From: Croceivirga sp.
GTDB taxonomy: Bacteria; Bacteroidota; Bacteroidia; Flavobacteriales; Flavobacteriaceae
NCBI GenBank assembly: GCA_028281025.1
Contig: JANQKR010000011.1
Coordinates: forward strand, 124,001-188,000
DNA length: 64,000 nucleotides
Direction of reading: 5' to 3'
The position numbers and the translations under genes are program-made. Positions 1-64,000 of the stretch are shown piece by piece. The notes under the pieces were generated by a model, which was not told where the DNA came from, made no database searches, and was given only the letters and a program-made list of their open reading frames with translations. Numbering within the stretch: the first letter of the stretch is position 1; every line of letters begins with the position of its first letter.

Positions 1-618
1 CCGAATGGCCTGATAGACCTTTGCCAAAGTTTTATTCTCCTTTCCCCTTGGCAAAAATTTTGCAATGGCACGTTTAAGGTCATGAGTTGTTTCAATTGGC
101 CTCCGTGACCTTTCGGCTACAATGGCATGCGCTATGCCCTTAGCACTTCGCAGTTCCCCAAATTCAAGAAAGACCTTGGTCAACTCCTCCGTGCTACGTT
201 GATTTACCAAATGATAGGCACTTTTGGCCATTCTTTGGTCCATTCGCATATCCAATGCCGCATCAAACCTTGTGGAAAATCCTCGTTCGGCCACATCAAA
301 CTGATGGGAAGACACCCCAAAGTCAGCCAAGATTCCATCAACTTTTAGAATGCCATAGAACTTTAAAAATCGTTTAAGGAACCGAAAATTCTCATTGATC
401 AATTCAAATCTTCCATCCTTAATGGTATTGGCCAGTGCATCTTCATCTTGATCAAAGGCAATCAACCTTCCCTTACCGCCCAGCCGTTTCAATATTTCAG
501 TGGAATGGCCCCCTCCACCAAAGGTGACATCCACATAAACCCCGTCTTCTTTTATGTTCAATCCATCTACCGATTCCTTAAGAAGTACCGGTAGGTGGTA
601 TGCCCTGTGCTCCTCCAT
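1..618 (-). CDS. rsmH: 16S rRNA m4C1402 methyltransferase RsmH, 3' end cut by window
   Basis: N-terminal 206 residues of the SAM-dependent methyltransferase that N4-methylates C1402 of 16S rRNA. The start is an ATG inside the end of mraZ (41-nt overlap). The protein opens MEEHRAYHLPVLLKESVDGL, the usual RsmH beginning, followed by the SAM-binding DVTFGGGGHS and the ILADFGVSS and ERGFSTRFDA motifs. The mraZ-rsmH order is the conserved start of the dcw cluster, so ftsL and ftsI genes would be expected to the left. The C-terminus lies outside the window. Confidence 0.95.
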   Translation of the reverse strand, partial: MEEHRAYHLPVLLKESVDGLNIKEDGVYVDVTFGGGGHSTEILKRLGGKGRLIAFDQDEDALANTIKDGRFELINENFRFLKRFLKFYGILKVDGILADFGVSSHQFDVAERGFSTRFDAALDMRMDQRMAKSAYHLVNQRSTEELTKVFLEFGELRSAKGIAHAIVAERSRRPIETTHDLKRAIAKFLPRGKENKTLAKVYQAIR

Positions 619-1066
619 TGAAAATTTCTTCAGAGAAATCGTCAAATTCCTTATCAGTCATGGAATCCAGATTCTCCTCATATTTTGGTTTAGCCCATAT
701 TTCCACGAACGTATGGGCGGCATTCAGCACGACTTCCTTCTCAATTCCCGCAAACCCAATTAGGTTCCTTGGTATTTGAAGTCTTCCCGAATCCCTATCA
801 ATAGTGACATCATCTTTTAACCCCGCTGTGTATTTGCGCAACCAAAGACGAAATTGCTTCCCCTTGTTGGGATGGGACATGACCTGTTTCATCAATTCAT
901 CGAACTTCACCCGCGGATACAATTCCAAGCAATCATGGTCCACGGAACGCTTAATAACAAAATCATCCCCCATAAAGGGCATTAATTTGTTTTTTAGCGA
1001 TGTGGGCAGAATAATCCTACCCTTGGCATCCGCTTTGCAATCATGTTGTCCAACAATGGAAGTCAC
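578..1066 (-). CDS. mraZ: transcriptional regulator / cell division protein MraZ
   Basis: 162 aa, two AbrB-like (SpoVT-AbrB/MraZ) domains. The N-terminal half holds the signature CKADAKGRIILP; a second copy (DSGRLQIPRNLI) lies near residue 95. In studied bacteria MraZ is the DNA-binding autoregulator of the dcw cluster. The start is a GTG; no in-frame ATG lies upstream and the protein begins correctly just ahead of the first domain. It overlaps rsmH by 41 nt, implying translational coupling. Three GTGGA repeats sit upstream (see the operator entry). Confidence 0.95.
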   Translation of the reverse strand: MTSIVGQHDCKADAKGRIILPTSLKNKLMPFMGDDFVIKRSVDHDCLELYPRVKFDELMKQVMSHPNKGKQFRLWLRKYTAGLKDDVTIDRDSGRLQIPRNLIGFAGIEKEVVLNAAHTFVEIWAKPKYEENLDSMTDKEFDDFSEEIFNGGAQGIPPTGTS

Positions 1067-1099
1067 TTCTTAGAGAACCCTTTATTGTAATTACTAACC

Positions 1100-1107
1100 C
1101 AAATATA
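1100..1107 (-). promoter_or_regulatory. promoter -7 element of mraZ
   Basis: Minus-strand TATATTTG matches the Bacteroidota -7 consensus TAnnTTTG, 33 nt upstream of the GTG start. A TTG at 1132-1134 gives a 24-nt spacer, slightly long for the -33 element, and lies inside the GTGGA repeats, so MraZ bound there would cover the -33 region. Confidence 0.5.
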
Positions 1108-1127
1108 TATAAATTATTACCTAATAA

Positions 1128-1163
1128 TCCACAAATCTCCACTTTGTTGATAACTTAATCCAC
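1128..1163 (-). promoter_or_regulatory. predicted MraZ box (GTGGA direct repeats)
   Basis: On the minus strand three GTGGA pentamers occur, at 1159-1163, 1138-1142 and 1128-1132. The last two are exactly 10 nt apart and the first is 21 nt further upstream, so all lie on nearly the same helix face. MraZ is known to bind G-rich pentamers repeated at 10-nt spacing upstream of its own gene. Seen: the repeats. Inferred: MraZ binding. Confidence 0.65.
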
Positions 1164-1240
1164 TAAAAGACACTCACTTTTGCACATTTCTACACTTTGC
1201 TTACCCATTCCCATCCCAAAATGTTGTGTTTTGAAATGCC

Positions 1241-1248
1241 TATATTTG
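1241..1248 (+). promoter_or_regulatory. promoter -7 element of the alpha/beta hydrolase gene
   Basis: TATATTTG matches TAnnTTTG and lies 24 nt before the ATG at 1273. The only nearby TTG (1224-1226) is 14 nt away, too close for a good -33 element. Confidence 0.4.
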
Positions 1249-1272
1249 CCGCTCGATGCCGAACCAACTTAG

Positions 1273-2037
1273 ATGGAAGACGAAATCATAACAGACGGTA
1301 AGTACCGTTACATTGAAATTGGTGAAGGGAAGCCCATTATCATTCTTCATGGGCTCATGGGGGGGTTAAGCAATTTCCAGGGGGTGACCCATTTTTTTCC
1401 AACCAAAGGCTATCAAGTTTTGGTGCCCGAATTGCCCATCTATGATATGCCCATGCTCAAAACCACGGTAAAAAACTTTGCCAAGTTCCTAGAAGAGTTT
1501 ATAGCCCACAAAGGCCTTAAAGATGTTATCCTTTTGGGAAATTCCTTGGGCGGCCATATTGGCCTTTTACATACCAAACTATTTCCTGAAAAAATAAAGG
1601 CATTGGTGATAACGGGCAGCTCCGGGCTCTATGAAAGTGCCATGGGTGATGGCTATCCCAAACGTGGGGATTACGATTTCATTAAAAAGAAGGCCCAGGA
1701 TGTCTTCTATGACCCTAAAGTCGCTACCAAAGAGATTGTGGACGAAGTATTTGCAACCGTAAATGACCGAATGAAACTGGTGAAGACTTTGGCCATTGCC
1801 AAAAGTGCCATTCGCCACAATATGGCCAAGGATTTGCCCAATATGCAGACACCTACTTGTATTATTTGGGGGAAACAGGACAACGTTACCCCTCCAAACG
1901 TAGCAGAGGAGTTTCATGAGCTCTTGCCGGATTCCGAATTGTTCTGGATCGACAAATGTGGCCATGCTCCCATGATGGAGCATCCTGAGCAATTCAACCA
2001 AATCTTGGATGCCTGGCTGGTGAAACGGGGCTTTTAG
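1273..2037 (+). CDS. alpha/beta-fold hydrolase
   Basis: 254 aa cytoplasmic protein with no signal peptide. Typical fold marks: oxyanion-hole HGLMGG near residue 26, nucleophile elbow GNSLGGH (Ser91), an Asp in WGKQDNVTP (Asp203) and the catalytic His in CGHAPMMEHP (His231). The triad is complete, so it is an active serine hydrolase of the MhpC/esterase group; the substrate cannot be read from sequence. Transcribed divergently from mraZ and followed by engB, which has its own -7 element. Confidence 0.85.
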   Translation: MEDEIITDGKYRYIEIGEGKPIIILHGLMGGLSNFQGVTHFFPTKGYQVLVPELPIYDMPMLKTTVKNFAKFLEEFIAHKGLKDVILLGNSLGGHIGLLHTKLFPEKIKALVITGSSGLYESAMGDGYPKRGDYDFIKKKAQDVFYDPKVATKEIVDEVFATVNDRMKLVKTLAIAKSAIRHNMAKDLPNMQTPTCIIWGKQDNVTPPNVAEEFHELLPDSELFWIDKCGHAPMMEHPEQFNQILDAWLVKRGF

Positions 2038-2078
2038 CAAGACCCCATGTACATCCTGGTGTAGCGTTTATGGTCCTG

Positions 2079-2086
2079 TATCTTTG
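2079..2086 (+). promoter_or_regulatory. promoter -7 element of engB
   Basis: TATCTTTG fits TAnnTTTG and ends 24 nt before the ATG at 2111. A transcript starting about 7 nt downstream would exclude the TTG at 2090, which helps to set the start at 2111. Confidence 0.45.
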
Positions 2087-2110
2087 TAATTGATTTTCTA
2101 TCCCGGTACA

Positions 2111-2725
2111 ATGAAAATTACATCAGCCGAATTTGTAATGAGCAATTCCGATGTGCTCAAATGCCCCAAGGAAGCACTACCCGAATACGCTTTTATAGGT
2201 CGTTCCAATGTGGGAAAGTCATCACTTATCAATATGTTGGTCGATAATAAAAATATGGCCAAAACCTCTGGAAGACCGGGTAAGACCCAGCTCATCAACC
2301 ATTTTAAGATCAATAACAACTGGTTTTTAGTAGACCTACCGGGTTATGGCTATGCACGTGTGTCCAAAAAGGAAAAAAAGACCTTTCAAAAATACATCAC
2401 TGCCTACTTCTTGAAACGAAAGCAACTGGTTTCCGCATTTGTATTGGTTGATATTAGGCACGAGCCCCAAAAAATTGATATGGAATTTATGGAATGGCTG
2501 GGGACCAATGGCATTCCATTTTCCATTGTTTTCACCAAAGCCGACAAACTCAAGCCCGAAGCCATAAACACCCGGGTCGATTTTTATCTCAACACGCTCA
2601 AGGAAGGCGCCTGGGAAGAAGTGCCCCCGCACTTTATCACCTCATCCACAAAATACTTGGGACGCGAGGAGCTATTGGCCTATATTGATGCCATAAACCA
2701 TAAGGTTGCCCAAGGTGGGTCATAA
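2111..2725 (+). CDS. engB: ribosome biogenesis GTPase EngB (YihA/YsxC)
   Basis: 204 aa TRAFAC GTPase needed for large-subunit assembly. G1 GRSNVGKS at residues 30-37, the switch motif SGRPGKTQ, G3 DLPGYGYA and G4 TKAD are all present. The ATG at 2111 was chosen over an upstream TTG because the family starts with a short strand (MKITSAEFV) and a -7 element lies just ahead. Length fits the family. Confidence 0.95.
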   Translation: MKITSAEFVMSNSDVLKCPKEALPEYAFIGRSNVGKSSLINMLVDNKNMAKTSGRPGKTQLINHFKINNNWFLVDLPGYGYARVSKKEKKTFQKYITAYFLKRKQLVSAFVLVDIRHEPQKIDMEFMEWLGTNGIPFSIVFTKADKLKPEAINTRVDFYLNTLKEGAWEEVPPHFITSSTKYLGREELLAYIDAINHKVAQGGS

Positions 2726-2776
2726 AAGTGGTTAAACCCTTCTTACCGTTGACCATACCCATGGCATTGTGGTCAT

Positions 2777-3154
2777 TTAGATCAATTCCAAGCGCTTTTT
2801 TACCAAACCAACCAAATCATGAACCGTTTTTAATTGATTGAGTTCTTCCGTAGCAATCAAAACCTCCAAACCCTTCCCCCCTTCTGTTAGGACAATGGGA
2901 AACGAAAATTTGTACCCAAACTTGCTTTTGTATTTCTTGGCAAACTCGTCTTTATGGAGGAATACCATCTCCAGATCGGTTTCTTGTCTAAATTTTTTCC
3001 ATGTCCTATTTTCCAAGGCTACGCCAAAGGTCAGTTCACATAACTTACAGTCATACGTTTGGGGACTGAACACCTTGTGCATACTATCCAAAAAAGCATT
3101 GGCCTTGCCCGAGTTGGCATTGTAGATAAAGAGCAGTTTTTGAACTTTTCCCAT
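2777..3154 (-). CDS. conserved hypothetical protein with CxxC motif
   Basis: About 125 aa, function not recognised. It begins MGKVQKLLFIYNANSGK if started at 3154; in-frame ATG 3175 and GTG 3193 are alternatives. It contains YDCKLCELTFG (a CxxC pair), then WKKF and a C-terminal part rich in hydrophobic strands (FPIVLTEGG, LEVLIA). No signal peptide or membrane segment. It stands alone, convergent with engB and divergent from the serine hydrolase gene. A redox or metal role for the cysteines would be a guess. Confidence 0.6.
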   Translation of the reverse strand: MGKVQKLLFIYNANSGKANAFLDSMHKVFSPQTYDCKLCELTFGVALENRTWKKFRQETDLEMVFLHKDEFAKKYKSKFGYKFSFPIVLTEGGKGLEVLIATEELNQLKTVHDLVGLVKKRLELI

Positions 3155-3226
3155 TTCGTTTAAAAGATAACGCATAACAGCAATTGTTTTCACCTTGGAT
3201 TGTCCTTATTTTGACCAAATCAAACC

Positions 3227-4702
3227 ATGAAAATGAAAAATAGCTGCTTTGCCCTTGTTGCATTACTTCTATTGACCAATTGTAATACCTCCGATAACAA
3301 GAAAAGTGTTACGAAAAATACGGAACAATTTAAATTGGAACTACAGCAATTGAAGGCGTATTTTCATGTTCCCGGACTGGCGGTGTTGGTTCAAAAAGGG
3401 GATTCCGTCCTTTACGAAGATTACTTTGGCCATGCCAATATTGAGGAGAATATTAAGGTAGATTCCACTACCCAATTCCCGATTGCATCCATTACCAAGG
3501 TTTTTGCGGGTGTTGCTTTGTTCAAACTGCAAGAAGAGGGAAAACTTTCTTTTGAGGACCCCATCAACAATTATTTTGACGACCCTATTTTTGACGATTC
3601 CATAAAAATAAAGCACGTCCTGTCCCATACCTCACAGGGAAGCCCAGGTGAAAACTTTTATTACAGTTATCGTTTTGGCGCGTTGACCCATGTCATTGAA
3701 AAGGCATCAAAAACTTCATTTGGGGATTATATTGGGAATGGGATTTTTGTACCCTTGGATTTGCAGAACACTTTTTTGCTAACGGATTCAACTTCGGTTA
3801 CCAAAAACATGGCCAGACCCTACAATTTCGATGAACAGGTGGTTGCAGGACAAGTGGAATACGGCGCCTCTGCTTCTGCCGGTATTGTTACCAATGCAAG
3901 GGATATGGCCAAATTCAGCAAAGCCCTGGATGATAACCTGTTATTGAACGAAACCTCAAAGCTTGGGATGTACACTCCCTTCGCATCCCACCTTCCATAC
4001 GGCCATGGTATTTTCTCCCAAGTCTTTGATGGCAAAAAAGTGATTTGGGCCTATGGGCAATATGATTCCTATTCCAGTTTGCTTTTAAAAGTTCCCGAAG
4101 ACCATCTAAGCCTTATCATACTTGCAAACAACAATTTGATGAGCGACCCGGCCAGACTTATCAATGGCGATGGCCTTTCCTCACTTTTCACCCAGAGCTT
4201 TTTAAAAAATTACGTGTTTGATTTTGGTGATATGCCCCTGTTTGAAAGGGGAAGTGGCACGGAAAAATTTCAAAATACGGAGCTACACCGAAAAAAGTTG
4301 CTTGCCGAAGCTTTGGCCTCTTCTTTTATGGCCCGTTTTGAGGATTCGGAACTGGAAAAAAGCAAACAATTGCTTCGACAGGTATTCCTGCAGTATCCTG
4401 ATTATTTGGCCTACGCCGACCTGAACCTATTGCACAACCTTACGTTTATCAAAGACGTACATTTTTACAAAGATCTAGGCGCATTTGATGAATTTGACCC
4501 TCAACTTGAAGCTATTGCCGATACCCTATTAAAAAAAGACCAAGACAATCCCTATGTGAATATATACATGGGAACGTTCCATGATCGCAAGGGAAATTTG
4601 GACAAGGCCCGATTCCATTTTGAAACCATTGCGAATGTCAAAAACTTTTCCCCTTTTTGGTACACTTCGGAGGCAAAGCGGTGGTTGGAAGAACACAACT
4701 AG
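3227..4702 (+). CDS. beta-lactamase-fold serine hydrolase lipoprotein
   Basis: 491 aa. A lipoprotein signal (LLLLTN|C) is followed by a class C beta-lactamase/PBP-like domain (about residues 35-340). The SxxK nucleophile motif is present as SITK in PIASITKVFAG. The YxN motif appears as Y-S-Y and the expected HxG near the domain end reads YGQYDS, so the second and third active-site elements are altered. The last ~120 residues are helical and TPR-like (YVNIYMGTFHDRKGNLDKARFHF). Likely a membrane-anchored peptidase/esterase relative; activity uncertain. Confidence 0.8.
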   Translation: MKMKNSCFALVALLLLTNCNTSDNKKSVTKNTEQFKLELQQLKAYFHVPGLAVLVQKGDSVLYEDYFGHANIEENIKVDSTTQFPIASITKVFAGVALFKLQEEGKLSFEDPINNYFDDPIFDDSIKIKHVLSHTSQGSPGENFYYSYRFGALTHVIEKASKTSFGDYIGNGIFVPLDLQNTFLLTDSTSVTKNMARPYNFDEQVVAGQVEYGASASAGIVTNARDMAKFSKALDDNLLLNETSKLGMYTPFASHLPYGHGIFSQVFDGKKVIWAYGQYDSYSSLLLKVPEDHLSLIILANNNLMSDPARLINGDGLSSLFTQSFLKNYVFDFGDMPLFERGSGTEKFQNTELHRKKLLAEALASSFMARFEDSELEKSKQLLRQVFLQYPDYLAYADLNLLHNLTFIKDVHFYKDLGAFDEFDPQLEAIADTLLKKDQDNPYVNIYMGTFHDRKGNLDKARFHFETIANVKNFSPFWYTSEAKRWLEEHN

Positions 4703-4816
4703 TTATCGCATCTGTTTAAAATCCTTTTAAGGCGTATGACGGCATTTGCTTTACATATGAACAAAGGTTGTTGTTGTGCATTCTTTTTCATGATTTAAAT
4801 ATGTTATCTTAAACCC

Positions 4817-5167
4817 ATGGATTTCATTATTGTCCTTATTGGCCACTGGGTAGGGGATTATCTGGTCCAGACCAGAGACATGGCCATTCAAAAGAGCAGC
4901 AGTATCAAATGGCTGCTAATTCATGTATTCACTTATACCGCAGTGCTTTTTGTTGTGGCCCAGTTCCTGTTTTCATGGCAGGTTGGTCTCGGATATACAC
5001 TATTTAACGGTGCCCTACACCTAATTGTAGACTTTTTTACCAGTAAACTGACCACAAAATATCAAGACAGGCCCCATATTTTCTATCCTATTTTGGGTTT
5101 TGACCAATTACTACATACCATCTGTTTGTATTGGACCTTTATAAATTCCGATGTTTTGGCCTTATAA
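4817..5167 (+). CDS. DUF3307 family membrane protein
   Basis: 116 aa, three or four membrane segments. GHWVGDYLVQTRDMA near the N-terminus and HLIVDFFTSKLT in the middle are the polar in-membrane motifs of DUF3307. Biochemical function is unknown. It heads a run of three small envelope genes with short spacings (21 nt, then a 1-nt overlap), probably one operon. Confidence 0.75.
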   Translation: MDFIIVLIGHWVGDYLVQTRDMAIQKSSSIKWLLIHVFTYTAVLFVVAQFLFSWQVGLGYTLFNGALHLIVDFFTSKLTTKYQDRPHIFYPILGFDQLLHTICLYWTFINSDVLAL

Positions 5168-5188
5168 CCGTTACTTAAATCCACCTAA

Positions 5189-5671
5189 ATGCAGATCACA
5201 CCGCGTTCATATATCAAGACACTTACCCTAATCCATTCGGCTTTAATGCTAGGGCCATTTTTGTTGGGTACTTTCTTTTTCCTGAACACCGAAATTATAA
5301 GTACTGCGGAACAAGACGGCAATGCTATGTTCATCTATGTTTTTCCCTTGATTGGGCTCATCGGTATTTTTGGGGGGAAGTTTCTTTATAAACTATTCCT
5401 AAATCCACTTCTTCCCAAGGAAACCCTTGGTGAAAAATTGACCGGACTTCAATCTGCCCTGCTCATTCAATATGCATTACTGGAAGGACCGGCCCTTTTG
5501 AACATTATTTGGTTTGGACAATCGGGCAACGCCCTGTTTTTAACCGTTGGCGGGGTTTTACTGCTCTATTTGTTTGTATTGCGCCCCAAATCATCGAAAA
5601 TAGAAAGTGATTTACAGCTCCAAGGGGAACATAAAAGACAGTTTCATAACCTGGACGAACCTTTACCCTAA
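5189..5671 (+). CDS. four-helix membrane protein, unknown function
   Basis: 160 aa with about four hydrophobic segments (starting near residues 13, 46, 90 and 116) and a polar, charged C-terminus. No catalytic motif or known family recognised. Its stop codon shares one base with the start of the next gene (TAATG), so the two are probably translationally coupled. Confidence 0.7.
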   Translation: MQITPRSYIKTLTLIHSALMLGPFLLGTFFFLNTEIISTAEQDGNAMFIYVFPLIGLIGIFGGKFLYKLFLNPLLPKETLGEKLTGLQSALLIQYALLEGPALLNIIWFGQSGNALFLTVGGVLLLYLFVLRPKSSKIESDLQLQGEHKRQFHNLDEPLP

Positions 5672-6267
5672 TGCGTAACCCTATATCTATCCTGTTTCTG
5701 AGTGTCCTATGTGCCGCCCCTGCCATAGGTCAGGATGGGTTTTATCAAAAATTAGCTGAAAATGCCCTTGTCCTTACCGAGGACAAGGTGGTTTACGACC
5801 CCGGTTATTTCGCAATCCCTTACCCCAATGGGGATGTTCCTCAGGATAAGGGGGTCTGCACGGATGTGATCATAAGGGCTTATCGTAAAATGGATATCGA
5901 TCTTCAAAAGGAGGTTCATGAAGACATGCGGTCCAACTTTGACAACTATCCCAAGATTTGGGGCCTAAAAAGACCGGACACCAATATTGACCACAGAAGG
6001 GTTCCCAATCTCATGGTGTTTTTTGAGCGATTTGGAGAAACGCTGCCCATAACAAGGGAAGGAAAAGAGTACAAAGCCGGAGATATCGTATGTTGGAACC
6101 TTGGCGGGGCGGTTACCCATATTGGTATTGTGAGCCAAAAAAAATCCCAAGATGGGAAACGGCCCCTAATGGTCCATAACATTGGTTCGGGCCAGGTTTT
6201 ACAGGATTGCCTGTTTGATTATAAAATCATTGGACATTACCGTTACAACAACGGGCTTAGCCCTTGA
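5671..6267 (+). CDS. DUF1287 family exported protein
   Basis: 198 aa with a cleavable signal peptide (cleavage after ...APAIGQ). Family features: CTDVIIRAYR (Cys in an NlpC/P60-like position), a central DHRRVPNLMVFF, GDIVCWNLG, and THIGIV with a His, giving a plausible Cys-His hydrolase site in the periplasm. DUF1287 proteins (YiiA-like) are not biochemically defined. The 3' end overlaps the convergent gldC by 11 nt. Confidence 0.8.
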   Translation: MRNPISILFLSVLCAAPAIGQDGFYQKLAENALVLTEDKVVYDPGYFAIPYPNGDVPQDKGVCTDVIIRAYRKMDIDLQKEVHEDMRSNFDNYPKIWGLKRPDTNIDHRRVPNLMVFFERFGETLPITREGKEYKAGDIVCWNLGGAVTHIGIVSQKKSQDGKRPLMVHNIGSGQVLQDCLFDYKIIGHYRYNNGLSP

Positions 6268-6592
6268 GCTCCAACTTTTCGGCAAAATACTCACAAAAGT
6301 CCTTCATGGTCGCCGTCATTTTCTCATCTTGGGTGGCACGCATAAAGGTATCTGACAAGGTGACCAGGGTTTGATGAAAAAAGAGTTTCATCTCATCCAC
6401 CGGCATATCCTTGGTCCAAAGATCAATTTTTAAGGATTCCTTGTTTTTACTGTCCCAAACAGATAGCAACATGGCCTTTGCTTCCTCATTTTCCACTCCT
6501 CCGTCTTCCGCGGACCAGGTGAGTTCCTCTGGAACCCTATTCTCGTCCAGTCCCACTTTTAATCGTATTTCTGAAGTATGTGCTACTGCCAT
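6257..6592 (-). CDS. gldC: gliding motility protein GldC
   Basis: 111 aa, cytoplasmic, no signal. The sequence (TSEIRLKVGLDENRVPEELTW at the N-terminus, then a DTFMRATQDEKM stretch) is that of GldC, required for full gliding in Flavobacterium johnsoniae. It follows gldB with a one-base TAATG overlap, the usual gldB-gldC order. Molecular role unresolved; thought to support the GldB/type IX machinery. Confidence 0.9.
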   Translation of the reverse strand: MAVAHTSEIRLKVGLDENRVPEELTWSAEDGGVENEEAKAMLLSVWDSKNKESLKIDLWTKDMPVDEMKLFFHQTLVTLSDTFMRATQDEKMTATMKDFCEYFAEKLELKG

Positions 6593-7560
6593 TACTTTTT
6601 TGGTTTATAGTTTGATTTTTTAAAAATTTCATCAGCCGGCATATCCAAAAGCTCCACCAAGGCAACCCCGGGGTTCCTTTGTTCAAATGCCCTTATAATT
6701 TGCCAGCCCATATAACGACCCAGCCTTCCCGGTGATTCGCTGTCCAATTCCAGTTGAAACTTTGAGAATGGCGCCGGATCCAGAAACCGTCGGTCCAGCG
6801 CAGATTCCGTGCTGTACAATAACTCCCTTTCCACAAAATAACGCCAGATTTGTTCTTCATTGGCGATGGCCCACTCCATTTCCGTATCCGAGTAGTTTAT
6901 TTTCTGGGCATCGGTGGCATTGGGAATCAAAATATCCTTCAGGTAAAGTTCCTTTCCATAATACACCATCCTGGAAAGAAATGTTCTATTGCGGGGATAA
7001 TGATTGATCGTTTTGGCAAAAGCACCAGCTACATCGGAAACCAGAAACTTTTTATCCAATCCCTTAGCAATGTATCGTGAAATACTCCTGTAGAAATGAT
7101 GATCTTGCCCCAAGTAATTGTCCAAGCCCAATAGCAATAGGGAATCAGACAAAACCACCCGATTTTCATATTGTACTTCGGAAGTTAGGGTAATCCCTTT
7201 GGGAACCTTATAATTTGGAAAATAATATTTGATATGCTGGAACAAGGAGGTCAATTCCAATTCTTGTTCCCTAAAATCCCCGAAAGCCCTATCAACTTCG
7301 GAAAGCAATTCCTGTTGAATTGTATCGCTAAGCTTGGCCGTCCAAACGCTATCCGGAAATTGTTTTGGGAATAAATAGGGGTATTTGGACTTAAGTGCGG
7401 GAATTTCATCCGGACCTGCTTGGGCAAATTCCCGATCGAACCGCTCAATTTTTAAATCAATTGGAATCTTGGCAATCTCCTGTTCCAATGTATTGTCTTC
7501 CCCACAAGAAATTAAAAGAATAAACAACAATGACGGAAAGTATTTTTGTACCCACTTCAT
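6592..7560 (-). CDS. gldB: gliding motility lipoprotein GldB
   Basis: 322 aa. The ATG at 7560 gives MKWVQKYFPSLLFILLISC, a lipoprotein signal with Cys at the lipobox; an upstream in-frame start would place residues before the signal and is less likely. The mature part matches GldB in length and in the LKIERFDREFA and PNYKVPKGI regions. GldB is an essential gliding and type IX secretion-linked lipoprotein in Flavobacterium. Divergent from nadE. Confidence 0.9.
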   Translation of the reverse strand: MKWVQKYFPSLLFILLISCGEDNTLEQEIAKIPIDLKIERFDREFAQAGPDEIPALKSKYPYLFPKQFPDSVWTAKLSDTIQQELLSEVDRAFGDFREQELELTSLFQHIKYYFPNYKVPKGITLTSEVQYENRVVLSDSLLLLGLDNYLGQDHHFYRSISRYIAKGLDKKFLVSDVAGAFAKTINHYPRNRTFLSRMVYYGKELYLKDILIPNATDAQKINYSDTEMEWAIANEEQIWRYFVERELLYSTESALDRRFLDPAPFSKFQLELDSESPGRLGRYMGWQIIRAFEQRNPGVALVELLDMPADEIFKKSNYKPKK

Positions 7561-7593
7561 TATTAGCGTTCCAGCGTTTAAATTTACAAGCTG

Positions 7594-7601
7594 CAAAGGT
7601 A
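7594..7601 (-). promoter_or_regulatory. promoter -7 element of gldB-gldC
   Basis: Minus-strand TACCTTTG matches TAnnTTTG, 33 nt before the gldB ATG. No TTG at the ideal -33 distance was seen. Confidence 0.45.
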
Positions 7602-7627
7602 ATTTTTAGATTCATAAATAAAACATA

Positions 7628-8425
7628 ATGCAAACAGAAAAGGTAATTGAACATATTGTCAATTGGTTGAGGGATTATGCCATTAATGCCAATATTAAAG
7701 GTTTTGTCATTGGAGTTTCCGGAGGTATTGATTCGGCCGTAACCTCTACCTTATGTGCCAGGACCGGATTGGAGCTCCTATGCGTGGAAATGCCCATACA
7801 CCAAGGGGAAAGTCAAGTGACACGTGCCGATGGACATATCAACTGGCTAATGGACAATTATGGCAATGTTAAGCGTCAACCTGTAAACCTTACTCCCGTT
7901 TTTGACAGTTTAGTGGCTGCTTTGCCAAAAGTGGCGGACGAAGAAAAACGTTTTATGTCCCTGGCGAATACCCGGGCCAGGTTACGCATGACAACCTTAT
8001 ATTACTTTGCTGCCCTCAATGGTTACCTGGTCGCTGGAACTGGAAATAAGGTAGAGGACTTTGGTATTGGTTTTTACACCAAGTATGGGGATGGGGGTGT
8101 GGATTTAAGCCCTATTGCGGACCTTGTTAAGACCGAGGTGTATGAACTGGGATCAGTTTTGGGGGTAAACCGGGATATTATGGAGGCACCTCCCACGGAT
8201 GGTCTTTGGGGAGACCATAGAACGGACGAGGATCAAATTGGGGCCAGCTACCCTGAATTGGAATGGGCCATGCAAATGGATGACGAAGGAAAAACCATTG
8301 ATGACTTTTCTGACAGGAAAAAAGAAGTGTTTGCCATCTATAAAAAATTCAATTCGGCAAATAAGCATAAGATGATTCCTATACCCATTTGTGAAATCCC
8401 TGATTCGCTAAAATCTGCATCTTAA
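7628..8425 (+). CDS. nadE: NH3-dependent NAD+ synthetase
   Basis: 265 aa ATP-pyrophosphatase that amidates deamido-NAD with ammonia. The P-loop SGGIDSA is at residues 31-37; AGTGNKVEDFGIGFYTKYGDGGVD and the PTDGLW loop are the NAD-adenylate and Mg sites. It lacks the N-terminal glutaminase domain, so it is the short form. Divergent from gldB. Confidence 0.95.
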   Translation: MQTEKVIEHIVNWLRDYAINANIKGFVIGVSGGIDSAVTSTLCARTGLELLCVEMPIHQGESQVTRADGHINWLMDNYGNVKRQPVNLTPVFDSLVAALPKVADEEKRFMSLANTRARLRMTTLYYFAALNGYLVAGTGNKVEDFGIGFYTKYGDGGVDLSPIADLVKTEVYELGSVLGVNRDIMEAPPTDGLWGDHRTDEDQIGASYPELEWAMQMDDEGKTIDDFSDRKKEVFAIYKKFNSANKHKMIPIPICEIPDSLKSAS

Positions 8426-8592
8426 CCGTATTTATCGCAATTAAAACGAATAAAACCCCAAAAATTCTGTGGTTTTAATCAAATTTTGGGAGTTTTGTAT
8501 TGCTATTTTGTTAACTTGCCCGTCATTCTTTGTAGGCTTTTAAGTACTAAAAAGAGTAACAACCAAATAAAGTTAAAGTAAAAACTACCCAC

Positions 8593-9222
8593 ATGATCAA
8601 CGTTTTAATAGCTGATAGCCATCCGATTGTCCGTTTAGGGATAAAGCAGGTCTTGGCTTCTGCTTCAGGTTTCGAAGTCGTAGCGGATGTTTCATCCACT
8701 ACTGAACTTTTTGCGGCCTTGGAAAAAGTTACCCCCGATGTCGTAATGCTGGAAATGGATATTCCAGAAATTAATGGGATTGCTACCCTAAGAAAAATCA
8801 AGCAAGAATTTCCTACCACAAAAGTCTTAATGTACAGTGGCCAATCCGAAGATGTCTATGCCCTCAGTACCATAAGGGCCGGGGCCTTTGGTTATCTTTC
8901 AAAAACCGCTGATGTAGATTACATTATTGCTGCCCTTAAAAAAGTAGCGGAAGGAAATATGTTCATTACCAATGAACTGGCACAACGTTTGGCCTTTGAT
9001 GAAGGTACACAAAAACCAAGAAGGTTCTTTAGAAAACTTTCAACCAGAGAGGTGGAAGTACTGAAACTTCTGGCCAGCGGAAAACGCAATAAAGAGGTTG
9101 CCGAAGGGCTAAACCTCAATGAGAAAACTGTTAGTACGTACAAGGCACGTTTAATGCGCAAGTTGAACGTGGATAACCTAGTGGATCTGTTGCAACAAGC
9201 CAAAGCCTTGGAGCTTTATTAA
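8593..9222 (+). CDS. NarL/FixJ-type response regulator with Asp-to-Glu phosphosite
   Basis: 209 aa: receiver domain (1-120) and LuxR-type HTH (about 145-205, LSTREVEVLKLLASGKRNKEVA). Lys104 (YLSKTAD) and the Ser82 position are kept, but the residue normally phosphorylated is Glu54 (VMLEMDIP in place of LLDxxMP), and the paired acidic residues near the N-terminus are reduced to Asp8 (IADSH). It may therefore act without phosphorylation. No histidine kinase is adjacent. A strong bidirectional terminator follows. Confidence 0.88.
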   Translation: MINVLIADSHPIVRLGIKQVLASASGFEVVADVSSTTELFAALEKVTPDVVMLEMDIPEINGIATLRKIKQEFPTTKVLMYSGQSEDVYALSTIRAGAFGYLSKTADVDYIIAALKKVAEGNMFITNELAQRLAFDEGTQKPRRFFRKLSTREVEVLKLLASGKRNKEVAEGLNLNEKTVSTYKARLMRKLNVDNLVDLLQQAKALELY

Positions 9223-9243
9223 GAAGAATCCATTAGTGTTTCA

Positions 9244-9276
9244 ATTAAAAACCCCAGAAATTCTGGGGTTTTTAAT
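9244..9276. terminator. bidirectional intrinsic terminator
   Basis: A perfect inverted repeat with 16-bp arms around one central base: a CCCCAGAA/TTCTGGGG core flanked by A5 and T5. It serves both the response regulator (+) and dnaG (-), whose stop codon is a few bases away. Confidence 0.9.
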
Positions 9277-9278
9277 TT

Positions 9279-11252
9279 TTAGGAGAGCACCCTATTGAGC
9301 TTTTCGTTGAGAAGCTTGTTCAATTGAAGGTAATTCATGATCTCTTCCAATACCTCGGCATTGTGTTCCACAGAGTCCTGGGTATTCTTTTGCAACAGGG
9401 ATATTCTGGTTTTGATCAAGTTGCACCGCAAGGTCAATATGGTCTCACTCACCAACTGCGCTATACCATAATCCTTTGGTTTTGGGTAAATATCCTTACT
9501 TTCCCAATTGTGCAGTACATATTTCTCTTCTTCCATTAAAATTGAAGAGACTTCATTGCCTATTTCCTGATCCAGACTGGAAATAAAGGTACTTATGGAA
9601 AAATCCTTTTCTTCATTCAGTTTTTGTACCAAACCATAATACACGTCCCTAAATCGTTCGTTGGAAAGTTCGATTTCATCTTCCTGCAAATCCAGATACA
9701 CCTTCTCATAGACTTTGGCTTCTATGGTTTCGGGTTCCAACACCAAATCCCCTTCTTCGTTTTCCTTCAATACCAAGTCCTCAAACTCTTGCTTCTGGTT
9801 TCCATAAAGCAGTAAAATCTCAATGATTTTTCGTTCCAGTTCGTTTTGAACATCCACCTTTTCAACGGACCGTTCGTTTTTAACGACTTCAAAGGATTTT
9901 GGTTCCTGCCTAAGTCTTTTGCCAGCATCCGCAATCCCTTTCTTGTTGATTTGCGCCAGGGTGTTATACAGCACTTCTTCGGAAACCTGCATGATTTTGG
10001 CGCACTCCTGTATGTAAATCTCCTGCTTTATCCGGTCCGGAATCTTTGAAATACTGTTGACAATATCCCTTACCGTATCGGCTCGTTTAATGGGATCGTT
10101 AGCGGCTTCCTCGGCCAACAGTGATGTTTTGAATTGAATAAAATCCTTGGAATTTGCTTCCAGGTACAATACCACATCTTCATATGCATGATGTCTTGTG
10201 AAACTATCCGGATCCTCTCCCTCCGGAAAGGAACAGACCTTTACGTTCATCCCCTGTTCCAAGATCAGGTCTATCCCACGAAGGGAAGCCCGGAGTCCTG
10301 CAGCGTCCCCATCAAAAAGAACCGTAATGTTCTTTGTAAGCCTATTGATCAATCGTATTTGCTCCGGAGTAAGTGCCGTTCCACTGGAAGCCACTACGTT
10401 TTCTATGCCGCATTGGTACATTTGGATAACATCGGTATACCCTTCTACCAAATAACAATTGTCTTCTTTGGCTATGGCCTGTTTTGCAAAATAAATGCCG
10501 TAAAGCACTTTACTTTTATGGTAAATCTCACTCTCCGGGGAATTCAGGTATTTCGCCGCTTTTTTATCATTACCGAGAATCCTCCCCCCAAATCCCAATA
10601 CACGTCCGCTCATGGAGTGGATGGGAAAGAGTACCCTTCCTTTAAAGCGATCAAAGGTTTTTGCTGCTTTCCCCGCTTGTTCCTTCACAATGGTCAAACC
10701 GGTCTTTTCCAAAAACTCCAATTGATATCCTTTGTCCAACGCATCTTTGGTAAAGGCTTCCCATTGGTCCAAACTATAGCCCAGTCCAAACTTTTTTATG
10801 GTCCCGTCCAAAAAGCCACGCTCTTTAAAATAGCTTAGACCAATGGCCTTTCCCTTCTCGGTTTCCCACAATGTCCTTACAAAATAATCCTGGGCATACT
10901 CCGAGACCAGGTACATACTCTCCCGTTCGTTGGCCTGTTCCTTTTGTTCATCCGTTTGTTGGGTCTCCTCAACTTCTATATTGTATTTTTTGGCCAAATA
11001 CCTGATGGCCTCCGGGTAGCTAAAATGTTCATGCTCCATTAAGAAAGCGACCACATTTCCTCCCTTACCACTACTAAAATCCTTCCAAATCTGTTTCACG
11101 GGGGAAACCATAAAACTTGGGGTCCGCTCATCTGAGAAGGGGCTTAATCCCTTAAAATTGGAGCCCGATTTTTTCAACTGTACAAAATCACCTATGACCT
11201 CCTCTACCCGTGCCGTTTCATATACTTGATCTATGGTGGTCTTTGAAATCAC
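9279..11252 (-). CDS. dnaG: DNA primase DnaG lacking zinc-finger ligands
   Basis: 657 aa. N-terminal CHC2-type fold, TOPRIM catalytic core (VEGYTDV with catalytic Glu, then LFDGDAAG) and a C-terminal helicase-interaction region. Synthesises RNA primers for replication. The four zinc ligands of CHC2 are absent: GLSPFS (Ser37, Ser40) and KDFSSG (Asp58, Ser61) replace the usual Cys/His/Cys/Cys, although the fold motifs around them (RTPSF, KQIW, GKGGN) are kept. The catalytic TOPRIM acids are intact, so the enzyme should be active. Confidence 0.95.
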   Translation of the reverse strand: MISKTTIDQVYETARVEEVIGDFVQLKKSGSNFKGLSPFSDERTPSFMVSPVKQIWKDFSSGKGGNVVAFLMEHEHFSYPEAIRYLAKKYNIEVEETQQTDEQKEQANERESMYLVSEYAQDYFVRTLWETEKGKAIGLSYFKERGFLDGTIKKFGLGYSLDQWEAFTKDALDKGYQLEFLEKTGLTIVKEQAGKAAKTFDRFKGRVLFPIHSMSGRVLGFGGRILGNDKKAAKYLNSPESEIYHKSKVLYGIYFAKQAIAKEDNCYLVEGYTDVIQMYQCGIENVVASSGTALTPEQIRLINRLTKNITVLFDGDAAGLRASLRGIDLILEQGMNVKVCSFPEGEDPDSFTRHHAYEDVVLYLEANSKDFIQFKTSLLAEEAANDPIKRADTVRDIVNSISKIPDRIKQEIYIQECAKIMQVSEEVLYNTLAQINKKGIADAGKRLRQEPKSFEVVKNERSVEKVDVQNELERKIIEILLLYGNQKQEFEDLVLKENEEGDLVLEPETIEAKVYEKVYLDLQEDEIELSNERFRDVYYGLVQKLNEEKDFSISTFISSLDQEIGNEVSSILMEEEKYVLHNWESKDIYPKPKDYGIAQLVSETILTLRCNLIKTRISLLQKNTQDSVEHNAEVLEEIMNYLQLNKLLNEKLNRVLS

Positions 11253-11286
11253 TGGACTATCTTATAAACTTAAAGGTCTTAAAACC

Positions 11287-11314
11287 TAAATTTGTGGTTA
11301 AACCTTCAAATTTA
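11287..11314. promoter_or_regulatory. mirrored -7 elements of the divergent dnaG and zinc-ribbon genes
   Basis: TAAATTTG at 11287-11294 (+) and its exact reverse complement CAAATTTA at 11307-11314 both fit TAnnTTTG and face outward to the gene at 11323 and to dnaG. The two -7 elements form an inverted repeat with a 12-nt centre, so the transcripts overlap at their 5' ends. Confidence 0.45.
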
Positions 11315-11322
11315 TCATAAAA

Positions 11323-11562
11323 ATGATTCTTTTCTTTGGTACACGCCCGGGAAAAAAGATGGAACGACAACTTCACGGTGTTTCCTGTTCCCATTGTAAC
11401 CAAATGGGTACATTGACACTGGTTTCACGTCCCAACTATTTCCACCTGTTCTGGTTGCCCCTGTTTACCATACAAACGTCCCGCTATGCGGAATGCTCCC
11501 ATTGCAAACGCGTGTACCATGAAGAAGAATTTACTGCGGAAATGAAGCGATCGGCATACTAA
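11323..11562 (+). CDS. small zinc-ribbon protein
   Basis: 79 aa. Two CxxC knuckles (CSHC near residue 22 and CSHC near 58) separated by a hydrophobic stretch (FHLFWLPLF) define a zinc ribbon; the tail is charged. Similar small zinc-ribbon proteins are common in Flavobacteriia and have no known role. An internal ATG (MERQLHG) is an alternative start. Divergent from dnaG. Confidence 0.75.
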   Translation: MILFFGTRPGKKMERQLHGVSCSHCNQMGTLTLVSRPNYFHLFWLPLFTIQTSRYAECSHCKRVYHEEEFTAEMKRSAY

Positions 11563-11579
11563 AAAGTCCGGTTGGTCTT

Positions 11580-12662
11580 TCAATCCAAATCAAAACGCAA
11601 TCCCAGGGAAATGTTCCTTTGGTCCACCTCCGCATTTCTGAAAATAGGATTCAAATCGTACTTTAGATAAAGTGAGGTGTTGCCAAAACCGGCATATGCA
11701 CTTAATCCATATATTAAATTACTGGTGTTGTAACCGCGTTTGAACTTCTCTTTGACGTCTTCCCCATCCCGGCTATACTTTAGTTTTTGCCTGGTTCCTA
11801 TATTGAACCCTCCATATCCTCCAATGCCCATTCTAAACTGTCTCCTGAGCGAATACCGTATCTTTTCCTCAGTCTCATAAAGCCTGGAAGGGCCAAATTC
11901 AAAATGAATGGGAAAAACCAAATTATCCATGCGCAATTTGGATTTGTCCAGTTCCACATCGAACTCCTGGAGTTCCGTTTGGTCCCCATTCTGTACAAAA
12001 TATTGATTGCCATCTGGCTTTAGGCCATTAAATTGAAATGACAAACCATAATTAAGACGAAGCCAGTTGGAATTTCTGAATACCCTTGTCCGCCATTGGA
12101 AACCCATTTCAAAAAACCGACTCCCACCAATTTTATACGGGGAATCATCCAAGGACTGTCCTTCAATCAACGCATTGTTAAAACCTATCGCAAAAACAAA
12201 ATCCGAGTAGGTTCGACGATCGTACTTGACAGGTCTGTCCCAATCCTTGTCCTTAAAACGAATTCCCAAAATTCGATAATCCTCATCATCGCCATCGGTG
12301 AAATCTATGATCATGGTGTTTTCCCCTTCCAAAATGGCATCATCCGTTAGCTCTTGATTTCTCTCCAAAAGGGCAATCCTATTATTAATAATGGCCAATC
12401 TGTTCTCAATGTTCAACGCCCTTTTTCGTGCAGCCTCCTCCTTAAGTATTTGGGCTTCATTTTCGGTGATAAGACCTTTTTCCAAACGTTCGTGAATGGC
12501 TTTGACCTCCTCTTTTAAAGCTTTCTTTTCCTGTTTGGAAACCTCCTCCTTTTGCCGCTCCAATACCCGGATTTTCCTTTGAACGGAATTGTCCTGTGCA
12601 TAAGCGTTCGAGATGGATGAAGCGATAAAAAGTAATAAAAGGAATACAGTAATTTTTTTCAT
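11580..12662 (-). CDS. outer-membrane beta-barrel protein with N-terminal coiled coil
   Basis: 360 aa. Signal peptide (to ...NAYAQD), then a highly charged coiled coil (about residues 25-115, many E/K/R), then a domain of alternating strands rich in aromatic residues ending ISLGLRFDLD, a typical barrel C-terminus. Function unknown. It is the third gene of a sigma factor / anti-sigma-like / barrel set, suggesting it is a target or part of an envelope-stress circuit. Confidence 0.7.
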   Translation of the reverse strand: MKKITVFLLLLFIASSISNAYAQDNSVQRKIRVLERQKEEVSKQEKKALKEEVKAIHERLEKGLITENEAQILKEEAARKRALNIENRLAIINNRIALLERNQELTDDAILEGENTMIIDFTDGDDEDYRILGIRFKDKDWDRPVKYDRRTYSDFVFAIGFNNALIEGQSLDDSPYKIGGSRFFEMGFQWRTRVFRNSNWLRLNYGLSFQFNGLKPDGNQYFVQNGDQTELQEFDVELDKSKLRMDNLVFPIHFEFGPSRLYETEEKIRYSLRRQFRMGIGGYGGFNIGTRQKLKYSRDGEDVKEKFKRGYNTSNLIYGLSAYAGFGNTSLYLKYDLNPIFRNAEVDQRNISLGLRFDLD

Positions 12663-12695
12663 GATTGTTTTTTGATTTTGGTCCGCCTTTGAACA

Positions 12696-12715
12696 GCCCC
12701 TCGTTACCGAGGGGC
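12696..12715 (-). repeat. strong hairpin without U tract
   Basis: GCCCCTCG and CGAGGGGC form a perfect 8-bp GC-rich stem with a 4-nt loop, between the anti-sigma-like gene and the barrel gene, 34 nt before the latter's ATG. No T run follows on the minus strand, so it is more likely an mRNA stability or processing element than a terminator. Confidence 0.6.
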
Positions 12716-12745
12716 ATGAATAAGGATTGGTTTGATTGATGAATA

Positions 12746-13489
12746 TTAATTATTACGATCGGCCACTGCCGTGCGTAGCTTAAAGAAACCTTCTTTTAAT
12801 TTTATAAACAATGGGTTGCGGGCATCATCGTACAGTTCCATCTCCACTTCATTTAAAAGTGCCACCGCATCCACCTTTCCATCTTCCTTAAAAACTTTGG
12901 TGGCCAAAAGTTCTCTCTGTGCGACCATGAGCAATGAATCTATCTCTGCATCAGAAACGGTAATGGCGTTATTTTCCATATCGTTTACCTGGGCCAGTAC
13001 TTCTTCCAGTTTATCCTCGATGATTTTATCTTTTAAGGGCACTTCCAGAACCTTTTCCTGTGGAGTTTCCTTTAGTGCGACCAATTCATCCGTTGTGTTG
13101 TTGTTTTGATGCGATATTTCCTTAATTGCCATTCCCGATTCCGGGACCTTACTTTCAATAGCTGGCTTTTCTTCCCCCAAGGAGACAATGGCCTTATTTT
13201 CCGGAGGTGTTCCAAGTTCGTTTTCACTGTCGTTAACCGTAGTATTTTTCCCTTCCACCAAAATACTGTTCCCACCGCCCTCCAAAGGCTCCTTATTATT
13301 GATCAAAATCCCCACGGACAATACAATCAAAGCTGCAAAGCCCGCGGCTACCATCCACCAATATATTTTATTTGCTGATGTCCTGGTTTCCGTGCCCAAA
13401 CCCTCGGAAATCCTATTCCAAGCCCTTGGTGAAGGCGCAATTTCCCGCTTCTCCAGTTTTTGTTTTATATGTTTTTCCAACTTATCCAT
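12746..13489 (-). CDS. putative anti-sigma-like single-pass membrane protein
   Basis: 247 aa. A short cytoplasmic N-terminus (MDKLEKHIKQKLEKREI..., with AWNRISEGL), one membrane helix (WMVAAGFAALIVLSVGILI, about residues 45-65) and an acidic, low-complexity periplasmic part. Layout and position 7 nt after an ECF sigma gene suggest an anti-sigma factor, although no zinc-binding HxxxCxxC motif is present. Function inferred from context. Confidence 0.65.
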   Translation of the reverse strand: MDKLEKHIKQKLEKREIAPSPRAWNRISEGLGTETRTSANKIYWWMVAAGFAALIVLSVGILINNKEPLEGGGNSILVEGKNTTVNDSENELGTPPENKAIVSLGEEKPAIESKVPESGMAIKEISHQNNNTTDELVALKETPQEKVLEVPLKDKIIEDKLEEVLAQVNDMENNAITVSDAEIDSLLMVAQRELLATKVFKEDGKVDAVALLNEVEMELYDDARNPLFIKLKEGFFKLRTAVADRNN

Positions 13490-13496
13490 GCCTGTA

Positions 13497-14069
13497 CTAT
13501 TTGTTCTTGGACCGTAAATGGGTCGATAATCCTTTTAATTTTAAGTTTTCCTGTAACAGTTTCCTTGCCTTAAACAATTGGGATTTGGACGTTCCTTCCG
13601 AAATGTTCAGCATGTCCGCTATTTCATGGTGTTTGTAACCTTCAACAGCATAGAGCACAAAAACCATTTTATATCCTTCGGGTAATGCATCTATCAACCT
13701 TTGAATGTATTCCACGTCCATTAAGGATGCATCCGAATGGGAATCCATTTGATTTAAATCCACCATCTCATCATCATATACCACAAATTGCCGTTTTCTT
13801 AGGTGGGAGATACTTTCCCTTACCATGATCTTTCGAATCCAGCCCTCAAAACTGCCCCTGTGCTCAAAAGCATTAAGATTTTTAAACGCTTTTACAAATC
13901 CATTCACCATGACGTCTTCGGCGTAATGCAAATCTTTGATGTACTGACGGCAAACACTTAGCATTTTGGGGGCAAACCTATCATAAATGGTTTTTTGCGC
14001 CCCTTGACTCCCGGCAATGGCCCGCTTTATCAATTGCTTTTCATTACTATAAAAAGAGATGACTTTCAA
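13497..14069 (-). CDS. ECF-type RNA polymerase sigma factor
   Basis: 190 aa with region 2 (YDRFAPKMLSVCRQYIKD and AEDVMVNGFVKAFKNL, then FEGWIRKIMVRE) and region 4 (LPEGYKMVFVLYAVEGYKHHEIADML, then SEGTSKSQLFKARK). Directs transcription of a regulon that probably includes its own downstream genes. Followed closely by the anti-sigma-like gene. Confidence 0.92.
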   Translation of the reverse strand: MKVISFYSNEKQLIKRAIAGSQGAQKTIYDRFAPKMLSVCRQYIKDLHYAEDVMVNGFVKAFKNLNAFEHRGSFEGWIRKIMVRESISHLRKRQFVVYDDEMVDLNQMDSHSDASLMDVEYIQRLIDALPEGYKMVFVLYAVEGYKHHEIADMLNISEGTSKSQLFKARKLLQENLKLKGLSTHLRSKNK

Positions 14070-14141
14070 TGGTTCTCGATTTGTCTTCTATTAGTACAGA
14101 CGTCAGTAGTTTATAAACGGTTGCCCGGATTCCAAAAAAAT

Positions 14142-15125
14142 CTACTTTTTTCGGTCAACCACATAGTTCACCATAAGGGTAAGCGCTGCTCTGTAATCCG
14201 AATTCGGATAGTTGTTGAGGATTTCCAAGGCTTCATCCTTAAACTCCATCATTTTGGAAACCGCATAATCCAACCCTCCCATTTCCTTTACATAGGCAAT
14301 GACTTCTTTGACCCGTTTTTTGTCCTTATTGTGATTTTTAATGGAATTGATGAGCCACTTTCTATTCGCTTTATCGCTTTGATTTAAGGCATAAATCAAA
14401 GGAAGGGTCATTTTTTGTTCTTTAATGTCTATTCCCGTAGGTTTACCTATTTGCTCGGTCCCGTAATCAAATAGGTCGTCCTTTATCTGGAAAGCCATGC
14501 CACATAATTCGCCAAACTTCCTAAAGATCTCCACTTCCCCGGAATTAGGTCTTACGGAAGCGGCACCCATACTGCAGCAAGCGGCGATCAATGTTGCGGT
14601 CTTCTGCCTTATGATATCATAATAGACCTCCTCCGTGATATCCAAAAGCCGGGCCTTTTCAATTTGTAGGAGCTCCCCCTCGCTCATGGATTTAACCGAG
14701 TCCGATATGATTTGAAGCAGGTCATAATCCCCTTTTTCCAGGGAAACCAACAGCCCTTTTGAAAAGAGGTAATCCCCAACCAAAACCGCAATTTTATTTT
14801 TCCATAGGGCATTTATCGAAAAAAAACCACGGCGCTTATAGCTTTCGTCCACCACATCATCATGCACCAGACTGGCCGTGTGTATCAACTCTATAATGGA
14901 AGCTCCCGTATAGGTCCGTTCAGCGACTTCGCCATGGTTCAGCATTTTTGCCGTTAAAAAAACGAACATGGGACGCATCTGTTTTCCCTTCCTGTTTACA
15001 ATGTAATAGGTAATACGATTGAGTAAGGCCACTTTAGAAGACATGGACTCATAAAACTTTTGTTCAAAAAGTTCCATTTCCCGTTCTATAGGCTCCCGTA
15101 TTTGCGATACGATTTTCCGAGGCAC
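14142..15125 (-). CDS. ispB: polyprenyl diphosphate synthase
   Basis: 327 aa trans-isoprenyl diphosphate synthase. First Asp-rich motif in LVHDDVVDESYKRRG, second in IKDDLFDYG, plus GKQMRP and the KTA motif (RQKTATL). Probably makes the side chain of menaquinone (octaprenyl or longer); chain length cannot be fixed from these motifs alone. Confidence 0.92.
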   Translation of the reverse strand: MPRKIVSQIREPIEREMELFEQKFYESMSSKVALLNRITYYIVNRKGKQMRPMFVFLTAKMLNHGEVAERTYTGASIIELIHTASLVHDDVVDESYKRRGFFSINALWKNKIAVLVGDYLFSKGLLVSLEKGDYDLLQIISDSVKSMSEGELLQIEKARLLDITEEVYYDIIRQKTATLIAACCSMGAASVRPNSGEVEIFRKFGELCGMAFQIKDDLFDYGTEQIGKPTGIDIKEQKMTLPLIYALNQSDKANRKWLINSIKNHNKDKKRVKEVIAYVKEMGGLDYAVSKMMEFKDEALEILNNYPNSDYRAALTLMVNYVVDRKK

Positions 15126-15250
15126 TTACTACTATATTTTAGACAGAAAATCAAAAGTATGGAAAAGCCGAATGTTTTATGGGCATTATGCATAGATTTC
15201 GACTTTTGATGGAAAACCATGGACAATACGTAAAAGCAAAGCTTTTAAAC

Positions 15251-16291
15251 TTAGCCCTTATTGGCCAATTGGCCACAGGCCGCATCAATATCCTTTCCCC
15301 TTGATCTTCGTATGGTGACCGTAATATGATTTTTCTCCAACGTATGCACATACCGTTGAATTGCTTCTTCCGAGGCTTGGGAAAATTCCCCATCATCAAT
15401 AGGGTTATACTCAATAAGATTGACTTTTGAAGGTGCAAAACGACAAAACTTCACCAGGGCATCAACATCTTTTTGGGTATCGTTGATGCCTTCCCAAACC
15501 ACATACTCATAGGTAATCCTCTTTTTTGTTTTTTGGTACCAGTACTGTAAGGACTCCCTTAAATCCGAAAGTGGAAAAGTGGCATTAAAGGGCATAATGG
15601 AGGTGCGTAGTTCATCTATGGCAGAATGCAGGGAGACCGCCAAATTAAATTTCACCCCTTCGTCGGCCATTTTTTTGATCATCTTTGGAACACCTGAGGT
15701 GGAAACCGTGATTCTTTTTGGGGACATTCCAAGACCATCCGGGGAGGTAATCTTATCGATGGCCTTCAATACATTGTTGTAATTCATTAAGGGTTCCCCC
15801 ATCCCCATAAAAACAATATTGCTCAAAGGCCTATCAAAATACAATTTGCTTTGATTGTCAATAGCGACCACTTGATCATAGATTTCATCCGGGTTAAGGT
15901 TTCGCATACGCTTTAAACGTGCGGTGGCACAAAATTTACAATCCAAACTACAGCCTACTTGACTGGAAACACAGGCCGTTGTCCTTGTATCGGTTGGGAT
16001 AAGGACGGACTCCACCACCAAATCGTCATGCAACTGTACGGCGTTCTTAATGGTGCCATCATTGCTTCGTTGCATCTGGTCCACACGAATATGATTGATA
16101 ACGAAATGATCCTCCAACATTTGCCGGGTTTCCTTGGAAAGATTGGTCATTCCATCAAAGGAATAGGCCGATTTTTGCCACAGCCATTCGTACACCTGAT
16201 TTCCCCGAAATGCCTTATCCCCTTTTGAAACAAAGAAATGCCGTAGCTGTTCCCTGGTCAATGCGCGTATATCTTTTTTGGTTTCTGGCAT
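15251..16291 (-). CDS. rlmN: dual-specificity 23S rRNA/tRNA m2A methyltransferase RlmN
   Basis: 346 aa radical-SAM enzyme that methylates C2 of A2503 in 23S rRNA and A37 of some tRNAs. The cluster motif C-xxx-C-xx-C appears as CSLDCKFC, MGMGEPLMN is present, and the C-terminal DAACGQLA holds the second catalytic Cys. The ATG at 16291 (MPETKKDIRALT) is preferred because the upstream extension is encoded by the terminator hairpin region. Confidence 0.93.
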   Translation of the reverse strand: MPETKKDIRALTREQLRHFFVSKGDKAFRGNQVYEWLWQKSAYSFDGMTNLSKETRQMLEDHFVINHIRVDQMQRSNDGTIKNAVQLHDDLVVESVLIPTDTRTTACVSSQVGCSLDCKFCATARLKRMRNLNPDEIYDQVVAIDNQSKLYFDRPLSNIVFMGMGEPLMNYNNVLKAIDKITSPDGLGMSPKRITVSTSGVPKMIKKMADEGVKFNLAVSLHSAIDELRTSIMPFNATFPLSDLRESLQYWYQKTKKRITYEYVVWEGINDTQKDVDALVKFCRFAPSKVNLIEYNPIDDGEFSQASEEAIQRYVHTLEKNHITVTIRRSRGKDIDAACGQLANKG

Positions 16292-16305
16292 AGAGGCAAA
16301 GTTAG

Positions 16306-16339
16306 AAAAGAAAAATCCCGATCGCATATCGGGATTTTT
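16306..16339 (-). terminator. intrinsic terminator between queA and rlmN
   Basis: Perfect 12-bp arms (AAAAATCCCGAT / ATCGGGATTTTT) with a 5-nt loop and T runs on both strands. It lies only 20 nt before the rlmN start, so it may also limit read-through into rlmN. Confidence 0.85.
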
Positions 16340-16384
16340 TTATTGTCCGGTTCACAATTGCACTGGAAACCATGCTGTTTTACC

Positions 16385-17434
16385 TTATAGAATCAACATG
16401 GCATCGCCATAGGAATAAAAGCGGTACTGCTCCAAAATGGCCTGTTTGTAGGCTTTCTTCATTAAATCGTGCCCAACAAAAGCAGAAATCATCATCAATA
16501 AAGTCGACTTTGGCAAATGGAAATTGGTGATCATACAATCGGCAATACTAAAATCGTACGGAGGGAAAATAAACTTATTGGTCCACCCCTCAAAGGTGTT
16601 TAAAGTGCGTTCTGAGGAAACTGCACTCTCCAATCCACGCATTACGGTGGTTCCTACGGCACAAACCTTCTTTTTATTGGCCTTGGCATTATTTACTACC
16701 TCAGTGGCCTTCTCATCAATCACCAATTCCTCGCTGTCCATTTTGTGCTTGGAAAGGTCTTCTACCTCAACCGGATTAAAAGTACCCAAACCTACATGCA
16801 AGGTCACCTCGGCAAAATCCACACCTTTGATCTCCAGCCGTTTCAATAGGTGCTTGGAAAAGTGAAGGCCTGCGGTTGGAGCTGCCACGGCACCCTCGTG
16901 CTTGGCATATATCGTCTGGTAGCGCTCCTCATCCTCAGGGGTGACCTCCCTTTTGATGTACTTGGGCAATGGGGTTTCCCCAAGCTCGCGGAGTTTTCTT
17001 CTGAAGTCGGTATAGGATCCATCATAGAGAAAACGTAGGGTCCTCCCACGGGAAGTGGTATTATCTATGACCTCTGCCACCAAACTTTCATCGTCCCCAA
17101 AGTAGAGTTTGTTGCCAATCCTTATTTTACGTGCCGGATCGACCAACACGTCCCAAAGTCTTTGTTCATCATTCAATTCACGTAACAAGAATACTTCAAT
17201 CCTGGCTCCGGTTTTTTCCTTGTTTCCATAAAGTCTAGCGGGAAATACCTTGGTATTGTTAAGGACCATTACATCCCCCTCATCAAAATACTCGATAAGG
17301 TCCTTGAACATTCTATGTTCAATTTTCCCGGTTTCCCTATGGATAACCATTAATCTGGATTCATCTCTATTTTCTGCTGGATACTCAGCCAAAAGCTCCT
17401 TAGGGAGCTCAAAATTGAAGTTGGACAATTTCAT
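16385..17434 (-). CDS. queA: S-adenosylmethionine:tRNA ribosyltransferase-isomerase
   Basis: 349 aa, the usual length. Transfers and isomerises the ribosyl group of SAM onto preQ1-tRNA, the penultimate step of queuosine synthesis. Family motifs: [40 protein letters not shown] and [14 protein letters not shown]. Ends at a strong terminator; aroA lies 80 nt upstream on the same strand. Confidence 0.96.
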
Positions 17435-17514
17435 CTTATCGAATGATTTTTTTTAAGGAGCGCAAATATACAATCTGGCCTAAGGCGTTGTCAAGTAAAA
17501 CCCGTATTAATTCC

Positions 17515-18744
17515 TTAGGCATGGGAAACTTTAAAGCCCACTTTTTTCATATGGTTCCAAAAATCCGGATAGGATTTTGAAACTACACCGGCATCGTTCA
17601 CCGTTAAATCAATTTTCAATGCCAAAGGGGCAAAGGCCATGGCCATTCTATGATCGTTATAGGTATCCACTTCTACATTTTCATGTAGGTTGGAAGTGGT
17701 CTGCAATGTTAAACTTTCATGGTCTATGACAACTGGTGCACCAAACTTTTCAAGTTCTGTTTTCATGGCTGCCAAACGATCTGTCTCTTTAATGGGCAAG
17801 GTATGAAGTCCGGTTAAACGGCATTCCATTCCAAGACCAAAACAGGTCACGGCAATGGTCTGTGCAATATCCGGTGCATTGGAAAGATCGTAATGCAGGG
17901 GTTTTGGTGTATGCTTTTGTGTTTTTTTTAGGACAATTGAATTATCGGCAAAATCGGTATCCACTCCAAAGTCCTTATAGATTTCTGAAAGTACGCTATC
18001 ACCCTGGAGGGAATTCCGTTTGTAGGACGACAGTTTTATTTCTGAACCCAATGCTGCCAATGCGGCGATACTGTAGTAGTAGCTTGCCGCACTCCAATCC
18101 GATTCCACCACAAGATTTAAGGGTTCAATTTCAGGTTGGGGATGGATTCTTATTTGATTCCCCTTGAAGGATGTCCCTACCCCAAGTTCCTTTAAGAGGG
18201 CAAGCGTCATTTTGATATACGGCACGGAAGTAATTTTCCCTATCAGATCGATAGTCAGTCCATTTTCCAAACTTGGTGCCACAAGACATAGGGATGAGAT
18301 GTACTGGCTACTGATATCGGCAGGTAGGCCAACCATGGATTCCTTTATTTTTTTGCCCTTGATTTTCAAGGGGGGATATCCTTCATTTTCCTGGTATTCT
18401 ATGTCGGCCCCCAACCCTTTCAATGCATCGACCAATACCCGTATGGGTCGCTGTTTCATACGCTTGGAACCCGTCAGCACCACTTCTTTTCCTTCCTGGA
18501 AAGCAAAGTAGGAGGTCAAAAAACGCATTGCGGTGCCTGCATGGTGAATGTCCACCACCCCTTTGGAAATTGCCAATCCTTTTTGCATTACTTCCGCATC
18601 ATCGGAATTAGACCCGTTCTCAATCCTTAAATTTGGGAACAAGGCCTGTAACAGCAAAAGGCGATTGGTTTCGCTTTTAGATCCCGTTATGGCAATTTCT
18701 GAGTCAAGGACAGTATTGGAAGGTGCTGAGAGATGGAGTTTCAA
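17515..18744 (-). CDS. aroA: 3-phosphoshikimate 1-carboxyvinyltransferase (EPSP synthase)
   Basis: 409 aa, sixth step of the shikimate pathway. Substrate-binding motifs: GSKSETNRLL (Lys/Ser), HAGTAMRFLTSYFA, SDWSAASYYY and TYNDHRMAMAFAPLAL. The sequence is divergent from the Proteobacterial form but keeps these residues. It supplies chorismate for the aromatic operon near 28-32 kb. Confidence 0.93.
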   Translation of the reverse strand: MKLHLSAPSNTVLDSEIAITGSKSETNRLLLLQALFPNLRIENGSNSDDAEVMQKGLAISKGVVDIHHAGTAMRFLTSYFAFQEGKEVVLTGSKRMKQRPIRVLVDALKGLGADIEYQENEGYPPLKIKGKKIKESMVGLPADISSQYISSLCLVAPSLENGLTIDLIGKITSVPYIKMTLALLKELGVGTSFKGNQIRIHPQPEIEPLNLVVESDWSAASYYYSIAALAALGSEIKLSSYKRNSLQGDSVLSEIYKDFGVDTDFADNSIVLKKTQKHTPKPLHYDLSNAPDIAQTIAVTCFGLGMECRLTGLHTLPIKETDRLAAMKTELEKFGAPVVIDHESLTLQTTSNLHENVEVDTYNDHRMAMAFAPLALKIDLTVNDAGVVSKSYPDFWNHMKKVGFKVSHA

Positions 18745-18786
18745 ATTGGACCTTTTATTGGATTAAACAAAAGCCCAAATATAGAT

Positions 18787-19113
18787 TTATTTGAGCTTTT
18801 GATTGTTATGGTGCCTATCGTGATCTCTATTGGTCTTGATTTCCAATTTTTTTTCAAAGGATTGTTGCAAATCCACTCCGGTCTGGTTGGCCAGACAGAG
18901 TACCACAAAAAGGACATCGGCCAATTCTTCTCCTAAATCCTTGTCCTTGTCCGATTCTTTTTCACTCTGCTCTCCATATCTCCGGGCAATGATACGCGCC
19001 ACCTCGCCTACTTCCTCCGTTAGTTGGGCCATATTGGTAAGTTCGTTGAAATAACGGACGCCGTGGGCCTTTATCCACGTGTCCACAGCTTTTTGCGCAT
19101 TTTGGATGTTCAT
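18787..19113 (-). CDS. MazG-like nucleotide pyrophosphohydrolase
   Basis: 108 aa all-alpha NTP-PPase. The Mg-binding motifs are EEVGEVARIIARR and EELADVLFVVLCLA. Usually removes abnormal or excess (d)NTPs. The C-terminus is His/Asn-rich (DRDHDRHHNNQKLK). Lies 42 nt upstream of aroA, possibly in one transcript. Confidence 0.88.
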   Translation of the reverse strand: MNIQNAQKAVDTWIKAHGVRYFNELTNMAQLTEEVGEVARIIARRYGEQSEKESDKDKDLGEELADVLFVVLCLANQTGVDLQQSFEKKLEIKTNRDHDRHHNNQKLK

Positions 19114-19150
19114 TGTTCCATTTTTGACAAATGTATGAAGTAGGACAGAA

Positions 19151-21109
19151 CTATACCCTCTCCAAAACGATATAGGACTGGTTTTGGATTTCTACGGCTT
19201 TTCCAAAGAATGTTTTAATGAGTTCATAGGCCTTACTATTGATTTGGGTTGCATTTACCGAAAACTCAAAGGATACACTGACCCTTCCAAATTCTTCGCT
19301 ACTATCCAATTTTAAAAGACCCGCCTCCCCCGGTAATTGCAGGCCCATTTTTTCCGGTAGGCTCTTGACCTTATAACCTTCGGGAACAGCCATGGACAGG
19401 GCAAACTCATATTTTCTGGGATAACCGAAGTCTACGGGATAGTTTCGTTCCTCCGCCTTAAAAGGATTCTCATCAAAAAACCTTATTAGAAATGGATTAA
19501 CAAAAATTTCCTGTTCTTTAAAGATATCCTCCAACTCAAATTTAAATTGTTGGATAAGTCTTTTTTCATTTGAGTTTTGCTCGTTTATTACGTGATCGGT
19601 GATAAAAATATCGTCCTCAAAATTGCCTTCCGCTTCCGAAACATAGGTATCTTCACCCATTTCACTTAACTTCTTACGCTGGCGGATACTTTCATAACCC
19701 GTGCTGATATCGTTGAACCCCCCTTTTGCAATTCCATTTTCCAGATCATAACTGATCTGTGCCCTAATGACCCTTTTGTTATCTACTTCCGGAACTATGT
19801 TTTGCCAATAGCTTTCACTATCAAAATCCATGACACGACCATAATAGTTGAGACATCGATAGGGTAACATTCCAAAAGGAACAAATTTATCCGTGGCATC
19901 CAATAAATAGTCTTTCCCATCTATGGTGGCTTTGGCCAAAATGTAATTGAAATCCGATATGACCGGATGTGTCTTTTTTGGCAAACCATGATTACGGGTG
20001 CTGGACATCATCATTTTAGTCTCAATTCCGGCCGCATTAAGAAGATTGATGAGCGTAATGTTAATTTCCGCAATGCTTCCTTTCCCTTCCTCAAAGGCTT
20101 TTTTTACCTTATTGTCCCGCCAAAGTCTATATTTCTTATTCCATGTATAGTGGTTTTGAACAAAAGAATAGATGTTTTTGGCCCTTTCCATAAGTGTCCC
20201 TTGGGTCAATAATTCCACCGGAACATTTTTTTCGAAAAAATTCTTTTTCCGCAGTTGTTGGCCTATATTTTTTTCGGTCCTAAATTCTTCGTCCACATCT
20301 TTCCAGGTTTTGGTGAACTTTCTTCTTGCCCCTTTAAAAGTGGTATATTGGGATAGCTCGAATTCTAAGTTTGAGCGATAGTTTCTGCTTGAAAGCATGA
20401 AGGCTTCCGATTCCTTAAAAGCAGGAACATCCCTCATGGCATATTTGAGGACCTCACACGAAGCTTCATTCGGAACCCATGAAACGGAAAAGCAGTTCTT
20501 TTCAAGTTTTGCGTCGTTAAAATCGAGTTCGAGACTCCCTATCAAACTTCTATTATAGACCCAATTACCTGGTATTTTGGCATTGTATTCCGTGTAGACT
20601 TTTGGAATGTCCGCCTGAAATTTCCAACCGGAAAGGTTGAAAAAGAAAGGGGATTCCACCTCATAGGTATACTCCAGAATTGAGCCCACGGATATCTTGG
20701 GAAAAGTGAACTTTTTGGCAGACCATCTTTCAGAAAGGTCCACATCATATACTTGGGCCTTTTTTACGTAGTCCTTCACGATCCCGTTATGGGTCAGTGC
20801 CACTATTTTCCCCACCTTTTCCGTTAGATCATCGTTGTGGTAATAGGGTATTTCTATGGTAGCCTGGTCAAAACCTTCCTTTTTTAGGATTTTCACCTTT
20901 GCATGGTATCGGGTGATCAATCGAATGTAGCGTCCCCTTTCTTGAAAGAAATTCTCCCCTTTTTCAAAGAGATAGACCGCATTGGCAGTGGTATCCTTAT
21001 CAAAACGCGCAAACTCTTTTTCCGCTATGGATAGCACACCAAATGTGGAAGTGGATTGGCCGAACATGGCCGTACAGGACAATAGTATAAGAACAACCGA
21101 TATTCTCAT
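19151..21109 (-). CDS. DUF3857 protein with degenerate transglutaminase site
   Basis: 652 aa exported protein (signal to ...AMFGQ): N-terminal DUF3857 beta domain, central transglutaminase-like domain, C-terminal DUF2569-like beta domain. The catalytic Cys position reads GSIAEIN, the His position FNYILA and the Asp position YLLDAT, so Cys and His are lost and only Asp remains. Probably a binding or scaffolding paralogue. Third of three tandem relatives, 8 nt after the second. Confidence 0.85.
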   Translation of the reverse strand: MRISVVLILLSCTAMFGQSTSTFGVLSIAEKEFARFDKDTTANAVYLFEKGENFFQERGRYIRLITRYHAKVKILKKEGFDQATIEIPYYHNDDLTEKVGKIVALTHNGIVKDYVKKAQVYDVDLSERWSAKKFTFPKISVGSILEYTYEVESPFFFNLSGWKFQADIPKVYTEYNAKIPGNWVYNRSLIGSLELDFNDAKLEKNCFSVSWVPNEASCEVLKYAMRDVPAFKESEAFMLSSRNYRSNLEFELSQYTTFKGARRKFTKTWKDVDEEFRTEKNIGQQLRKKNFFEKNVPVELLTQGTLMERAKNIYSFVQNHYTWNKKYRLWRDNKVKKAFEEGKGSIAEINITLINLLNAAGIETKMMMSSTRNHGLPKKTHPVISDFNYILAKATIDGKDYLLDATDKFVPFGMLPYRCLNYYGRVMDFDSESYWQNIVPEVDNKRVIRAQISYDLENGIAKGGFNDISTGYESIRQRKKLSEMGEDTYVSEAEGNFEDDIFITDHVINEQNSNEKRLIQQFKFELEDIFKEQEIFVNPFLIRFFDENPFKAEERNYPVDFGYPRKYEFALSMAVPEGYKVKSLPEKMGLQLPGEAGLLKLDSSEEFGRVSVSFEFSVNATQINSKAYELIKTFFGKAVEIQNQSYIVLERV

Positions 21110-21117
21110 TGGCCGAC

Positions 21118-23064
21118 TTACAACGTCTTCTTTTCCAAGATTACTTTTTCTGCCTGCTTGCCTATGGCTTGCTTGTAAAACTCCTTGAGCAGTGGATAAG
21201 TGGTCACTGGAACCATAGCCCTGTTTATTTCATAGTTTACCAAAACACTTATGCCTCCCGGTTTTTTTTGAATGGTATATTTAAATACTCCGCTGTCATC
21301 GGGCAAGGTCATAATCATGGGTTCGGGAACGATGGAGACTTCGTACCCTTCCGGAAAATCTATATTCACCATATAGGTATTTTTAAAAGGAAATCCAAAA
21401 TCTACCGGATAGGTCCTATTTTCCAGCTTGAACGGATTTTCTTCCATTCGTAAAAATGCAAGTGGATCAACATAAAGTTTCCCGTCTATCATTTCAGTAC
21501 CGGCCTCATCGTAAAATGCAAAAGATTCCTTTACAAAGCCTTCATAATCCTCTATGTTCTCCAATTTATGATCACTTATCTCAATTCCATGGAAACGATT
21601 TTCCAGTTCCGTTAGATATGTCTCCATATCCAAATCCTTGGCTTTTTTTCTAAATCTTAGGGCACTATGTTTATCCAATCTGGATTTGTAGGTTCCCTCA
21701 CAACTACCATCCTCCATAAGTTTTAGATTTAACGCAAACATTCTATTGCTCTTAGGGGGGGACACAATGTCAATCTGTTGCCAGACCATATCGTGGTTAT
21801 TGATAAGTATCCCTTTCCAATTATAATCTTTTTCCGGTAGTACATTGATATCACTAAATTCTTCGGTGGCGTCCAAAAAATAAGGTTTGTCATCAATTAC
21901 TGCATAGGCAATAACATGGTTCAATCGTTCAACAGTTGGAAATAAGGGTATGGTATTGTCTTTTGTACTGATTACCACAGGATTGGAATCTATACCTGCA
22001 TACCTTAACATGGCGACCAACAACAGGTTCATATCCGCTGCATTTCCTTTTTTTTCTTTTAATGCCTTTTTAAGGCCGTAGTAGAAATACTTTCCTCCCA
22101 TCCCGTTCCAAGTCACGTTCTGCTTTACGAACTTAAAAATAGCCTTCATTTTGGATTGTGGATCTGGATGATTGGCCAAAAGAACATCCAACTCGTCATC
22201 AAAGGACTTGGTCTTGTCCAACTGATCTTTGTAGTCATCGGAATTGCCTATGGTTTTGGCAACATCGGACCATGATTTGGCAAAACTTTTGTAATAACCC
22301 GGCAAATCAATGGAAACCAATTCAAACATAACTCCAGAGCGATAATTATCAATATTGTCCACAAAACTCTCTTCCTTCATTGCCGGGACATTGTCCATGG
22401 TGTAGGTCTTGACCATGACATCCATCCCAATTCTATTATCATTCCTTTTGGAAGTTTCCGGGAAGATACTTAAATACCCTTTAGGGGTTTGGTTAAATCG
22501 AAATCCCTTGGGTGTTCTTATTTCCGCAATCATTTTTTTGACCGGGATTTCATACTGAAATTGAAACTCGTCAATATTCCATATAAAGGGGGAAGTAATC
22601 TTATATTTAAATTCGATCACGGAGCCCACCTGCACATTGGGCATGGTAAAAGTTACCCTGTTATAATTATAACTTGCCTCGGTCTCGAAAATCTGTTCTT
22701 TTTCCAATTTGTTCCCGACAACCTTACCATCAACCAAATTATAGGTAAACGCATTAATCCTACTTACCCTTTCCTCATCACGACGGCCCTTGTACAAGTT
22801 GATGTATTCCGTGGCATAGTCAAAACCCTCTTTTTTATAGATTTTAATTCGCTCATGAACTTCTGTTATCAAACTACTATTGCCATTGGAGGTCGTATAG
22901 TAGGTGTTTTGTTTTTTGTACGTAATGGCCGCCGCCGCATCTTTGTTATGAGGATATTCCTGTTCGGCCAATTCCTCATTGCTTACCTTTCCAAATTCAA
23001 CTTCTTGGGCGTTGATGGCCATTGTTATCAAGGCAAATACTGCCAAAATGTATTTTTGGTTCAT
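21118..23064 (-). CDS. DUF3857 protein with transglutaminase fold lacking Cys
   Basis: 648 aa, signal peptide to ...AINAQ, same three-domain layout. The catalytic Cys is replaced by Ala (GNAADMN) but His (LNHVIAYA) and Asp (YFLDAT) are kept, an intermediate state between its two neighbours. Overlaps the preceding gene by 4 nt (ATGA), so the three are one operon. Role unknown. Confidence 0.85.
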   Translation of the reverse strand: MNQKYILAVFALITMAINAQEVEFGKVSNEELAEQEYPHNKDAAAAITYKKQNTYYTTSNGNSSLITEVHERIKIYKKEGFDYATEYINLYKGRRDEERVSRINAFTYNLVDGKVVGNKLEKEQIFETEASYNYNRVTFTMPNVQVGSVIEFKYKITSPFIWNIDEFQFQYEIPVKKMIAEIRTPKGFRFNQTPKGYLSIFPETSKRNDNRIGMDVMVKTYTMDNVPAMKEESFVDNIDNYRSGVMFELVSIDLPGYYKSFAKSWSDVAKTIGNSDDYKDQLDKTKSFDDELDVLLANHPDPQSKMKAIFKFVKQNVTWNGMGGKYFYYGLKKALKEKKGNAADMNLLLVAMLRYAGIDSNPVVISTKDNTIPLFPTVERLNHVIAYAVIDDKPYFLDATEEFSDINVLPEKDYNWKGILINNHDMVWQQIDIVSPPKSNRMFALNLKLMEDGSCEGTYKSRLDKHSALRFRKKAKDLDMETYLTELENRFHGIEISDHKLENIEDYEGFVKESFAFYDEAGTEMIDGKLYVDPLAFLRMEENPFKLENRTYPVDFGFPFKNTYMVNIDFPEGYEVSIVPEPMIMTLPDDSGVFKYTIQKKPGGISVLVNYEINRAMVPVTTYPLLKEFYKQAIGKQAEKVILEKKTL

Positions 23065-24971
23065 GGTTGTGTTTTTTTATGAATGATTATTTTTGATTTA
23101 TCGTGTTTTGCAATACTTCGCATAAATGACCTAAATGCTTGGTAATCCTCTTTGGGATAGTACCCCTTTTTTAGGAGTATATTTCTACTGACCTGTATTT
23201 CACCATTTTCAATGGCAGAAAAACTTAAGCGGAACCTCCCAAATTCACTGGTCAAGTCTGTTTCGTCCGGTAGGGATTCCACTTCATAGCCCTCAGGCAA
23301 TTTGATACGGTATTCGTCCTTGTCCAGAAATCCCCTTTGGATCTCAAATGGAAAATTCCTGGTCCTATATCTTGGTGGTATATATTGGTGGTTGTTAAAG
23401 GTATTCGCCACAAACATCATCTTTTCTTCTAGGGTGGTTGCGTATTTTTCAGCTTTGAACTTTACGTCTTCTTCGAACCGAACATTTTCCTTATCGTTCT
23501 TAAACCCATATGAAAGCAGATGGAAATTGTTGACATTGGACCAATAGTTCTTGTAGTATTTATCTATCTCCAATGCTTCCATGGTATCCAAATAATAATG
23601 ATCTCCATACTGTGTGCCCTGGGTCTTTATATTGACCTCCCCTTCTATATTTCCCTGATGATCGATTCTATACCACCCAGTGGTCCGCTGAATGTTCTGT
23701 TCATCCCCATACGAGCGTGTCCTATGCAGTTCACCACCCTCGGGTTTTATCACCAGCACATCCCGATCATCCGTAAAATCCGCTATATAACCAAAGGGTA
23801 TGATTTGTGAAGTACTGTCCAACCAATAGTACTGCCCCTTGTAGGGAAGGGCCAGAATGACGTGGTTACCTTGTGCCAAGGAGGCAAAATCTTCCTCTAA
23901 ATTTACTTTGTCCCTACCTGCTTCCACGTGGACATAAAAAGATTCCACACCCACTGCAGCCAGTAGTGATTTTGTATAGTTTGAAAGTCCTTTACAATCG
24001 CCATATTTCACTTGGTCCACTTCTTGCGCACTAATAGGCCTTATGCCACCAATACCTACCTGGACACTTATATACCTTGTATTTTCCTGAACATACTTGA
24101 AAATAATTTTAGCTTTTTCCAAATTATCTTCAATACCGGCGACCAGTGATTTTACCTTATTGACAGTACTTTCCGGTAGCACCTCCTGTCCAGATAGGAT
24201 TTTTGTGTTCATCCATTGCCCCACCTCTTTCCAATCCTGAATTTTCCCCTCGAACCCTTCATAAGAAAAGTTGCTTGGTGCCACCAAAATATGTGGCATA
24301 ATATTGGTCCGGGAGGGGCGTAATGCCTCATCTCTGAGCATTTTGATATTTTTCGTGGAATACACAATGGAATTTCCAATCTCCTCACGCTCAATATGAA
24401 ACCCATCAAAGTTTTTCTCCTTAATTTTTGGCTTTAATTCAGGTGACTTATAGGATATGGAATATTTGGAATAAAGCACGTCCACCAAAAAATCACCCTG
24501 AAAGTACCAATAGGGAAGCATTCCCGTATTGCTTGAGCTTATAGTGTAGTCAAATTCTACGGTATAGGGATATTCTACCGGGAAATAATTTAACAGCAAC
24601 ATTCTGGAATCTGTATAGAGAGAGCCTCCATCCACAGCACTGACATCAATAAAATCATTGCGTTTTAACTTCTCAATGAGTTCACCATTGCTATTATAAA
24701 TTTTTGCTGAAACATCTTTGACCCTCATTCCATCATCATAACTCACATAGCCCTTTACATGCTCGTTTCCAGTTTCGTTCATTATGGTCACTATCCGTTT
24801 ATAGGAAGCACTCATGGATTTTATGGAGGCAATATTTACCTCCATAACATTGGAACGTACTACGGCATTGGAACCTTTTCCGAATCCTTGGGGAATACTG
24901 GATATGCTATAATCAAGGGACTGGGAACATAGAAAAAGTGGGACAAGGATCATCCCGATCAACAATCGCAT
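23061..24971 (-). CDS. DUF3857 transglutaminase-like exported protein
   Basis: 636 aa, signal peptide to ...LFLCSQ. Here the transglutaminase triad is complete: Cys in KYGDCKGLSN, His in GNHVILALP, Asp in YYWLDST. N-terminal DUF3857 domain as in the two downstream paralogues. Probably a periplasmic or outer-membrane-associated peptidase/acyltransferase relative; substrate unknown. First gene of the three-gene operon. Confidence 0.88.
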   Translation of the reverse strand: MRLLIGMILVPLFLCSQSLDYSISSIPQGFGKGSNAVVRSNVMEVNIASIKSMSASYKRIVTIMNETGNEHVKGYVSYDDGMRVKDVSAKIYNSNGELIEKLKRNDFIDVSAVDGGSLYTDSRMLLLNYFPVEYPYTVEFDYTISSSNTGMLPYWYFQGDFLVDVLYSKYSISYKSPELKPKIKEKNFDGFHIEREEIGNSIVYSTKNIKMLRDEALRPSRTNIMPHILVAPSNFSYEGFEGKIQDWKEVGQWMNTKILSGQEVLPESTVNKVKSLVAGIEDNLEKAKIIFKYVQENTRYISVQVGIGGIRPISAQEVDQVKYGDCKGLSNYTKSLLAAVGVESFYVHVEAGRDKVNLEEDFASLAQGNHVILALPYKGQYYWLDSTSQIIPFGYIADFTDDRDVLVIKPEGGELHRTRSYGDEQNIQRTTGWYRIDHQGNIEGEVNIKTQGTQYGDHYYLDTMEALEIDKYYKNYWSNVNNFHLLSYGFKNDKENVRFEEDVKFKAEKYATTLEEKMMFVANTFNNHQYIPPRYRTRNFPFEIQRGFLDKDEYRIKLPEGYEVESLPDETDLTSEFGRFRLSFSAIENGEIQVSRNILLKKGYYPKEDYQAFRSFMRSIAKHDKSKIIIHKKTQP

Positions 24972-25026
24972 AAAAGTTTGGTTAGGTAGGTTAACTATCG
25001 ATATTTAATAAAATCGCTTAAAGATA

Positions 25027-25479
25027 TCACTCACGATTTTTAGAATCTATGACAATTGTCACTGGACCATCATTTAATAACTCCACCTTCATATCGGCCC
25101 CAAACACTCCCGTTCCCACCGATTTTCCCAAATCCCGCCCTATTTGGGACACCAATTGTTCGTACAATGGAATTGCAATGGGCGGCTTTGCCGCTTTTAT
25201 GTAAGAAGGGCGATTTCCTTTTTTGGTGGAAGCATGCAAGGTAAATTGGCTTACCACGATAATATCCCCATTTTGATCGATCAGGGAACGGTTCATGACA
25301 CCCTCATGATCATTAAAAATCCTGAGGTTCACTATCTTTTTGGAAAGCCATACAATATCCTCTTGGTTATCGGCATTTTCAACACCCAATAATACCAAAA
25401 GTCCATTTTTGATTTCGGAAACCTTTTCCCCTTCCACGGTAACACTTGCCCTGGATACCCGTTGAACTACTGCACGCAT
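25027..25479 (-). CDS. dtd: D-aminoacyl-tRNA deacylase
   Basis: 150 aa, frees D-amino acids (and Gly from tRNA-Ala) from mischarged tRNA. Diagnostic motifs: MRAVVQRVSRASV at the start, SQFTLHA (the family's SQFTLxA) and NDGPVTI (the GP cis-dipeptide). Overlaps the end of rsgA by one base (TAATG), so translation is coupled. Confidence 0.95.
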   Translation of the reverse strand: MRAVVQRVSRASVTVEGEKVSEIKNGLLVLLGVENADNQEDIVWLSKKIVNLRIFNDHEGVMNRSLIDQNGDIIVVSQFTLHASTKKGNRPSYIKAAKPPIAIPLYEQLVSQIGRDLGKSVGTGVFGADMKVELLNDGPVTIVIDSKNRE

Positions 25480-26432
25480 TACTTTTCTTTATAAATGTCC
25501 ATTCGGTAGTTTTCTTCAACATCTTCCTCCAACATCTGCACGTAACTTCGATATCGGCTCCATGCCAATTCGTTATTCTCCAGCGCAGCCTTTACAGCAC
25601 ATTTGGGTTCATCCAAATGAAGACAGTTGTTGAACTTACAATTGGATTTCAATTCAAAAAACTCTGGAAAATAATCCCCTATCTCGTCTTTTTCCATTTC
25701 CACGATTCCGAAACCACGAATTCCCGGGGTATCAATGATTCGGGCATCAAAAGACAGATCGAACATTTCGGCAAAGGTGGTTGTGTGCTGTCCCTGTAAG
25801 TGCTGTTCGGAGATTTTGGCCGTTTTTAGTTCAAGCCCGGGCTCCAATGCATTGATCAATGTGGATTTCCCCACTCCGGAATGCCCGGAGAACATACTCG
25901 TTTTTCCGACCATCATTTCTTTTACAGCGTTAACATTATCCCCCTCTTTGGCAGATAATGCTATGGTTGTATAGCCTATACTTTTATAGAGGTCCATCAA
26001 ATACTCCACCTCCACTTTTTCGTCAACATCATAACTATCCATTTTATTGAACAATAAAACGGCCGGAATGTCATAAGCTTCTGCGGTCACCAAAAATCGA
26101 TCTATGAAGCTGGTAAATGTCGTTGGATTATTGAGGGTAACCATCAAAAATGCCTGATCCAAATTGGAAGCAATAATATGGACCTGCTTGGACAGGTTTA
26201 CCGATTTACGAATAATATAGTTTTTGCGTTCCGAAATTGCAGTGATGATTCCATAGGTCTCGTCTCCATTGGTTTCCAATTTAAAGGTCACTTCATCCCC
26301 AACGGCCACCGGATTGGTACTTTTTATACCCTTAATTCGAAACTTACCTTTGATCCTGCAATCATAGAATTGTCCTTCCGTTGTTTTAACGGTGTACCAA
26401 CTGCCTGTCGATTTATACACCAGTCCGTACAT
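25479..26432 (-). CDS. rsgA: ribosome small-subunit GTPase RsgA
   Basis: 317 aa circularly permuted GTPase for late 30S maturation: OB-fold N-terminus, G4 (FNKMDS) preceding G1 (GHSGVGKSTLIN), G3 (DTPGIRGFG), and a C-terminal zinc knuckle (CKFNNCLHLDEPKC). The ATG at 26432 (MYGLVYKSTGSWY) aligns with the family start; an upstream in-frame start would add a non-conserved 12 residues. Confidence 0.94.
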   Translation of the reverse strand: MYGLVYKSTGSWYTVKTTEGQFYDCRIKGKFRIKGIKSTNPVAVGDEVTFKLETNGDETYGIITAISERKNYIIRKSVNLSKQVHIIASNLDQAFLMVTLNNPTTFTSFIDRFLVTAEAYDIPAVLLFNKMDSYDVDEKVEVEYLMDLYKSIGYTTIALSAKEGDNVNAVKEMMVGKTSMFSGHSGVGKSTLINALEPGLELKTAKISEQHLQGQHTTTFAEMFDLSFDARIIDTPGIRGFGIVEMEKDEIGDYFPEFFELKSNCKFNNCLHLDEPKCAVKAALENNELAWSRYRSYVQMLEEDVEENYRMDIYKEK

Positions 26433-26538
26433 TACATCATATGTTGATAACAATTCATACAATAACAAAGAAACAACTTTCTTTTCTTACAAATTCCTGT
26501 TAACATTGGTGGCAAAATAAAATCAACACAAATCAATT

Positions 26539-26979
26539 ATGAAAAAAATCCTTTTTTTGGCAGCCATCGCCATTGCTACATTTTTTGAAGGGAATGCCCA
26601 ACAGTACAAAGTGATTACGAGTGTGGAGTCCATTGTACCCAACGGATTGGGACGTTCCAGGATCATCAACGCCCTTGAGGAAAAAGATTATAAGGAATAT
26701 ACCTCGGTACGTTCCGATGAAGACAATTCGAGAAATAAATCGGATAGGGGTGAGATTAGGGTAAAGAATTTTGAAGAGACCAAACTTCTGAACTTCTACA
26801 ATTTGGGCGGAATCCGCTTTCAAAATATCGCTGCAAACGACGCTATAATTACCAATATGATCAATTCCATGATTGCCGAGGGATGGGCGTTGGCACATGT
26901 AATCAGCGCAGTGGAAAGTGAAGGGGGAAAAGGTGATGGAAAGGGAATATTCATTACACGGTACATTTTCAAAAAATAA
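26539..26979 (+). CDS. exported hypothetical protein
   Basis: 146 aa. Signal peptide to about ...FEGNAQ. The mature part holds YKVITSVESIVPNGLGRSR and ends in KGIFITRYIFKK. No recognised domain. Monocistronic, divergent from rsgA, and closed by a terminator shared with the convergent GIN-domain gene. Confidence 0.7.
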   Translation: MKKILFLAAIAIATFFEGNAQQYKVITSVESIVPNGLGRSRIINALEEKDYKEYTSVRSDEDNSRNKSDRGEIRVKNFEETKLLNFYNLGGIRFQNIAANDAIITNMINSMIAEGWALAHVISAVESEGGKGDGKGIFITRYIFKK

Positions 26980-26996
26980 GTACCCTACTAAAAAAG

Positions 26997-27024
26997 AAAA
27001 GCCCCAATTTATGGGGCTTTTTTA
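26997..27024. terminator. bidirectional intrinsic terminator
   Basis: AAAAGCCCC/GGGGCTTTT 9-bp arms around a 7-nt loop, with T runs on both strands, between the convergent genes at 26979 and 27048. Confidence 0.88.
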
Positions 27025-27047
27025 TTTATTCATCAGATTCCACAACC

Positions 27048-27722
27048 CTAGTCGACCATTCGTATCCTACCACCTACAAAGGTCTTCTTGTTCACTCGTT
27101 TTGGCTGTCCGTATACCGTAACATCCCCACCGGCCTTTACATCTATGTCTATCCGTTCCGATGCGAATACCTCGGCTTCGCCCCCAGCGGAAATCTTTAC
27201 TTCTGAGTTGGAAGTCCGCAAATCACTTCCTTCAAAAATACCTCCCGTATTAATGACTATGGATTGGTTTTCCGCTAAACCGGAAGCCTGCACAATACCT
27301 CCGGTCACTGCACGTATTTCAACTACCTGTACATCCATTCCAATGGTGATTTTGCCCCCTTCCTGGGCCCTAAGCTCAATTTTGTTCTTCTTTACCATTT
27401 CATTGCAGGTAATACTCGATCCCTCATTGGCATCTATGACATCCAAATCGGTATAATACACTTCTATGAAGGTATCTTCCCCGGTGAATTTCCTATCCAA
27501 TTGCATTCGTAGCTTAAGGACTCCATCCTTGTTCGCCCATTTGATGTCATCTACATTTCTACCTTTGATCAAAATCTTATTTTCATCCGATTGGATCAAG
27601 TTCACCTCAATCAAATCAAAGACCTTTACTGCATGAAATTCCCCAACGTCTTTATCAATAATGCGTTGCCCGAACAACGGCACGGTTAGTAAGACGAACA
27701 GAAGTGTACTGATTTTTCCCAT
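27048..27722 (-). CDS. GIN-domain (DUF2807) exported protein
   Basis: 224 aa. Signal peptide to ...PLFGQR; the rest is a right-handed beta solenoid of the DUF2807 'putative auto-transporter adhesin head' type, recognisable from the repeating short strands with G, N and D turns (IRAVTGGIVQASGLAENQS). Surface or periplasmic; function unknown. A second GIN protein (lipoprotein) is at 40.4 kb. Confidence 0.82.
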   Translation of the reverse strand: MGKISTLLFVLLTVPLFGQRIIDKDVGEFHAVKVFDLIEVNLIQSDENKILIKGRNVDDIKWANKDGVLKLRMQLDRKFTGEDTFIEVYYTDLDVIDANEGSSITCNEMVKKNKIELRAQEGGKITIGMDVQVVEIRAVTGGIVQASGLAENQSIVINTGGIFEGSDLRTSNSEVKISAGGEAEVFASERIDIDVKAGGDVTVYGQPKRVNKKTFVGGRIRMVD

Positions 27723-27870
27723 GGTTTTTCTTTTTGTTTGTTAAATGATGAACAAAAAATAAGATTGTTACACTTTGGGGCACAATTCCAATACCAAATC
27801 CAGATTGCTCTGTAAGTTCCCGTCCACAACCCAAAAAGGAACGTTAAATGTACCTAAGGGCCGTCCATTA

Positions 27871-28953
27871 TTAGGCATTGATAATCTTTTCTTGATGGTT
27901 GATGGATTCTTGGTGGATGGCCTTGAACATCCTAAGGACGAATTCCTCACTCAAGCCACGTTGTTCCCCTTCCAAGATCATATTGCCCAAAATGGAATTC
28001 CATCTGTTGGTCTGAAGAACAGCTACGTTACGCTTCTTTTTCAATTCACCGATACCATCGGAAACTTTCATCCTTTTGCCCAATAAATCAATCAGTTCAT
28101 TGTCCAAAACATCGATCTGGGCCCTAAGATTGGCCAATTGTGCATTGTATTCCGCTGCTTCATCAGTTTCTTTCCGCATTTTTAAATCTTTGAACATTTG
28201 TTTTAACGAGGTGGGTGTTACTTGTTGTGCGGCATCACTCCAAGCATTATCTGGATCAGTATGGGTTTCTATCATCAGTCCATCAAAATTTAAATCCAGT
28301 GCGGTCTGGGAAATGTCAAATACCAATTCACGTTTTCCAGTGATATGACTGGGATCATTTATCAATGGCAAATCAGGAAACTTGGTCTGCAATTCAATAG
28401 CCAATTGCCACTCGGGAATATTCCGATATTTTGTTTTTTGATACGTGGAAAATCCTCGATGGATAACCCCCAATTTTTTGATATTGGCCTTGGATAAACG
28501 TTCCACTGCCCCCAACCACAGGGACAAATCCGGGTTGACCGGGTTTTTGACCAAAACCACCTTGTCCGTACCTTTCAGGGCATCTGCAATCTCCTGAACA
28601 ATAAATGGGCTTACCGTGGAACGGGCACCTATCCATAACAAATCGATATCATGCTCCAAAGCCAAATCCACATGTGTCCTATTGGCAACCTCGGTGGCTG
28701 TTTTTAAACCTGTTTCTTCCTTTACTTTTTGCAGCCATTTAAGGCCTATGGCACCTACCCCTTCAAAATTCCCCGGTCTTGTCCGTGGTTTCCATATTCC
28801 CGCGCGATAGTAACTTACGTCAGAATCCTTAAGTTCATTTGCAATTTGCAATACTTGGTCTTCGGTTTCCGCACTACAAGGCCCGGCAATCACCAGTGGA
28901 TGAGGCAACTGTAAATCATCCAACCATGTTCTTAATTCCTTTGAATTTTCCAT
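27871..28953 (-). CDS. DAHP synthase fused to type II chorismate mutase
   Basis: 360 aa. Residues 1-265 are a KDSA/AroAII-type DAHP synthase (VIAGPCSAET, WKPRTRPGNFEG, LLWIGARST, NDPSHITGKR, IETHTDPDNAWSDA); about 275-355 are an AroQ chorismate mutase (LRAQIDVLDNELIDLLGKRM, AVLQTNRW). First step of the shikimate pathway plus the chorismate-to-prephenate step, in one chain; the mutase domain often gives feedback control. Last gene of the aromatic operon. Confidence 0.93.
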   Translation of the reverse strand: MENSKELRTWLDDLQLPHPLVIAGPCSAETEDQVLQIANELKDSDVSYYRAGIWKPRTRPGNFEGVGAIGLKWLQKVKEETGLKTATEVANRTHVDLALEHDIDLLWIGARSTVSPFIVQEIADALKGTDKVVLVKNPVNPDLSLWLGAVERLSKANIKKLGVIHRGFSTYQKTKYRNIPEWQLAIELQTKFPDLPLINDPSHITGKRELVFDISQTALDLNFDGLMIETHTDPDNAWSDAAQQVTPTSLKQMFKDLKMRKETDEAAEYNAQLANLRAQIDVLDNELIDLLGKRMKVSDGIGELKKKRNVAVLQTNRWNSILGNMILEGEQRGLSEEFVLRMFKAIHQESINHQEKIINA

Positions 28954-28954
28954 T

Positions 28955-29824
28955 TCATTTAGGTGTTTTAGTAAGTGGTATTCCTTTTAAAATTTGCTTT
29001 ATTCTATTGGTATTGTTCATTTGATCATGAATGCCCTTAAAATTGTCCTCTTCCATAAGCTGTTTAAAGGACTCTAAATTTTTTATGTATTCTTCCAGGC
29101 TCTTGATCACATTATCTTTGTTCTGTTCAAAAATTGGGGTCCACATGTCCGGTGAGCTTTTGGCCAGGCGGACCGTGCTTTCAAATCCACTTCCGGCCAT
29201 ATCAAAAATATCCCGTTCGTTCTGTTCTTCCTTTATCACGGTCTTTCCCAACATAAATGAACTAATGTGCGATAAATGCGACACATAGGCAATGTGCTTG
29301 TCGTGTGCTTCAGGGTTCATATAACGGATACGCATTCCCAATTTTTGGAAAAGTCCCAGCGCTTTTTCCTGTAGCTTAAACGCCGTTTTTTCCACTTCAC
29401 AAATAATGTTCGTCTTTCCGTCGTACAAGCCATCAAAAGCCGCGGATGGTCCAGAAAACTCCGTTCCCGCAATAGGATGACATGCCAAAAAATTCCTTCT
29501 CTTGGGATGGTTTTCCACACTTTGGCAAATGGCGGCCTTGGTAGAGCCCGCATCCAGCACCAAGCAATCGTCATTCACGTTGTTCAGGATTTTGGGAAGT
29601 TCAATGACCAACGCATCTACGGGAATGGCCAACAGTACCATATTGGCATCATTTAAGGTACGGTCCGTTCCCTTTTCATCAATCAATCCCAATTGCAGTG
29701 CTTCGGAAAGGTTGTTTTCATCCTTGTCAAATCCAATGATCCTGGATTCCGGAAACAAGCGTTTTAGCCCCTTTGCAAAAGAACCCCCGATCAAACCAAT
29801 GCCCACAATAACTATGTTGTCCAT
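28955..29824 (-). CDS. tyrA: prephenate dehydrogenase
   Basis: 289 aa. N-terminal Rossmann motif GIGLIGGSFAKGL, then ACHPIAGTEFSGP with the catalytic His and the prephenate-binding region. Oxidatively decarboxylates prephenate towards tyrosine. One nucleotide separates it from both neighbours. No ACT domain, so control probably lies at the operon leader and the DAHP synthase. Confidence 0.93.
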   Translation of the reverse strand: MDNIVIVGIGLIGGSFAKGLKRLFPESRIIGFDKDENNLSEALQLGLIDEKGTDRTLNDANMVLLAIPVDALVIELPKILNNVNDDCLVLDAGSTKAAICQSVENHPKRRNFLACHPIAGTEFSGPSAAFDGLYDGKTNIICEVEKTAFKLQEKALGLFQKLGMRIRYMNPEAHDKHIAYVSHLSHISSFMLGKTVIKEEQNERDIFDMAGSGFESTVRLAKSSPDMWTPIFEQNKDNVIKSLEEYIKNLESFKQLMEEDNFKGIHDQMNNTNRIKQILKGIPLTKTPK

Positions 29825-29825
29825 A

Positions 29826-30968
29826 CTAAAATCGTGCTATGGCATTTTTGATTTCTTCCTCTTTCACACATAGTGAAAAGCGAATATACCCTTCTCCATT
29901 ACTGCCGAATATGGTTCCGGGGGCAATGAAAATGTCCTTGTCATAAAGGACTTCATCTATAAAATCCTCAGATGGTTTTGCACCTTTGGGCAACTTGGCC
30001 CAAACAAACATTCCCGCGGCATCCGTATCATAGGTACATCCCAATTTGTCCACTAACTGGAACATCAGTTCCCTTCTGGCATTATAGGTTTCATTCAACT
30101 GTTGAAACCAACCCTTTCCGCTGTGCAATGCCGAAATTGCCCCTTTTTGGATTCCATAAAACATTCCGGAATCCATATTGCTTTTTACCTTTAGCACCGC
30201 CAGGATGTGTTCTGCACTTCCCATGACCATTCCCACTCGCCAACCAGCGAGATTAAATGTTTTACTCAGGGAATTCAATTCCAAAGCATGGTCTTTGGCT
30301 CCTGAAATTTGTAAGATACTGGTAGGGGCATCATTCAAAACAAAGCTGTAGGGATTATCATTTACCAATAAAATATTGTGTTTGCGGGCAAATGTTAACA
30401 ATGCTTCCATTTTGTCCATGGTAATCTTGGCTCCGGTCGGCATATTGGGATAGCTGATCCACATGAGCTTGACCTTGGACAGATCCATTTGTTCAATGGC
30501 CTCCAAATCCGGCAACCAACCATTTTCCTCCGTTAGATCATATTCCATTGGAATGGCCCCGATCAACCTTGTTACGGAAGTGTAGGTAGGATAACCGGGA
30601 TTGGGTACCAGAACCCCATCACCTACATTCAGGAAGGCAAGACTAATGTGCATAATACCTTCCTTGGAACCAATTAGGGGCAACAGTTCGTTCTGGGGAT
30701 TGATGGTAACCCCAAAGCGTTCTTTATAAAAATCCGCCATAGCCTCCCGTAATTCCGGTAATCCCTGATAGCTCTGGTACTGATGCGCACCCTCTTGGTG
30801 GAGCGTTGCACTCAACCCTTTTAATGCCTGGGGCGGTGGTGCCAGATCAGGGGAGCCAATTCCCATATTGATTATGGGTCTACCCTTCGCAACAAGTCCA
30901 CGTACCTCACGCAATTTTTTGGAGAAGTAATATTCCTGGATACTATCCAATCGTTTTGCCGTTATCAT
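29826..30968 (-). CDS. class I PLP aminotransferase, probably aromatic
   Basis: 380 aa fold-type I. PLP Lys in NSLSKTFNLAGWRVG; also GSPDLAPPPQA and PNPGYPTYTS, YPNMPTGA. Overlaps pheA by 4 nt (ATGA) and is followed by tyrA, so it most likely transaminates prephenate, phenylpyruvate or hydroxyphenylpyruvate. LL-diaminopimelate or alanine aminotransferases are related; substrate is inferred from context. Confidence 0.85.
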   Translation of the reverse strand: MITAKRLDSIQEYYFSKKLREVRGLVAKGRPIINMGIGSPDLAPPPQALKGLSATLHQEGAHQYQSYQGLPELREAMADFYKERFGVTINPQNELLPLIGSKEGIMHISLAFLNVGDGVLVPNPGYPTYTSVTRLIGAIPMEYDLTEENGWLPDLEAIEQMDLSKVKLMWISYPNMPTGAKITMDKMEALLTFARKHNILLVNDNPYSFVLNDAPTSILQISGAKDHALELNSLSKTFNLAGWRVGMVMGSAEHILAVLKVKSNMDSGMFYGIQKGAISALHSGKGWFQQLNETYNARRELMFQLVDKLGCTYDTDAAGMFVWAKLPKGAKPSEDFIDEVLYDKDIFIAPGTIFGSNGEGYIRFSLCVKEEEIKNAIARF

Positions 30969-31795
30969 CCTTTTAATGCATTTTTATATTCCCCCAATAC
31001 CCTGAAATCCTCCGACATAATCTCCAACAATGACTTTGCCTTGCTAAAATGGTCGTACTTCTCAAAAGTGACATCCACAAAAAAGGCATATTTCCAAGGC
31101 GTCTCTATTACTGGAAGTGACTGTATTTTGGTAAGGTTCATATTGCAATCACTCATAACGTTCAACACTGTTGCCAAACTCCCACGTTTATGATCGGTAA
31201 TAAAGCGAAGTGACGCCTTATTGATTTCTTCCTTTGGCAAAACCTTGTTCTGCTTTTTTAGTATAATGAAACGGGTAGCATTGTTTTTTATGGTCTGGAT
31301 TTCCGGGGCAATGATATCCAACCCATAAAGTTCCGCGGCCACCGTTGGGGCTATCGCCGCTACATGCTTTAATTGTTTCTCCTGTATTTGACGTGCTGTT
31401 TCGGCAGTGTCCACATCCTCCACCAATTTTAGTTGAGGGTATTGCTTTAAAAATTCCATACACTGCAACAGGGCCATGGGGTGGGTTCTCACCTCTTTAA
31501 TCTGTTCCATCGTCTGCCCTTTTAATACCATTAAGTTATGATGGATGCTCAGATAGTGTTCCCCAATAATGTGAATGTTATTGTGGTACACCAGATTGTA
31601 GTTGGGAATAATGGAACCGGCTATGGAATTTTCAATGGCCATTACCCCTTTGTCCGCTGTCCCGTCCAAAACACGGTCAATTAGTTTATCAAAGGACAAA
31701 CATTCCACCAATTCAATATCCTTACCAAGGAACTCAGTGGCTACTTGATGATGGTTACTCCCTTTAATACCTTGTATGGCTACCTTCAGTTTCAT
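30965..31795 (-). CDS. pheA: prephenate dehydratase
   Basis: 276 aa. Catalytic domain with AIENSIAGSIIPNYNLV and the TRF-type motif (NNATRFIIL), followed by an ACT domain (KRGSLATVLNVMSDCNMNLTKIQSLP, then YAFFVDV) that normally binds Phe. Converts prephenate to phenylpyruvate. First structural gene of the aromatic operon; its ATG is 2 nt after the T run of the attenuator terminator. Confidence 0.94.
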   Translation of the reverse strand: MKLKVAIQGIKGSNHHQVATEFLGKDIELVECLSFDKLIDRVLDGTADKGVMAIENSIAGSIIPNYNLVYHNNIHIIGEHYLSIHHNLMVLKGQTMEQIKEVRTHPMALLQCMEFLKQYPQLKLVEDVDTAETARQIQEKQLKHVAAIAPTVAAELYGLDIIAPEIQTIKNNATRFIILKKQNKVLPKEEINKASLRFITDHKRGSLATVLNVMSDCNMNLTKIQSLPVIETPWKYAFFVDVTFEKYDHFSKAKSLLEIMSEDFRVLGEYKNALKG

Positions 31796-31797
31796 TC

Positions 31798-31828
31798 AAA
31801 AAAAAAGCCCCGAACGAATTCCGGGACT
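31798..31828 (-). terminator. attenuator terminator of pheA operon
   Basis: Minus-strand stem of 9 pairs (AGTCCCGGA with TTCGGGGCT, two wobbles) and a 5-nt loop, followed by nine T, ending 2 nt before the pheA ATG. Confidence 0.9.
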
Positions 31829-31866
31829 TATATCTTCTATATTTAGCAATAACTAGAACAGTCCCG
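31798..31866 (-). promoter_or_regulatory. Phe/Tyr transcription attenuator: mutually exclusive antiterminator and terminator
   Basis: Within the minus-strand leader, CGGGACT (31866-31860, codons 20-22 of the leader peptide) is exactly complementary to AGTCCCG (31828-31822), the 5' arm of the terminator. Thus either CGGGACT:AGTCCCG (antiterminator, 7 bp) or the terminator stem can form. A ribosome stalled at the aromatic codons (5-16) leaves CGGGACT free; one that reaches the stop codon covers it. This is the layout of a classic ribosome-mediated attenuator. Seen: sequences and complementarity. Inferred: mechanism. Confidence 0.85.
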
Positions 31867-31924
31867 TACCCCCTCGATAAAAGAAGTAGAAATAAAAACC
31901 GTTCCAGAAATAAGTATTCTTCAT
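31853..31924 (-). CDS. aromatic leader peptide of the pheA operon
   Basis: A 23-codon reading frame starting at the ATG 31924-31922 and ending at TAG 31855-31853. Peptide: MKNTYFWNGFYFYFFYRGG followed by TGLF. Eleven of 23 residues are aromatic (six Phe, four Tyr, one Trp), and ten of the twelve codons 5-16 are aromatic. The stop is 24 nt before the terminator stem. The peptide carries no domain; its role is to sense charged Phe-tRNA and Tyr-tRNA. No Shine-Dalgarno site is seen, as usual for this phylum. Confidence 0.88.
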   Translation of the reverse strand: MKNTYFWNGFYFYFFYRGGTGLF

Positions 31925-32135
31925 GTAAACTTAAATTCTTGGCTAAGATTGGGTATTCCTTTCAAAATTCAAAAAGAATGATAGAATTTTTTTGATATTT
32001 TTTGATTTTGTTCAATTCTTTGGTTATTCTGAAACCATTTCACGAATAAATTTAGAATATGCGATTTTTTGTGAGGCGCAGAGAGCAATTGCTTTTAGAA
32101 ATTTAGTGGACGATCCAACCCTTATTAGAAATATC

Positions 32136-32143
32136 TATTTTTG
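32136..32143 (+). promoter_or_regulatory. promoter -7 element of gldA
   Basis: TATTTTTG fits TAnnTTTG and lies 17 nt before the gldA ATG. No TTG at -33. The rest of the AT-rich stretch 31925-32160 shows no further gene; it must hold the promoter of the aromatic operon, which I could not pinpoint. Confidence 0.4.
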
Positions 32144-32160
32144 AAACCAAATTCCACTTT

Positions 32161-33054
32161 ATGTCCATCGTAGCCCAAAAAATCACCAAAACATTTGGTA
32201 GGCAAATAGCATTGAACAACATCTCTTTTGAAATCCAAAAAGGTGAAATTGTAGGGTTTTTAGGTCCCAATGGTGCTGGAAAATCCACGATGATGCGGAT
32301 TTTGACCACCTATTATCAAGCAGATCAAGGTACTGCAAAAGTCAATGGTTTTGATGTGGGTAAGGAAATGCGCAAAGTTCAAAAAAGCATTGGTTATCTA
32401 CCAGAGCACAACCCGCTCTATTTGGATATGTACGTTAAGGAATATCTGGCTTTCAATGCAGCGGTGTACAAAGTGTCAAAATCCAGGATAGCAGAGGTCA
32501 TCCAACAAACGGGATTAACTCCCGAGGCCCACAAAACCATAGGAAAACTCTCCAAAGGCTATCGCCAACGTGTTGGTTTGGCCGCTGCCCTATTGCATGA
32601 ACCCGAAGTCCTGATCTTGGACGAGCCCACAACGGGTTTGGACCCCAACCAATTGGTAGACATACGTAAATTTATTCGTGAAATCGGTAAACATAAAACC
32701 ATTCTATTCTCCACACATATTATGAAGGAAGTGGAAGCGGTTTGCGATCGGGTCATCATTATCAACAAGGGTGAAATTGTTGCCGATAAAAAGATGGAAG
32801 AACTTAGAAAGGTAGAGGACCAGATCATTGAAGTTGAGTTCGATTATCGTGTAGAGGAAGTATTGTTACATCAATTGCCCAATGTATCCACTGTGAGGAA
32901 TACCGGTGGATTTGTCTACGAAATTGTCTTCAATACCGACCAGGATATGCGTCCCGCCGTCTTTGATTTTGCGCATGACAATCAATTAAAAACCCTACAG
33001 CTAAGTCGAAAAAGCAAGAATTTGGAGAGTTTGTTCACGGAACTTACCAGTTGA
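32161..33054 (+). CDS. gldA: gliding-motility ABC transporter ATPase GldA
   Basis: 297 aa ATP-binding subunit. Walker A GPNGAGKST, signature LSKGYRQR, Walker B VLILDEPTTGLDP and His-loop STH are intact. The sequence (SIVAQKITKTFGRQIALNNI..., ending with the ~80-aa tail after residue 215) is that of GldA rather than a generic NatA. In Flavobacterium it works with GldF and GldG; those genes are not in the window. Confidence 0.88.
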   Translation: MSIVAQKITKTFGRQIALNNISFEIQKGEIVGFLGPNGAGKSTMMRILTTYYQADQGTAKVNGFDVGKEMRKVQKSIGYLPEHNPLYLDMYVKEYLAFNAAVYKVSKSRIAEVIQQTGLTPEAHKTIGKLSKGYRQRVGLAAALLHEPEVLILDEPTTGLDPNQLVDIRKFIREIGKHKTILFSTHIMKEVEAVCDRVIIINKGEIVADKKMEELRKVEDQIIEVEFDYRVEEVLLHQLPNVSTVRNTGGFVYEIVFNTDQDMRPAVFDFAHDNQLKTLQLSRKSKNLESLFTELTS

Positions 33055-33153
33055 TTCCATTAAAATTTAATTTTTCACCAAAGTGGGGTAAAATCAGTTT
33101 TTATTTCCCGGGCCTACCCTATTTTTAGGCACTTTTTATTCTAAAACCATCCG

Positions 33154-34599
33154 ATGCCAATGAACCAAAATACATTGACCCTCTCTGAAGAAGCCATGCG
33201 AAAATTGGGATATCAAATGATTGACGCCGTAGTAGCTCACCATAAGACCCAACATGAAAAAAAACCCTTGGCATTGGCCTCAAGAGAAGAAATGGACTCC
33301 CTATTTTTGGAGGAGGCTCCCGAAAAACCTTCCAATGCCAGTGAGGTTCTGGAATTTGTGGTGGAGAAGGTACTCACCAGAAGTACATTGCTTTCGCATC
33401 CAAAATCATATGCCTTTGTTCCCGGTCCCAGCAATTATGTTAGTGTTATTGGGGATGCATTGGCAACGGGCTATAACATCTTTTCAGGGAGTTGGGTGAC
33501 CTCCCCTGCTGCTGCGGAACTCGAAATTGTTACCATACAATGGTTATTGCGACTGTTTGGCCTTCCCAAGAAAAAAGGTGGTGGTATTTTCACCAGCGGT
33601 GGATCCATGGCCAATTTAACCGCCTTGGCCACTGCCAGAAACATTAAATGCGGGGACGATTTTTCCAAAGCGGTGATTTACCTATCCGATCAAACCCATT
33701 CTTCCAATATCAAGGCCATTCGGATTCTGGGTTTTAAAAAAGAACAAATCCGAATCATCCCCACGGACAATGAATTTAAGCTGTCGCTCAATAAGCTTAA
33801 AAACTGTATAGCCAAAGACCGCTTAAATGGATTGCACCCATTCTGTTTGATTGGTAATGCAGGAACTACGAACACCGGTAGTGTTGATCCGTTGACCCAG
33901 CTATCCAAGATTTGTAAGGAAGAGGATATCTGGTTCCATATTGATGGTGCCTATGGTGGTGCGGCAATGTTATCGCCCAAGGGAAAAAAGCTGTTGAAAG
34001 GTATTTCCAAAGCGGATTCCCTGACCGTTGATCCGCATAAATGGTTCTTTCAACCGTATGAGATGGGCTGTCTATTGGTCCGCAATTACCGCCACCTCAC
34101 CCATACCTTTACGGAACGTCCAGAGTATTTAAAGGACATTGAGGGAAACACTTCCGAAATAAATTTCTATGATTTGGGAGTCCAACTGACTAGACGATTC
34201 AATGCATTGAAGTTTTATATGTCGGTCAAAACCTTTGGATTGAATGCTTTTAGAAAAGCAATTGGCTCGGGCATTGATTTGGCGGAACGCCTGGAGGCCC
34301 ATTTACGACAGAGCAAACAATGGCAAGTGGTATTTCCGGCCACCTTGGCCGTCATCAATTTCAGGTACCACCCCATAGAGGAAAATTTGAGCGAACCCCA
34401 ACTGGATGAGTTAAACCATTTCATTTCCGAACAGGTCATGGAATCCCAACTGGCATTATTGGCCACCACCTCACTTCACGATCAGGTGGTTTTACGGATG
34501 TGTCTGATCAATCCCAGAACCACTTGGGAGGATATTCAACATACCCTGGCACTTTGCGAAGCGTTTGCAAAACAATCCTCCCTCTGGGCATCACCATAA
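33154..34599 (+). CDS. group II PLP-dependent decarboxylase
   Basis: 481 aa. PLP Lys in VDPHKWFFQPYEMG, and FTSGGSMANLTALATAR, HIDGAYGGAAML, GTTNTGSVDP of the aromatic-amino-acid / glutamate / diaminobutyrate decarboxylase family. Motifs resemble aromatic-L-amino-acid decarboxylases more than GAD, but the substrate is not certain. A second ATG lies two codons in. Not part of the neighbouring operon (opposite strand). Confidence 0.86.
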   Translation: MPMNQNTLTLSEEAMRKLGYQMIDAVVAHHKTQHEKKPLALASREEMDSLFLEEAPEKPSNASEVLEFVVEKVLTRSTLLSHPKSYAFVPGPSNYVSVIGDALATGYNIFSGSWVTSPAAAELEIVTIQWLLRLFGLPKKKGGGIFTSGGSMANLTALATARNIKCGDDFSKAVIYLSDQTHSSNIKAIRILGFKKEQIRIIPTDNEFKLSLNKLKNCIAKDRLNGLHPFCLIGNAGTTNTGSVDPLTQLSKICKEEDIWFHIDGAYGGAAMLSPKGKKLLKGISKADSLTVDPHKWFFQPYEMGCLLVRNYRHLTHTFTERPEYLKDIEGNTSEINFYDLGVQLTRRFNALKFYMSVKTFGLNAFRKAIGSGIDLAERLEAHLRQSKQWQVVFPATLAVINFRYHPIEENLSEPQLDELNHFISEQVMESQLALLATTSLHDQVVLRMCLINPRTTWEDIQHTLALCEAFAKQSSLWASP

Positions 34600-34642
34600 G
34601 AAATGGAGTTTTTTTGGATCAATTTGAAGGTAGACCAAACCA

Positions 34643-37600
34643 TTATTGAGTATCGAATTCAACAAACGTACTGATGAGGGAATTGAATAGTTCATATTCA
34701 TGCTCCGCGTATACGGCATCATCATTTTCAATAAGTATGTCAATATTGCGCCGATAGGCTTGGATATCACTACCAATGCTTTCCAACTGCATGTACTTTT
34801 CCTCCACGGGCAATTGCGCGTAATAATTCAATCTTTCCTGATAGACTTTTTTCAATTTTTGGAACAGTTTCCTTGCTTCATCCAACTGCCCCACTTTATA
34901 ATAGCTTTCAAGAAAGGGTTCAACAAAAGCATAATATCCATAATGCTCAAAAGGAATGTTATGTGTGGCCATTTTTAATATTTCCTTTGCTTTTGCCCGT
35001 TTCCCTTCCGCTATAAGTGTTTCCACCAATCTAGCCATGGCCAGCCTGAAGGTTACCCCAAATTGTTTTCGCGTCTGGGGATCATGATATATTTGAGGAC
35101 TACCGGCATTGCCCCAGTCCCATTTTTGTACAATATCATACATCAAATCCGTATCAATACGGCCCATTCCAAATGCACTGCCATTTTCGGTTTTAATGGG
35201 CACCAATTTGTAGGCGAGGCCATCCAATTGGAGATAATCTTCCATCCATATGTATTCTGCCTTATCAAAACTGCCCCCTGAAAAATAAATAGGGCGTTCC
35301 CAGTCATTATTGGCAATGATATCCAACATTAGTATCCTATTCTTGGTGATATAGCTTTGGGGTAGGTCAATATCAATATAATCCACAATTAAATCCGCGT
35401 CTTTTTGTTGAACCAGACCATTTTTGAGAACATTGGCCTTATTTACCGGAACACGTATCTTATTGGTAGGATAGTATACCATGTTCAACGTACTTTCCGA
35501 ATAATTGGAAGTGTCCCGGCCCATTTTTTCAAATAGGTACCTTAGTTTGGTTTGGGGTTTGTCACTGGCCACCCAGTTCATAAAATCCTTGATATCCCAT
35601 CTGTTTTCTTCAACATGGGGCAATCCGCTATAATGGATAACGTCCCGGCTACCGTATTTATAATGTTCATGGTTCAACTGTGATGGAATGGGATTACTTT
35701 CATAGGCCTTTCGTTTCATTTGATCAATGTACCAGTCCGTTGCGAAATACCCTGAGACAATAACCCTAACATCCGTCCGATAGCCTTCTATTTCCTGAAG
35801 GTACCAAAGTGGAAAATTATCATTGTCTCCAATGGTAAACAAGATGGCACCCGAATCTTGCTTTGTTGAATCCAAATAAGCCATGGCCGAAGCCCTTGCC
35901 GTAAACCGGTCCGATCGATCATGATCATCCCAATTTTCATGGGCCATCAACAAGGGAACACAGCAAAAACAGCACAACACACCAACAATGGCCATAGTTC
36001 TTTTTGATAGGAATTTGTAAAGGAGGATAAAAACCTGATAGGTGCCCATCCCTATCCATATGGCAAAGGCATAGAACGAGCCCACCAGCGAATAATCCCG
36101 CTCCCTTGGCTGGAAAATATAGGGATTGGTATAAAATTGAATGGCAACACCCGTAAGCAAGAAAAACACAAAGAGTACCCAAAATTGTTTGGGGTCACGG
36201 GAAACCTGAAAAACGATTCCCAAAAATCCAAGTAAGAGGGGAAGAAAAAAGTAGGTGTTACGTGCTTTGTTATCAAGGGCTTCCGAAGGCAGATCCTGCT
36301 GGCTGCCCAGTCTTATTCCGTCAATAAAGTCAATGCCGCTCAACCAATGTCCATTACCATCATAGCGCCATTGTACATCATTTTGCCTACCGACAAAATT
36401 CCAGAAAAAATAACGGAGGTACATAAAACCCCATTGATATTCGAACAAAAACGCGAGGTTCTGTTTTAGGGAAGGGGGAGCAACATCAATATACCCATTG
36501 AATTGGCGTAGGAATTCAACGTATTGTTCCGTATCAATTTCACCATTGGCATTTAGTTTTTTAAACTCCCTTATGGCCTTTTCCAATTCACCGTTGGTAG
36601 CATATTCCGGTTTAATCCTAAAATCCAATCGGCCAAAAAAGCGCATGTAATTTTCGGCGTGGTCACTACTCCATAATCTTGGCAGAATACCTTTATGTTT
36701 TTTGTTGGGTGCCCTTAGGGCATCCTTATAGTCGTTCACAATTATATATTTCCCAAGTTTCTCATCCCTTTCATACTTAGGTTTATCATCCAAATCCTCG
36801 CTGGAATCAGCGAACATATCCGAATAATAGGTGCCATAAAAAGGACTCTCAACACCCCCATATTGTTCCCTGTTATAGTACGCCAAGAGCGTTCTTGCAT
36901 CGGATGGGTCGTTCTCATTGATACCCACATTGGCGTTGGCCCTTATGGGCAATAGTAACCATGTAGAAAAACCCAGGAACAAAAACAGGAAACAGAGAAT
37001 GGCCGTATTGGCCTGCACATGATCCTTTTTTTTGGTGTACCTGATTAGACCATGGAAAATGAAGGAGAGGAACAATCCCATGATAAGTAGGCCTACATTG
37101 AATGGCAAGCCAACCTGATTCACAAAAAACAGCTCACTCCACGCGAATATTTTTAAGACATAGGTCAAGGAAAATTTAAATACAAAGAACAAAACACCTA
37201 TGGCTATGGTATTAAAAAGTATGAAGTTTTTAAAGGTTGTCTTCCGGTATTTTTTAAAATAGATCATTAAAACTATGGATGGAATGGCCAAAAAACCCAT
37301 GAACTGAACCCCAAAGGTGAGTCCAATAATGAAACAAATAAGCAAAAGCCATTTATTGCCCCTCCCGGCATCAACATGGTCCATCCATCGCAAACCAAGC
37401 CATATCAAAACAGCCATGAGCAGACTTGCCATGGCGTATACCTCCGTCTCCGTGGCATTGAACCAGAAGCTATCCGAATAGGTAAAACTCAAGCACCCCA
37501 CTAGGGCACTGCCCAAAATGGCACTGTTCTTTCCTTGGTATCGGTTTGTGCGCACTAATTTTTGAATCAAATTGGTAATGGTCCAAAACATAAAGAGGAT

Positions 37601-37897
37601 AGTAAAGGCACTGGCTACGACCGAAACATAATTGACCATTTTTGCAATTTGCCCTACATCCGTTGTGAAGGAGGCAAAAAAGGCTCCTATCATCTGAAAT
37701 AGCGGTGCCCCCGGTGGGTGACCTACTTCAAGCTTTGCCGATGTGGCGATGTATTCCCCACAGTCCCAAAAGCTTACTGTGGGTTCCATGGTCAGTGCAT
37801 AGGTCACCAATGCGTTGAGAAAGACCAACCAACCCAAGGTGAGGTCCCAAAATTTGAATTTTGATCGTGTATAAAGGGATTTTACTTTGGAAAACAT
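34643..37897 (-). CDS. DUF2723 family large membrane protein
   Basis: 1084 aa from the ATG at 37897 (MFSKVKSLYTRSKF). About ten or more membrane helices in the first ~650 residues, with VEPTVSFWDCGEYI-type residues (here MEPTVSFWDCGEYIA) of DUF2723, a family related to lipid-linked-sugar glycosyltransferases, followed by a long soluble C-terminal region with TPR-like helices (YAFVEPFLESYYKVGQLDEA). Probably a protein or cell-surface glycosyltransferase of Bacteroidota; substrate unknown. Confidence 0.85.
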   Translation of the reverse strand: MFSKVKSLYTRSKFKFWDLTLGWLVFLNALVTYALTMEPTVSFWDCGEYIATSAKLEVGHPPGAPLFQMIGAFFASFTTDVGQIAKMVNYVSVVASAFTILFMFWTITNLIQKLVRTNRYQGKNSAILGSALVGCLSFTYSDSFWFNATETEVYAMASLLMAVLIWLGLRWMDHVDAGRGNKWLLLICFIIGLTFGVQFMGFLAIPSIVLMIYFKKYRKTTFKNFILFNTIAIGVLFFVFKFSLTYVLKIFAWSELFFVNQVGLPFNVGLLIMGLFLSFIFHGLIRYTKKKDHVQANTAILCFLFLFLGFSTWLLLPIRANANVGINENDPSDARTLLAYYNREQYGGVESPFYGTYYSDMFADSSEDLDDKPKYERDEKLGKYIIVNDYKDALRAPNKKHKGILPRLWSSDHAENYMRFFGRLDFRIKPEYATNGELEKAIREFKKLNANGEIDTEQYVEFLRQFNGYIDVAPPSLKQNLAFLFEYQWGFMYLRYFFWNFVGRQNDVQWRYDGNGHWLSGIDFIDGIRLGSQQDLPSEALDNKARNTYFFLPLLLGFLGIVFQVSRDPKQFWVLFVFFLLTGVAIQFYTNPYIFQPRERDYSLVGSFYAFAIWIGMGTYQVFILLYKFLSKRTMAIVGVLCCFCCVPLLMAHENWDDHDRSDRFTARASAMAYLDSTKQDSGAILFTIGDNDNFPLWYLQEIEGYRTDVRVIVSGYFATDWYIDQMKRKAYESNPIPSQLNHEHYKYGSRDVIHYSGLPHVEENRWDIKDFMNWVASDKPQTKLRYLFEKMGRDTSNYSESTLNMVYYPTNKIRVPVNKANVLKNGLVQQKDADLIVDYIDIDLPQSYITKNRILMLDIIANNDWERPIYFSGGSFDKAEYIWMEDYLQLDGLAYKLVPIKTENGSAFGMGRIDTDLMYDIVQKWDWGNAGSPQIYHDPQTRKQFGVTFRLAMARLVETLIAEGKRAKAKEILKMATHNIPFEHYGYYAFVEPFLESYYKVGQLDEARKLFQKLKKVYQERLNYYAQLPVEEKYMQLESIGSDIQAYRRNIDILIENDDAVYAEHEYELFNSLISTFVEFDTQ

Positions 37898-37970
37898 GTC
37901 AATTGTACGAATAGAACTGCGGTACAATTAACGACCCAACTGTTTTTAAGAAGCCATATCGTGGTCTGAT

Positions 37971-38675
37971 TTAAGTACTAGTACCCGTACCTTTTTGGAA
38001 AAGCTCCTGCCTATTGGAAACATTCAACTTCCCATAGATGTTGGTAATATGCGTCTTTACCGTACTTAAGCTAATGAAAAGCTCATTGGCAATTTCCTTA
38101 TTGGTTTTACCTTGTAGGATAAGATTCCGTACCGTGGTTTCCTGCTTACTAAGTTCAGGTGGTAGCGTGGTTTTCTTTCTAAATCGAAATACGAAAAAAA
38201 AGAGTGAAAAGGAAAGTAACAGCAATCCAAGGTTCAACCATCTGCTTTGGGATAGTTTCTTCTCCAAAGCCGCTTGATTTAGGAAAGCAAGTTTCTCTTC
38301 CAAAAATTGATATTCCAACTGGGGTATACCGCTTTTACGAAGCTCCTCCAACAAGGTGATGTAATAGGCACTGTTTTCCGAAATGTCCTTTTCCAACAAG
38401 TTTTTCTCACGTAGCAGTTTCACTGCCATTAGTTTAACTTCCAAAATCTGAATGGAGTCCCTTGCATAAGCACGCAATTGTCTTTCCTGATCTGGTTTGG
38501 TGAATTCCAGTTTCTTTTCAAACTGTTTAAACCTCTTCCATTCTGCCTGTGATAACTCTTTGTAGGTCTTATCTCCTAATTCCAGGGCGGAAAGACCGTT
38601 ACCCTCCTCTTGTCCAAATATGGAATGTGTTAACAGTATAAAACCAATGATCAATACGTATCTCTTGGACCCCAT
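37971..38675 (-). CDS. membrane-anchored LuxR-type HTH regulator
   Basis: 234 aa. Signal peptide (to ...HSIFGQ), a helical periplasmic segment (about 20-140), a membrane helix (WLNLGLLLLSFSLFFFVFRF, near 148-168) and a cytoplasmic LuxR HTH (LSKQETTVRNLILQGKTNKEIA, then STVKTHITNIYGKL). No receiver or kinase domain. The DNA-binding domain is therefore tethered to the membrane behind an external sensor-like region. Next gene is the DUF2723 protein on the same strand. Confidence 0.82.
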   Translation of the reverse strand: MGSKRYVLIIGFILLTHSIFGQEEGNGLSALELGDKTYKELSQAEWKRFKQFEKKLEFTKPDQERQLRAYARDSIQILEVKLMAVKLLREKNLLEKDISENSAYYITLLEELRKSGIPQLEYQFLEEKLAFLNQAALEKKLSQSRWLNLGLLLLSFSLFFFVFRFRKKTTLPPELSKQETTVRNLILQGKTNKEIANELFISLSTVKTHITNIYGKLNVSNRQELFQKGTGTST

Positions 38676-38881
38676 TATAAAATCGATAATGATTAAAGTT
38701 CAATAAAAATGGGTAACCGGGCAAAAAAAATAATGGAATCCGGTTTCCTTTTATCCAGTTGGGAGTAATGATCCCATACTATTATGGGTTACATGCCATG
38801 CATAGCTGCTGGGCTCTGAAGGAAACATGGGAAACTTGTGCATAATATACCACACAAACGAACAAACAGTGGGGCGACTTT

Positions 38882-39031
38882 TTATTTATTGGCAATTTTG
38901 GTGTCCTCAGTTTCGGATACCAGTTCTTCAACGGTAGTGTTTTTTAAATCGTCCTCCTCATCGGCCGTACTTAACTTTAAGAGGAAAATCGCCGCAATTA
39001 ACAGAAAAAACAGAAGTATACTTTTTCCCAT
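38882..39031 (-). CDS. small single-pass membrane protein
   Basis: 49-codon frame: MGKSILLFFLLIAAIFLLKL, then an acidic tail (STADEEDDLKNTTVEELVSE...). One membrane helix with a positive N-terminus. It is short and has no recognised family, but the composition (helix plus charged tail, ending at TAA) is unlikely by chance. Function unknown. Confidence 0.5.
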   Translation of the reverse strand: MGKSILLFFLLIAAIFLLKLSTADEEDDLKNTTVEELVSETEDTKIANK

Positions 39032-39271
39032 TTGGTTAGTTTATGTGTTGTGAAAGTATTACTTCTATGTCTTACATTTCGTATTTTTCTATGTATTGCT
39101 AAAAAATAAGGTCGAAACGTTGTATTGGGTCATTTTAACTCGGGCACTTCCCATCCCTATTTGAGGGATATAAGAGTATTCACGCACTAACACCTATGGT
39201 CCAAGGTCTTGCTTTTTGGCAGTTTTCCTTCCGAAGTTCGAATCAATGGCTTCCCCAATCCATGGGCCCAA
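39032..39271. other. intergenic region with a small hairpin
   Basis: No gene seen. A short inverted repeat ATCCCT/AGGGAT with a 5-nt loop lies at 39153-39169; no T run follows on either strand. The stretch 38676-38881 on the other side of the small gene also shows no gene. Confidence 0.4.
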
Positions 39272-40411
39272 TTATGGGAAGTCTTCCATTAAAACGGTAC
39301 TTATGGTGTCGTCCAAATAGGATTGCACTTTAGGATCCGTGGCATTTATTAAAATTGAAATGACCACGTTTTCCTTTGGATAGACAAAAAAATTGGTATA
39401 TGCCCCCACACTATTCCCTACATGGCCTACAAATGTCCTACCTCCCATATCTTCGCTCACTTGAAAGCCCAACCCATAATACGTAGGTTTTCCACGTATC
39501 GTTTGAGTGCTCAACAACTGTTCATAGGTTTCTTTTTCCAAAAGCTTTTGTTCCAAGATCGCTTGGCCCATTTTTGCAATATCCCCACTTGTGGACAGAT
39601 AGCCTCCACCAGCTAATTTGTAATAATTATTGACCGAAACCGCTTTTTTTAACCCCGTTGAATTCCTGGTATAGAAATCGGTTTTTAAGCTTTTCCGTCC
39701 GTTGGAAAATGATGGATTCATTTCCCGGGGCGTAAAGGTCCGCTTCATGCCCAAAGGGGTCAATATCTTTTCCCTCACATAGTCTTCAAATGGAATACCA
39801 CAAGCTTCTTGCATTGCCAATGACAACAGTACAAAATCGTAACTGTTGTACAAGTACCCATTTCCAGGTTCAAAAACCAGGGGATCATCTTTAAAAACCT
39901 CAATACTATCTTTGATGGAATAGGATTTGTTCAAAGCAAATTCCTTACCGCGATACCCTCGTATTCCTGCTGTATGCGAAGCTAGCTGCGCAAGCGTAAA
40001 GTCATATTTCTTTTTTGGATAATAGGACACATGGTGATAAAAGGAATCGTGCCAATGTAGAATTCCCTCTTCCACCATTTTCCCCAGTGCCAAACCAGTA
40101 ATGCATTTTGAGATACTGGCTATTCTAAATACTGTATTTTTTGGGTCTATATAAGTCTTGCGCTCCATACTGGAATGTCCATAACCCTTCTGTAAAATGG
40201 GTTTCCCTTCTTTCAGTATGGTTATGGAAATTCCCGGAACCCTATTCCCAATCACCAAGTTATGATATTGGGCATCTACAAAATCAATTCCCTGAAGGTC
40301 TTTAAGTTCTTTGAGTTTGTGGGATTCCCGAAAAAAATCCTTGATGTAAGAAATAAAGCCCATTGCATTAGTCTTTTTAAAGGAATGAGTTATGGATTCC
40401 TTTCCTTGCAT
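39272..40411 (-). CDS. beta-lactamase-fold serine hydrolase
   Basis: 379 aa class C beta-lactamase/PBP-like. Nucleophile SxxK as SISK in FRIASISKCITG, YNS in GYLYNSYDF (the YxN position) and HVGNSVG near residue 345 for the third element, so the active site is more complete than in the paralogue at 3.2 kb. No signal peptide is evident. Substrate unknown (beta-lactam, D-peptide or ester). Confidence 0.82.
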   Translation of the reverse strand: MQGKESITHSFKKTNAMGFISYIKDFFRESHKLKELKDLQGIDFVDAQYHNLVIGNRVPGISITILKEGKPILQKGYGHSSMERKTYIDPKNTVFRIASISKCITGLALGKMVEEGILHWHDSFYHHVSYYPKKKYDFTLAQLASHTAGIRGYRGKEFALNKSYSIKDSIEVFKDDPLVFEPGNGYLYNSYDFVLLSLAMQEACGIPFEDYVREKILTPLGMKRTFTPREMNPSFSNGRKSLKTDFYTRNSTGLKKAVSVNNYYKLAGGGYLSTSGDIAKMGQAILEQKLLEKETYEQLLSTQTIRGKPTYYGLGFQVSEDMGGRTFVGHVGNSVGAYTNFFVYPKENVVISILINATDPKVQSYLDDTISTVLMEDFP

Positions 40412-40419
40412 AAATGCAA

Positions 40420-41232
40420 CTAATCCCTAAAGATTAGACGTCCATTGAAAAGTTCTTCAACTTCTACCTCAATGGGACGATTGATACTGATGACATCCCC
40501 ATAGCCCCTGATCACTCCGGAAATGCGTTGTTGTGGATTGACAAAAACGTCATTGGACCCCCTATGGTTCACGGATACTTCCTGAGCGACAAGTCCTTCT
40601 GCCTCAATTCTGGAATCCCCGGCTGCTACTGTGATACTAAAGTTATTTGTTATTCCCCTTACTTTAAAATAGGCTATCCCATTGACCACAATACCCACAC
40701 GCCCATTAGCTACCTCAATATCAAATGAGCCATCCGTGGTTTCCGATTCTGGTTCATTAAAGCTCTCGGAAACCAAATTTAGGTTGGGGTAGTTTAAAAC
40801 GCCATCGCTGGAAATCAACAATCCCGTACTACTTCGTATCTCTTCAATATTGGGTGATGTCACATATACCGTGGATAGACCATATTCCCTAAAGATATTG
40901 CAGCCGTTGTCATTTCTCAATAGCAATCGATCTTCTTCAACCCTGGCCGAGATTTCATTCAATAAAAACTCACCGGATTCCAGCTCCACTTTTTGTTCAT
41001 CCCCTTGTTTTATCACCAAATTCAAATTCTCAAAGACCGTGATATTGTTGAAATCAGGGACCTCAACTTCGATTCGGGTAAGGTCTCCGGCATTTTGAAG
41101 GCAATCGGGCGCATTTTCCGAATTGCAGGAAAAGAAGAGAAAAGACAAAAGACTTAAGACCCAGGACGTAAGATGTGACTTCTTAACGCCTTCCCCATGG
41201 GAATACCTGTATAAAAATTTAATTTTCAACAT
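40420..41232 (-). CDS. GIN-domain (DUF2807) lipoprotein
   Basis: 270 aa from the ATG at 41232. A hydrophobic segment ending FLFFSC gives a lipobox; the mature part is a GIN beta-solenoid (FDIEVANGRVGIVVNGIAYFKV, VAAGDSRIEAEGL). Probably an outer-membrane-anchored surface protein. This start leaves a 7-nt gap to the upstream gene, avoiding the overlap of a longer frame. Confidence 0.75.
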   Translation of the reverse strand: MLKIKFLYRYSHGEGVKKSHLTSWVLSLLSFLFFSCNSENAPDCLQNAGDLTRIEVEVPDFNNITVFENLNLVIKQGDEQKVELESGEFLLNEISARVEEDRLLLRNDNGCNIFREYGLSTVYVTSPNIEEIRSSTGLLISSDGVLNYPNLNLVSESFNEPESETTDGSFDIEVANGRVGIVVNGIAYFKVRGITNNFSITVAAGDSRIEAEGLVAQEVSVNHRGSNDVFVNPQQRISGVIRGYGDVISINRPIEVEVEELFNGRLIFRD

Positions 41233-41239
41233 CAATTCT

Positions 41240-42340
41240 TTAAAGTCTAATTCCAATTCCAAATTCTACTGCCTCGGCAGCAGCCGCATGGGATTTTAGG
41301 GTAACCGCACCAAACAAACAATCTCCAAAATAGTGCTTCAGACCGATTCTATTGTAAACCCTCCCCTCAAAATCAAAAGGATAGTACACATAGTAACCCA
41401 ATTGGGTTATGACACTTAATTTATTGATAAAAAGCTCGTGTCCGAGAAAAACCCCAACCCGCTTAAAATCCGTATCCGGGGCTACATTCATTTCTGGAAA
41501 CGAAATTGATTGAAAACGGATCAGTTCCTTTAAAAAATTGGAGAAGAAAGCATCCGCACCCAGTTGAATGGCGCTCTTTCTCCCCAATCTTTTATCCATA
41601 TAGGCAGAAACGATCCAAAAACCATATCGTCCCGAATTGACCACATCACTCTCATTTACCCCTCCCCGTAGTGCAAAGTTGTAACGAATGGGTTCCATCA
41701 TCTTTTTGTTATGCTCTGGTTTTTTGAATTCATAAACCAGTTCTTGGTTCAAATCATAGGTAATTCCAAAATTAAAAGCAGCTGTATTTGTTGAGGTATT
41801 GGGTGCTTTAAAATTGGCGTTGGAGTAATGGATCAATGAAAGGCCTACTTTAAAACCTAAACCTGCGATTAAATTTTCCTTGTGATAGTTTACCATGGCC
41901 ATGGTAGAACTTAACAAATGGGAACCATAGGCATTGTTACGGAAATTGGTGTTTTTGTCATATGGATTGGTATTGTAGGCAATGCCCTGACCAATTCTAA
42001 ACTGCAGGTTCCTTTTAAAGAAATAGAAATTATAGTGGGCATACATACCAAAATGTTCCCCAAGGGTAGGGTTCCTCATGTCTTGATACACAAAAGTAAA
42101 GCCGGAATCCGGATAGCCATAGTCCGCTTCCCAGTCCTGTTCGCCAAATCGTTTACGATTGAACCCCAGAATAAATCCTGCCGGGTGTGCTGTAATTAAG
42201 TGGGAGATATCGGGATTGTGCAGAAGTATGGATCCATTGAACTGACTAAGATCCAGAACATACTTTTTAACCCTTTTTTCCTCTTGGGAGAAACCACAAC
42301 AAACGCTGAATAGGAAGCAAATTAAAAGTAGGTCCTTCAT
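41240..42340 (-). CDS. PagL-like lipid A deacylase (acyloxyacyl hydrolase family)
   Basis: 366 aa outer-membrane barrel with signal peptide (to ...CCGFSQ). The catalytic His-x-Ser motif of PagL is present as HYSNANFKAPN (near residue 175) after a strand. The C-terminus ends in a barrel strand (AVEFGIGIRL). PagL removes the 3-O acyl chain of lipid A; the substrate here is inferred. Confidence 0.8.
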   Translation of the reverse strand: MKDLLLICFLFSVCCGFSQEEKRVKKYVLDLSQFNGSILLHNPDISHLITAHPAGFILGFNRKRFGEQDWEADYGYPDSGFTFVYQDMRNPTLGEHFGMYAHYNFYFFKRNLQFRIGQGIAYNTNPYDKNTNFRNNAYGSHLLSSTMAMVNYHKENLIAGLGFKVGLSLIHYSNANFKAPNTSTNTAAFNFGITYDLNQELVYEFKKPEHNKKMMEPIRYNFALRGGVNESDVVNSGRYGFWIVSAYMDKRLGRKSAIQLGADAFFSNFLKELIRFQSISFPEMNVAPDTDFKRVGVFLGHELFINKLSVITQLGYYVYYPFDFEGRVYNRIGLKHYFGDCLFGAVTLKSHAAAAEAVEFGIGIRL

Positions 42341-42407
42341 GCACCATAAAAGTAGGGATAATTGCTAGATGATTTTGACCTGAAGTCTTCTTGTATTGCC
42401 CTAAACT

Positions 42408-43361
42408 TTAAAAAATGGCTTTGGCAATGGCCTTGATATTATCGGATTTTCCCATGGAATAGTAGTGCAATACAGGAACACCGGCCTTCTTCAATTCTTT
42501 TGACTGTTCTATACACCATTCTATCCCAACTTGCCGAACTTCCTTGTTTGTTCTGCACTGTTCAACAGCTTCTATCAAATCCTCCGGAATATCCACCCGA
42601 AACACCTGGGGCAACAGTTGTAAGTGCTTCTTTATGGCAATGGGCTTTATACCAGGTATAATGGGTACCTCAATACCCATTTCACGAGCAGCTTCCACAA
42701 AGGCGAAGTACTTTTTGTTATCAAAAAACATTTGGGTCACCACATAATCGGCTCCCAAATCAATTTTCTCTTTTAGCCGTTTTAAATCGGTTTTTAAAGA
42801 AGGGGCTTCCATGTGTTTTTCCGGATAACCCGCCACCCCAATACAAAAGTTGGCACAGTTATCGGTTTCAATTACTTCATGGAGGTAATTTCCACTGTTC
42901 AATTCCTGAATTTGCCGTACCAGGTCCGATGCATATTGATGTCCCCCTTTTGTTGGCTCAAAATACCTTTCTTCTTTCATGGCATCCCCCCTTAGCGCCA
43001 TTACGTTGTCAAGACCCAAATAGTGACAATCCACCAGAAGATATTCCGTCTCTTCCTTGGTAAAGCCGCCACAAAGTACATGTGGAATGGCATCCACATC
43101 GTATTTATGTTTGATGGAGGCGCAAATACCCAATGTGCCGGGCCGCATGCGGGTGAGTTTTTTATCCAAGAGTCCATCGCGGTCAATGTAGACATACTCC
43201 TCACGTGAGGTTGTTACATCAATAAACGGTGGTTTAAATTCCATTAACGGGTCAATATTGTCATACAGTTCCTGAATGCTCTTTCCCTTGACGGGAGGAA
43301 TAATCTCAAAACTAAAAAGGGTTTCCCCTTTTGCTTTTGTAATATGTTCGGTTACTTTCAT
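42408..43361 (-). CDS. metF: 5,10-methylenetetrahydrofolate reductase
   Basis: 317 aa TIM barrel. FEIIPPVKG with the FAD-side Glu, VTTSREEY, ALRGD, VTQMFFDN and PGIKPI are MetF motifs. Provides 5-methyl-THF for methionine synthase. Last gene of the SAM-riboswitch transcript; S23 gene 1 sits between it and metH. Confidence 0.95.
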   Translation of the reverse strand: MKVTEHITKAKGETLFSFEIIPPVKGKSIQELYDNIDPLMEFKPPFIDVTTSREEYVYIDRDGLLDKKLTRMRPGTLGICASIKHKYDVDAIPHVLCGGFTKEETEYLLVDCHYLGLDNVMALRGDAMKEERYFEPTKGGHQYASDLVRQIQELNSGNYLHEVIETDNCANFCIGVAGYPEKHMEAPSLKTDLKRLKEKIDLGADYVVTQMFFDNKKYFAFVEAAREMGIEVPIIPGIKPIAIKKHLQLLPQVFRVDIPEDLIEAVEQCRTNKEVRQVGIEWCIEQSKELKKAGVPVLHYYSMGKSDNIKAIAKAIF

Positions 43362-43364
43362 TCC

Positions 43365-43754
43365 TTAGTTATTTGTTGATGGTTGTTTGTTGTTGGCATT
43401 TTGTTTTGATGCATAATAATTGATAAAACCATTCAACAATTTTTTACAGGTTTTTGTCTGATTACTTATTTCTTGAAATTGCTTATCGGTTAAATAGGAC
43501 TGATCTAAAGCTAAAAAGCATTGGGTCTCCAATTCATAAAGGGAACCTCTGGCTATATGAAGAAACTGAATAGTACCTGCCGAAGTTCTCCGACCACATC
43601 CTTCCGCAATATTTGAAGGAATGGATATACTACTTCGCCTAATTTGGTTGGTCAATCCGTAGATTTCTTCTTTTGGAAAAGAATCTGTTGTATCATAAAT
43701 TATCTTCACCAACTTTCTGGATTCAATCCACACATCTAAATCAGTATATTCCAT
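43365..43754 (-). CDS. four-helix bundle (S23/IVP) protein, copy 1
   Basis: 129 aa four-helix bundle of the 23S rRNA intervening-sequence protein family. Signature [25 protein letters not shown] and [15 protein letters not shown]. The last residues (NANNKQPSTNN) are encoded by a GTTG-type repeat rather than family sequence. It lies 3 nt after metF's start and 50 nt before metH's end on the operon strand. Function of the family is unknown; the related Avd protein assists diversity-generating retroelements, but no reverse transcriptase is here. Confidence 0.85.
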   Translation of the reverse strand: MEYTDLDVWIESRKLVKIIYDTTDSFPKEEIYGLTNQIRRSSISIPSNIAEGCGRRTSAGTIQFLHIARGSLYELETQCFLALDQSYLTDKQFQEISNQTKTCKKLLNGFINYYASKQNANNKQPSTNN

Positions 43755-43791
43755 ACTACCTATTAATTCCCTTCAACTATCAACCATCAAC
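43375..43791. repeat. 11-bp inverted repeats bracketing S23 copy 1
   Basis: GTTGATGGTTG at 43375-43385 and its exact reverse complement CAACCATCAAC at 43781-43791 enclose the S23 gene; the left arm lies inside its last codons, the right arm upstream of its ATG. Confidence 0.75.
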
Positions 43792-43804
43792 CACTAAACA
43801 TCAG

Positions 43805-46525
43805 TTAATCCACATCAACCAAATTTGGGGCTAGCCATTTCTTGGCTTCCTCCAGGCCCATGTTTTTTCGTTTGGCATAATCCTCAACTTGGTCCGGTTT
43901 AATTTTCCCAAGCCCAAAATATTTGGATTTATGGTGCCCAAAATAGTAGCCACTAACACTGGCTGCGGGCCACATGGCCAAACTCTCCGTCAATGTCACC
44001 CCTATTTTTTCCTCTACCCCCAGTAATTCCCAAATGGTCAGTTTTTCCAAGTGGTCCGGACAGGCTGGATAACCTGGGGCGGGACGGATTCCCTTGTATT
44101 TTTCATCAATCAAAGCCTCGTTATCCAACTTTTCCTTGGCTGCGTAACCCCAATATCTTGTCCTCACCTCTTTGTGCAAATATTCGGCAAAAGCTTCCGC
44201 CAATCGATCGGCAAGGGCTTTAATCATGATCGAGCCATAATCATCATGATTTTTTTCAAATGCCGTGGCCAATTCTTGTGTACCAAAGCCTGCCGTTACA
44301 CAAAAACAACCCATGTAATCTTGAATGCCAATCGCTTTTGGGGCTATAAAATCGGCTAAAGCCATATTGGGAACGCCATCTCGTTTTTTGAGCTGTTGGC
44401 GTAAGGTTCGAAATGTAAATTTTCCATGTCCCTTGGAAAGAACTTCAATATCATCCTCATCTATGGCATTGGCAGGGAATAGCCCAAAAATGGCCTTACC
44501 GTTCAACAGCCTTTCATCCAAGACTTTTTTTAGTAGTTTTTGGGCATCATGAAAAAGTTCATTGGCTTGTTCACCAACTACCTCATCTTCCAAAATAGCA
44601 GGGTATTTTCCATGCAGGTCCCAGGAGCGGAAAAAAGGGGTCCAATCGATAAATTCCTTGAGTTCGGATAAATCAAAATTATCCCAAACCTCTATTCCCA
44701 ATTGATTGGGCTTGTAAATGTCCTCCTCTTTAAATTCAATTTGCAATTTATTCGTCCGTGCTTCTTGCAAGCTTAGATATTCCTTTTGTTTGGTTCGATT
44801 TAAAAATTTTTCACGAAAGCTTTCGTAATCGAGTTTAATTGATTTCTTATAGGTTTCGGAAGTTTCTTTTTGAAGCAAGTCCCCAACCACGGTGACAGCT
44901 CTTGAAGCATCATGTACATGCACTACGGATTGGCTGTACATAGGATCTATTTTGACCGCCGTATGGGCCTTACTTGTAGTTGCGCCACCAATCAATAACG
45001 GAACGTCGAAATTTTGACGTTCCATTTCTTTGGCCAAGAAGACCATTTCATCAAGTGAAGGGGTTATCAATCCACTCAACCCAATAATATCGACTTTTTC
45101 TTCGATTGCCCTATTAATGATTTTTTCAGGAGGTACCATTACCCCCAAATCAACAATTTCATAGTTATTACAGGCCAAGACCACGGATACAATGTTTTTT
45201 CCGATATCGTGCACATCTCCTTTAACGGTAGCCATTAAAATACGCCCGGCCGCTTGGCCGACAGTTATGTCGGCATTGTTCTTTTTCTCCTCTTCAATAA
45301 AAGGCTCTAGATAGGCCACAGCTTTTTTCATGACCCTGGCCGATTTCACCACTTGCGGCAAAAACATTTTTCCGCTGCCGAATAAGTCACCCACGACGTT
45401 CATTCCGGTCATCAAATGCCCCTCAATAACTTCAAGTGGTCTCGAAGCGTGTTGGCGGGCTTCTTCAACATCTTCAATAATGTATTGGTCTATTCCTTTG
45501 ACCAAGGCCCGAGTGATGCGGTCTTGCAGTGGTTCTTGACGCCAAGAAAGGTCTACTTTACTCTCCTTGGTTTTTCCCTGGACGGTTTCAGCAAATTCCA
45601 ACAGTCTTTCCGTGGCATCTTCCCTCCGATTAAGAATTACATCTTCCACATACTCCAAAAGGTCCTTTGGGATATCATCATAAACCTCCAACAAGGCTGG
45701 ATTGACAATACCCATGTTCATTCCGGCTTTGATCGCGTGATATAAGAACACGGAATGCATCGCTTCCCGTACAGGATTGTTACCCCTAAAGGAAAAGGAA
45801 ACATTACTGACCCCTCCACTCACGCTGCAATAGGGAAGATTGTTACGCACCCATTGCGTGCCTTCAATGAAGTCCAGCGCATTCCGCTTATGCTCATCCA
45901 TTCCTGTTGCCACGGGAAAAATATTGAGGTCAAAAATGATGTCTTCAGGAGGAAAGCCCACCTCATCCACTAGAATTCCATAGGAGCGTTCGGCTATTTC
46001 AATCCGCCGTTCCAAATTATCTGCCTGGCCCACCTCATCAAACGCCATGATAATTACCGCCGCTCCGTACCGCTTGATTAATTTGGCCTGTCGGACGAAC
46101 TCTTCCTTACCTTCCTTTAAGCTAATGGAGTTTACCACACATTTTCCCTGGACCACTTGAAGCCCTGCTTCAATAATCTCCCATTTGGAACTATCTATCA
46201 TTATGGGAACGCGCGCGATATCGGGTTCAGCAACGATCAAATTCAAAAACCTGACCATAGCCTGTTTGCCATCAATAAGACCATCGTCCATATTAATATC
46301 GATGATTTGGGCCCCGCCCTCTACTTGATGTCTCGCAATTTCAAGTGCTTCCTCGTACTTATCCTCTTTGATCAAACGCAGGAATTTCCGTGAACCTGCC
46401 ACATTGGTACGCTCCCCCACATTTACAAAATTGCTTTCCGCAGTGATGACAAGAGGCTCCAAACCACTCAGACGTAGAAATCGTTGTTGGTTATTCGTAG
46501 TTGGTTGTTCGTTGAAAGTTTTCAT
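43805..46525 (-). CDS. metH: methionine synthase, pterin/cobalamin/activation domains
   Basis: 906 aa: methyl-THF-binding domain ([13 protein letters not shown] at the start), B12-binding Rossmann domain ([12 protein letters not shown] with the cobalt-ligating His, [13 protein letters not shown]), and C-terminal SAM activation domain ([12 protein letters not shown]). The homocysteine domain is in a separate gene at 46907-47908. The first ~15 residues ([16 protein letters not shown]) are repeat-encoded. Overlaps S23 copy 2 by 4 nt. Confidence 0.95.
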
Positions 46526-46904
46526 AACTTCTTATGATAATTAATGAAGCCGTTCAACAATTTTTTAACACGCTCAATTTCCCTCAAAATTTCTGAGATA
46601 TCAGAAGTAGTATATTCCAAATCGTTGGCCAGAATAATTTGGGTTTCGACCTCGAACAATGAACCCCTGGCTATATGTAAAAAGTGAATGGTTTCTTTTG
46701 AAGACTGCCTACCACAACCCTCTGCAATATTAGAAGAAACCGAAATCACACATCTTCTTAATTGAGAGGTCAAAGAAAATTGTTCTTCCTTCGGAAATAC
46801 CCTTGTCAACAAATAGACTTGTTTGACCAACTCTCTAGCCTTTAACCAAATATCCAATTCTTTATAGTCCATTCCCATAGTTTCATTAACGACAAACGAA
46901 CAAC
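46504..46904. repeat. 10-bp inverted repeats bracketing S23 copy 2
   Basis: GTTGTTCGTT at 46504-46513 and its exact reverse complement AACGAACAAC at 46895-46904 enclose the second S23 gene. The left arm is inside the first codons of metH. Confidence 0.75.
46522..46878 (-). CDS. four-helix bundle (S23/IVP) protein, copy 2
   Basis: 118 aa from the ATG at 46878 ([11 protein letters not shown]; 46872 is also possible). Clear paralogue of copy 1: shared [19 protein letters not shown] and [10 protein letters not shown]. Sits between the two halves of the split methionine synthase. The upstream in-frame ATG at 46914 is less likely because it lies in repeat sequence overlapping the previous stop. 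Function unknown. Confidence 0.85.
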
Positions 46905-46906
46905 GA

Positions 46907-47908
46907 TTAACCATTAACTAAAAGCTCTCGAGGAGCGTAATCCTTCACCAATTCTGAAATAGCCCTAATATGTTCGGGTGTAGTGCCGCAACATCCACCA
47001 ACAATATTGACAAGACCTTTCTCCAAATATTCTTTGATCTGGGACGCCATTTGTTCCGGGGTTTCATCATATTCGCCAAAAGCATTGGGAAGGCCCGCAT
47101 TGGGATGCGCACTAATGGCATGATCTGATTTTGCTGAGATAACCTCCAAATGTGGAGTCAACTGCTTTGCCCCCAAAGCACAATTGAACCCTACGGATAA
47201 AATTGGAATATGGGAAATGGAAATTAAAAAGGCTTCTGCGGTCTGTCCAGAAAGTGTCCTTCCAGAGGCATCGGTTATGGTCCCACTCACCATTATCGGT
47301 ACCTCAATATTACGTTCTTCCTTGACTTCTTCAATGGCAAACAAAGCGGCTTTGGCATTTAAAGTATCGAAAATGGTTTCCACCAATAGTATATCCGAGC
47401 CTCCATCCAATAGGGCTTCGGCCTGTAGTTTATAAGCTATTCGAAGTTCATCAAAACTTACGGCACGAAATCCGGGGTCGTTCACATCCGGCGAAAGACT
47501 GGCGGTTTTATTGGTGGGCCCCATGCTTCCTGCCACAAAGCGAGGCTTATGGGGCTCTTTCAAGGTGAATTCATCAGCCACATTCTTGGCAATCCGTGCA
47601 GATTCATAGTTGAGTTCATAAACCAGTTCTTCCATCCCATAATCGGCCATGGCAATGGTGGTGCCCGAGAAGGTATTGGTCTCTACGATATCCGCTCCTG
47701 CTTCAAAGTATTTTTTATGTACCTCTGCAATGGCATCCGGTTGGGTCAAGGACAGTAGATCATTGTTTCCTTGCAACGGATGTGGCCAATCCTTAAAGCG
47801 ATCGCCCCGGAAGTCTTCTTCCGTAAACTTATAACGCTGCAGCATCGTGCCCATGGCCCCATCCAAGATTAAAATTCGTTCCTTGAGTAAATCCTTAATT
47901 CTAGACAT
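46907..47908 (-). CDS. homocysteine S-methyltransferase domain of methionine synthase
   Basis: 333 aa, the N-terminal (homocysteine- and zinc-binding) module of MetH as a separate protein. DGAMGTMLQ at the start, VETNTFSGT, then the zinc Cys in NCALGAK and [10 protein letters not shown]. Together with the 906-aa protein it makes a complete B12-dependent enzyme. First gene after the SAM-I riboswitch. Confidence 0.93.
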
Positions 47909-47920
47909 AAAAAGCTATTG

Positions 47921-47937
47921 TCCCAAATTCATTGGGA
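47921..47937 (-). repeat. small hairpin between riboswitch and start codon
   Basis: TCCCAA/TTGGGA 6-bp stem, 5-nt loop, 13-29 nt before the ATG at 47908. It may be part of the riboswitch expression platform. A weak T5 run follows at a distance, so termination or translation control are both possible. Confidence 0.45.
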
Positions 47938-47980
47938 GTTAAAATATAGTATCAAGCAAGATGGAAATTCCTATTCTTTA

Positions 47981-48140
47981 TGTTATCCTTCCCATATCAG
48001 CCTGCCATTTCTTTAACAGGTCCCAAACAAGTTTGGGATGGGTAGAATGTAGCACCTTCTCAGGTCCTGATGGGCACCAGGATAAACCGAGGGTTGCTAA
48101 GGCATCATAGGGTCTATTCCCTCCACCTTTCTTGATAACT
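47981..48140 (-). promoter_or_regulatory. SAM-I (S-box) riboswitch
   Basis: On the minus strand the conserved core runs in order: P1 5' GTTATC (48139-48134), AAGAAAGGTGGAGGGA, CCCTATGATGCC, TTAGCAACCC, then GAAGGTGCTACATTC, and P1 3' GATAAC (47987-47982), perfectly complementary to the 5' strand. These are the kink-turn, P2 and J3/4 elements of SAM-I. It binds SAM and turns off the downstream met genes. Confidence 0.94.
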
Positions 48141-48165
48141 TTCAATTTTTAAATGAACTCTTGCG

Positions 48166-48196
48166 CAAAGAAACGGCGCATTGTTATGAAAACCAA
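48166..48196 (-). promoter_or_regulatory. promoter of the met operon
   Basis: Minus-strand TTCTTTG-type -7 (TTTCTTTG at 48173-48166, one mismatch to TAnnTTTG) with TTG at 48196-48194 and a 20-nt spacer. Transcription would start near 48160, just before the riboswitch. Confidence 0.5.
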
Positions 48197-48224
48197 AAAA
48201 ACCTTCCAAAAAGAAATTGAAAGG
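48194..48224 (-). terminator. intrinsic terminator of the upstream reductase gene
   Basis: Minus-strand CCTTTC/GGAAGG 6-bp stem (one wobble), 11-nt loop, then T7-8. Confidence 0.55.
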
Positions 48225-48278
48225 CTTTTCCAATTTAGAACATGTTTTGAGTTCGCGAGGTTTAGTGTCACGAAAAAT

Positions 48279-49340
48279 CTATATGATACTTTGCACCACT
48301 TCTTTTTTGGCCTCCTTTTTGGTCCCGTCAAATCCTTCAACACCGCCGACAGTGGTATATTTCATCACAAACCGCTTGTCCGGATTTATAATTTGATAGG
48401 CGTATTGGCACATAACGGCCGCTTCATGAAAACCGGATAAAATCAGTTTTAGTTTCCCTTCATAGGTGTTGACATCGCCAATGGCAAAAACCCCTGGAAT
48501 ATTGGTTTGGTAATCCTTGGCGTTGTTTACTTTAATGGCATTTTTTTCGATTTCGAGACCCCAATTCCCCAAAGGCCCCAGTTTAGGGGAAAGTCCGAAC
48601 AAGGGGATAAAATGGTCAACTTCCAAATAGGTTGGTTCTTTATCCGGCTCGGTACTTTTAATGACTACCGCCTGAAGTTCCTTATTTCCGTGCAATTCCT
48701 TTACCTCAGCCTTGGTATATAACTTGATTTTTCCCAATTGTGCCAACTCCCGTGCTTTTTCCACGGAATCCAATGCTCCCCTAAATTCATTCCTTCTATG
48801 GACCAATGATACTTCGGAGGCCACATCGGCCAGATAAATGGCCCAGTCCAAAGCCGAATCGCCACCTCCCGCAATTACTACCTTCTTGTCCCTATAAATT
48901 TCAGGGTCCTTAATGATATAGGAAACACCCTTATCTTCAAACCTTTCCAAATTTTCCAGTTGTGGCTTGCGCGGTTCAAAAGATCCCAATCCTCCAGCAA
49001 TTACGACTACCGATGCATGATGCTTGGTTCCTTTATTGGTCGTTACAATGAACGAACCATCTTCTTGTTTTTCCAAGGTTTCGGCCCGCTCTCCCAAGGT
49101 ATATCCAGCATTGAATGGCTTTATCTGTTCTAGGAGACGTTCCACTAAATCCCCGGCTAAAATCTCCGGATAGGCAGGAATATCATAAATGGGTTTCTTC
49201 GGATAGATTTCCGAACACTGTCCCCCTGGTTGGGGCAATGCATCAATCAAATGACATTTCAGTTTTAATAATCCAGCTTCAAATACGGTAAACAATCCTG
49301 TTGGGCCTGCACCAATTATCAATATATCGGTTTTAATCAT
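48279..49340 (-). CDS. ferredoxin-NADP reductase, thioredoxin-reductase-like type
   Basis: 353 aa. FAD motif IGAGPTGL at the N-terminus and NADPH motif VIAGGGDSALDWA; no CxxC redox pair, which separates it from thioredoxin reductase and fits the type 2 FNR (YumC-like). Lies 75 nt after the siroheme genes and probably supplies electrons via ferredoxin to the sulfite reductase. Confidence 0.87.
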   Translation of the reverse strand: MIKTDILIIGAGPTGLFTVFEAGLLKLKCHLIDALPQPGGQCSEIYPKKPIYDIPAYPEILAGDLVERLLEQIKPFNAGYTLGERAETLEKQEDGSFIVTTNKGTKHHASVVVIAGGLGSFEPRKPQLENLERFEDKGVSYIIKDPEIYRDKKVVIAGGGDSALDWAIYLADVASEVSLVHRRNEFRGALDSVEKARELAQLGKIKLYTKAEVKELHGNKELQAVVIKSTEPDKEPTYLEVDHFIPLFGLSPKLGPLGNWGLEIEKNAIKVNNAKDYQTNIPGVFAIGDVNTYEGKLKLILSGFHEAAVMCQYAYQIINPDKRFVMKYTTVGGVEGFDGTKKEAKKEVVQSII

Positions 49341-49391
49341 TTCTATTATTAGTTATTAGTATTCTATTTTAAGAGTAATTCCATAAATCCT

Positions 49392-49413
49392 AAGTACTCA
49401 TATCTTAGTACTT
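49392..49413. repeat. AAGTACT inverted repeat between the siroheme gene and the reductase
   Basis: AAGTACT (49392-49398) and AGTACTT (49407-49413) separated by 8 nt. Possible regulator site or weak hairpin; no T run. Role not established. Confidence 0.4.
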
Positions 49414-49415
49414 GC

Positions 49416-49994
49416 TCAGGCTTTTTCAACCAATTTTTGCGTGATTTTGTTCATTTTGTCCACCTTTTCTTCAAAATCACCTTTTATCGTTTTTCTAAAT
49501 TCATTTAGGTTCTGTACCATTTTGCTGATATCTTCGGGTAGTACCTCTTCAAAAAATTGTCGAAGACGTTTCGCTGTTGTTGGTGACTTTCCATTGGTGG
49601 AGATTGCCACCTTTACATGACCTTTGGTCACAATACCCCCCATGTAGAAATCACATAACGGGGGATTGTCGGCAACATTGACCAAAATATGTAGCTTACG
49701 ACAGTCCTTATATATCCTAAGATTCACCTCTGGTACGTCCGTTGTGGCAACGACCATGTGTTTTCCATACAAATAATTGGCATTGTATTCATCCTGAACT
49801 ATGGTCACGTTGAATTGTTTCGCGATATCCAAGGTAGCTTCCCGAAACATAGGGGCAACCATGGTAACCTTGGCATCTGGGCTTGACTTGGTGAGAAAAT
49901 GCAATTTTTCCTCCGCAACATAGCCCCCGCCCACAATGAGCACCTCCAACTGGGAAGTCTTTAAGAAAATGGGATAGAGATTGTTTCGTTCCAT
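49416..49994 (-). CDS. precorrin-2 dehydrogenase / sirohydrochlorin ferrochelatase
   Basis: 192 aa, the CysG N-terminal (Met8-like) module: LIVGGGYVAEEKLHFL Rossmann motif, then KVAISTNGKSPTTAKRLR. Oxidises precorrin-2 and inserts iron to give siroheme, the prosthetic group of sulfite reductase. Its start shares a base with the stop of cobA (TAATG). Confidence 0.9.
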   Translation of the reverse strand: MERNNLYPIFLKTSQLEVLIVGGGYVAEEKLHFLTKSSPDAKVTMVAPMFREATLDIAKQFNVTIVQDEYNANYLYGKHMVVATTDVPEVNLRIYKDCRKLHILVNVADNPPLCDFYMGGIVTKGHVKVAISTNGKSPTTAKRLRQFFEEVLPEDISKMVQNLNEFRKTIKGDFEEKVDKMNKITQKLVEKA

Positions 49995-50797
49995 TAGCTA
50001 AAAACCATTTGTTGTTTTTGAATTTCCATCAATTTGTTGCGGTGCTCCACCACTTCCCCGATTACAATAATCGCTGGATTGGACAACTGTTGCCCCCTGA
50101 CCTTGGCTTCAATGGTAGCAACAGTGCCAATTCCAATTTTTTCGTTCCTTGTGGTCCCCTCTTGAATAATGGCCACCGGGGTATCCGTCTTACCCTCTTT
50201 TTTGAAAAGTTCCATGATTTCCGAAAGCTTTGACATTCCCATTAAAATCACCACGGTTGCACTGGATTTTGCCGCCAACGTAACATCATTGGAAAGCCTA
50301 TGTTCCTTGGTGGTCCCGGTAATCACCCAAAAACTTTCGGCCGCACCTCGTTTGGTCACGGGAATCTGTGCATTGGCCGGTACGGCAACCGAGGATGAGA
50401 TTCCAGGTACAACGGCTACTTCAAGACCATACTCCGCGGCGTATTCCATTTCCTCCGCTCCCCGACCAAAAACGAAGGGATCTCCGCCTTTTAATCGCAC
50501 CACATGTTTACCTTGTTTTCCCCGTTGTACGATCAATTCATTGATTTGTTCTTGTTGATAGCGATAACAACCTTTTCGCTTCCCAACAAATATGTGTTCG
50601 GATTTTGGGGCATATCCCAGTAGTTCTGCATCGACCAAAGCATCATACAAAACCACATCTGCCGATTGCAATGCTTTAATACCCCTAAGCGTAATCAAGT
50701 CGATGGCCCCAGGACCAGCGCCTACCACCGTCAATTTTCCGAGCCCCCCTCCTGTCTCCCCGAGGGGGGGATGATACTGTGTCCCTTGGATCCTCAT
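49994..50797 (-). CDS. cobA: uroporphyrinogen-III C-methyltransferase
   Basis: 267 aa SUMT. GAGPGAIDLITLRG, VYDALV-type region (VVLYDALVDAELL), VRLKGGDPFVFGRG and VVPGISS. Makes precorrin-2 for the next gene. The first ~18 residues (MRIQGTQYHPPLGETGGG) come from a GC-rich repeat, not from family sequence. Overlaps sulfite reductase by 4 nt. Confidence 0.92.
   Translation of the reverse strand: MRIQGTQYHPPLGETGGGLGKLTVVGAGPGAIDLITLRGIKALQSADVVLYDALVDAELLGYAPKSEHIFVGKRKGCYRYQQEQINELIVQRGKQGKHVVRLKGGDPFVFGRGAEEMEYAAEYGLEVAVVPGISSSVAVPANAQIPVTKRGAAESFWVITGTTKEHRLSNDVTLAAKSSATVVILMGMSKLSEIMELFKKEGKTDTPVAIIQEGTTRNEKIGIGTVATIEAKVRGQQLSNPAIIVIGEVVEHRNKLMEIQKQQMVFS
50744..50770. repeat. GC-rich inverted repeat inside the cobA start
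   Basis: C6 (50744-50749) and G7 (50764-50770) with a CCCCGAGGGG core form a palindrome far above the local GC content. It encodes residues PPLGETGGG of CobA. Similar GC-rich short repeats are known as dispersed elements in flavobacterial genomes. Confidence 0.55.
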
Positions 50798-52884
50798 GCT
50801 TCTTCTAATTCAAGTTTTCTAAACGCCTGGAGCTGGCCCAATACTGCCTTGGCATCTTCCAAATATGATTTCGCAAATTCTTTAGAGGGTTTCGTTTTGT
50901 TCAGCTGCAGGACCATGTCCTCAAAACTTCCGTTGAACCCTATCTTTTCCGTGGCTACGAACAACCTATCAAAATCCTTGATAATACTGGAGTGGGTATT
51001 GGTTTTGGTTTTCTCGGCAGTCAACAAAGCTTTTGCGGAATTGACCATGGATTGGTAACTATAGTAAATACTGGCGGCCCATTTTTCCTTTTGCAATGCT
51101 TCTTCCGCATTTTCTATTTTTTCCTCACTTTCAAAAAACAAGGTGGCCACCAAATCCACTATGACACCGGCACATTCCCCAATTCCGATTTCCTTTTTAT
51201 ACTTTTCCGAATTTCCCCAATCGATAAAATCCTCAGGGGTCAAATTGTCAACATTCGAAAGGTGTTTCAAAAAATCATAAAAATAGTGTTCACCTTTGGT
51301 TGCATAATAGTCCTCAAATTTTTGGCCATTGCCATGTGCGTCAAAATCATTCAGAATCAACCGTAGGGCCTCGGGTCCACGTTTACTCGGAATTTTAACT
51401 ACTTTATCCGCAAAGGTTCCTTTTCCATTACCGTGGTTTCCACCACCCAATAGCACTTGCAGTGCAGGGGCCACTAACTTATCCTTGGTACGGACACTCA
51501 TCCCTTGAAACCCAATATGTGCCATATTATGTTGTCCACAGGCATTCATACAACCACTGATCTTAATGACCACATCTGGATTATTGACATATTGGGGATA
51601 TTCTTCCCTGATGACCTCTTCCAGTTTTTCTGCAATTCCCGTACTACTGGCAATTCCCAAATTGCAGGTGTCGGTACCTGGGCAGGCCGTAATGTCCAAT
51701 GCTTTATTGTAACCGATTTCGGCAAACCCCAGTTTCTTAAGTTCTTGATAGAAAAATGGAAGCAATTCTTCCTTCACATAAGGAATCAAGATATTTTGTC
51801 GTAACGACAAACGAATTTCCCCAGCAGCATACTTCTGCACCAATTGGGCAAGTAATCGCGCTTTATCCGTATAAAAATCCCCAAGGAGTACCTTGATACC
51901 AACGGCAACATATCCCTCTTGTTTTTGAGGAACGATGTTCGTTGCCTTCCATTGTTCAAAGGTCTCCCAATCTTCGATGGCAATCTGTGGAACTTCCATT
52001 TCAGCTACCGTGACCTTGGGATAATTCCCAAATTCTATCGGGTAGGACTGAATTGGTATCGCTTTTTGTTCCTGTTGTAGCAACTCCCGAAACCCTTCCA
52101 GGCCAATATCCTTTATCAAAAACTTCATTCTGGCCTTGGCACGACTTTTACGTTCCCCATAACGATCGAACACACGAATAACCCCTTCCATCATTGGAAC
52201 GATCTTTTCCGTTGAAAGAAACTCGAACAGCACATCGGCATGTCTGGGTTGTGAACCCAGTCCACCGCCCAGCATTACTTTAAAGCCTCGTTGGCCATCT
52301 TTTATTTTTGCTATAAACCCCAGGTCATGCATATAGGACAAACCGGTATCTGCATCCGTCGCTGAAAAGGAAACCTTAAATTTCCTGCCCATCTCTTGGC
52401 CAATCGGATTTCTAAGGAAATATTCAAAAATTGCCTGCGCATACGGAGAGACATCAAAGGGTTCTTCCGGGTCTATGCCCGCCGTTTCACTTGCGGTAAC
52501 ATTACGAACGGTATTCCCACAGGCCTCACGAAGTGTGACCTGGTCCTTTTCCAATTGCGCCCAGAGCTCGGGTGTCCGTTCCAGGTCCACATAATGGATT
52601 TGAATGTCCTGACGGGTAGTAATATGCAATCTTCCCGTGGAATATTCATCGGAAACATCACAAATACGCAACAACTGATTGGAAGTGACCTTGCCATAGG
52701 GCAGTTTTATCCGAATCATCTGTACCCCCTGCTGACGTTGTCCATAAACCCCCCGTGCCAAACGAAGACTCCGAAACTTTTCCTCATCAACATTGCCCTC
52801 CTTAAACTGGCGTATTTTGTGTTCCAGCTCTATGATATCCTTTTCAACAACTGGATTTTCTATTTCTGTCCTAAAACTTTTCAT
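50794..52884 (-). CDS. siroheme sulfite reductase with helical C-terminal extension
   Basis: 696 aa from the ATG at 52884 (MKSFRTEIENPVVEKDII). Nitrite/sulfite reductase ferredoxin-like repeats and siroheme-4Fe-4S motifs TACPGTDTCN and GCMNACGQH carry the four Cys. Reduces sulfite to sulfide, probably with ferredoxin. Residues from about 560 on are extra: a helical region resembling a HEPN bundle (SIYYSYQSMVNSAKALL, then NTHSSIIKDFDRLF). Operator A lies 13 nt before the start. Confidence 0.9.
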   Translation of the reverse strand: MKSFRTEIENPVVEKDIIELEHKIRQFKEGNVDEEKFRSLRLARGVYGQRQQGVQMIRIKLPYGKVTSNQLLRICDVSDEYSTGRLHITTRQDIQIHYVDLERTPELWAQLEKDQVTLREACGNTVRNVTASETAGIDPEEPFDVSPYAQAIFEYFLRNPIGQEMGRKFKVSFSATDADTGLSYMHDLGFIAKIKDGQRGFKVMLGGGLGSQPRHADVLFEFLSTEKIVPMMEGVIRVFDRYGERKSRAKARMKFLIKDIGLEGFRELLQQEQKAIPIQSYPIEFGNYPKVTVAEMEVPQIAIEDWETFEQWKATNIVPQKQEGYVAVGIKVLLGDFYTDKARLLAQLVQKYAAGEIRLSLRQNILIPYVKEELLPFFYQELKKLGFAEIGYNKALDITACPGTDTCNLGIASSTGIAEKLEEVIREEYPQYVNNPDVVIKISGCMNACGQHNMAHIGFQGMSVRTKDKLVAPALQVLLGGGNHGNGKGTFADKVVKIPSKRGPEALRLILNDFDAHGNGQKFEDYYATKGEHYFYDFLKHLSNVDNLTPEDFIDWGNSEKYKKEIGIGECAGVIVDLVATLFFESEEKIENAEEALQKEKWAASIYYSYQSMVNSAKALLTAEKTKTNTHSSIIKDFDRLFVATEKIGFNGSFEDMVLQLNKTKPSKEFAKSYLEDAKAVLGQLQAFRKLELEEA

Positions 52885-52896
52885 TACCCTACTTAT

Positions 52897-52913
52897 CCTA
52901 TATTTTTTATAGG
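52897..52913. promoter_or_regulatory. Rrf2-type operator A (17-bp palindrome)
   Basis: CCTATA-TTTTT-TATAGG, a perfect palindrome. On the minus strand a TTG at 52935-52933 is 21 nt from TATAAAAA (52911-52904), so the site covers the likely -7 region of the sulfite reductase promoter. It matches two sites near 56.2 kb. Confidence 0.65.
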
Positions 52914-52958
52914 TTATTTTGCAGTGCGATTCCAAAATTTGAAACCACCACCACTATT

Positions 52959-54206
52959 TTAATTTATAAAACCTACACCTGCCGTGGTGTTACTGTGTTC
53001 ATCAATAAGAACAAAAGATCCATTCGATTTATTCGCTATATACGAATCCGAAAAAATGGGTTTACTCAACTTTATTTTCACCTCCCCTATTTCATTTAGT
53101 CCCAGGGTACCATCCGATGCTTTTTTTCCGGAAAAATCCGTAGCAATTACGCTCCCTACCTCAGCAATTTTGGAAAGGACACGGTTGGTATTATGTTGAA
53201 CAACATACCTTGTTCCAGGACGGAGTTGCTTACTGTCCATCCAACAAACGGTGGCAGTCAGGTCTTTTTCAACCCTTGGCAGTTCATTGCTCTTGACCAA
53301 CATATCCCCACGTGCAATATTAATTTCATCTTCAAGGGTAATGGTTACGGAACTTCCGGCCTCCGCTTCCTTATACCTTTTATCATAAAAATAAATCGAC
53401 TCGATCTTTGAGGTGGTCATGGACGGTAATACGGTTACTTGGTCCCCTACTTTAAGATTACCCCCTTTTATTTTACCGGCAAAGCCCCTAAAATCATGGA
53501 ATTCATCGGTTTTTGGACGTATGACGGTCTGTACCGAAAACCGGACCTCTCCTTCTTCGTTCACATCAATGCTTTCAATACCTTCCAAGTGCTGAAGAAT
53601 GGTTTCCCCTTGATACCAGGGCATCTCATTGGATTTTGCTACTACATTGTCCCCCTTTAAGGCACTTATGGGAATGTAACTCACGTTTTGCTCGGCATAA
53701 GTACTATTGGCATTCAGTCTTTCAAAGTTTTGTTTGATATCCTCAAAAACTGTTTGGTCGTAACCGACCAGGTCCATTTTGTTGACTGCAACTATGACGT
53801 CCTTGATCCTCAGAAGATTATTAATGAAAAAATGGCGATAGGTCTGTTCTATTACCCCTTTTCGGGCATCGATCAAAATGATGGCCACCTGCGAGGTTGA
53901 TGCCCCGGTGACCATATTTCTGGTGTATTCCACATGTCCAGGGGTATCTGCTATAATGTAACTTCTTTCTGCCGTGGAAAAATAGATATGCGCCACATCT
54001 ATGGTAATGCCCTGTTCACGCTCCGCGACCAAACCATCCGTCGCCAGTGAAAAGTCCAGGTAATCATATCCCTTTTTTCGGCTACTGTCCCTTATGGCTT
54101 CAATTTTGTCATCGGTAAGGGAGTGGGTATCATAAAGCAACCGTCCTATTAAGGTGCTTTTACCATCATCCACACTACCGGCTGTCGCTATTTTAAGTAC
54201 TTCCAT
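52959..54206 (-). CDS. cysN: sulfate adenylyltransferase GTPase subunit
   Basis: 415 aa EF-Tu-like GTPase. G1 GSVDDGKST, G3 DTPGHVEYTRNM, G4 NKMDLV, G5 SALKGD region. With CysD it makes APS from sulfate and ATP. The length ends without an APS-kinase (CysC) domain. 74 nt before the sulfite reductase start. Confidence 0.94.
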   Translation of the reverse strand: MEVLKIATAGSVDDGKSTLIGRLLYDTHSLTDDKIEAIRDSSRKKGYDYLDFSLATDGLVAEREQGITIDVAHIYFSTAERSYIIADTPGHVEYTRNMVTGASTSQVAIILIDARKGVIEQTYRHFFINNLLRIKDVIVAVNKMDLVGYDQTVFEDIKQNFERLNANSTYAEQNVSYIPISALKGDNVVAKSNEMPWYQGETILQHLEGIESIDVNEEGEVRFSVQTVIRPKTDEFHDFRGFAGKIKGGNLKVGDQVTVLPSMTTSKIESIYFYDKRYKEAEAGSSVTITLEDEINIARGDMLVKSNELPRVEKDLTATVCWMDSKQLRPGTRYVVQHNTNRVLSKIAEVGSVIATDFSGKKASDGTLGLNEIGEVKIKLSKPIFSDSYIANKSNGSFVLIDEHSNTTAGVGFIN

Positions 54207-54216
54207 CTTGTTGCTG

Positions 54217-54241
54217 TTGGTTGATCGCTATTGGTTGATCG
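54217..54241. repeat. tandem TTGGTTGATCG repeat before cysN
   Basis: TTGGTTGATCG at 54217-54227 and 54231-54241, a 14-nt period, in the 83-nt gap between cysD and cysN. Belongs to the same GTTG-rich repeat type seen in the met region. Confidence 0.6.
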
Positions 54242-54289
54242 TTTATCCCAAACGAATCATTACCAATGAACGGGACAACTGTTAACTCA

Positions 54290-55267
54290 TTAAAAATATC
54301 CTTGTTGTTTCCGTTTTTCCATTGCGGCTTCGGACCGTTTGTCGTCAATTCTGGCCCCTCTTTCCGAAATTTTGGATTCCCGGATTTCCGCCACTACCTT
54401 TTCTATGGTATTTGCGGTAGATTCCACCGCGGCCGTGCAACTCATGTCCCCCACCGTTCTAAAACGGACCGTTCGTTCCCGTACTTCTTCATCTTGGGCC
54501 CTAAAGACCACCCCATCTTCTGCCGACCATATCAACCCGTCACGAAGGAAGGTGTTTCTTTTATGGGCAAAATAGATGGAAGGGATTTCAATTTGTTCCT
54601 GTTCAATGTAGTTCCAAACATCCAGTTCCGTCCAATTACTAATTGGAAAAACCCGCACGTTTTGGCCTATTTCAATCTTACCATTGAGCATATCAAACAA
54701 TTCCGGGCGTTGGTTTTTCTCGTCCCACTGGCCAAAATCGTCACGTACGGAAAAAATGCGTTCTTTTGCCCGGGCCTTTTCTTCATCACGTCTTGCACCT
54801 CCGATACAGGCATCAAATTTAAATTCCTCGATGGCATCCAATAGCGTAGTGGTCTGTAAGGTATTTCGGCTTGCGTACTTTCCCGTTTCTTCAATTACCT
54901 TTCCCTGATCGATGGAGTCCTGAACATGCCTTACGATCAGTTCCACTCCCAATTCCGTTACCAATCCGTCCCGAAATTCAATGGTTTCGGGAAAATTATG
55001 CCCTGTATCAATATGCATCAATGGAAAGGGAATCTTGGCCGGCCAAAATGCCTTTTGGGCCAAACGAACCAAGGTAATGGAATCCTTACCGCCCGAGAAC
55101 AATAGGACTGGTTTCTCAAATTGCGCTACCACCTCCCTAAAAATGTAAATCGCTTCACTTTCCAGCGCATTTGCCCTAAAGACCTTTACATCTTTTTGTT
55201 CCGTAGTATCGATTTCTTTTACTAATGTTTCCAAAGTTTTCTTTTTGATTAGGTATGTAATCCGCAC
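54290..55267 (-). CDS. cysD: sulfate adenylyltransferase catalytic subunit
   Basis: 325 aa PAPS-reductase-like ATP pyrophosphatase fold. P-loop LLFSGGKDSITLVRLA, HIDTGHNFPETI, and GGARRDEEKARAKE. Pairs with CysN. Start ATG 55267 overlaps cysH by 19 nt; a TTG start nine codons downstream is possible. Shares its operon with cysH and DUF2061. Confidence 0.94.
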   Translation of the reverse strand: MRITYLIKKKTLETLVKEIDTTEQKDVKVFRANALESEAIYIFREVVAQFEKPVLLFSGGKDSITLVRLAQKAFWPAKIPFPLMHIDTGHNFPETIEFRDGLVTELGVELIVRHVQDSIDQGKVIEETGKYASRNTLQTTTLLDAIEEFKFDACIGGARRDEEKARAKERIFSVRDDFGQWDEKNQRPELFDMLNGKIEIGQNVRVFPISNWTELDVWNYIEQEQIEIPSIYFAHKRNTFLRDGLIWSAEDGVVFRAQDEEVRERTVRFRTVGDMSCTAAVESTANTIEKVVAEIRESKISERGARIDDKRSEAAMEKRKQQGYF

Positions 55268-55866
55268 TCCCGGTTTTCCAAAACCTTGGTGGGATCAAAG
55301 TATTTATGTTCGTTTGGCAATTGGTACTCGGATAGATATCCATCCAGTTGCGTATCACTCCAATAGAAAAATGGGCTCACTTTTAGGACGCCATCGCTAC
55401 CCAGACTCAAAATGTCCAGGGAATCACGGTGCGCCGTTTGTCCTTTCCTTAAATTGGTAAACCAAACATCGGGGCTATGCTCCGCCATAGCCCTTTTAAA
55501 GGGTTCCAGCTTTACCTGCTCCGTAAATGTCTTGTGCAACGGGTCATCAATTTCGGGAATTCCCATGACCGCATTTCTGTGGGCAACCGTTTGTTTTGGC
55601 ACGTACAATTCAATGTTCAGGCCCAGCCTTGAGATCAGCTCCTCTGCATGCCTGTAAGTCTGCGGTGTATTATAGCCAGTATCACACCAAATCACGGGAA
55701 TGTTGGGGTCCACATCGGTAACCGCATGTAAAATGGCCACTTCGTAGGGACGAAAATTGGTGGTCACCACGGGCTTGGTTCCGTGTTGAATGGCCCAGGC
55801 AATGATTTCCTGTGGCGGAATTCCCTTTAACTGGGCGTTCCATTTTGGCAATTGATCTTCTGACAT
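55249..55866 (-). CDS. cysH: phosphoadenosine phosphosulfate reductase
   Basis: 205 aa. Catalytic Cys in RECGLHT at the C-terminus; nucleotide-binding VIWCDTGYNTPQT. It lacks the Cys-Cys...CxxC iron-sulfur ligands of APS reductases, so it should use PAPS. No APS kinase gene is found in the window. Gives sulfite for the reductase. Confidence 0.92.
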   Translation of the reverse strand: MSEDQLPKWNAQLKGIPPQEIIAWAIQHGTKPVVTTNFRPYEVAILHAVTDVDPNIPVIWCDTGYNTPQTYRHAEELISRLGLNIELYVPKQTVAHRNAVMGIPEIDDPLHKTFTEQVKLEPFKRAMAEHSPDVWFTNLRKGQTAHRDSLDILSLGSDGVLKVSPFFYWSDTQLDGYLSEYQLPNEHKYFDPTKVLENRECGLHT

Positions 55867-55873
55867 AACCTTA

Positions 55874-56137
55874 TTATTTACCCCAACTTATCGTATTCCA
55901 AATTCGTTCGTGAAAAAAGTAAAGCGCCATTTTGGTGACCAATTCCACCACTCCAATGGAAAAGGCCAAGGTTAACGTACCTGTAATGACCCAAGAAATA
56001 ATAATGGTGTCCAAAGTGCCTATAGCTCTCCAGCTAATGGATTTTACAATACTGCGCTTTGGACTTTCGGAGTTCTTGTCCTTTTTAAAGGAAGCTTTCT
56101 CTTTTTTGTTTGAAATTATAAGTTGGTCTGCTATCAT
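55874..56137 (-). CDS. DUF2061 membrane protein
   Basis: 87 aa. Charged N-terminus, SWRAIGTLDTIIISWVITG (start of DUF2061), then a second membrane segment (VELVTKMALYFFHERIW). Lies 7 nt before cysH and heads the transcript. DUF2061 often accompanies sulfate-assimilation genes; function unproven. Confidence 0.82.
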   Translation of the reverse strand: MIADQLIISNKKEKASFKKDKNSESPKRSIVKSISWRAIGTLDTIIISWVITGTLTLAFSIGVVELVTKMALYFFHERIWNTISWGK

Positions 56138-56145
56138 TTTATTAC

Positions 56146-56162
56146 CCTATAGATTTAGTAGG
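56146..56162. promoter_or_regulatory. Rrf2-type operator C
   Basis: CCTATA-GATTT-AGTAGG, 15-17 of 17 positions of the A palindrome in arms and spacing, 9 nt before the DUF2061 ATG and overlapping the transcription start expected from the -7 element at 56168-56175. Confidence 0.65.
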
Positions 56163-56167
56163 AAATA

Positions 56168-56175
56168 CAAACATA
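56168..56175 (-). promoter_or_regulatory. promoter -7 element of the cys operon
   Basis: Minus-strand TATGTTTG fits TAnnTTTG, 31 nt before the DUF2061 ATG. Confidence 0.5.
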
Positions 56176-56225
56176 GCCCTTTTCCCAATCCGATTCGTTA
56201 AATAGAAGATAAATTTTTAATCTAC

Positions 56226-56242
56226 CCTATAGTTTTTATAGA
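56226..56242. promoter_or_regulatory. Rrf2-type operator B
   Basis: CCTATA-GTTTT-TATAGA, same arms and 5-nt spacer as A with one change in the last base, in the gap between rrf2 and the cys operon. Confidence 0.65.
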
Positions 56243-56286
56243 TTATTAGTCAAACAATGAAAATATTTAAAGATTGACAATGATTG

Positions 56287-56706
56287 TCACGATTTAGTAG
56301 GAATTAAATCGGCCAATGTTGTATTTCGGTATACTTCGAGATTGGCGTCCCGGACCTTAAGCATTAAATCATGGACGGAGCACTGTTTTTCATCCGGACA
56401 GTCATCACATTTCTCGTAGAAGTTTAGGCTCACGCAGGGTACCATGGCAATGGGTCCTTCCAAAATGCGCATTACAGCGGTCATGGGAATGTCCTTTGGC
56501 TCTTTGATCAAATAATAGCCTCCCCCCTTACCTTTTTTGGAACCCAAAAATCCATTTCTACGCAAGGTGAGCAGAATACTTTCCAGGAACTTTTGGGAAA
56601 TATTCTCACTTTCGGCAATTTCGGCAATCTGAATGGGATCCTGACTATCCCTTGAAGCCAAAAAAGTAAGTGCTTTTAAACCGTATTTCGTTTTTTTAGA
56701 GAGCAT
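56287..56706 (-). CDS. Rrf2-family transcriptional regulator
   Basis: 139 aa. N-terminal winged HTH (MLSKKTKYGLKALTFLA, ISQKFLESILLTLRRNGFL). Four Cys at 91, 100, 103 and 109 (PCVSLNFYEKCDDCPDEKQC) suit an iron-sulfur cluster or thiol sensing. Its position before the cys operon and the repeated palindromes suggest a sulfur- or cluster-responsive repressor, in the manner of CymR/IscR. This role is inferred. Confidence 0.87.
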   Translation of the reverse strand: MLSKKTKYGLKALTFLASRDSQDPIQIAEIAESENISQKFLESILLTLRRNGFLGSKKGKGGGYYLIKEPKDIPMTAVMRILEGPIAMVPCVSLNFYEKCDDCPDEKQCSVHDLMLKVRDANLEVYRNTTLADLIPTKS

Positions 56707-56727
56707 TGGAACGAATATAGGGGAAAA

Positions 56728-56744
56728 AGGGCAGATTTAGTAGG
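56728..56744. promoter_or_regulatory. half-match of the operator before rrf2
   Basis: The right part GATTTAGTAGG equals site C exactly, the left arm is not kept (AGGGCA). It is 22 nt before the rrf2 start, so autoregulation is possible. Confidence 0.4.
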
Positions 56745-57005
56745 CAGGGAATGGCTGGTGCCCTCCATAAACCACTATTCTCCAAAAGAACGGCTCCGAA
56801 AACCATGGTGTGGCAACATCCAAAAAACGTTTCATCATCCCTTGTATCCCCATTTTGTGAAAACCTATCATTAAAAGCGTTGGTACCATTGAGAGGGCAT
56901 CGGTAGCAATGCCCTCCAAAAAAATTTTAATTTTAACGATACATGGGACGGACATATCCAATCCTACTGCATATCAATTAATTAACCTCAATCGGGAAAA
57001 ACCAA
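56745..57005. other. intergenic region, no gene supported
   Basis: Between rrf2 and the divergent acetyltransferase gene. A 74-codon minus-strand frame (56737-56961) exists but has no recognisable domain and no start context; I do not call it. No -7 element for either gene was clear. Confidence 0.4.
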
Positions 57006-57854
57006 ATGGAAATCAAAACCTTAAGGGGAACGGATAACAAAGAAATTCTAAAAGCGTTCAATGACTCATTTTCCGACTATTTCATTCCACTTAAGCTAAC
57101 GGAGGAACAATTGGCGTCAAAAATATTAGCGGATAAAACGGACCTTGGGCTTTCTGTCGGCGCTTTTGAAAATGGAAAACTGATTGCCTTTATTTTACAC
57201 GGATTTGATATCATCACCAATCAAAAAGTGGTATATAATGGAGGAACCGGAGTAATTCCGGAAAAAAGGGGGGCTGGGCTAACCAAACAAATGTATTTTT
57301 TTATTCTACCTCTTTTAAAGGGAAAAGGAATCCATAGACTTTTGCTGGAAGTCATTTCTGAAAACGTTCAAGCCATAAAATCCTATAAAAAATCCGGTTT
57401 TACAATTAAAAGGGAATTGGTATGCTATAAAGGGGAGGTCAACATATCAAAAACCAACAAAGGTGTTACGCTCAAAAATTTGCAAAGCTATGACTGGGAT
57501 TTGATGAAATCCTTTTGGGACATTTTTCCCACTTGGCAAAATTCAAGCCATGTCCTGGATGAATTAATGACCAGCACTGTTTCCTTGGGTGCCTATTTTG
57601 AAAATCGGTTGGTCGGTTATGTGATTTACAATCCAACAACCCAAAGAATACAGCAAATCGCCATTGATAGGGATTTTAGAAAAAAGGGAGTGGCGTCCAC
57701 CCTAATTTTTGAATTGACAAAAAAATATGGAAATACGTTTTTGATCATTAATGTGGATAAAAGGTCGAAAGGCATGAACGATTTTTTCCATAGGATGGGA
57801 TTTCAAAAGAATCTTGAACAACTGGAAATGGAATTGGAACTGGACAAAAAATAG
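57006..57854 (+). CDS. tandem GNAT-family N-acetyltransferase
   Basis: 282 aa with two GNAT folds. First domain (1-145): GGTGVIPEKRGAGLTKQM as the acetyl-CoA loop (RGxGLT). Second (about 150-280): QQIAIDRDFRKKGVASTLI, then MGFQ. Double-GNAT proteins commonly acetylate small molecules; substrate unknown. Transcribed away from rrf2. Confidence 0.85.
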   Translation: MEIKTLRGTDNKEILKAFNDSFSDYFIPLKLTEEQLASKILADKTDLGLSVGAFENGKLIAFILHGFDIITNQKVVYNGGTGVIPEKRGAGLTKQMYFFILPLLKGKGIHRLLLEVISENVQAIKSYKKSGFTIKRELVCYKGEVNISKTNKGVTLKNLQSYDWDLMKSFWDIFPTWQNSSHVLDELMTSTVSLGAYFENRLVGYVIYNPTTQRIQQIAIDRDFRKKGVASTLIFELTKKYGNTFLIINVDKRSKGMNDFFHRMGFQKNLEQLEMELELDKK

Positions 57855-58038
57855 AATTACCAAGGTATAGCCATGTGTAGTGTTGGACTATTCCAGGTAA
57901 ACCATTTCGCCATAGTTCCACAGCAATAAAAGCGCCAGGTTTATTGCTTTAAGTCAGCCACAAACCCCTAATTATTACCTTGAAGCATCCATTTAAGCAA
58001 ATTTGGCGTCTATACCAATAGACACTAAAATTTAAAAA

Positions 58039-58410
58039 ATGGCTAAATCCAGAATTGCCAAGGCATCTACTGTATTTGGTTGCACCCTTCTAATGGGTAT
58101 GGCGCTATTTCATGGAAGTGGGCTTCATTACGTCAATGATTTAATTCGGCAGTCCAACTCCAAACCTTTTTTAATAGAAATTTTTCCCGTTTTATTCGCC
58201 CATCCATCCATCCACCTTTTGGGACTCGCTGGATTTGGGTTATTGACGCTTTTTATGAAACATGAAATTAAAAAGGTATTGTTTTTTACCTCCCTCCTCG
58301 TATGCATCGATGCCCTTCTAGCCTTCTATTTGGGTGCTGTCATTCCCGGGGTTCTACTGGTTTTTTCCGCGCTCTCTTTGGTGCTGGGTGCAATCAAAAC
58401 AGGAAAATAA
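58039..58410 (+). CDS. small membrane protein, four helices
   Basis: 123 aa, four hydrophobic segments (about residues 10-28, 50-75, 80-98, 100-120). No family recognised. Monocistronic, convergent with the metB-like gene 32 nt away. The 184 nt before it show no gene. Confidence 0.65.
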   Translation: MAKSRIAKASTVFGCTLLMGMALFHGSGLHYVNDLIRQSNSKPFLIEIFPVLFAHPSIHLLGLAGFGLLTLFMKHEIKKVLFFTSLLVCIDALLAFYLGAVIPGVLLVFSALSLVLGAIKTGK

Positions 58411-58442
58411 AAGGTAGTGGCCCACAGTTTTGTGTTATGCTG

Positions 58443-59648
58443 TCATTTCATTTCCTCCAATGCCTGCTTAACATCTGTGATAATATCCTCAATATGTTCC
58501 AACCCGACCGAAACGCGTACCATACCATCGGTAATCCCGACCTTTGAACGCTCTTCTTCCGAAAGCTTGCTGTGGGTGGTTGATGCGGGATGGGTAACGA
58601 TACTTCTGGAATCCCCCAGATTGGCAGACAGGGATAATAATTTAATGGAATCAAAGAACTTACGACCGGCTTCCAGTCCGCCCTTCACTTCAAAAGCCAC
58701 GACACATCCTCCTGCCTTCATCTGTTTTTTGGCCATTTTATAATTTGGATGTGATTTCAGAAACGGATATTTCACCCAATTGATTTTACCGTGTCCTTCC
58801 AGGAATTCGGCCAATTGCAATGCATTTTTACAATGCCTTTCCACTCGTATTGCCAAAGTCTCCAAGCTCTTTGAAAGCACCCAGGCATTAAACGGGGACA
58901 GCGCGGGACCCGTAATCCGGGAGAAGCGATATATCTTTTCCACCAATGCACTGCTCCCTACCGTAATTCCTGCCAAAACCCTTCCTTGACCATCCATAAG
59001 TTTGGTTCCCGAATGGATCACCAAATCCGCTCCGAATTTAATCGGTTGTTGTAAATAGGGGGAGGCAAAACAGTTATCGACAATAAAGATCAGGTCATGT
59101 TTTTTGGCTACTTGACCTATAAATTCCAAATCCAGCACGTCCACTCCAGGGTTTGTAGGGGATTCGGCATAGATTATCTTGGTATTTGACTGGATTTTGG
59201 ACTCCAAACCTTCCAAGTCGTCAACTTCAAAAAATGAGGTCTTTATATTCCACTTCGGAAAAAAGTTGGTGTACAAGCTGTGGGTAGAGCCAAAAACACT
59301 TCGGGCGCTTAGAATGTGGTCCCCGCTATCCAAAAGTGCCGCAAAAGTGGAGAATACGGCTGCCATTCCAGAAGCAAAGGCAAAGCCCGCTTCCGCACCT
59401 TCCATTTGACATACTTTTTCAACAAATTCGGAAGTGTTGGGATTGGAATACCGCGAATAAATATTGCGCTCCTTTTCCTCTGCAAAGGACGCCCGCATAT
59501 CTTCAGCATCTTCAAACACGTAACTGGAAGTCAAAAACATAGGGGAAGAGTGCTCCAAATATTGGGTCCTATCCAATTGGTTCCTGATGGCGTTGGTTTC
59601 AAAACGCTGGTTATTCGATGTTGATTGTTGGTTGTCCGTTTTTTTCAT
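58443..59648 (-). CDS. PLP-dependent cystathionine synthase / sulfhydrylase (metB/metZ-like)
   Basis: 401 aa trans-sulfuration family. PLP Lys in VIHSGTKLMDGQGRVLAG, FASGMAAV near 90, and the C-terminal substrate loop. O-acetylhomoserine or O-succinylhomoserine are possible substrates; a MetX domain lies next door, so O-acetylhomoserine is likely. The N-terminal MKKTDNQQSTSNNQRF is repeat-encoded and similar to that of MetH. Confidence 0.88.
   Translation of the reverse strand: MKKTDNQQSTSNNQRFETNAIRNQLDRTQYLEHSSPMFLTSSYVFEDAEDMRASFAEEKERNIYSRYSNPNTSEFVEKVCQMEGAEAGFAFASGMAAVFSTFAALLDSGDHILSARSVFGSTHSLYTNFFPKWNIKTSFFEVDDLEGLESKIQSNTKIIYAESPTNPGVDVLDLEFIGQVAKKHDLIFIVDNCFASPYLQQPIKFGADLVIHSGTKLMDGQGRVLAGITVGSSALVEKIYRFSRITGPALSPFNAWVLSKSLETLAIRVERHCKNALQLAEFLEGHGKINWVKYPFLKSHPNYKMAKKQMKAGGCVVAFEVKGGLEAGRKFFDSIKLLSLSANLGDSRSIVTHPASTTHSKLSEEERSKVGITDGMVRVSVGLEHIEDIITDVKQALEEMK
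59604..59640. repeat. GTTG-rich repeat encoding the MetB-like N-terminus
   Basis: Shares TGGTTATTCG and GTTGGTTGT(T/C)CGTT with the repeat at 46482-46514 in metH. Confidence 0.6.
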
Positions 59649-59730
59649 AATTCACTCTACCCCATTCGCTTTATGCTATTCGTTTTTCACACAATGCCAT
59701 TCTAAATTCGTATTTCCAAAATCTATATTC

Positions 59731-62700
59731 CTACAATTTCTCCGCTATTCTTAAAATATCCCCAAACACCCCTCTTGCCGTTACCGCAGCACCTGCTCCC
59801 GCCCCTTGTATGACCAAAGGTTTATCGCCATAAGATTCGGTATAGATTTCAATGATGGAGTCCGAACCTTTGACCTGCCCAAGGGAACTACTTTTGGGAA
59901 CTGAAACCAGCTTTACTTCCAAAATGCCCTTTTCCTGTTGTAGATCGCCATGCAAATCCCCAATGTATCGCAATACATGATCCGGTTTCTGTTGCAATTT
60001 GATTTCCTGGAATTTTGAATCCAAAGTGGACAACTTAGAGATGAACTCTTCCTTTTCTATTTGTTCCAATTCCTCAGGAATCAAATTTTCTATTGAAATA
60101 TCCGTAAACTCGTTGTGCAAATCAAGTTCCCGAGCCAGGATAAGAAGTTTTCGTCCCACATCATTACCTGACAAATCCTCCCTTGGGTCCGGTTCGGTAT
60201 ATCCCTTTTCCATAGCTTCAATGACTATCCTGGAAAAAGGCTTGTCCAAGTCTGAAAAACTATTGAAAATATAACTTAGCGATCCTGAGAACACCCCCTT
60301 AATACGGGTAATGTTTTCTCCTGAAAGATGTAACAGCTGTATGGTATCAATTAAGGGCAGGCCGGCCCCTACATTGGTTTCGTACAAATATTGCTTTTGA
60401 TTTTCCCCCAGGGCATGGCGCACCTTACCATAAAAATCAAAGTCCAACGTATTGGCTATTTTATTGGAAGATACCAAATCAAATCCTTCGTTGATCAAGG
60501 TCTCATAATTTTGGACAAAATCAATGCTCGCCGTATTATCCACGGCAATAAGGTTTTCCAGGTGGTGTTTTGAAGCATAGTCCATGATGTCCGTAATTAG
60601 ATAGGGTTCCCCTTGCTCCTTTAATTGCTTCTTCCAGTTCCCGGAAATCCCCTCGACCCTTAAAAGTACTTCTCGGGAATTGGCAATGCCCACTAAAACC
60701 AATTCAATACCTTTTCGCCCTTCAATTTTCTTTGCGGATCGTAAGATTTGATCAACTAAGGTACCCCCAACCGTACCGTGGCCGAAAATGAACAGATTAA
60801 TACGTTTGTTCACACCAAACAATTGGCCATGCATCACGTTTACGGCCTTGGTCAAATCTTCCTTTTTGACCACCAAGCTCACATTCTTCCCAGAAACCGT
60901 ATTGTTGAACAACAAAGGCACAACCTTGTTCTTCACCAAAGCATTGAAGGGTCTGTGGAACGAGCTTAGGTCCTGACCCACAGCCGAAATGACCGCCACA
61001 TCCTTGCGCACCGAAATGGAGTTGACATCCTTACTGGTATAATCGGTCCGAAATTCATCCTGTAGGGCCTTTTTGGCATCCTCCGCCCTATTGGAGTCTA
61101 CCACAAGGCCGATACCACGTTCGGAAGAACCTTGGGAAATAATTCCCACATTGATATTCCTTTTCTCCAATGCGCTAAAGATACGGGCATCCACCCCAAC
61201 CTTGCCCAAAAGACCCCTACCTTCCAAATTGATCAAAGAAACATCCTCCAAAACCGAAAGTGAGGTAATACCATCTTTCTCGCTTTTGGAACTGATCAGG
61301 GTTCCGGTGGTATCTGGATTGAACGTATTCAAAATCCGAAGTGGGATGTTTTTTTCAATCAATGGAATAATGGTCTTGGCATGCAGGACCTTGGCGCCAA
61401 AATTGGCCAACTCATTGGCCTCCCCATAGGACAGGTTTTCAATGATCTTTGCCTCCCTGACCAGGTCGGGATTGGCCGTGTAGATGCCATCTACATGGGT
61501 ATAATTGAGGAGCTCCTCGGCATCCAGGTAATTGGCCAATAAAGCGGCGGTATAATTACTGCCATTTCTACCCAAAGTAGTGGTTTCCCCCTGTTCATTG
61601 GCTGCTATGAACCCGGTAATAATGGGCAAATCACCATTTGCAAAGTCAACAAAACGTGCCAGTACTTTGGCCTTTGATCCATTTTCATTGATTCTGGCAT
61701 CCCCAAAGGTGCTATCGGTAACCAAAAGTTCACGCGAGTCCACAAAATGTGTTGACAACCCTTGTTCCCCCAGTAACTTAGCTACCAATTTTACCGAAAA
61801 TACTTCGCCAAAGGCCAGGACCTCATCTTTAGTCTTCAAACTATAATCCCCAATAAGGGAAACTCCCTCCAATATTTTTGTGAGCCTTTCGGTTTCATGG
61901 GAAAAATCAATTTGAAATCCTTCGGTTTGATACGCAAACAATTGTGACAAGGTCGATTTGAAATCCCTGCCTTTTGCGGCCAGCTCAAGGACCTCCTCCA
62001 ACTTATCGGTAGTACGTTCACGGGCCGAAAGTACCACCGCCAAACGCTCCCCTTTTAAAGCCCGTTTTTCGATAATTTGAAGTACGGTTTTTAGGCCATT
62101 GCCATTGCTAAGGGATTTTCCCCCAAACTTAAGAACTTTAAAAGGCTTATCGTTTTCCGAGGGAAAAACCGCTTTTAAAAGGTTTTCCAGTTGTTTGAAC
62201 TCAATCAAAAAGGCATCATGTCCGTGCAGGGATTGCACCTCTCCATAAGTAACATTGGAATTGGTCTGTGCAATTCTGCGGTAAGTTTCCTTATTTTCCT
62301 CGGCAGTGAAGAACAAATCGGAATTTACCCCAACAATATGGATTTTGATAGCACTGTTTTGCAGGGCTTCAAAATCCCCGTCCCCATTTCGGGTGATATC
62401 AATGGTCTTTAGCAATTGGTTCATCAGGCGGTACGCCGACAATTGAAAGCGTTCCTGCAACTTTTTCCCATGGTGCATCAACCAGCTCTCTACATTAAAA
62501 ACGTTCAGTTCCTCATTTGTACTGCGTTGAAAACGTTCCTTAAAGGATTCTGGTGTACGGTAACAAAGCATGGCATGCATCCGGGCATCATGGACGGGCT
62601 GACTCGAGTTTTTTAAAATCTGTTCCTGAATCTGACAATTGGCAATCAGCCAATCCGTGGACTTCCAGTCAGAGGCCACGGGAATCAAATGTTTGGTCAA

Positions 62701-63111
62701 ATTGGGATTCAGCGCCGCCATTTCCCAGGCAATTCCGCCGCCCAGAGATCCCCCAATGATGGCAAAAAGACGGGTAATCCTTAAGAGTTCCAACCCTTTC
62801 AAAAAAATACGGGCCACATCTCCTGCCACAAACTCCTTGTAGGCATCAATAACAAATCCATCGTAACCATTGCCCGGAATATTAAAGGCCAAAACAGCAA
62901 ATTCCTGGGTATTGATACACTTCCCATCGCCAATCAAATCGGTCCACCATCCCCTTTCTCCGGCCACATTGGAATTTCCCGTTAGGGCATGATTGACCAA
63001 AACAATAGGCGCCTTGTCCAAAGGCTGGCCAAAGACCTCATAGGACAGTTGAATGTCCTGGGTATGACCACTTAGGGTAGTGAAATTTTTTATTTCCAAT
63101 TTTTGGAGCAT
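59731..63111 (-). CDS. trifunctional homoserine O-acetyltransferase / aspartokinase / homoserine dehydrogenase
   Basis: 1126 aa. Residues 1-320: MetX alpha/beta hydrolase with Ser122 (IGGSLGGG), Asp265 (NSDLFF) and His298 (HGHDAFL). About 325-600: aspartokinase (VLKFGGKSL, TTLGRNGSNYTAAL, THVDGIYTANP). About 610-760: ACT domains. About 769-1126: homoserine dehydrogenase (FIFGHGTVGGTL, EPDPREDLSGNDVGRKL). So one chain makes aspartyl phosphate, homoserine and O-acetylhomoserine (the middle aspartate-semialdehyde step is elsewhere). KFGGKS replaces the usual KFGGTS. Confidence 0.93.
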   Translation of the reverse strand: MLQKLEIKNFTTLSGHTQDIQLSYEVFGQPLDKAPIVLVNHALTGNSNVAGERGWWTDLIGDGKCINTQEFAVLAFNIPGNGYDGFVIDAYKEFVAGDVARIFLKGLELLRITRLFAIIGGSLGGGIAWEMAALNPNLTKHLIPVASDWKSTDWLIANCQIQEQILKNSSQPVHDARMHAMLCYRTPESFKERFQRSTNEELNVFNVESWLMHHGKKLQERFQLSAYRLMNQLLKTIDITRNGDGDFEALQNSAIKIHIVGVNSDLFFTAEENKETYRRIAQTNSNVTYGEVQSLHGHDAFLIEFKQLENLLKAVFPSENDKPFKVLKFGGKSLSNGNGLKTVLQIIEKRALKGERLAVVLSARERTTDKLEEVLELAAKGRDFKSTLSQLFAYQTEGFQIDFSHETERLTKILEGVSLIGDYSLKTKDEVLAFGEVFSVKLVAKLLGEQGLSTHFVDSRELLVTDSTFGDARINENGSKAKVLARFVDFANGDLPIITGFIAANEQGETTTLGRNGSNYTAALLANYLDAEELLNYTHVDGIYTANPDLVREAKIIENLSYGEANELANFGAKVLHAKTIIPLIEKNIPLRILNTFNPDTTGTLISSKSEKDGITSLSVLEDVSLINLEGRGLLGKVGVDARIFSALEKRNINVGIISQGSSERGIGLVVDSNRAEDAKKALQDEFRTDYTSKDVNSISVRKDVAVISAVGQDLSSFHRPFNALVKNKVVPLLFNNTVSGKNVSLVVKKEDLTKAVNVMHGQLFGVNKRINLFIFGHGTVGGTLVDQILRSAKKIEGRKGIELVLVGIANSREVLLRVEGISGNWKKQLKEQGEPYLITDIMDYASKHHLENLIAVDNTASIDFVQNYETLINEGFDLVSSNKIANTLDFDFYGKVRHALGENQKQYLYETNVGAGLPLIDTIQLLHLSGENITRIKGVFSGSLSYIFNSFSDLDKPFSRIVIEAMEKGYTEPDPREDLSGNDVGRKLLILARELDLHNEFTDISIENLIPEELEQIEKEEFISKLSTLDSKFQEIKLQQKPDHVLRYIGDLHGDLQQEKGILEVKLVSVPKSSSLGQVKGSDSIIEIYTESYGDKPLVIQGAGAGAAVTARGVFGDILRIAEKL

Positions 63112-63168
63112 ATTTCTCTACAAATTCAATACTTATAAGGCTTTTTAAACCTTACCTACAAATCATTT

Positions 63169-64000
63169 TTAGGCAAGAATTGATTTGTCAATCGTGGCAA
63201 ATGCCTGCTCTAAATCGGCCTTTAAATCATCTAAATCTTCAAGACCTACGGATAAACGAATCAAATCTTGGGATACACCGGTACTTAACTGTTCTTTTTC
63301 GGACAATTGTTGGTGGGTCGTACTGGCAGGATGTATGATCAAAGACTTGGTGTCACCGATATTGGCCAATAAGGAGAACACCTTTGTTGCATCGGTCAAT
63401 TGCTTGGCCGCTTCAAAACCGCCCTTTACTCCGAAAGTTACCAGACCACTCTGGCCTTTTGGTAAGTATTCATTGGCCAAATCTTTGTATTTACTGGACG
63501 CTAAACCAGGATAGTTTACCCAAGCCACTTCATCCCTATCCTGTAACCATTTCGCCAAAGCCAAGGCATTTTCGCTGTGTTTTTTGATACGGACGTCCAG
63601 TGTTTCCAAGCCTTGAATAATCTGAAAAGCATTGAATGGACTCAGGGCACCCCCAAAATCGCGAAGACCTTCCAAAATCAATTTAAAGGTAAATGCAGCG
63701 GCACCCAATGCCTCATGATATACCAATCCATGATAGCCGGCAGAAGGTTCCGTAAATTCAGGGAATTTGCCATTGGCCCAATCAAAGGTACCGGCATCAA
63801 TTATGGCGCCACCCAAAGCGGTACCATTTCCGTTGATGTATTTGGTCAAGGAATGAATAACCAGGTTTGCTCCGTGTTCAATAGGATTTAAAAGTCCTGG
63901 AGTGGCTACGGTATTATCAACAATAAATGGAACTTTAGCCGCCTTGGCCTGCACTGATATCGCTTTTAAATCCAATACGTCCAATTTTGGATTCCCCAAG
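63169..64000 (-). CDS. metY: O-acetylhomoserine sulfhydrylase (metY-like), N-terminus cut by window
   Basis: 276 C-terminal residues. PLP Lys in IHSLTKYINGNGTALGG, then GLETLDVRIKKHSENAL and a metY-type C-terminus (LIIHPASTTHQQLSEKEQ, LIRLSVGLED). Uses sulfide and O-acetylhomoserine to give homocysteine. 57 nt upstream of the MetX-AK-HSD gene on the same strand, so probably co-transcribed. Confidence 0.93.
   Translation of the reverse strand, partial: LGNPKLDVLDLKAISVQAKAAKVPFIVDNTVATPGLLNPIEHGANLVIHSLTKYINGNGTALGGAIIDAGTFDWANGKFPEFTEPSAGYHGLVYHEALGAAAFTFKLILEGLRDFGGALSPFNAFQIIQGLETLDVRIKKHSENALALAKWLQDRDEVAWVNYPGLASSKYKDLANEYLPKGQSGLVTFGVKGGFEAAKQLTDATKVFSLLANIGDTKSLIIHPASTTHQQLSEKEQLSTGVSQDLIRLSVGLEDLDDLKADLEQAFATIDKSILA

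Follow-up and report, generated by a model that had tools for sequence, protein, structure and literature searches.

Does the short interval in front of pheA in Croceivirga sp. hold a ribosome-mediated attenuator that governs the synthesis of aromatic amino acids? The question arose from a reading of the sequence, referred to here as the original prediction, of one stretch of 64,000 nucleotides (the window). That prediction took the genes behind the interval to be an operon that makes both Phe and Tyr, and Pfam matches support this for each of the four genes:

30965-31795, minus strand: pheA, prephenate dehydratase (PF00800, E 1.6e-58; ACT-domain match below the cutoff)
29826-30968, minus strand: aminotransferase class I/II (PF00155)
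28955-29824, minus strand: tyrA, prephenate dehydrogenase (PF02153 and PF20463)
27871-28953, minus strand: DAHP synthase fused to chorismate mutase (PF00793 and PF01817)

Between these genes and the start of the upstream leader, the following elements can be placed, with the evidence for each in parentheses:

31853-31924, minus strand: leader peptide ORF, 23 codons plus TAG (sequence; conserved in relatives)
31860-31866, minus strand: arm 2, CGGGACT, antiterminator 5' strand in leader codons 20 to 22 (2:3 pairing across 118 rows)
31822-31828, minus strand: arm 3, AGTCCCG, common to antiterminator and terminator (covariation and arm matching)
31805-31812, minus strand: arm 4, CGGGGCTT, terminator 3' strand (covariation of the 3:4 helix; RNAalifold)
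31798-31806, minus strand: nine-T run of the intrinsic terminator (sequence; terminator scan)

The leader, read from 31924 to 31853 on the minus strand, translates as MKNTYFWNGFYFYFFYRGGTGLF followed by the stop. Phe, Tyr, or Trp occupies 10 of the 12 positions of codons 5 to 16, in aromatic runs at codons 5 to 7 and 10 to 16. The gap from the leader stop to the terminator hairpin, which a terminator scan places at 31829-31805, is 23 nt, and the nine T residues (31806-31798) are followed by GA and then by the pheA ATG at 31795. The 23-codon leader with 10 aromatic residues among codons 5 to 16 had been predicted and is correct to the base, as are both coordinates of the 7-bp antiterminator (CGGGACT at 31866-31860 with AGTCCCG at 31828-31822) and the terminator whose nine T residues stop 2 nt short of pheA. 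The interval contains a short leader ORF that carries codons for the operon's products, an intrinsic terminator between the leader and the first gene, and an antiterminator arm downstream of the control codons that is mutually exclusive with the terminator and supported by covariation. Judged from these sequence features, the element is, with high confidence, a ribosome-mediated transcription attenuator of the classical kind that controls the pheA-aminotransferase-tyrA-DAHP synthase operon.

In order to compare this interval with those of relatives, regions upstream of pheA were taken from 80 named contigs, from 30 loci of a family search, and from 80 further chosen stretches; 29 new Flavobacteriaceae loci (out of 30 candidates, most of them distant family members with weaker pheA scores) and 57 loci from a class-level search were added. 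The family search found pheA matches in 360 of 397 genomes, and loci were chosen among the matches listed. Among the named contigs, the best pheA matches are from Flagellimonas, Allomuricauda, and Croceivirga (Flavobacteriaceae). The class search covered 247 genomes, 64 of which have a pheA match at E ≤ 0.001. The 57 stretches used comprise 55 from outside Flavobacteriaceae and 2 from inside; five other matches are the genome studied here and four family members already in the sample, and G522 and G634 were left out because their pheA matches are partial or weak. The 183 class genomes with no pheA match are uninformative on the presence of the attenuator. The nearer loci (L001 to L138) are referred to as group A. 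Throughout, locus counts are not counts of independent genomes, since named and other records partly overlap (L033 and L088, for example, share one leader region).

Aromatic leaders are far more frequent in front of pheA than in shuffled sequence. The 300 nt preceding pheA are complete in 273 loci, and 244 of these contain an ATG-started ORF of 10 to 45 codons with at least seven F, Y, or W residues within 10 codons; among dinucleotide shuffles, the number is 3 of 1,365. By script, every group A locus but one (137 of 138) has both leader and terminator; in the exception (L047), the contig end cuts off the leader start and the remainder is present. The same combination was found in 81 of 83 other Flavobacteriaceae loci (missing in L195, with 373 nt upstream, and in L206). 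Elsewhere in the class Bacteroidia, 31 of 55 loci have it, and these represent 13 of 23 families, 9 of which have one or more loci that pass the arm test. Among the 55 class loci, 22 have no ORF with six aromatic codons per 10. Eight of these are all of the loci of family f13, in which the leader is absent in 8 of 8, while L223, L235, and L241 have a shorter aromatic ORF (5 of 10 codons) and L243 is interrupted by a contig end. Two other loci of the class sample (L234 and L265) have a leader and no terminator detected by the script. The median number of codons that separate the last core aromatic codon from the stop is 9; the stop and the terminator are a median of 24 to 25 nt apart in the family and 32 nt in the class sample. 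These spacings are compatible with the ribosome footprint as generally described.

The mix of Phe and Tyr codons noted in the original prediction is present, but Trp had been overlooked. Codon 7 of the leader in the window is Trp, and a Trp codon occurs in 169 of 251 leaders (100 of 137 in group A, 61 of 81 in the rest of the family, and 8 of 33 in the class sample). Since Trp is found in only part of the leaders, sensing of Trp is possible, not general.

Covariation was examined in an alignment (A1) of 118 distinct rows, in which exact duplicates were merged and from which we left out L047 (truncated at the leader start by the end of its contig), L134 and L140 (unusual leader length or position of the T run), and L139 (motif missed). 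Pairing of arm 2 with arm 3 holds in 97.0% of cells, 4 of the 7 pairs have changed on both sides, and all six core pairs are intact in 112 of the 118 rows; when the partner is slid by 1 to 3 columns as a control, pairing is at most 57.4%. The 3:4 terminator helix is paired in 99.9% of cells, and 6 of its 8 pairs have both-side changes. Taken together with the outer 1:2 helix considered below, it has 11 pairs changed on both sides, versus 4.9 in shuffles, and none of 500 shuffles reaches that number, with the qualification that such counts ignore the tree and are inflated by sequence relatedness. In L078, L131, and L135 all three arms are altered together, and in L024 the terminator is kept and part of the 2:3 match is lost. 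The terminator arm differs by lineage (AGTCCCG, GTCTCG, CCCGGC, AACCCGG, AAAGCCTCG, and TCCTGCC are among its forms), and within most loci the leader end carries the matching sequence. In 173 of 249 loci, the final 30 nt of the leader contain a Watson-Crick match of at least 6 nt to the 5' arm of the terminator, compared with 136 of 4,980 letter-shuffled leader ends. In a duplex energy test with 100 shuffles per locus, p ≤ 0.05 was reached by 120 of 137 group A loci, 68 of 81 other family loci, and 19 of 31 class loci, and was missed by 17, 13, and 12 loci, respectively.

The terminator taken by itself is not distinctive. A single terminator-like site is ordinary for a region of this kind, since shuffles average 0.8, so the significance of the locus rests on the aromatic leaders and the arm matches and not on the hairpin alone. 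The terminator is also the sole consensus structure that RNAalifold predicts unaided. Both observations would suit a constitutive promoter-proximal terminator accompanied by an incidental aromatic ORF, with no response to amino acids. That explanation is very unlikely, given that leader arm 2 tracks the terminator arm across lineages and that the aromatic codons persist while other leader residues vary. The original prediction had proposed a search for conserved leader frames, complementary arms, and compensatory changes in related pheA operons, and all three are found: frame and arms are kept across most of the relatives and the arms change together, which supports the reading as an attenuator.

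Within the leader, synonymous codons are fixed at some positions and free at others. In A1, codon 14 (Phe) is TTC in 118 of 118 rows, codon 15 is TTT in 113, and codon 16 is TTT in 103. Codons 10 and 12 show mixed synonymous usage, unlike the position-fixed codons 14 and 15.

The conservation of the leader raises the question of whether its product could be a functional small protein, with RNA structure being secondary. Several nonaromatic residues are nearly fixed in group A (N8 in 110, G21 in 114, and L22 in 113 of 118), as would be expected of such a protein, but all three fall within the proposed RNA arms. Furthermore, synonymous sites are constrained by position at codons 14 and 15, the peptide outside group A varies while its aromatic content is kept, and the leader in the window has no Pfam or NCBIfam match. 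We regard a protein function as extremely unlikely. The constraint on synonymous sites at codons 14 to 16 is strong, and a possible second hairpin inside the leader, whose inner helix covaries weakly, may explain it only partly. The strands that would form this hairpin are as follows:

31898-31907, minus strand: arm 1, possible outer protector strand, CTGGAACGGT, in codons 6 to 9, pairing with 31862-31853 (fold and covariation)
31880-31888, minus strand: possible inner protector strand, in codons 13 to 15, pairing with 31875-31867 (92.5% of cells paired)

In the window, codons 6 to 9 can pair with the last codons and the stop (ACTGTTCTAG), and codons 13 to 15 can pair with codons 17 to 20. The outer protector helix is paired in 88.0% of cells across the 118 rows, with 5 of 10 pairs changed on both sides. 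The inner helix, more fully paired, gives two covariation measures that are no better than shuffles (154 and 190 of 500), and RNAalifold unaided does not predict a protector helix. In the absence of a ribosome, the full-length leader RNA is predicted to fold with 1:2 and 3:4 together, and this, along with the position-specific synonymous constraint in the leader, favors a protector. In contrast, the best fold of a transcript that ends at arm 3, also without a ribosome, is the 2:3 antiterminator and not 1:2 (-22.0), which counts against a strong protector at that stage. We conclude that a protector (1:2) hairpin within the leader is plausible. The original prediction of a complete attenuator with three arms was right about the leader, the antiterminator, and the terminator arms, and had overlooked this possible additional arm inside the leader.

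Predicted folding energies are consistent with a switch between arms 2:3 and 3:4. When nt 1 to 57 of the window transcript are covered and the transcript extends to arm 3, the antiterminator forms at -14.5 kcal/mol; for all 118 rows, the best fold of the transcript spanning arms 2 and 3 includes it, counted as 4 or more of the 6 core pairs. The terminator alone has -13.4 kcal/mol and is the only structure left with a ribosome at the stop codon. With nt 1 to 57 masked and arm 4 present, the terminator is preferred over the antiterminator (-16.5 versus -14.5 kcal/mol), and therefore a switch would have to be kinetic, with the choice made before arm 4 is complete. A conserved extra hairpin in the antiterminator loop was considered and dropped, since it is weak (mean z -0.75, with 33 of 102 distinct loops below -1).

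Based on these parts and their conservation, we infer that the leader is translated, that ribosomes stall in it, and that the RNA switches between readthrough and termination in response to amino acids. When charged tRNA-Phe or tRNA-Tyr is scarce, a ribosome would stall in codons 10 to 16 (or 5 to 7) and leave arm 2 free; arm 2 would then pair with the newly emerging arm 3, letting RNA polymerase read through into pheA. When the tRNAs are charged, a ribosome that reaches the stop codon would cover arm 2, so that arms 3 and 4 would form the terminator and transcription would end in the T run. If no ribosome translates the leader, the predicted fold of the complete leader RNA pairs arms 1 and 2 and includes the terminator. 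The attenuator is very probably real and working, and the operon is most likely switched on upon a shortage of aromatic amino acids, by sensing of charged tRNA-Phe and tRNA-Tyr and possibly of charged tRNA-Trp as well.

A probable promoter element lies upstream of the leader:

31943-31950, minus strand: probable -7 promoter element, AATCTTAG (TAHHTTAG in relatives; box in group A relatives)

A -7-like box is present in 106 of 123 distinct group A upstream regions; in 94 of these it begins 24 to 27 nt upstream of the leader ATG, at exactly 26 nt in 65. By a strict definition, the box occurs in 112 of 137 loci, versus 193 of 2,740 shuffles. In the window copy, AATCTTAG, the first T is replaced by A. 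The Bacteroidota -7 consensus is given as TAHHTTTG, with 4 to 5 nt to the start site (PMC6847099). From the position of the box, transcription would start about 13 to 14 nt upstream of the leader ATG. This promoter box, present in most of the nearer relatives, had been overlooked in the earlier reading, whose leader, arms, and terminator stand. At the start of the leader itself, A at -3 is present in 69% of group A leaders, and the window has T there; A at this position is reported to be favorable in F. johnsoniae.

At the other end of the element, the proximity of the terminator to pheA suggests another mode of control, in which the 3:4 hairpin would act on translation by blocking initiation near the pheA ATG. 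The T run in the window stops 2 nt before this ATG, and among the 137 group A loci there are 53 whose terminator stem ends 14 nt or less before the pheA start, which speaks for such a mechanism. In other loci, however, the gap is larger, up to 239 nt (L185), and the T run is still kept, which makes termination the better fit. Translational attenuation in place of termination is thus very unlikely. A block of pheA initiation by the hairpin could nonetheless be additional to termination by the attenuator.

The same genome contains other candidate leaders of this general kind, but no second pheA-like copy was found by its codon pattern, since the control-codon pattern TTYTAYTTYTAYTTYTTYTWY occurs a single time in the 5.1-Mb genome. 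The leader ORF upstream of trpE (L279 1328-1384, contig 35), MKGKQQLNWWWNNLRILS, carries three Trp codons, and the one upstream of hisG (L277 1108-1161, contig 22), MRNKFTHHHIDSIAQAR, carries three His codons; in both cases the predicted fold also shows a terminator-like hairpin. From these features, they are likely a trp attenuator and a his attenuator, respectively. No leader was found within 250 nt of ilvD in this genome. We rejected the idea that pheA is preceded by a known riboswitch or T-box, since Rfam at the gathering threshold gave only a SAM riboswitch elsewhere in the window. This riboswitch (RF00162, 52.5 bits, 48010-48141, minus strand) lies about 100 nt before a gene at 46907-47908. 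The product of that gene resembles the homocysteine methyltransferase part of a split MetH, with the rest at 43805-46525. Two similar small ORFs are found on the minus strand, one between the metH pieces (46522-46914) and one after them (43365-43754); we take them to resemble four-helix-bundle (S23-type) proteins.

Compared with 4,227 Rfam families over 31750-32010, the region is closest to RF01859 (Phe_leader), which aligns over its full length (model positions 1 to 125) on the same strand. The score of 23.5 bits (E 0.067) is below the gathering threshold of 55, and the region is therefore not a member by homology; no Rfam family matches the pheA leader region at gathering threshold. The E. 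coli pheA leader has a peptide rich in control codons, competing helices, and a terminator before pheA, and its control codons are for Phe only. The window element resembles it in having a control-codon leader, competing helices, and a terminator before pheA, but differs in mixing Phe and Tyr codons (and, in relatives, often Trp codons) and in preceding an operon that makes Phe and Tyr. The trp, his, and thr attenuators (RF00513, RF00514, and RF00506) belong to the same class of mechanism and give weak subthreshold matches to the region, but they serve other amino acids and operons and score far below gathering.

In Flavobacterium psychrophilum, structured 5' elements before pheA and hisG were described in 2021 (PMC9723704). 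The authors note indications of leader-peptide attenuation at amino acid operons, and they report that the pheA element lacks an Rfam hit and is conserved in other genera of Flavobacteriaceae. That element precedes the same gene in the same family as the window element; the accessible main text does not give the peptide, the arms, the covariation, or the range outside the family, and the supplement may overlap with our results (PMC9723704). The original prediction knew of little work on such attenuators in this phylum. This holds insofar as no experiment on the pheA attenuator was found among the literature matches listed, but the 2021 hint in F. psychrophilum had been overlooked (PMC9723704). 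A comparative study of attenuation (Lopatovskaya 2010, PubMed 20198868), cited in PMC4833913, may contain this case. Elements of this kind are thus familiar, and a hint of this one had been published; the present analysis contributes its anatomy, the covariation of three arms, the promoter box, and its occurrence in further families of the class.

The element is unannotated by Rfam at threshold, as is its leader by Pfam and NCBIfam. Ribosome-mediated attenuation requires a ribosome close behind RNA polymerase. Bacteroidota ribosomes, as two reports describe, operate without Shine-Dalgarno pairing (PMC6847099 and PMC9976891), and among the literature matches listed no study by title concerns transcription-translation coupling in Bacteroidota. 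The attenuator makes such coupling testable in a phylum without Shine-Dalgarno initiation. Being conserved and having clear arms, it is a natural reporter for coupling, for the sensing of tRNA charging, and for non-Shine-Dalgarno initiation on a very short leader. Taking all of this together, we put forward one joint reading tentatively, as one that could well prove wrong. An aromatic (Phe/Tyr, often Trp) pheA attenuator may date back to the ancestor of a large part of the class, with later loss in some families, and its persistence would indicate that the leading ribosome is closely coupled to RNA polymerase without Shine-Dalgarno pairing; in the lineage of the window, the hairpin that adjoins the pheA start may also gate translation.
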